Source: Halomonas sp.
GTDB taxonomy: Bacteria; Pseudomonadota; Gammaproteobacteria; Pseudomonadales; Oleiphilaceae
NCBI GenBank assembly: GCA_007135745.1
Contig: SLIH01000143.1
Span: 1-13,922, forward strand
Direction of reading: 5' to 3'
Length of the DNA: 13,922 nucleotides
The notes beneath the pieces are model-generated. The model worked only from the letters and a program-made list of their open reading frames with translations, was not told where the DNA came from and ran no database searches. Shown here piece after piece: positions 1 to 13,922 of this stretch (position 1 is the first letter of the stretch; each line of letters starts with the position of its first letter). A program made the translations under genes and the position numbers.

Positions 1-1
1 C

Positions 2-178
2 GAAGCGACGGAATACGGCCTGGGCGGAATAAACTTCACCACCGGCAGCACCCACCTGGGTCTGTATTTTGCTGACCGCATCGCGCGCATGCACCGATCC
101 CGGGAACGCGAAGGGTTCATACGCCTGCGTAATGGCGGGGAACTTGGCGGGGGCATTTTCGAGCTGTGGTTGCCTTAA
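2..178 (+). CDS. Sensor histidine kinase, C-terminal fragment (ATP-binding domain end)
   Basis: Only the last 58 codons lie in the window, read in frame from base 2 to the TAA at 176-178; the gene begins before the window. The fragment looks like the end of a GHKL/HATPase_c domain. An F-box-like Phe in NFTTG is followed by a G2-box-like stretch (GSTHLGLYFADRIARMH), where LGL plus a helix ending in RIA matches the usual histidine-kinase pattern. It ends in a Gly-rich turn and a terminal hydrophobic strand (GGGIFELWLP), the usual last strand of the domain. By family knowledge it would bind ATP and phosphorylate a conserved His in its own dimerisation domain. The sensor, HisKA and N/G1 boxes are outside the window, so the signal and partner regulator cannot be named. 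The residue before LGL is His rather than the common Gly, a modest departure. The next gene starts 97 bp downstream on the same strand. Confidence 0.75.
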   Translation, partial: EATEYGLGGINFTTGSTHLGLYFADRIARMHRSREREGFIRLRNGGELGGGIFELWLP

Positions 179-235
179 GGAAAACCATAAATTCCCGTAA
201 TTTCTCAGGGCTGATTACGCGCCTTACCATGGACC

Positions 236-249
236 ATGGGTCAACCCAT
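236..249. promoter_or_regulatory. Perfect inverted repeat upstream of the FadL-type gene (possible operator)
   Basis: ATGGGT and ACCCAT are exact reverse complements separated by CA, centred about 33 bp before the ATG at 276. An imperfect extension (ACC on the left, GGT on the right, offset by one base) lengthens the symmetry. Its place in a 97-bp gap just upstream of an outer-membrane transporter start would suit a dimeric repressor site. No convincing -35/-10 pair was found next to it, so a regulatory role is inference. Confidence 0.3.
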
Positions 250-275
250 AGGTACATCGTTGATGAGAGGGTTTC

Positions 276-1586
276 ATGATCAAGGCACGCAGTACAGTAT
301 TAGCCACATGCATTACCACCGCTTTCGCCCCACTCGCAGCTCAGGGGGCCGGTTTCGGCCTGATCCAGCACAGCGCCAAATCAGGCGGGACAGCCTACGC
401 CGGCACTGGCGTCAACGCCTCCGACCCTGCAACGGTGTTTTTCAACCCAGCGGGTATGGTCCGCAACGAAGGTCAGATCCTGTCCGCCGGAGTCAGCCGT
501 GTCGATGCTTCGTTCGACTTTGAGGATGAGGGATCAACCTACCCTGCCCCTGAACTCCTGGGAGCCGACACCGGGCAGACGAGTGTTGAATCCCGTGAGC
601 AGGGTTACCCACCAAAGCTCTATTACATCAACCGTTTTCGCGACGATTGGGCGGCGGGCATTGCGGTGAACGCGCCTTTCGGCTCGCGTACGGATTACGA
701 TGACGACTGGGTCGGCCGCTATCACGGCATTGAATCGGAAATTATCTCAATCAACATCAACCCCAATGTGGCCTACCGGATCAATGATCGGGTCAGCGTG
801 GGCATGGGCTTCAGCGCCCAGTATTTCGAGGCCACCCTTTCCAGCAAGGTTCCCAATGCCGACCCCGCGCAGGGCCCGGTTTTCAATCCCGCAACCGACT
901 CCGAACTGGAGATCAGTGGGGATTCCTGGGCAGCCGGCGTCAATGCGGGCCTGCTTGCGGACGTTACTGATAACACACAGATTGGCCTGTCCTGGCGCTC
1001 CGTGGTCGCCCACCGTATCAAGGGGGATGCGACCTTTACGGACCCCGAGGGCAACCGGGAAGTCAGTGGCGGCGGTGCCTCAATCCGGCTGCCCGACACC
1101 TACACCCTCAGTCTGCGACATGAACCGGACTTTGAGGAGCGGCTGGCGATACTGGCGGATGCCTCCTACATGCGCTGGAACCGTGTTGACGACATTGAGG
1201 TGGATTTTGATGAACCCGTTGCCGACGGTCAGATCGATGGTGCCATCCTGCCCCTGAATTTCCGGGACAGCTGGCGGGGTTCCCTGGGATTGACCTGGGA
1301 CCAGAATGAGCAGCTGCAGCTTCGCACCGGTTTCATGTTCGACCATTCGGCCGTGCGTGACAGCGAAAGTCGCACGCCACGCGTACCGGACAATCACCGG
1401 CGCTGGATCAGCCTGGGCGCCGGCTGGGTTTTCCAGAATGGACTGGAACTGGACGCCAGTTACTCCCATGTCATGGTCAATGACACCCGAATCGACAACC
1501 TGGACGAAGCAACGGGGGCGCAGCTGACCGGCACGTTCGACAGTTCAGCGGACATCGCCAGCCTTCAGGCGACCTACCGCTTCTGA
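276..1586 (+). CDS. FadL/OMPP1/TodX-family outer-membrane transport protein
   Basis: A 436-residue outer-membrane beta-barrel of the family that takes up long-chain fatty acids (E. coli FadL) or aromatic hydrocarbons (TodX, XylN). Residues 1 to about 24 form a signal peptide (basic MIKAR, hydrophobic core, AQG). The predicted mature N-terminus, AGFGLIQHSAKSGGTAYAG, matches the family's plug region. VFFNPAGM (about 54-61) contains the hallmark NPA motif. The remainder alternates polar and aromatic residues in barrel-strand fashion and ends in YRF, the C-terminal aromatic expected for BAM-dependent insertion. Length is close to E. coli FadL. The ATG at 276 is chosen because GAGAGGG at 265-271 lies 4 nt upstream. 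The substrate cannot be read from sequence. The 3' end overlaps the convergent RND permease by 13 bp, leaving no room for a separate terminator. Confidence 0.92.
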   Translation: MIKARSTVLATCITTAFAPLAAQGAGFGLIQHSAKSGGTAYAGTGVNASDPATVFFNPAGMVRNEGQILSAGVSRVDASFDFEDEGSTYPAPELLGADTGQTSVESREQGYPPKLYYINRFRDDWAAGIAVNAPFGSRTDYDDDWVGRYHGIESEIISININPNVAYRINDRVSVGMGFSAQYFEATLSSKVPNADPAQGPVFNPATDSELEISGDSWAAGVNAGLLADVTDNTQIGLSWRSVVAHRIKGDATFTDPEGNREVSGGGASIRLPDTYTLSLRHEPDFEERLAILADASYMRWNRVDDIEVDFDEPVADGQIDGAILPLNFRDSWRGSLGLTWDQNEQLQLRTGFMFDHSAVRDSESRTPRVPDNHRRWISLGAGWVFQNGLELDASYSHVMVNDTRIDNLDEATGAQLTGTFDSSADIASLQATYRF

Positions 1587-4500
1587 TCCCCTCTTATGTC
1601 ACCGCTCGGAGGGCCGGTTAACCAAGCGATCAGTCCCTCCGTCATGCGATTCATGATGAGATAGAAACAGGGCACCACAAAGAGGGTCAGGAGCATCGAT
1701 AGACTGAGCCCGCCGATGACGGCCAGCGCCAGTGGACGCAGGATATCCGCCCCCTCCCCCATGCCAATGGCCAGGGGCGTCATGCCCAGCACGGTGGTTA
1801 CTGTTGTCATCAGAATCGGGCGCAGGCGTACCGTACCCGCCTCGATAATGGCCTGCTCCACGGGCAACCCATCCCGCCGGCGACCGAGCTCGATGTATTC
1901 GACCAGCAGTATGGCGTTGTTAACAACAATACCGATCAGCAACACCATGCCGATCAGCACCGGCGCCGATACCGGTGTGTCCGTCAGCCAAAGCATCAGA
2001 CTGACACCGATCAACGCCAGGGGCGCGGCCGCCATGATCACAACAGGATTACCAAAACGGTCATATTGAACCGCCAGCACAACGAATACCAGGAATACCG
2101 CCAGCAGAATGACAGTCAACAATTCCTGATTGGTTTCCTGAATGGTTTCCCATTGCCCGCCCATGCTCAGGTTATACTGATCCGGTATCCGGAGTTCGGC
2201 GAGCCGCTCTTCCACTTCCGCCATGACGGTGCTGACCTCGGCCACGGCCGTATTGATATCACCGACCACGCGCACCACCCGGCTCTGATTTTCCCGCTGG
2301 ATGTTGGCGGGCGCCTCGTCCAGGGAAAAATCCGCCACATCACGCAGAAAAATCGGGTCGTCACCGTCCCGGAACAGAATCAGATTGCCCAGGTCCTCCG
2401 TATTGGCAACATCCCCCTTGGGCAAACGCACACGGATATCATATTCCCGGCTGGCGGTGGTGAAGCGAGTAGGCACAGCGCCATCCACCGCGTTTCGCAC
2501 AGCCTGCCCTACCTCCGAAACGCGCAGGCCAAGCTCGGAGGCACGCTCGCGATCCACGCGTACCCGCATCAGCGGTTCCTGATCCTCATCTTCCGGTTCC
2601 AGTCCTTCGAGACCGGGAATCCCCTCAAGGTGATCATAGACTTCCCTTGAGAGGTCATGCAGCACATGCAGATCATCGCCGGATATGCCGATCACCAGAT
2701 CATCGCCGGTTCGGGTAAAACGCAATCCACGAATACCGGGCGACCAGGTGAATACCCGGGCACCGGGCAGCTCAAGTGCGTGTACGCGCTTGCGTGCATC
2801 CACCACCCATTGCCCTGCGGACATCTCCGGTCGCTGTCGTGCCGGGGTCAGCTGAACAATGAACTGCGCCCGCCCCGAACTTTCCGTTACCACTCCGCCC
2901 CAGAGCGCCCCCCCGGCAAGTGTAAAAACGGTGTCCACATACTGATCCCGGGCCAGCAGGTCTTCGACCTGTCGGGCCGCGGCGAGGGTTTCTTCCGGCG
3001 GTGTACCCGGTGGCAGACCAATGAACACCCGGACCTCACCATCGTCCATGGATGGCAGAAATTCATTGCCCTGGGCATTGAACAACGCCAGCCCACCGGC
3101 AAAGCCGACCACGGCCACAAGCAGCACGCCCCAGCGCCAACGCAGAACAACAGGCAGCACTTTACGGTAAAGTTGGGCCAGCCACTCAATCAGCCGATGA
3201 AAACTCCGCACGGGGAGGGAGCGGTCCAGACCGCTCTCGAATCGAACACGCCCGAGAAGTGCCGCCAGCATCGGCACCAACGTGACGGCGGCCGCCAGCG
3301 TGGCAACGATGGCGAAAGAGATCGTCAGTATCATCTCGTTGAACACCAGTGCCGCCGCACCGCTTATCAGGAGAAAGGGCGTCACAGCGGCAAGGTTGGT
3401 GAGGGTTCCGGCAGTAATCGCCGACGCCACTTCCGAAGCCCCGTCACCGGCTGCGGTAAGGGCATCCTTGCCGAGCTTGTCGCGATGGCGGAATATGTTT
3501 TCCAGCATCACGATGGCGTTATCCAGCAGCAGACCCACCCCCAGGGCAAGCCCACCCATGCTGATGATGTTCAGCGTCAGATTGCCCAGGCCCATCAGCG
3601 AGAAGGTCGCCATTATGGCGATGGGAATTGAAAGACCGATAATGAAGGCCTTACGCAGGCTGCCGAGAAAGAGCAACACCACCATCATGGCAAGCGAACC
3701 ACCGAGCAGGGCGGCCATGCTGACACTGTTGATGGCGCCACGGATAAAAAAGCTCGGATCCATGGTGGCGCGGTATTCAATGTCGGCGGGAATAAAGCCA
3801 CTGCGTTCAAGACGCTCAAGTTGTTCCTTGACCGCGTCGGCAACCGCCACGGTGTTGGTACCGGGCAGCTTGTAAACATCCACCTGGGTCGAAGGCTCTC
3901 CGTTAAGGCGGGCGAAAACCCGCTGTTCCCGTGCACCGTCACGCACTTGCGCTACTTCCGAAAGGGGAATCCGCTGGCGACTGCTGCTGCCATTATCCCC
4001 GGTCGGGAGATTGAGGAGCACCGAAGCAATGTCATCCGTGGACTGGAACCGACCATCGGTCTGCGTCTGAACGTCAAAGCGTGGCGACGTCAGCCGCCCA
4101 CCGGCAATATCCACGTTCTCTGCCTCGAGCGCATCAATCACATCCTGGAACGACAGGCCGTAGTTGCGCAGCCGCTGCTGATCGAGGATAACCTCCATCT
4201 CGCGGATCATCCCTCCGATGGCTTCAACCGAAGCCACTCCGGAAACGGAAGTCAGTTGCGGAGAAAGGGAATTATCGACCCAATCCTGCACCTCGGCCTC
4301 TGTGCGTTGGCTGGAGCTGAAGCCACCCCGCCATACTGCCTCCCGGTCGGAATCAAACTTCCGGATACGAGGCGGCTCAATATCCGAAGGCAACCGGGCT
4401 CGCGCGGTTTCCAGGTTACGCGCTGCGTCCTGAAGCGCCAGATCCAGATCGGTACCAAAATCAAAGGAAAGATCCAGGTCCGTGCGCCCTTCCCGAACGC

Positions 4501-4777
4501 GACTGGACATATCGGTAAGGTTTTCGGTAGCGGACAGGCTCTGCTCCAGCACCCGGGTGACCTGTTCCTCTATAACTTCAGGCGACACACCAGGGTAATT
4601 GACTGTAATCCGAACCTGGGGATACTCGATCTGAGGCAGAAGATCGATGGCCAGGCGTTCGACAAAGAACAGCCCCGCCACAAAAATGACCGCGGCAATA
4701 GACAGCGTGCCCACGGGTCGGCTTATGGCCAGCCCCGTTATACCGCGCCCGGTGCGTCCCTTGCCCCCTTCGCTCAT
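1574..4777 (-). CDS. RND-family efflux transporter, inner-membrane permease subunit
   Basis: A 1067-residue proton-driven RND permease, the usual length for the AcrB/HAE1-type family. A cytoplasmic N-terminus precedes TM1 (about 21-39) and the typical porter start IDLLPQIEYPQVRITVNYPGVSPEVIE. Hydrophobic clusters lie at about 350-372, 376-395, 401-425, 460-480 and 485-508. After a second periplasmic loop come clusters at about 885-903, 912-930, 938-960, 985-1003 and 1014-1040, giving the two-fold repeat of the family. The TM4 motif is GLLLDNAIVMLEN (D419-N420, where AcrB has D407-D408), and the TM10 motif is GIVVNNAILLVEY, with Asn953 where AcrB has K940. This places it outside the classical AcrB drug-pump relay pattern, in a branch of RND proteins with DN/NN signatures. 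It is translationally coupled to the adaptor through an ATGA overlap at 4774-4777. The substrate is unknown, and no outer-membrane channel gene is nearby. Confidence 0.95.
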   Translation of the reverse strand: MSEGGKGRTGRGITGLAISRPVGTLSIAAVIFVAGLFFVERLAIDLLPQIEYPQVRITVNYPGVSPEVIEEQVTRVLEQSLSATENLTDMSSRVREGRTDLDLSFDFGTDLDLALQDAARNLETARARLPSDIEPPRIRKFDSDREAVWRGGFSSSQRTEAEVQDWVDNSLSPQLTSVSGVASVEAIGGMIREMEVILDQQRLRNYGLSFQDVIDALEAENVDIAGGRLTSPRFDVQTQTDGRFQSTDDIASVLLNLPTGDNGSSSRQRIPLSEVAQVRDGAREQRVFARLNGEPSTQVDVYKLPGTNTVAVADAVKEQLERLERSGFIPADIEYRATMDPSFFIRGAINSVSMAALLGGSLAMMVVLLFLGSLRKAFIIGLSIPIAIMATFSLMGLGNLTLNIISMGGLALGVGLLLDNAIVMLENIFRHRDKLGKDALTAAGDGASEVASAITAGTLTNLAAVTPFLLISGAAALVFNEMILTISFAIVATLAAAVTLVPMLAALLGRVRFESGLDRSLPVRSFHRLIEWLAQLYRKVLPVVLRWRWGVLLVAVVGFAGGLALFNAQGNEFLPSMDDGEVRVFIGLPPGTPPEETLAAARQVEDLLARDQYVDTVFTLAGGALWGGVVTESSGRAQFIVQLTPARQRPEMSAGQWVVDARKRVHALELPGARVFTWSPGIRGLRFTRTGDDLVIGISGDDLHVLHDLSREVYDHLEGIPGLEGLEPEDEDQEPLMRVRVDRERASELGLRVSEVGQAVRNAVDGAVPTRFTTASREYDIRVRLPKGDVANTEDLGNLILFRDGDDPIFLRDVADFSLDEAPANIQRENQSRVVRVVGDINTAVAEVSTVMAEVEERLAELRIPDQYNLSMGGQWETIQETNQELLTVILLAVFLVFVVLAVQYDRFGNPVVIMAAAPLALIGVSLMLWLTDTPVSAPVLIGMVLLIGIVVNNAILLVEYIELGRRRDGLPVEQAIIEAGTVRLRPILMTTVTTVLGMTPLAIGMGEGADILRPLALAVIGGLSLSMLLTLFVVPCFYLIMNRMTEGLIAWLTGPPSGDIRGDQKR

Positions 4778-5835
4778 TGCTCACCCCGGCGGCCGACGAT
4801 GCGTATGCTCTGACCGTCGCGCATCTCCAGTGGATTGGTCGCCAACACCACCTCACCCTCCTGCAACCCTGAGATGATCTCCGTCCAACCCCCGCGGGTT
4901 ACGCCGGTTTCCACAACACGCCGCTCCAATCGGTCCTCATCCACGACCATCAGGTAGCGTTCGCCGCGACTCATGCCCACGGCACCCGAGGGCACGGCAA
5001 GAACCCCGGTGCGACGATCCACACTGCCCTGGATGCGGGCCAGGAATCCCGGCCGCACGCCCTCGTCCACGGCATCTGCCGGTAACGCAAATTCCACTGG
5101 CGTCAGTTGGCTGCCACTCTCCGGCATGGGGGCAATATGCCGGATACGTGTCTGGAAGACGGAATCCGGGAGGGCATCCAGGCGCATCGGCAGTAAATCA
5201 CCCACATTCAGATGCACAATGTCCCGCTCCGGAACACCGACCCGCACAATCAATTCGTCCATTGCCGCCAGCTCAAAAAGCACATCCTGATTCTGTATGG
5301 CTTCGCCGGGCTCAAGGTGACGTCGGGTGACCACCGCATCCCGCGGCGCACGAATCTCGCCGTAATCCACCCGCGTGCGCCACAACAGCGTGGTGCTCTC
5401 GGCCACCTGGAGGGCGGCCCGTGCATTCTGGTATTCCGTGGCCGTAGCCACCTCACGCTCTCGCAGCTCCGATACGCGCTGATAATCAAGCCGGGCCGTT
5501 TCCGCTTCCGCCTCGGCCCGAGCCAGCTCGGCCTGGGCTTCCGACATGTCCAGGCGCACCAGCACTTCACCCTGGTTTACCCAGTCACCCTCATCGGCGG
5601 TTACCTCATCCACCGCCCCACTTGTCCGGGCTGCAACTCGCACCATCACTCTGGGACGCACGCGCCCGGACAGGGAAATTTCACGGACCAGCTCGCGGGG
5701 GGCGACATCAACCACTTCGATAGGCATGGGGCGTGATTGACGCTCTCGGGGGCTGTCTCCGTTTTCCTCAGTGCCGCAGGCAGAAAGCAACATAAACGTA
5801 AGGAGAACAACCAGCCGGCGCCCAAAATAACTCAT
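4774..5835 (-). CDS. RND efflux periplasmic adaptor (membrane fusion protein), lipoprotein
   Basis: An adaptor of 353 residues that would bridge the RND permease to an outer-membrane channel. Residues 1-20 are a lipoprotein signal peptide (MSYFGRR, hydrophobic stretch, lipobox LSAC with Cys20), so it is probably lipid-anchored. Then follow the first lipoyl half (GRVRPRVMVRVAARTSGAVDEV...GDWVNQGEVLVRLD), an Ala/Glu/Arg-rich alpha-hairpin coiled coil (AQAELARAEAEAETARLDYQRV...), the second lipoyl half (YGEIRAPRDAVVTRRHLEPGEAI), beta-barrel strands, and a membrane-proximal end (VPSGAVGM...VETGVTRGGWTEIISGLQEGEVVL). The hairpin is short compared with AcrA. Start choice: a GTG at 5847 would also be open, but its only Shine-Dalgarno-like bases abut it directly. 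The ATG at 5835 has GGAG (complement of 5847-5850) 11 nt upstream and gives a clean lipoprotein signal. The stop overlaps the permease start. Confidence 0.93.
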   Translation of the reverse strand: MSYFGRRLVVLLTFMLLSACGTEENGDSPRERQSRPMPIEVVDVAPRELVREISLSGRVRPRVMVRVAARTSGAVDEVTADEGDWVNQGEVLVRLDMSEAQAELARAEAEAETARLDYQRVSELREREVATATEYQNARAALQVAESTTLLWRTRVDYGEIRAPRDAVVTRRHLEPGEAIQNQDVLFELAAMDELIVRVGVPERDIVHLNVGDLLPMRLDALPDSVFQTRIRHIAPMPESGSQLTPVEFALPADAVDEGVRPGFLARIQGSVDRRTGVLAVPSGAVGMSRGERYLMVVDEDRLERRVVETGVTRGGWTEIISGLQEGEVVLATNPLEMRDGQSIRIVGRRGEQ

Positions 5836-5956
5836 GGGGTCAGTCACTCCATTGCGATAGGGGTTTCAGGATTTCCAGGATGCCATTGCGACAGGGCCCG
5901 GTCAGGGAAGCATACGTTGGCGAAGGGTGAAAAGGCCACCGGGAGCCGAAAAACGC

Positions 5957-5986
5957 TTGATTCCGACACCCCGGCGAGTCCATAAA
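5957..5986 (+). promoter_or_regulatory. Candidate sigma-70-type promoter for the 6030-8023 cluster
   Basis: TTGATT at 5957-5962 (4/6 to TTGACA) and CATAAA at 5981-5986 (4/6 to TATAAT) are separated by 18 bp. They lie about 44 bp before the ATG at 6030, inside the divergent gap between the efflux operon and the plus-strand cluster. The match is only moderate. No equally good promoter was recognised for the minus-strand efflux operon in the same gap. Confidence 0.3.
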
Positions 5987-6029
5987 GAAAAGAGTACAAC
6001 AGCGGAAAATCCGTGCACAGGAGGGGAAC

Positions 6030-6287
6030 ATGAACATTTCCGTCGAAATCAGCTATTACCCCCTGGCGGAGGATTACATTACTCCGATCAGGGCATTCAT
6101 CGACCGGCTTCAGGATTCGGGGCTGGAAGTCCATTCCAACCGTATGAGCACCCAGATTTTCGGCGAACATACAGCGGTCATGAAGGTGCTTGGCGAGCTG
6201 ATGGCCTGGTCATTCGAGACCTATGGAAAAGCGGTTTTCGTGGCCAAGTTCCTTGAGGGGGATCGGCGGCCTCATTCGGATCCGTGA
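6030..6287 (+). CDS. Small YkoF-like / thiamine-binding-family protein
   Basis: An 85-residue protein with a strong ribosome binding site (AGGAGG at 6019-6024, 5 nt before the ATG). The sequence begins MNISVEISYYPLAEDYITPIRAFIDRL, continues GLEVHSNRMSTQIFGEHTAVMKVL and ends in a strand-like KAVFVAKFL. This strand-helix-strand pattern with a central MSTxIxGE segment resembles the YkoF/MTH1187 (DUF77) ferredoxin-like proteins. Some members bind thiamine or its hydroxymethylpyrimidine moiety and others are uncharacterised. It has no signal peptide, so it is predicted to be cytosolic. It is a single-domain version, whereas B. subtilis YkoF carries two such repeats. It is the first gene of a plus-strand cluster, 63 bp ahead of the amidoligase gene. 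Ligand binding is inferred from family resemblance, with moderate certainty. Confidence 0.7.
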   Translation: MNISVEISYYPLAEDYITPIRAFIDRLQDSGLEVHSNRMSTQIFGEHTAVMKVLGELMAWSFETYGKAVFVAKFLEGDRRPHSDP

Positions 6288-6350
6288 TCCTGTTCGGCTG
6301 GACTATTTGTATGTATCCTTATGCCCCCCCTATCGACCCATGGAGCACTG

Positions 6351-7346
6351 ATGAGTGAGCCCCTGGCCTGTGAACTTCCGCCGTTGCGACGCAATCATGC
6401 TGGCGAGGAGCGTCGGGTCGGTGTCGAAATCGAACTTTCCGGACTGGATTACGAGGCACTGGTCTCGCTCACCGCGCGCTTTCTCGAGGGTGAAGCCCAC
6501 ACGGTCAGCCGCTACGTAAGCAAGGTGGCGACCGGAGACGGGGAATACACCATTGAGTTGGATTCCGACCCGGTCAAGGATCTGGAAGTCCGAGAGGAAG
6601 AACTACCCGAACCGCTACGCAGACTTGCCGGTCAGGCCATGGACCTGTTTGACGCGGCGGCGGAGCGCATTGTTCCCCTGGAAATCGTGGCGCCACCGCT
6701 GCCCGTCTCACGCCTGCACATCATCGAGGAACTCTGCGAATACCTGGCCAGGCAGGGTGCTCTGGGGAGTCGGCACGCGCTCTACTACGCCTTCGGACTG
6801 CAGCTGAATCCCGAGCTCCCCGGCCTCGATGCCGGCACCATCCTGCGTTATATGCAGGCTTTCGCCGGACTCTATCCCTGGCTAAAGTCCCGCCACCAGC
6901 TGGATATCAGTCGCAAGTTCACAACCTACATCGCCCCCTGGCCGGATGCCTATGTGAAACTGATCATGGCGGATGGTTATGATCCGGACCTGGACACCCT
7001 GATTACCGATTACATCCGGTTCAACCCGACACGCAACCGAGCTCTGGACATGATGCCGCTTTTCGCCTGGCTGAGGCCGGAACGGATTCGCACCGAGATT
7101 CAGGATGAACGCATCAAGGCTCGCCCCACCCTGCACTATCGCCTGCCCGACTGCGACCTGGATCAGGATGCCTGGCAGTTTGCAGGAATATGGAACGACT
7201 GGGTGGCGCTGGAGCGCCTGGCTTCAGATCCTTCCCGGCTGGCTGATTTCCGCGCGCGGTATCGCGAGAAAAAAGTCTTTTCCCTTCAGAATCTGGCCCA
7301 TGACTGGGTCCAGGAATGTGAGCGATGGGTCGTCGACGGGTCCTGA
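6351..7346 (+). CDS. Amidoligase-family protein (glutamine-synthetase/GCS-like COOH-NH2 ligase)
   Basis: A 331-residue predicted cytosolic enzyme. RRVGVEIELSG (21-31) is the ExE first strand seen in GCS-like amidoligases (Glu26, Glu28). EYTIELDSDPV (65-75) supplies a second acidic set (Glu69, Asp71, Asp73) suited to metal/ATP binding. YYAFGLQLNPELPG (145-158) resembles the GLxxN/H strand, and RFNPTRNRALDM (223-234) plus ARPTLHYRLPD (257-267) look like the Arg/Asn-rich substrate or nucleotide-binding part. The family is predicted to couple ATP hydrolysis to amide or peptide bond formation, often with glutamate or amino-group substrates; the actual substrates here are unknown. The ATG at 6351 is preferred over 6321 because GGAG at 6342-6345 lies 5 nt upstream and the extra residues (PPLSTHGAL) look non-coding. 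The 3' end overlaps the amidotransferase gene by 22 bp, implying coupled expression. Confidence 0.8.
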   Translation: MSEPLACELPPLRRNHAGEERRVGVEIELSGLDYEALVSLTARFLEGEAHTVSRYVSKVATGDGEYTIELDSDPVKDLEVREEELPEPLRRLAGQAMDLFDAAAERIVPLEIVAPPLPVSRLHIIEELCEYLARQGALGSRHALYYAFGLQLNPELPGLDAGTILRYMQAFAGLYPWLKSRHQLDISRKFTTYIAPWPDAYVKLIMADGYDPDLDTLITDYIRFNPTRNRALDMMPLFAWLRPERIRTEIQDERIKARPTLHYRLPDCDLDQDAWQFAGIWNDWVALERLASDPSRLADFRARYREKKVFSLQNLAHDWVQECERWVVDGS

Positions 7347-8023
7347 TTGGTGTCAGTGGTCGCGGACGCTATCGGTCCGATATTGGCCTGATCCGCTGGG
7401 CACTACGAAGCTGCGGCGCCCGTACACTCTGGCTACTGCCAGGCATGACGATCCCATGGTCGCGACTGGACGGGGTGGTCATTGCCGGTGGCATTCACGT
7501 CCACCCCCAACGCTATCACCAGCAACCCGAAATCCGCGCGGCATACAACCCGGCCCGGGACGAGCTGGAGTTCACGCTCCTGCACGGCGCCCATCGTCGC
7601 GGCCTTCCCGTGCTGGGCATCTGCCGGGGCGCCCAGGCCATCAATATTTTCCAGGGGGGTGATCTGCACCAGGACATCACATCCATGCGCCGTGAAACCC
7701 GTCCTCAGCGCCTGCTGCTGCCGCTGCAGCAGGTACTGATTAAAGAAGGCTCGCGGCTCAGTGGCATTCTTGAGCACAGACGGCTTGGGGCCAACCGCCT
7801 GCACAGCCAGGCCATACGGCGCCTGGGTCGGGGGCTGGATGTGGCCGCCCTGGATCGGGACGGCTTTGTGCAGGCCATTGAGGGGATGGAAGACCAGTGG
7901 CTGGTTGGAGTCCAGTGGCACCCGGAGTATTTGCTGTACCGACCGGCCCACCGACGGCTTTTCCGGGAACTGGTGCGAGCAGCCGGCATCCGGGCCAGAC
8001 AGGAAGAAAAACGGACCGGGTAA
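7325..8023 (+). CDS. Class I glutamine amidotransferase-like, gamma-glutamyl-GABA hydrolase (PuuD/peptidase C26) family protein
   Basis: A 232-residue cytosolic protein with the complete class I triad: nucleophile Cys100 in PVLGICRGAQAINIFQGG (95-112), and His199 and Glu201 in GVQWHPEYL. Other family marks are the N-terminal strand VLIGVSGR, the oxyanion-side strand DGVVIAGGIHVHPQRY (49-64), and NRLHSQAIRRLGRGL (157-171), which corresponds to the NSLHHQAI segment of PuuD-like enzymes. It is somewhat shorter than E. coli PuuD. The family hydrolyses gamma-glutamyl amide bonds. Next to an amidoligase it could trim or recycle the ligase product, or supply an amino group, and the sequence cannot decide between these. 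The ATG at 7325 lies within the end of the amidoligase gene, with AGGA (7312-7315) 9 nt upstream. The stop is 6 bp from the stop of the convergent small gene. Confidence 0.87.
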   Translation: MGRRRVLIGVSGRGRYRSDIGLIRWALRSCGARTLWLLPGMTIPWSRLDGVVIAGGIHVHPQRYHQQPEIRAAYNPARDELEFTLLHGAHRRGLPVLGICRGAQAINIFQGGDLHQDITSMRRETRPQRLLLPLQQVLIKEGSRLSGILEHRRLGANRLHSQAIRRLGRGLDVAALDRDGFVQAIEGMEDQWLVGVQWHPEYLLYRPAHRRLFRELVRAAGIRARQEEKRTG

Positions 8024-8029
8024 AGACCC

Positions 8030-8230
8030 TCAGACCGCCATGTACTTACGCAGCAAAACCTTCACCAGCCGGATCTCGGGCGTATCCGTGCGATAACTCT
8101 TCAGGTGCTGCTCGGTAAAACGGGCCAGGGTGGCCCGGTTCTTGATGAAGTGCGGATCAATACCGGTTATGCGCCGAAGAACCCGGCGTTCCTTGGGGGT
8201 CAGTCGAATCTGGTCATCATGTACAATCAT
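8030..8230 (-). CDS. Small basic protein of unknown function
   Basis: A 66-residue reading frame from the ATG at 8230, beginning MIVHDDQIRLTPKERRVLRRI and ending VLLRKYMAV. I do not recognise the family. It is rich in Arg/Lys and looks helical (KERRVLRRITG, RATLARFTEQHL, EIRLVKVLLRKY), with no signal peptide or membrane segment. An upstream GTG at 8281 would extend it by 17 residues, but those codons fall inside the heptad repeat and do not look like protein, so the ATG is preferred. No clear Shine-Dalgarno sequence precedes the ATG. It lies downstream of tamB on the same strand across the repeat, and ends 6 bp from the convergent amidotransferase gene. It is kept because it fills the gap neatly and has plausible composition. 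Confidence 0.55.
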   Translation of the reverse strand: MIVHDDQIRLTPKERRVLRRITGIDPHFIKNRATLARFTEQHLKSYRTDTPEIRLVKVLLRKYMAV

Positions 8231-8248
8231 GGCCCGGCACAAAAGCGA

Positions 8249-8388
8249 GTTACAGGTTAAAGGTCGCAGGTTCCAGGGCACAAGTCAAAAGTGAGATACC
8301 ACCGGAGATCTCGTACCTTGCCATGGTGCGGTTCGCTCCGCTCACCACACCCTACAAAACTCGCAACTTGTAACCTGTAACCTGCAAC
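8249..8388. repeat. Composite intergenic repeat: two inverted arrays of degenerate 7-bp units around a hairpin
   Basis: Bases 8249-8290 divide into six consecutive 7-mers, GTTACAG, GTTAAAG, GTCGCAG, GTTCCAG, GGCACAA and GTCAAAA. Bases 8354-8388 divide into five 7-mers of the opposite orientation, ACAAAAC, TCGCAAC, TTGTAAC, CTGTAAC and CTGCAAC. The arrays are inverted relative to each other: 8249-8259 (GTTACAGGTTA) is the exact reverse complement of 8371-8381, about 110 bp apart. Between them lies a palindromic segment (8324-8347). The element fills almost all of the gap between tamB and the small gene and stops 5 bp short of the tamB stop codon. Short degenerate heptad arrays of this kind occur between genes in various bacteria; their function here is unknown. 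Confidence 0.75.
8324..8347. repeat. REP-like imperfect palindrome at the centre of the heptad element
   Basis: TGGT-GCGG (8324-8331) can pair with CCGC (8338-8341) and ACCA (8344-8347), leaving a 6-base loop TTCGCT and a 2-base TC bulge. It is followed by CACCCTAC, so the segment resembles the GGTGCG...CACC palindromes scattered between genes in many proteobacteria. It could fold in RNA read from either strand. There is no T-run, so it is not a clear intrinsic terminator. Confidence 0.5.
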
Positions 8389-8393
8389 TTTCT

Positions 8394-11300
8394 TCAATAA
8401 TCCCGCTGATAGAAGATATCGATGGAATCCGCCAGACCGCTGGCCGCCTCCAGGAAGACCTGACGGGTCAGATCGTAGCGCACGGCGAGGCGGTTAACCG
8501 GCTGGAAGAGACCAACACCATAGCGCAGGCTGAGTCGATCCGTGATATACCCGGAAGCGACAACACTGGCCTCGTCACCGACACCTTCCTGTTCCAGCTG
8601 AAGGTCTCGGATACCGACCATTTCACCCAGCTCACGGGTAACCGGCGCTGCCTGAGCCAGACCCAGCGCCAGGGCAACCTCACCGACTACGTTGCTGTCG
8701 CCCTCGGTCCGAAGCGGCCGTCCAAAGACCAGATAGGACAACGCCTGTTGCTCGCTCATGGCCGGCTCGGAGAATATCTCGGCCTGGGGCTCCTCCGCCC
8801 GACCCGTAAGGCGAATACCAGCGACCACATCCCCTACCTCGCGTACAGCCTCAATATCCAGGAAGGGCTCATCCAATGGACCGGAGAAGATCAGCTGCGC
8901 ACGCCGGATGGTCAGGCGCTGGCCATAGATCTGATAACGGCCATCAATCAGTCCCAGCTCACCCCGGGCTTCCATTTCATCCACCAGCCGCAGCTGCCCC
9001 CGAAGGTTACCCGTGACCCCGAAGCCTTCAAAGCTGACCCTGTCTTCCCCGACAACGACCAACAGATCCATACGCAGGGGCAGTGCCTCGGCCCTTACTT
9101 CCTCGCCAACCACTTCTTCATCTTCGGAAACGCGAACCGCAGTCTCGGGCAGCGACTGAATCTCAACCGCACCACGGGGAACATCCACACGCCCCCCGAC
9201 AAGCAGGCCGTCTGCGTCATAACGAATCTCAAGCGCCGGAAAAACCGTCAGTCTCGCAAAGGGTTCCACAGACACCGGCAACTGCTCACCGTCTACGCGC
9301 ACATTAGCAACCAGCCCATCAGACCAGCTCGCCTCGCCACTGACTTCACCGGTTCCTTCGTCGCCACTGCTCCACTGACCACCAATCTCAGCCCGATTTC
9401 CCCCGACCAGAACCTGCAACTCAAGGGTATCGAAACGCATGGGGATACGTGGATCCGAAAGCCGCCCCTGCGTAAGCTGGAGTTCCCCTTCCACGTCCGG
9501 CATACGCAGAGGACCGGACAATTGAGCCTGGCCCTGCAATTGCCCTTCAACCACATCCAGATCCAGGAAGGGACGGGCAATGGCAAGGTCCAGGTCTTCC
9601 AGCCGGAATCGACCCTCTATGGGATAATCCTCATTGCGGGTATCCAGACTGAGTTCGGCATTGGCCGCGCCCAACTCCGGTCCGGCAAGATCAAAGGTCA
9701 GCCGTACCGATTCCGGATCGAGCTCGCCTTCGGCACGCAGACGCTCGTAATGGATGGGCATCCAGCGCTCCGTCTCGCCACGTTCAGCATCAGGAAAGGC
9801 ATCCATATCGTCAGGATCGATGGTGCGCAGGACCTCGACACGACCGGAGCCCGCATCCACCCAGAGATTGCCCCTGGGGCCTTCGGCGCCCAGCGAGATA
9901 TTTACGTACGCATCCAGGTTATCGTCCCAGCGCACATCCGGAGGCAACCAGGGTTGTACGATCCGGGTTGGCATATTATTGAGGCCGAGCGCCAGCTTCT
10001 GTTCCGGGAAAAGTTGCTGTTCATCGGCGCACAGGCTGGCCTCATCCCAACCCCAGCAATGGGCACCGAGCACTACGGCTTCCCGCGGATCAACGCTGAG
10101 TTCAGCCGGGGTCTGAAGCAGCCAGAGCTGCTCAAAGGCCGCCACCGCCCCGCTGATGACGCTGCCCTGCCAGGCCCCGTTCTGCCAGCCCCCCTGGGCC
10201 CCGAGATCAAGCTCCACCATGGGATGGACAAGGTGCACCGAGAGCCGGTGATCCGCCTCGTCGCCCTGAAATTCGATGCGACCGGCATCCAGCATCTGTT
10301 CCGCCGCCGACAGACCAGACCAGCTCAGCGTGGCTTCGCCCCCCAGCGCCTCGTGCAGCGTGGCCCGCAGACTGAGACTCTCCAGCTCAATCTCTTGCGG
10401 CTCCCAGGCCAGAGCCTGACCATCCAGTTGCGCCATACCCTGCGGTTTGCCAAGCAAATCGCTGGCGGCAACACGGCCCTCAAGCTGCCCTGCAAGGCCG
10501 GGCCAGAACTGATCCAGAGCGGACAGCCCGATGTGGAGATCCGCATCAATCTGCCCCGCCTGGCGGGCGTTCCCCGAGAGCCGATTATCGCCAAAACGCA
10601 GATCCAGTTCCCGCAGCGTCCAGTTTTCTCCAGCCAGGCTCCCGCGGCCGGCGAGTTGTACCGGCTGTTCCCTGAGTTCACCGCTGATATCGACGTCGGC
10701 ATCCAGCTCAAGCCCCTCCTCCGGAAGGCTTCCCCTGCTGCGAAGAGACCCGGACAGATCACCCGCCAGTTCCTCCAGCCAGAAGCCGGGATTGACTCCA
10801 GCCAGGGCCAGATCCGCATCCCAACGGAAGAGTTCGTCCCAACCGAGATCCAAACGTCCGTCAATCCGCCCCTGAGCGGCACTCAGGGCGAGCTGCGGCA
10901 GACGAATTCCGGAAAAATCACCATTGAACGGGGTGCTGACGTGAACGGGCCCTTCCGACGTGGACAGGTAGCCATCCAGTTCCCCGTGATAGTCGGACCC
11001 ACGCAGGGCAAATGCCAGGGCTGCCTGCTCAAGCACCACAGGGGGCGCTTCCATCTCCGGGAAAAGCCGGAGCCAGGGGAAGTTACGCCAGTCAAGGTCT
11101 GCTTCCACCAACAGCTGTTCCGTCCAGTCCACCCGTCCCTCGGCCAGTCTGAGGTACTGATGCTCGGACAGATCCAGATTGAGATGATCCACGCGCGCCC
11201 TTTCCAGGTCCACGTGTCCGGCAAGGGACACCGGCGTACCGGGCTCGGTCTCCAGAATGGCATCGCCGGTGACATCCCAGCCCGCATCAAGATCACCCCG

Positions 11301-12140
11301 CGCCCGGATCAGGACATCGCTCAGCGCCAGAGTGTCCATAAGATCAGGGCTGTAGTGGAAGCGCGACGTCGCCAGCTCCAGGTCCACCGGCACGCCCGGC
11401 TCCAGGGGCTGTACCTGCCCGGAAAGCAGAGCCTGCCAGGGCGCGTGCAGTTCCGTATCCAGAATGATATTGGACACCGAACCACTCAGGTCGCTGCTCA
11501 GTTGCAACCTGTCCAGTGACTCTCCCAAACCCTGCCCCAACGTGAGCCGAGCCTGCAGAGGCCAGTCACCCTGCATCTGAACTCGCCCTCCCAGGGTGGC
11601 CGACGACGTATCCCGCTCCACCGCCAGATGATCCAGACGCAGTCGACTGCCCGCCATGTCCGCGGCCAGTTCCAGGCGATCAAAAGCCACAATCTCATTG
11701 ATGGTCAGCCTGCCCAGAACCGCGTCCTCCAGGGCCAGGCGAAACGGAACCTCGATCGACGGCAGCGCAATGGCCTCGGTTCTTGGCTCGGTCTCCTGCT
11801 CACCCTCGGGCAGCGATACATCAATCGACTCGCTGTAAAGGCCGTCAAGGCAGACCTTTACCCGCAGCAGGCAAGACGGTCGCCAGACCATCCGCGCCTG
11901 TTCCACCGAAACACGGGTTTCGTCCGCGGAGTAGACAATCTGTTCGGCGGACCACTCACCTCCAAGCACACCGCTGTACTCACGTACCTCAAGATTGGGT
12001 ACCTGCTCCAGCGCCCAGCGTCCACCGGTCTCGGTGAAAAACAACCAGAACACAACGCCGACCGTGATCAGGACGGTCAGCGCCAGAAACAGGGCGGTTG
12101 CGACCGCTGTCCAGGAGACAAGACGAATGACGATCTTCAC
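8394..12140 (-). CDS. tamB: TamB, inner-membrane-anchored translocation and assembly module protein
   Basis: A 1248-residue protein. One N-terminal membrane anchor (about 8-35, rich in V/A/L/F) is followed by FFTETGGRWALEQV, matching the start of TamB proteins. A very long periplasmic body of repeated short beta-strands (alternating hydrophobic/polar, many DLDLS and GxLxLxDG-like turns) fits the hydrophobic-groove taco fold of the AsmA/TamB/VPS13-like family. The C-terminal DUF490 (TamB) domain ends GVGDEASVVASGYITDRLSLRYGVGLFQPV...LEAASGLADSIDIFYQRDY, which resembles the E. coli TamB terminus closely. With TamA it spans the envelope and contributes to outer-membrane protein insertion and/or phospholipid transport. 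It starts with GTG at 12140, which overlaps the tamA TGA by 4 bp (GTGA), so translation is probably coupled. Length is similar to E. coli TamB. Confidence 0.95.
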   Translation of the reverse strand: MKIVIRLVSWTAVATALFLALTVLITVGVVFWLFFTETGGRWALEQVPNLEVREYSGVLGGEWSAEQIVYSADETRVSVEQARMVWRPSCLLRVKVCLDGLYSESIDVSLPEGEQETEPRTEAIALPSIEVPFRLALEDAVLGRLTINEIVAFDRLELAADMAGSRLRLDHLAVERDTSSATLGGRVQMQGDWPLQARLTLGQGLGESLDRLQLSSDLSGSVSNIILDTELHAPWQALLSGQVQPLEPGVPVDLELATSRFHYSPDLMDTLALSDVLIRARGDLDAGWDVTGDAILETEPGTPVSLAGHVDLERARVDHLNLDLSEHQYLRLAEGRVDWTEQLLVEADLDWRNFPWLRLFPEMEAPPVVLEQAALAFALRGSDYHGELDGYLSTSEGPVHVSTPFNGDFSGIRLPQLALSAAQGRIDGRLDLGWDELFRWDADLALAGVNPGFWLEELAGDLSGSLRSRGSLPEEGLELDADVDISGELREQPVQLAGRGSLAGENWTLRELDLRFGDNRLSGNARQAGQIDADLHIGLSALDQFWPGLAGQLEGRVAASDLLGKPQGMAQLDGQALAWEPQEIELESLSLRATLHEALGGEATLSWSGLSAAEQMLDAGRIEFQGDEADHRLSVHLVHPMVELDLGAQGGWQNGAWQGSVISGAVAAFEQLWLLQTPAELSVDPREAVVLGAHCWGWDEASLCADEQQLFPEQKLALGLNNMPTRIVQPWLPPDVRWDDNLDAYVNISLGAEGPRGNLWVDAGSGRVEVLRTIDPDDMDAFPDAERGETERWMPIHYERLRAEGELDPESVRLTFDLAGPELGAANAELSLDTRNEDYPIEGRFRLEDLDLAIARPFLDLDVVEGQLQGQAQLSGPLRMPDVEGELQLTQGRLSDPRIPMRFDTLELQVLVGGNRAEIGGQWSSGDEGTGEVSGEASWSDGLVANVRVDGEQLPVSVEPFARLTVFPALEIRYDADGLLVGGRVDVPRGAVEIQSLPETAVRVSEDEEVVGEEVRAEALPLRMDLLVVVGEDRVSFEGFGVTGNLRGQLRLVDEMEARGELGLIDGRYQIYGQRLTIRRAQLIFSGPLDEPFLDIEAVREVGDVVAGIRLTGRAEEPQAEIFSEPAMSEQQALSYLVFGRPLRTEGDSNVVGEVALALGLAQAAPVTRELGEMVGIRDLQLEQEGVGDEASVVASGYITDRLSLRYGVGLFQPVNRLAVRYDLTRQVFLEAASGLADSIDIFYQRDY

Positions 12141-13873
12141 AGCTCCGACCCCATGGAAAAGTGCAGGCGGATTTCCTCCGGCCCATCAAGCGCGCGAGCC
12201 AGATCCAGACGCAAGGGCCCAACAGGCGACACCCACCGAATCCCGACCCCCACACCGGTTTTCAGTGCATCGCCCAGTTCATCAAAGGCATTACCCTGAT
12301 CCACAAAGGTGGCCAGACGCCAGGTCTGGGAAAGCGGGTACTGATACTCCGCGCTGTTGGCGATCATGAAACGCCCCCCGATCCGATTGCCATCTTCATC
12401 CTGGGGTGACAGCCGACGAAAGCCATAGCCGCGCACACTCTGGTCACCACCGGCGAAAAAGCGCAACGAAGGCGGCACTCGACTGAAGTTGTTGGTCCCT
12501 ACCGCACCTGCCTGTAGCCTCGCCAGAAAGCGGTGACCGCCCCTGCCCAGCGTAATCAGCCCCCGCGCCTGGGCCTCAACGTTGAGGATGTCCACATCCG
12601 AAAACACATTGCGCTGGCTACCGGCCATTTCAAGCTGGAGGCGATACCCACGACTCGGATCCACCGGTGAATCGCGCTTGAGAAGGGTATAACCCAGACC
12701 GGGCAAAACCAGCACAGTGCGGTCCCTGTCGTCACCCACCTGGAAACGATCATCCTCACGCCGCAGGGAAACCACCTGCTGCCATCCGGAATCCAGCTCG
12801 TGAGTCCACTGAGTACCCACGGTTATACGTTCTGAGCGGGTATCCTCGATGTCCTCGGTCTGATAGGCGCCAGTGAAACGCAAACTGTCGGTCATTGGCG
12901 GGTTCAGGGGGATCTCATAGAAACCACCAATATTCTGGCGCGGTTCGGAGAGTTCCATTTCAGCCCCGCGCCGGTGGCCCCGCGGATTAACGTAATGCTG
13001 GGTCCAGGTGGTCCGAATGCGTGGACCCACGTCCGTGGAGAAACCGAGACCCGCACCCAGGGAGTGGCGTGTACGCTCCTCAAGATTCACGTGCACGGGG
13101 ATTTCGCGATCCTCGGCCCGAGACGGATCAGCATCAACCAGCACATTCTGGAAATAGTTGGACCCCCTGAGGTCACGACTGAGCTGAATGATGTGGTCGG
13201 AATCATAAGGCGTACCAGGCTCAAACCGCACAAAACGACGCAGCAACCGATGATCGAAATAGATTTCCTCATCGAAACTGGTTTCTCCCAGCGTGTAACG
13301 CTCGCCACTTTCATAGATCAGCCTGACATCAGCGACTCCTTCCTCGGGGTTGACCTTCAACTGACGGGTGGTAAAGCCACCGTCAAAGAAGCCGAAACGC
13401 AACGCCTGATTCCGATAATAGCGCTTAACCGCCTCGTAATCCCCGTGATTGAGTACATTCCCCTCCCGCAAACGTCGGCCATCCGGAAGTCTGAAAGCGT
13501 CCATCTCACTGGCCGCCCCCCTGACCTCCAGCTGAACCTCGCGCAGGCGCACAGGCTCGCCCGGTGTGACCTCCAGCCTCAGAACCGGTGTATCATCCGC
13601 AATAACCCGGTATCGGACCTGCCCGCGGTAGTACCCCAGCGCCCGCATGGCCTTTTGCGCCTGATCACGGGCATGACTGCCAAAACGCCGCAGAGAGGTC
13701 ACATCACGATCGCCAAGGTCGCCTACGTAGGCGCGGATATTCTCTTCGATGGCCTCGTGCTCGGGATCAACGATCACCTCCAGACGCGCACCATGGGCAT
13801 GGGCTGACACGATCCAGATAAGGAGCACCAGAAAAGCAGTTAACAGACGATGAAAAACCGGGGATCGAGTCAT
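12137..13873 (-). CDS. tamA: TamA, Omp85-family outer-membrane component of the TAM complex
   Basis: A 578-residue Omp85 protein. A signal peptide (about 1-26, ending SAHA) precedes three POTRA domains (roughly 29-105, 106-185 and 186-265). The first includes ALGYYRGQVRYRV and the third includes GETSFDEEIYFDHRLLRRFVRFEPGTPY. A 16-strand-type barrel follows (about 266-578), with the conserved loop-6 motif VRGYG at 480-484 in FAGGDQSVRGYGFRRL, the late strands EYQYPLSQTWRLATFVDQGNAF and VGPLRLDLA, and a terminal strand RLHFSMGSEL that parallels the end of E. coli TamA. It sits in the outer membrane and contacts TamB through its POTRA region. The ATG at 13873 gives a clean signal peptide, but no Shine-Dalgarno sequence precedes it. 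It is the first gene of the tamAB operon, and the upstream neighbour is outside the window. Confidence 0.95.
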   Translation of the reverse strand: MTRSPVFHRLLTAFLVLLIWIVSAHAHGARLEVIVDPEHEAIEENIRAYVGDLGDRDVTSLRRFGSHARDQAQKAMRALGYYRGQVRYRVIADDTPVLRLEVTPGEPVRLREVQLEVRGAASEMDAFRLPDGRRLREGNVLNHGDYEAVKRYYRNQALRFGFFDGGFTTRQLKVNPEEGVADVRLIYESGERYTLGETSFDEEIYFDHRLLRRFVRFEPGTPYDSDHIIQLSRDLRGSNYFQNVLVDADPSRAEDREIPVHVNLEERTRHSLGAGLGFSTDVGPRIRTTWTQHYVNPRGHRRGAEMELSEPRQNIGGFYEIPLNPPMTDSLRFTGAYQTEDIEDTRSERITVGTQWTHELDSGWQQVVSLRREDDRFQVGDDRDRTVLVLPGLGYTLLKRDSPVDPSRGYRLQLEMAGSQRNVFSDVDILNVEAQARGLITLGRGGHRFLARLQAGAVGTNNFSRVPPSLRFFAGGDQSVRGYGFRRLSPQDEDGNRIGGRFMIANSAEYQYPLSQTWRLATFVDQGNAFDELGDALKTGVGVGIRWVSPVGPLRLDLARALDGPEEIRLHFSMGSEL

Positions 13874-13879
13874 GCCGGC

Positions 13880-13888
13880 ATGATACCA
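13880..13888 (-). promoter_or_regulatory. Candidate extended -10 element immediately upstream of tamA
   Basis: Read on the minus strand, TGG-TATCAT occupies 13888-13880. It fits the TGn extended -10 layout and is 5/6 to TATAAT. Only six bases (GCCGGC) separate it from the tamA ATG, so a transcript from it would begin at or next to the start codon. No good -35 was seen at standard spacing. This is suggestive only. Confidence 0.25.
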
Positions 13889-13922
13889 GCGTGATCGCCC
13901 CCGGCCATGGGATTTCGAACAA

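Follow-up and report, generated by a model that had tools for sequence, protein, structure and literature searches.

The window, by which we mean the whole stretch of DNA analysed here (13,922 nucleotides, contig SLIH01000143.1 of assembly GCA_007135745.1), comes from a genome (G000) of 2.56 Mb that is distributed over 482 contigs and 68% complete. Two genes on its forward strand form the pair studied here: a PF12224 amidoligase with a glutamine synthetase (GS)-like fold (positions 6351..7346, stop codon included; 331 aa) and a PF07722 Peptidase C26, or class I glutamine amidotransferase (GAT)-like, hydrolase (7325..8023; 232 aa). Their frames overlap by 22 bp (7325..7346). The closest named relatives of the amidoligase belong to the Oleiphilaceae and to Marinobacter. 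The same strand carries, immediately before the pair, a small YkoF-like or thiamine-binding-like gene (6030-6287; PF07615, 24.2 bits against a cut-off of 21). An RND adaptor and permease, named by Pfam, are encoded upstream on the opposite strand, which also carries, downstream of the pair, a small frame without Pfam match (8030-8281) and the genes for TamB and TamA. A FadL-like protein completes the Pfam-named neighbours, and two small frames of the window had no Pfam match. Puu-type oxidoreductase or aldehyde dehydrogenase genes were absent from the Pfam-annotated neighbours of the pair. Promoter and terminator scans of the window did not exceed chance level, an Rfam search gave no match and a tRNA search found none. 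The interval that separates TamB from the small frame at 8030-8281 contains repeated motifs (8250-8395) that resemble 'taacctgtaacctgcaac' or its reverse complement and may represent a short interspersed repeat.

The amidoligase matched PF12224 (Amidoligase_2) with 179.3 bits (cut-off 22) over model positions 1-244 of 245, and structural matches placed it in the glutamine synthetase superfamily fold. Its open frame begins at 6321; we prefer the ATG at 6351 as start because it is preceded by a GGAG sequence at 6342-6345 and because the database copy of the protein (P0001) has 331 aa. The two acidic motifs, E26-x-E28 (codons 6426..6434) and E69-L-D71 (6555..6563), are intact: E26, E28, E69 and D71, as well as E111, N153, R228, R258, H262 and R264, were identical in all 143 aligned amidoligases, and these residues probably bind metal or ATP. 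Profile-profile comparison gave a matching order of motifs with GCS2 (E 0.0083, probability 4.8%) and an E value of 0.15 with GS, neither of which is a firm link; the choice of glutamate as substrate is thus based on the fold and on the partner protein. PF00120, the domain of the GS-family glutamyl amine ligases PuuA, AtdA1 and NpaA1, had no match in the window ligase at E 0.001.

The hydrolase matched PF07722 with 149.6 bits (cut-off 20.5) and also PF00117 GATase with 47.2 bits (cut-off 22.8). Its Cys-His-Glu triad consists of Cys100, the predicted nucleophile (codon 7622..7624), and His199-Pro-Glu201 (codons 7919..7927), all on the forward strand. Among 138 aligned hydrolases, Cys100 was found in 137 (one gap), His199 in 136 (two gaps) and Glu201 in 135 (two gaps and one Asp), with all gaps located in L144 or L088. 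By sequence, the hydrolase matched the solved chains of Lin1909, SpuA and PuuD, and both sequence and fold place it nearest to free-standing gamma-glutamyl hydrolases; it did not reach the PuuD equivalog NF008471 (69.2 bits, 266 being needed). Thus, the preliminary description, which had proposed an amidoligase of GS-like fold starting at 6351 with intact paired acidic motifs, overlapping by 22 bp a C26-type hydrolase with an intact Cys100-His199-Glu201 triad, held in all these respects.

Adjacency, co-occurrence and fusion of the two genes

We fetched 117 loci, comprising 17 from a class sample, 20 from a family sample and 80 named ones from an alignment-based scan of the collection, in which at least 579 matches were confirmed and the best 80 were used. 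We left out eight duplicates and two loci whose amidoligases were not joined to that of the window by BLAST (L035 and L019, the latter phage-like by reading), which yielded 107 distinct loci. A single-sequence scan of genome contigs confirmed none of its 16 candidates. The resulting set is rich in Marinobacter, with 62 amidoligases more than 52% identical to that of the window and 45 more distant ones. A C26 gene lies directly downstream of the amidoligase, on the same strand, in 102 of the 107 loci (60 of the 62 close and 42 of the 45 distant ones); in these 102 loci, its conserved first strand begins at -9 to +85 nt relative to the stop codon of the amidoligase. The adjacency of the two genes exceeds chance. 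The five loci without an adjacent C26 gene are L034, which contains a second amidoligase paralogue, L080, L105, L152 and L163.

Counts by genome agreed with this picture. PF12224 occurred in 17 of the 274 genomes of the class sample, 15 of them with an adjacent C26 gene, and in 24 of the 398 genomes of a phylum sample, 20 of them with an adjacent C26. The four phylum-sample genomes where none was found are G415, G489, G490 and G550, and the PF12224 matches of the last two are weak or fragmentary. In G550, which is incomplete, four weak PF12224 fragments (L257-L260) lie within 5 kb of a single contig (C114). In the family sample, PF12224 was present in 42 of 61 genomes and accompanied by an adjacent C26 in 41 of them, so that the conserved adjacency in related genomes expected from the preliminary description was indeed found; the 42nd (G284) has an unlinked C26. 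Viral sequences added no relatives: none of 24 candidate stretches was confirmed in a scan of viral contigs, and no phage record matched the window amidoligase (tblastn, E 1e-5).

The two domains also occur in one chain. A joined-pair search revealed at least 35 natural fusions of PF12224 and PF07722 among the 120 listed of 197 matches, including one labelled Opitutales (P0148), and in the six fusions that we read the amidoligase is always N-terminal, as in the gene order of the window. The model of one fusion (P0159) had a pLDDT of 87.7 and a pTM of 0.73, values that describe the whole chain and not the interface. The divergence of amidoligases and hydrolases was correlated over 50 pairs (r 0.894, with none of 2000 permutations as high), which is no evidence of contact since shared vertical descent also produces such a correlation.

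A hydrolase clade that accompanies the amidoligase

To the 42 C26 proteins of the distant pairs we added that of the window, those of 8 randomly chosen pairs of the 60 close ones, 9 of the 35 fusions, 2 unlinked proteins and 26 others, namely those of the top-scoring class-sample PF07722 loci not adjoining an amidoligase. In the tree of these 88 proteins, all C26 sequences from pairs and fusions, together with the unlinked ones, formed a single group (support 100/99), with the 26 others outside. The tree leaves out the weaker PF07722 genes of two class-sample genomes without PF12224 match (G222 and G106). A second, quick tree included 33 of the 41 hydrolases that adjoin an amidoligase in the family sample, and all 33 fell on the side of the pair clade (SH-aLRT 99). 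The six strongest further unlinked C26 genes of that sample, two of them in genomes lacking PF12224, belong to the ordinary clade. One genome (G277) carries both kinds, with an amidoligase pair on contig C131 and, on contig C144, an ordinary C26 gene (161034-161519) between two PF00120 genes (157600-158598 and 161873-162871). The hydrolase clade occurs almost only alongside the amidoligase.

The members of one subclade (37 of the 138 aligned proteins, namely 34 fusions plus L024, L031 and L032) have 45-54 residues instead of 12 between two motifs. This insert contains an 18-residue hydrophobic stretch, with a mean Eisenberg value of 0.33-0.71 in the nine proteins examined and both unlinked ones. 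The window hydrolase lacks it.

Two loci, L080 (in G284) and L105 (in Marinobacter MAG-100), have intact window-type amidoligases without adjacent C26. These two amidoligases share 53% identity, and the sequences closest to either one retain their C26 partner. Both genomes possess an unlinked C26 of the clade, of the insert type, which elsewhere in the family sample was matched only in G279. The latter is a 70% complete MAG, the one genome out of the 19 without PF12224 to have an insert-type C26; its frame is broken and its place in the tree unsure. We infer, from two cases, that the adjacent C26 was lost twice and that each loss was compensated by a hydrolase from another branch of the clade; therefore, the activity, rather than one fixed subunit, would be what these cells need.

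Other amidoligases have no hydrolase of this clade. The amidoligase of the paralogue L034 lacks one. Two Halieaceae MAGs that may be incomplete (L152 and L163) have an amidoligase and just weak general GAT-type C26 matches (best E 6e-9). Among eight alphaproteobacterial plasmid regions that we viewed, taken from 11 matching records (H6, H10 and H11 were left out), five contain a solitary amidoligase (L219-L223) and three an amidoligase-hydrolase pair (L218, L224 and L225). Like the two MAGs, the five solitary cases count against the reading of compensated losses.

Possible chemistry of the pair

The support for the pair is computational and consists of both folds, the intact active-site residues, a strong co-inheritance within the subfamily, the fusions and the nearly exclusive hydrolase clade. 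GS and GCL make amide bonds through an acyl phosphate. The amidoligase would likewise spend ATP on activating a carboxylate, for which the gamma-carboxyl of glutamate is the likeliest candidate, before joining it to an amine; its C26 partner would then remove the gamma-glutamyl group, or release the product after another step. By analogy with characterised systems, we favour, with confidence slightly better than even, a gamma-glutamyl-amide ligase and its dedicated hydrolase acting as a two-enzyme amide cycle, to which we assign no substrate. This preference is based on a fold family that makes amides, a partner that groups with enzymes cutting gamma-glutamyl amides, and the precedent of an aniline cluster. 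According to the available part of the SpuA record (7d50), enzymes of the group of the hydrolase cut such amides via a glutamyl thioester.

In the aniline and 1-naphthylamine clusters, as in the window, a GS-like ligase (AtdA1, NpaA1) is followed by a GAT-like enzyme (AtdA2, NpaA2) within one cluster (PMC11335346). The available text of this source describes AtdA2 as reversing the reaction of AtdA1, a gamma-glutamylanilide synthase, and as keeping the toxic amide low, and holds both roles likely for NpaA2 relative to NpaA1. These systems differ from our case in that AtdA1 and NpaA1 are described as GS-type enzymes (PMC11335346, same text), whereas the window ligase has no PF00120 match, and in that a dioxygenase comes next in both the atd and the npa cluster, which we did not see at the window pair. 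A second parallel is provided by SpuA and PuuD, both of which are among the solved chains matching the window hydrolase. The polyamine modules of the PuuA/PuuD and SpuA type combine a GS-fold ligase with a C26 hydrolase; however, the window ligase belongs to a different family and the window hydrolase to a separate clade, far below the PuuD equivalog score.

If the hydrolase acts on the very product of the ligase, the two would nevertheless run a futile cycle unless they are regulated or a third step comes between them, and no third enzyme is conserved beside the pair. Informative neighbours are scarce, with GGACT in 2 and an adjacent GGT in 1 of the 107 loci. The YkoF-like gene of the window was rejected as a third member, since it had no match in any of the 107 loci (tblastn, E 1e-3); matches to it occurred in 40 of the 61 family genomes, including that of the window. 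The amidoligases without a clade hydrolase (the Halieaceae MAGs, the paralogue and five plasmid regions) and the four phylum-sample genomes without an adjacent one also speak against the amide cycle.

A rather unlikely alternative is that the two proteins are subunits of a glutamine-dependent amidotransferase, in which the C26 protein would split glutamine and deliver ammonia to the amidoligase for the amidation of an acid; MurT/GatD and GMP synthetase work in this way. Overlapping genes, fusions, strong co-occurrence and correlated divergence are all typical of such pairs, the PF00117 score of the window hydrolase is above cut-off, and the GAT domains of GMP and CTP synthetases are among the structure matches of the fused model, though they rank below SpuA and PuuD. 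MurT and GatD are likewise an amide ligase and a glutamine amidotransferase encoded by two genes, which are co-transcribed, but the available texts describe MurT as resembling Mur ligases, unlike the GS fold found here, and the complex as amidating peptidoglycan (PMC5871853, PMC3267633). Against an amidotransferase stand the proximity of the hydrolase to free-standing gamma-glutamyl hydrolases, the ambiguity of correlated divergence, which vertical descent alone predicts, and the two lineages that lost the adjacent partner and have a divergent unlinked hydrolase. This swap of hydrolases between subfamilies, an indirect argument, is the main reason why we favour the amide cycle over the amidotransferase.

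We consider it improbable that the pair conjugates and deconjugates a peptide, a protein side chain or a polymer of the cell envelope, as PafA and Dop do with Pup. PafA was among the Foldseek matches of the amidoligase (E 0.041, rank 6). In LUZ24-like and OM43 phages, cassettes also carry PF12224 near a glutamine amidotransferase, which in the available texts is a PF13522 protein instead of the C26 partner of the window (PMC3890496, PMC10580990), and phage amidoligase and GATase genes are discussed there as suggested cell-wall modifiers (PMC10580990). However, the closest relatives of the C26 clade are hydrolases of small molecules, and apart from VTT and SIMPL genes, discussed below, no small substrate-protein or envelope-polymer gene recurs beside the pair among the partly annotated neighbours. 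Finally, neighbourhood by mere inheritance is very improbable and already disfavoured: although unrelated genes around Marinobacter-type pairs are syntenic too (TamB-like downstream in 57 loci, TamA-like in 56 and LexA-like upstream in 40, named by sequence reading), the pair is kept in nearly all distant loci, where the most shared other neighbour is a VTT gene, natural fusions exist, and an unlinked hydrolase is present where the adjacent one was lost.

Databases name the products of such genes 'amidoligase family protein'. Iyer, Abhiman, Burroughs and Aravind reportedly predicted in 2009 that GS-like amidoligases have GAT partners encoded in their gene neighbourhoods; the pairing itself was probably predicted already then. 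The literature that we searched (titles and abstract openings, with few subscription journals) yielded no enzyme assay for PF12224, in keeping with the preliminary description, which knew of no biochemical assignment for the pair. The literature on amidoligases in general gave us no prior report of how often the two genes co-occur, of a C26 clade dedicated to the amidoligase, of fusions or replacements, or of the VTT link, all of which may be new. The regular hydrolase partner makes a first PF12224 assay tractable, as the substrate of the hydrolase would be a good indication of the product of the ligase. If our favoured amide cycle is correct, another ligase family joins the gamma-glutamyl-amide chemistry by which amines are handled; a role at the membrane would be suggested by the VTT link.

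Membrane hints and other neighbours

The neighbour most often shared among the 45 distant loci was a VTT-domain protein (PF09335), encoded directly after the C26 gene and on the same strand in 14 of them, in two branches of the pair clade. A scan of 132 loci (107 + 17 + 8) detected VTT-type genes in 19 places. Of these, 15 lie immediately downstream on the same strand and 1 immediately upstream, and the other 3 are elsewhere in the flanks. They include a differently built VTT protein directly downstream of the pair in the alphaproteobacterial locus L271 and a similar one directly preceding the amidoligase in L032; the scan missed the two DedA genes annotated in L220 and L221 at ~3 kb from the amidoligase. 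No VTT gene directly follows the pair in the 62 Marinobacter-type loci scanned, and Pfam found none among the ten frames scanned in the window. The available text of PMC10127716 mentions a suggested role of the DedA family as flippases of undecaprenyl phosphate. Together with the hydrophobic insert of some C26 proteins, these neighbours hint at a membrane-linked substrate. Because VTT genes adjoin pairs and some C26 proteins have this insert, one may imagine, as a long shot, an amide cycle at the membrane surface in which the ligase would glutamylate, or modify in a similar way, an amine-bearing lipid or lipid-linked intermediate, the VTT protein would move the product across the inner membrane and the C26 hydrolase would remove the group.

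Several other neighbours were considered as functional links and set aside. RND permease clusters occur near the amidoligase in just 5 of the 107 loci; an RND gene lies just upstream of it in L152 and L163 and also, on the opposite strand, in the window. C26 includes folate gamma-glutamyl hydrolase, and a role in folate poly-glutamylation was considered; a D. shibae plasmid encodes FolB (dihydroneopterin aldolase, by Pfam) next to the amidoligase (L225, 2207-2602, + strand), and a FolB-like protein, named from its sequence, is encoded near that of L031 (9934-10425), but two queries detected no further FolB gene in the 107 loci. The gene beside L058/L080, which we take to be a GABA aminotransferase, is convergent and was seen in that one genome.

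A SIMPL-domain (DUF541) gene, encoded on the strand of the pair, stands between the pair and the TamB-like gene in 40 Marinobacter-type loci; that of L116 (2071-2766) was identified by Pfam. Polyphosphate kinase genes lie directly upstream of the amidoligase in L142 (5748-7868, + strand) and L261 (8207-9013, - strand), one of them a PPK1 and the other a PPK2. A large protein is encoded divergently from the amidoligase in five of the six phylum-sample loci of family f4 (L264, L265, L266, L267 and L272); in L264, Pfam identified it as a mechanosensitive channel.
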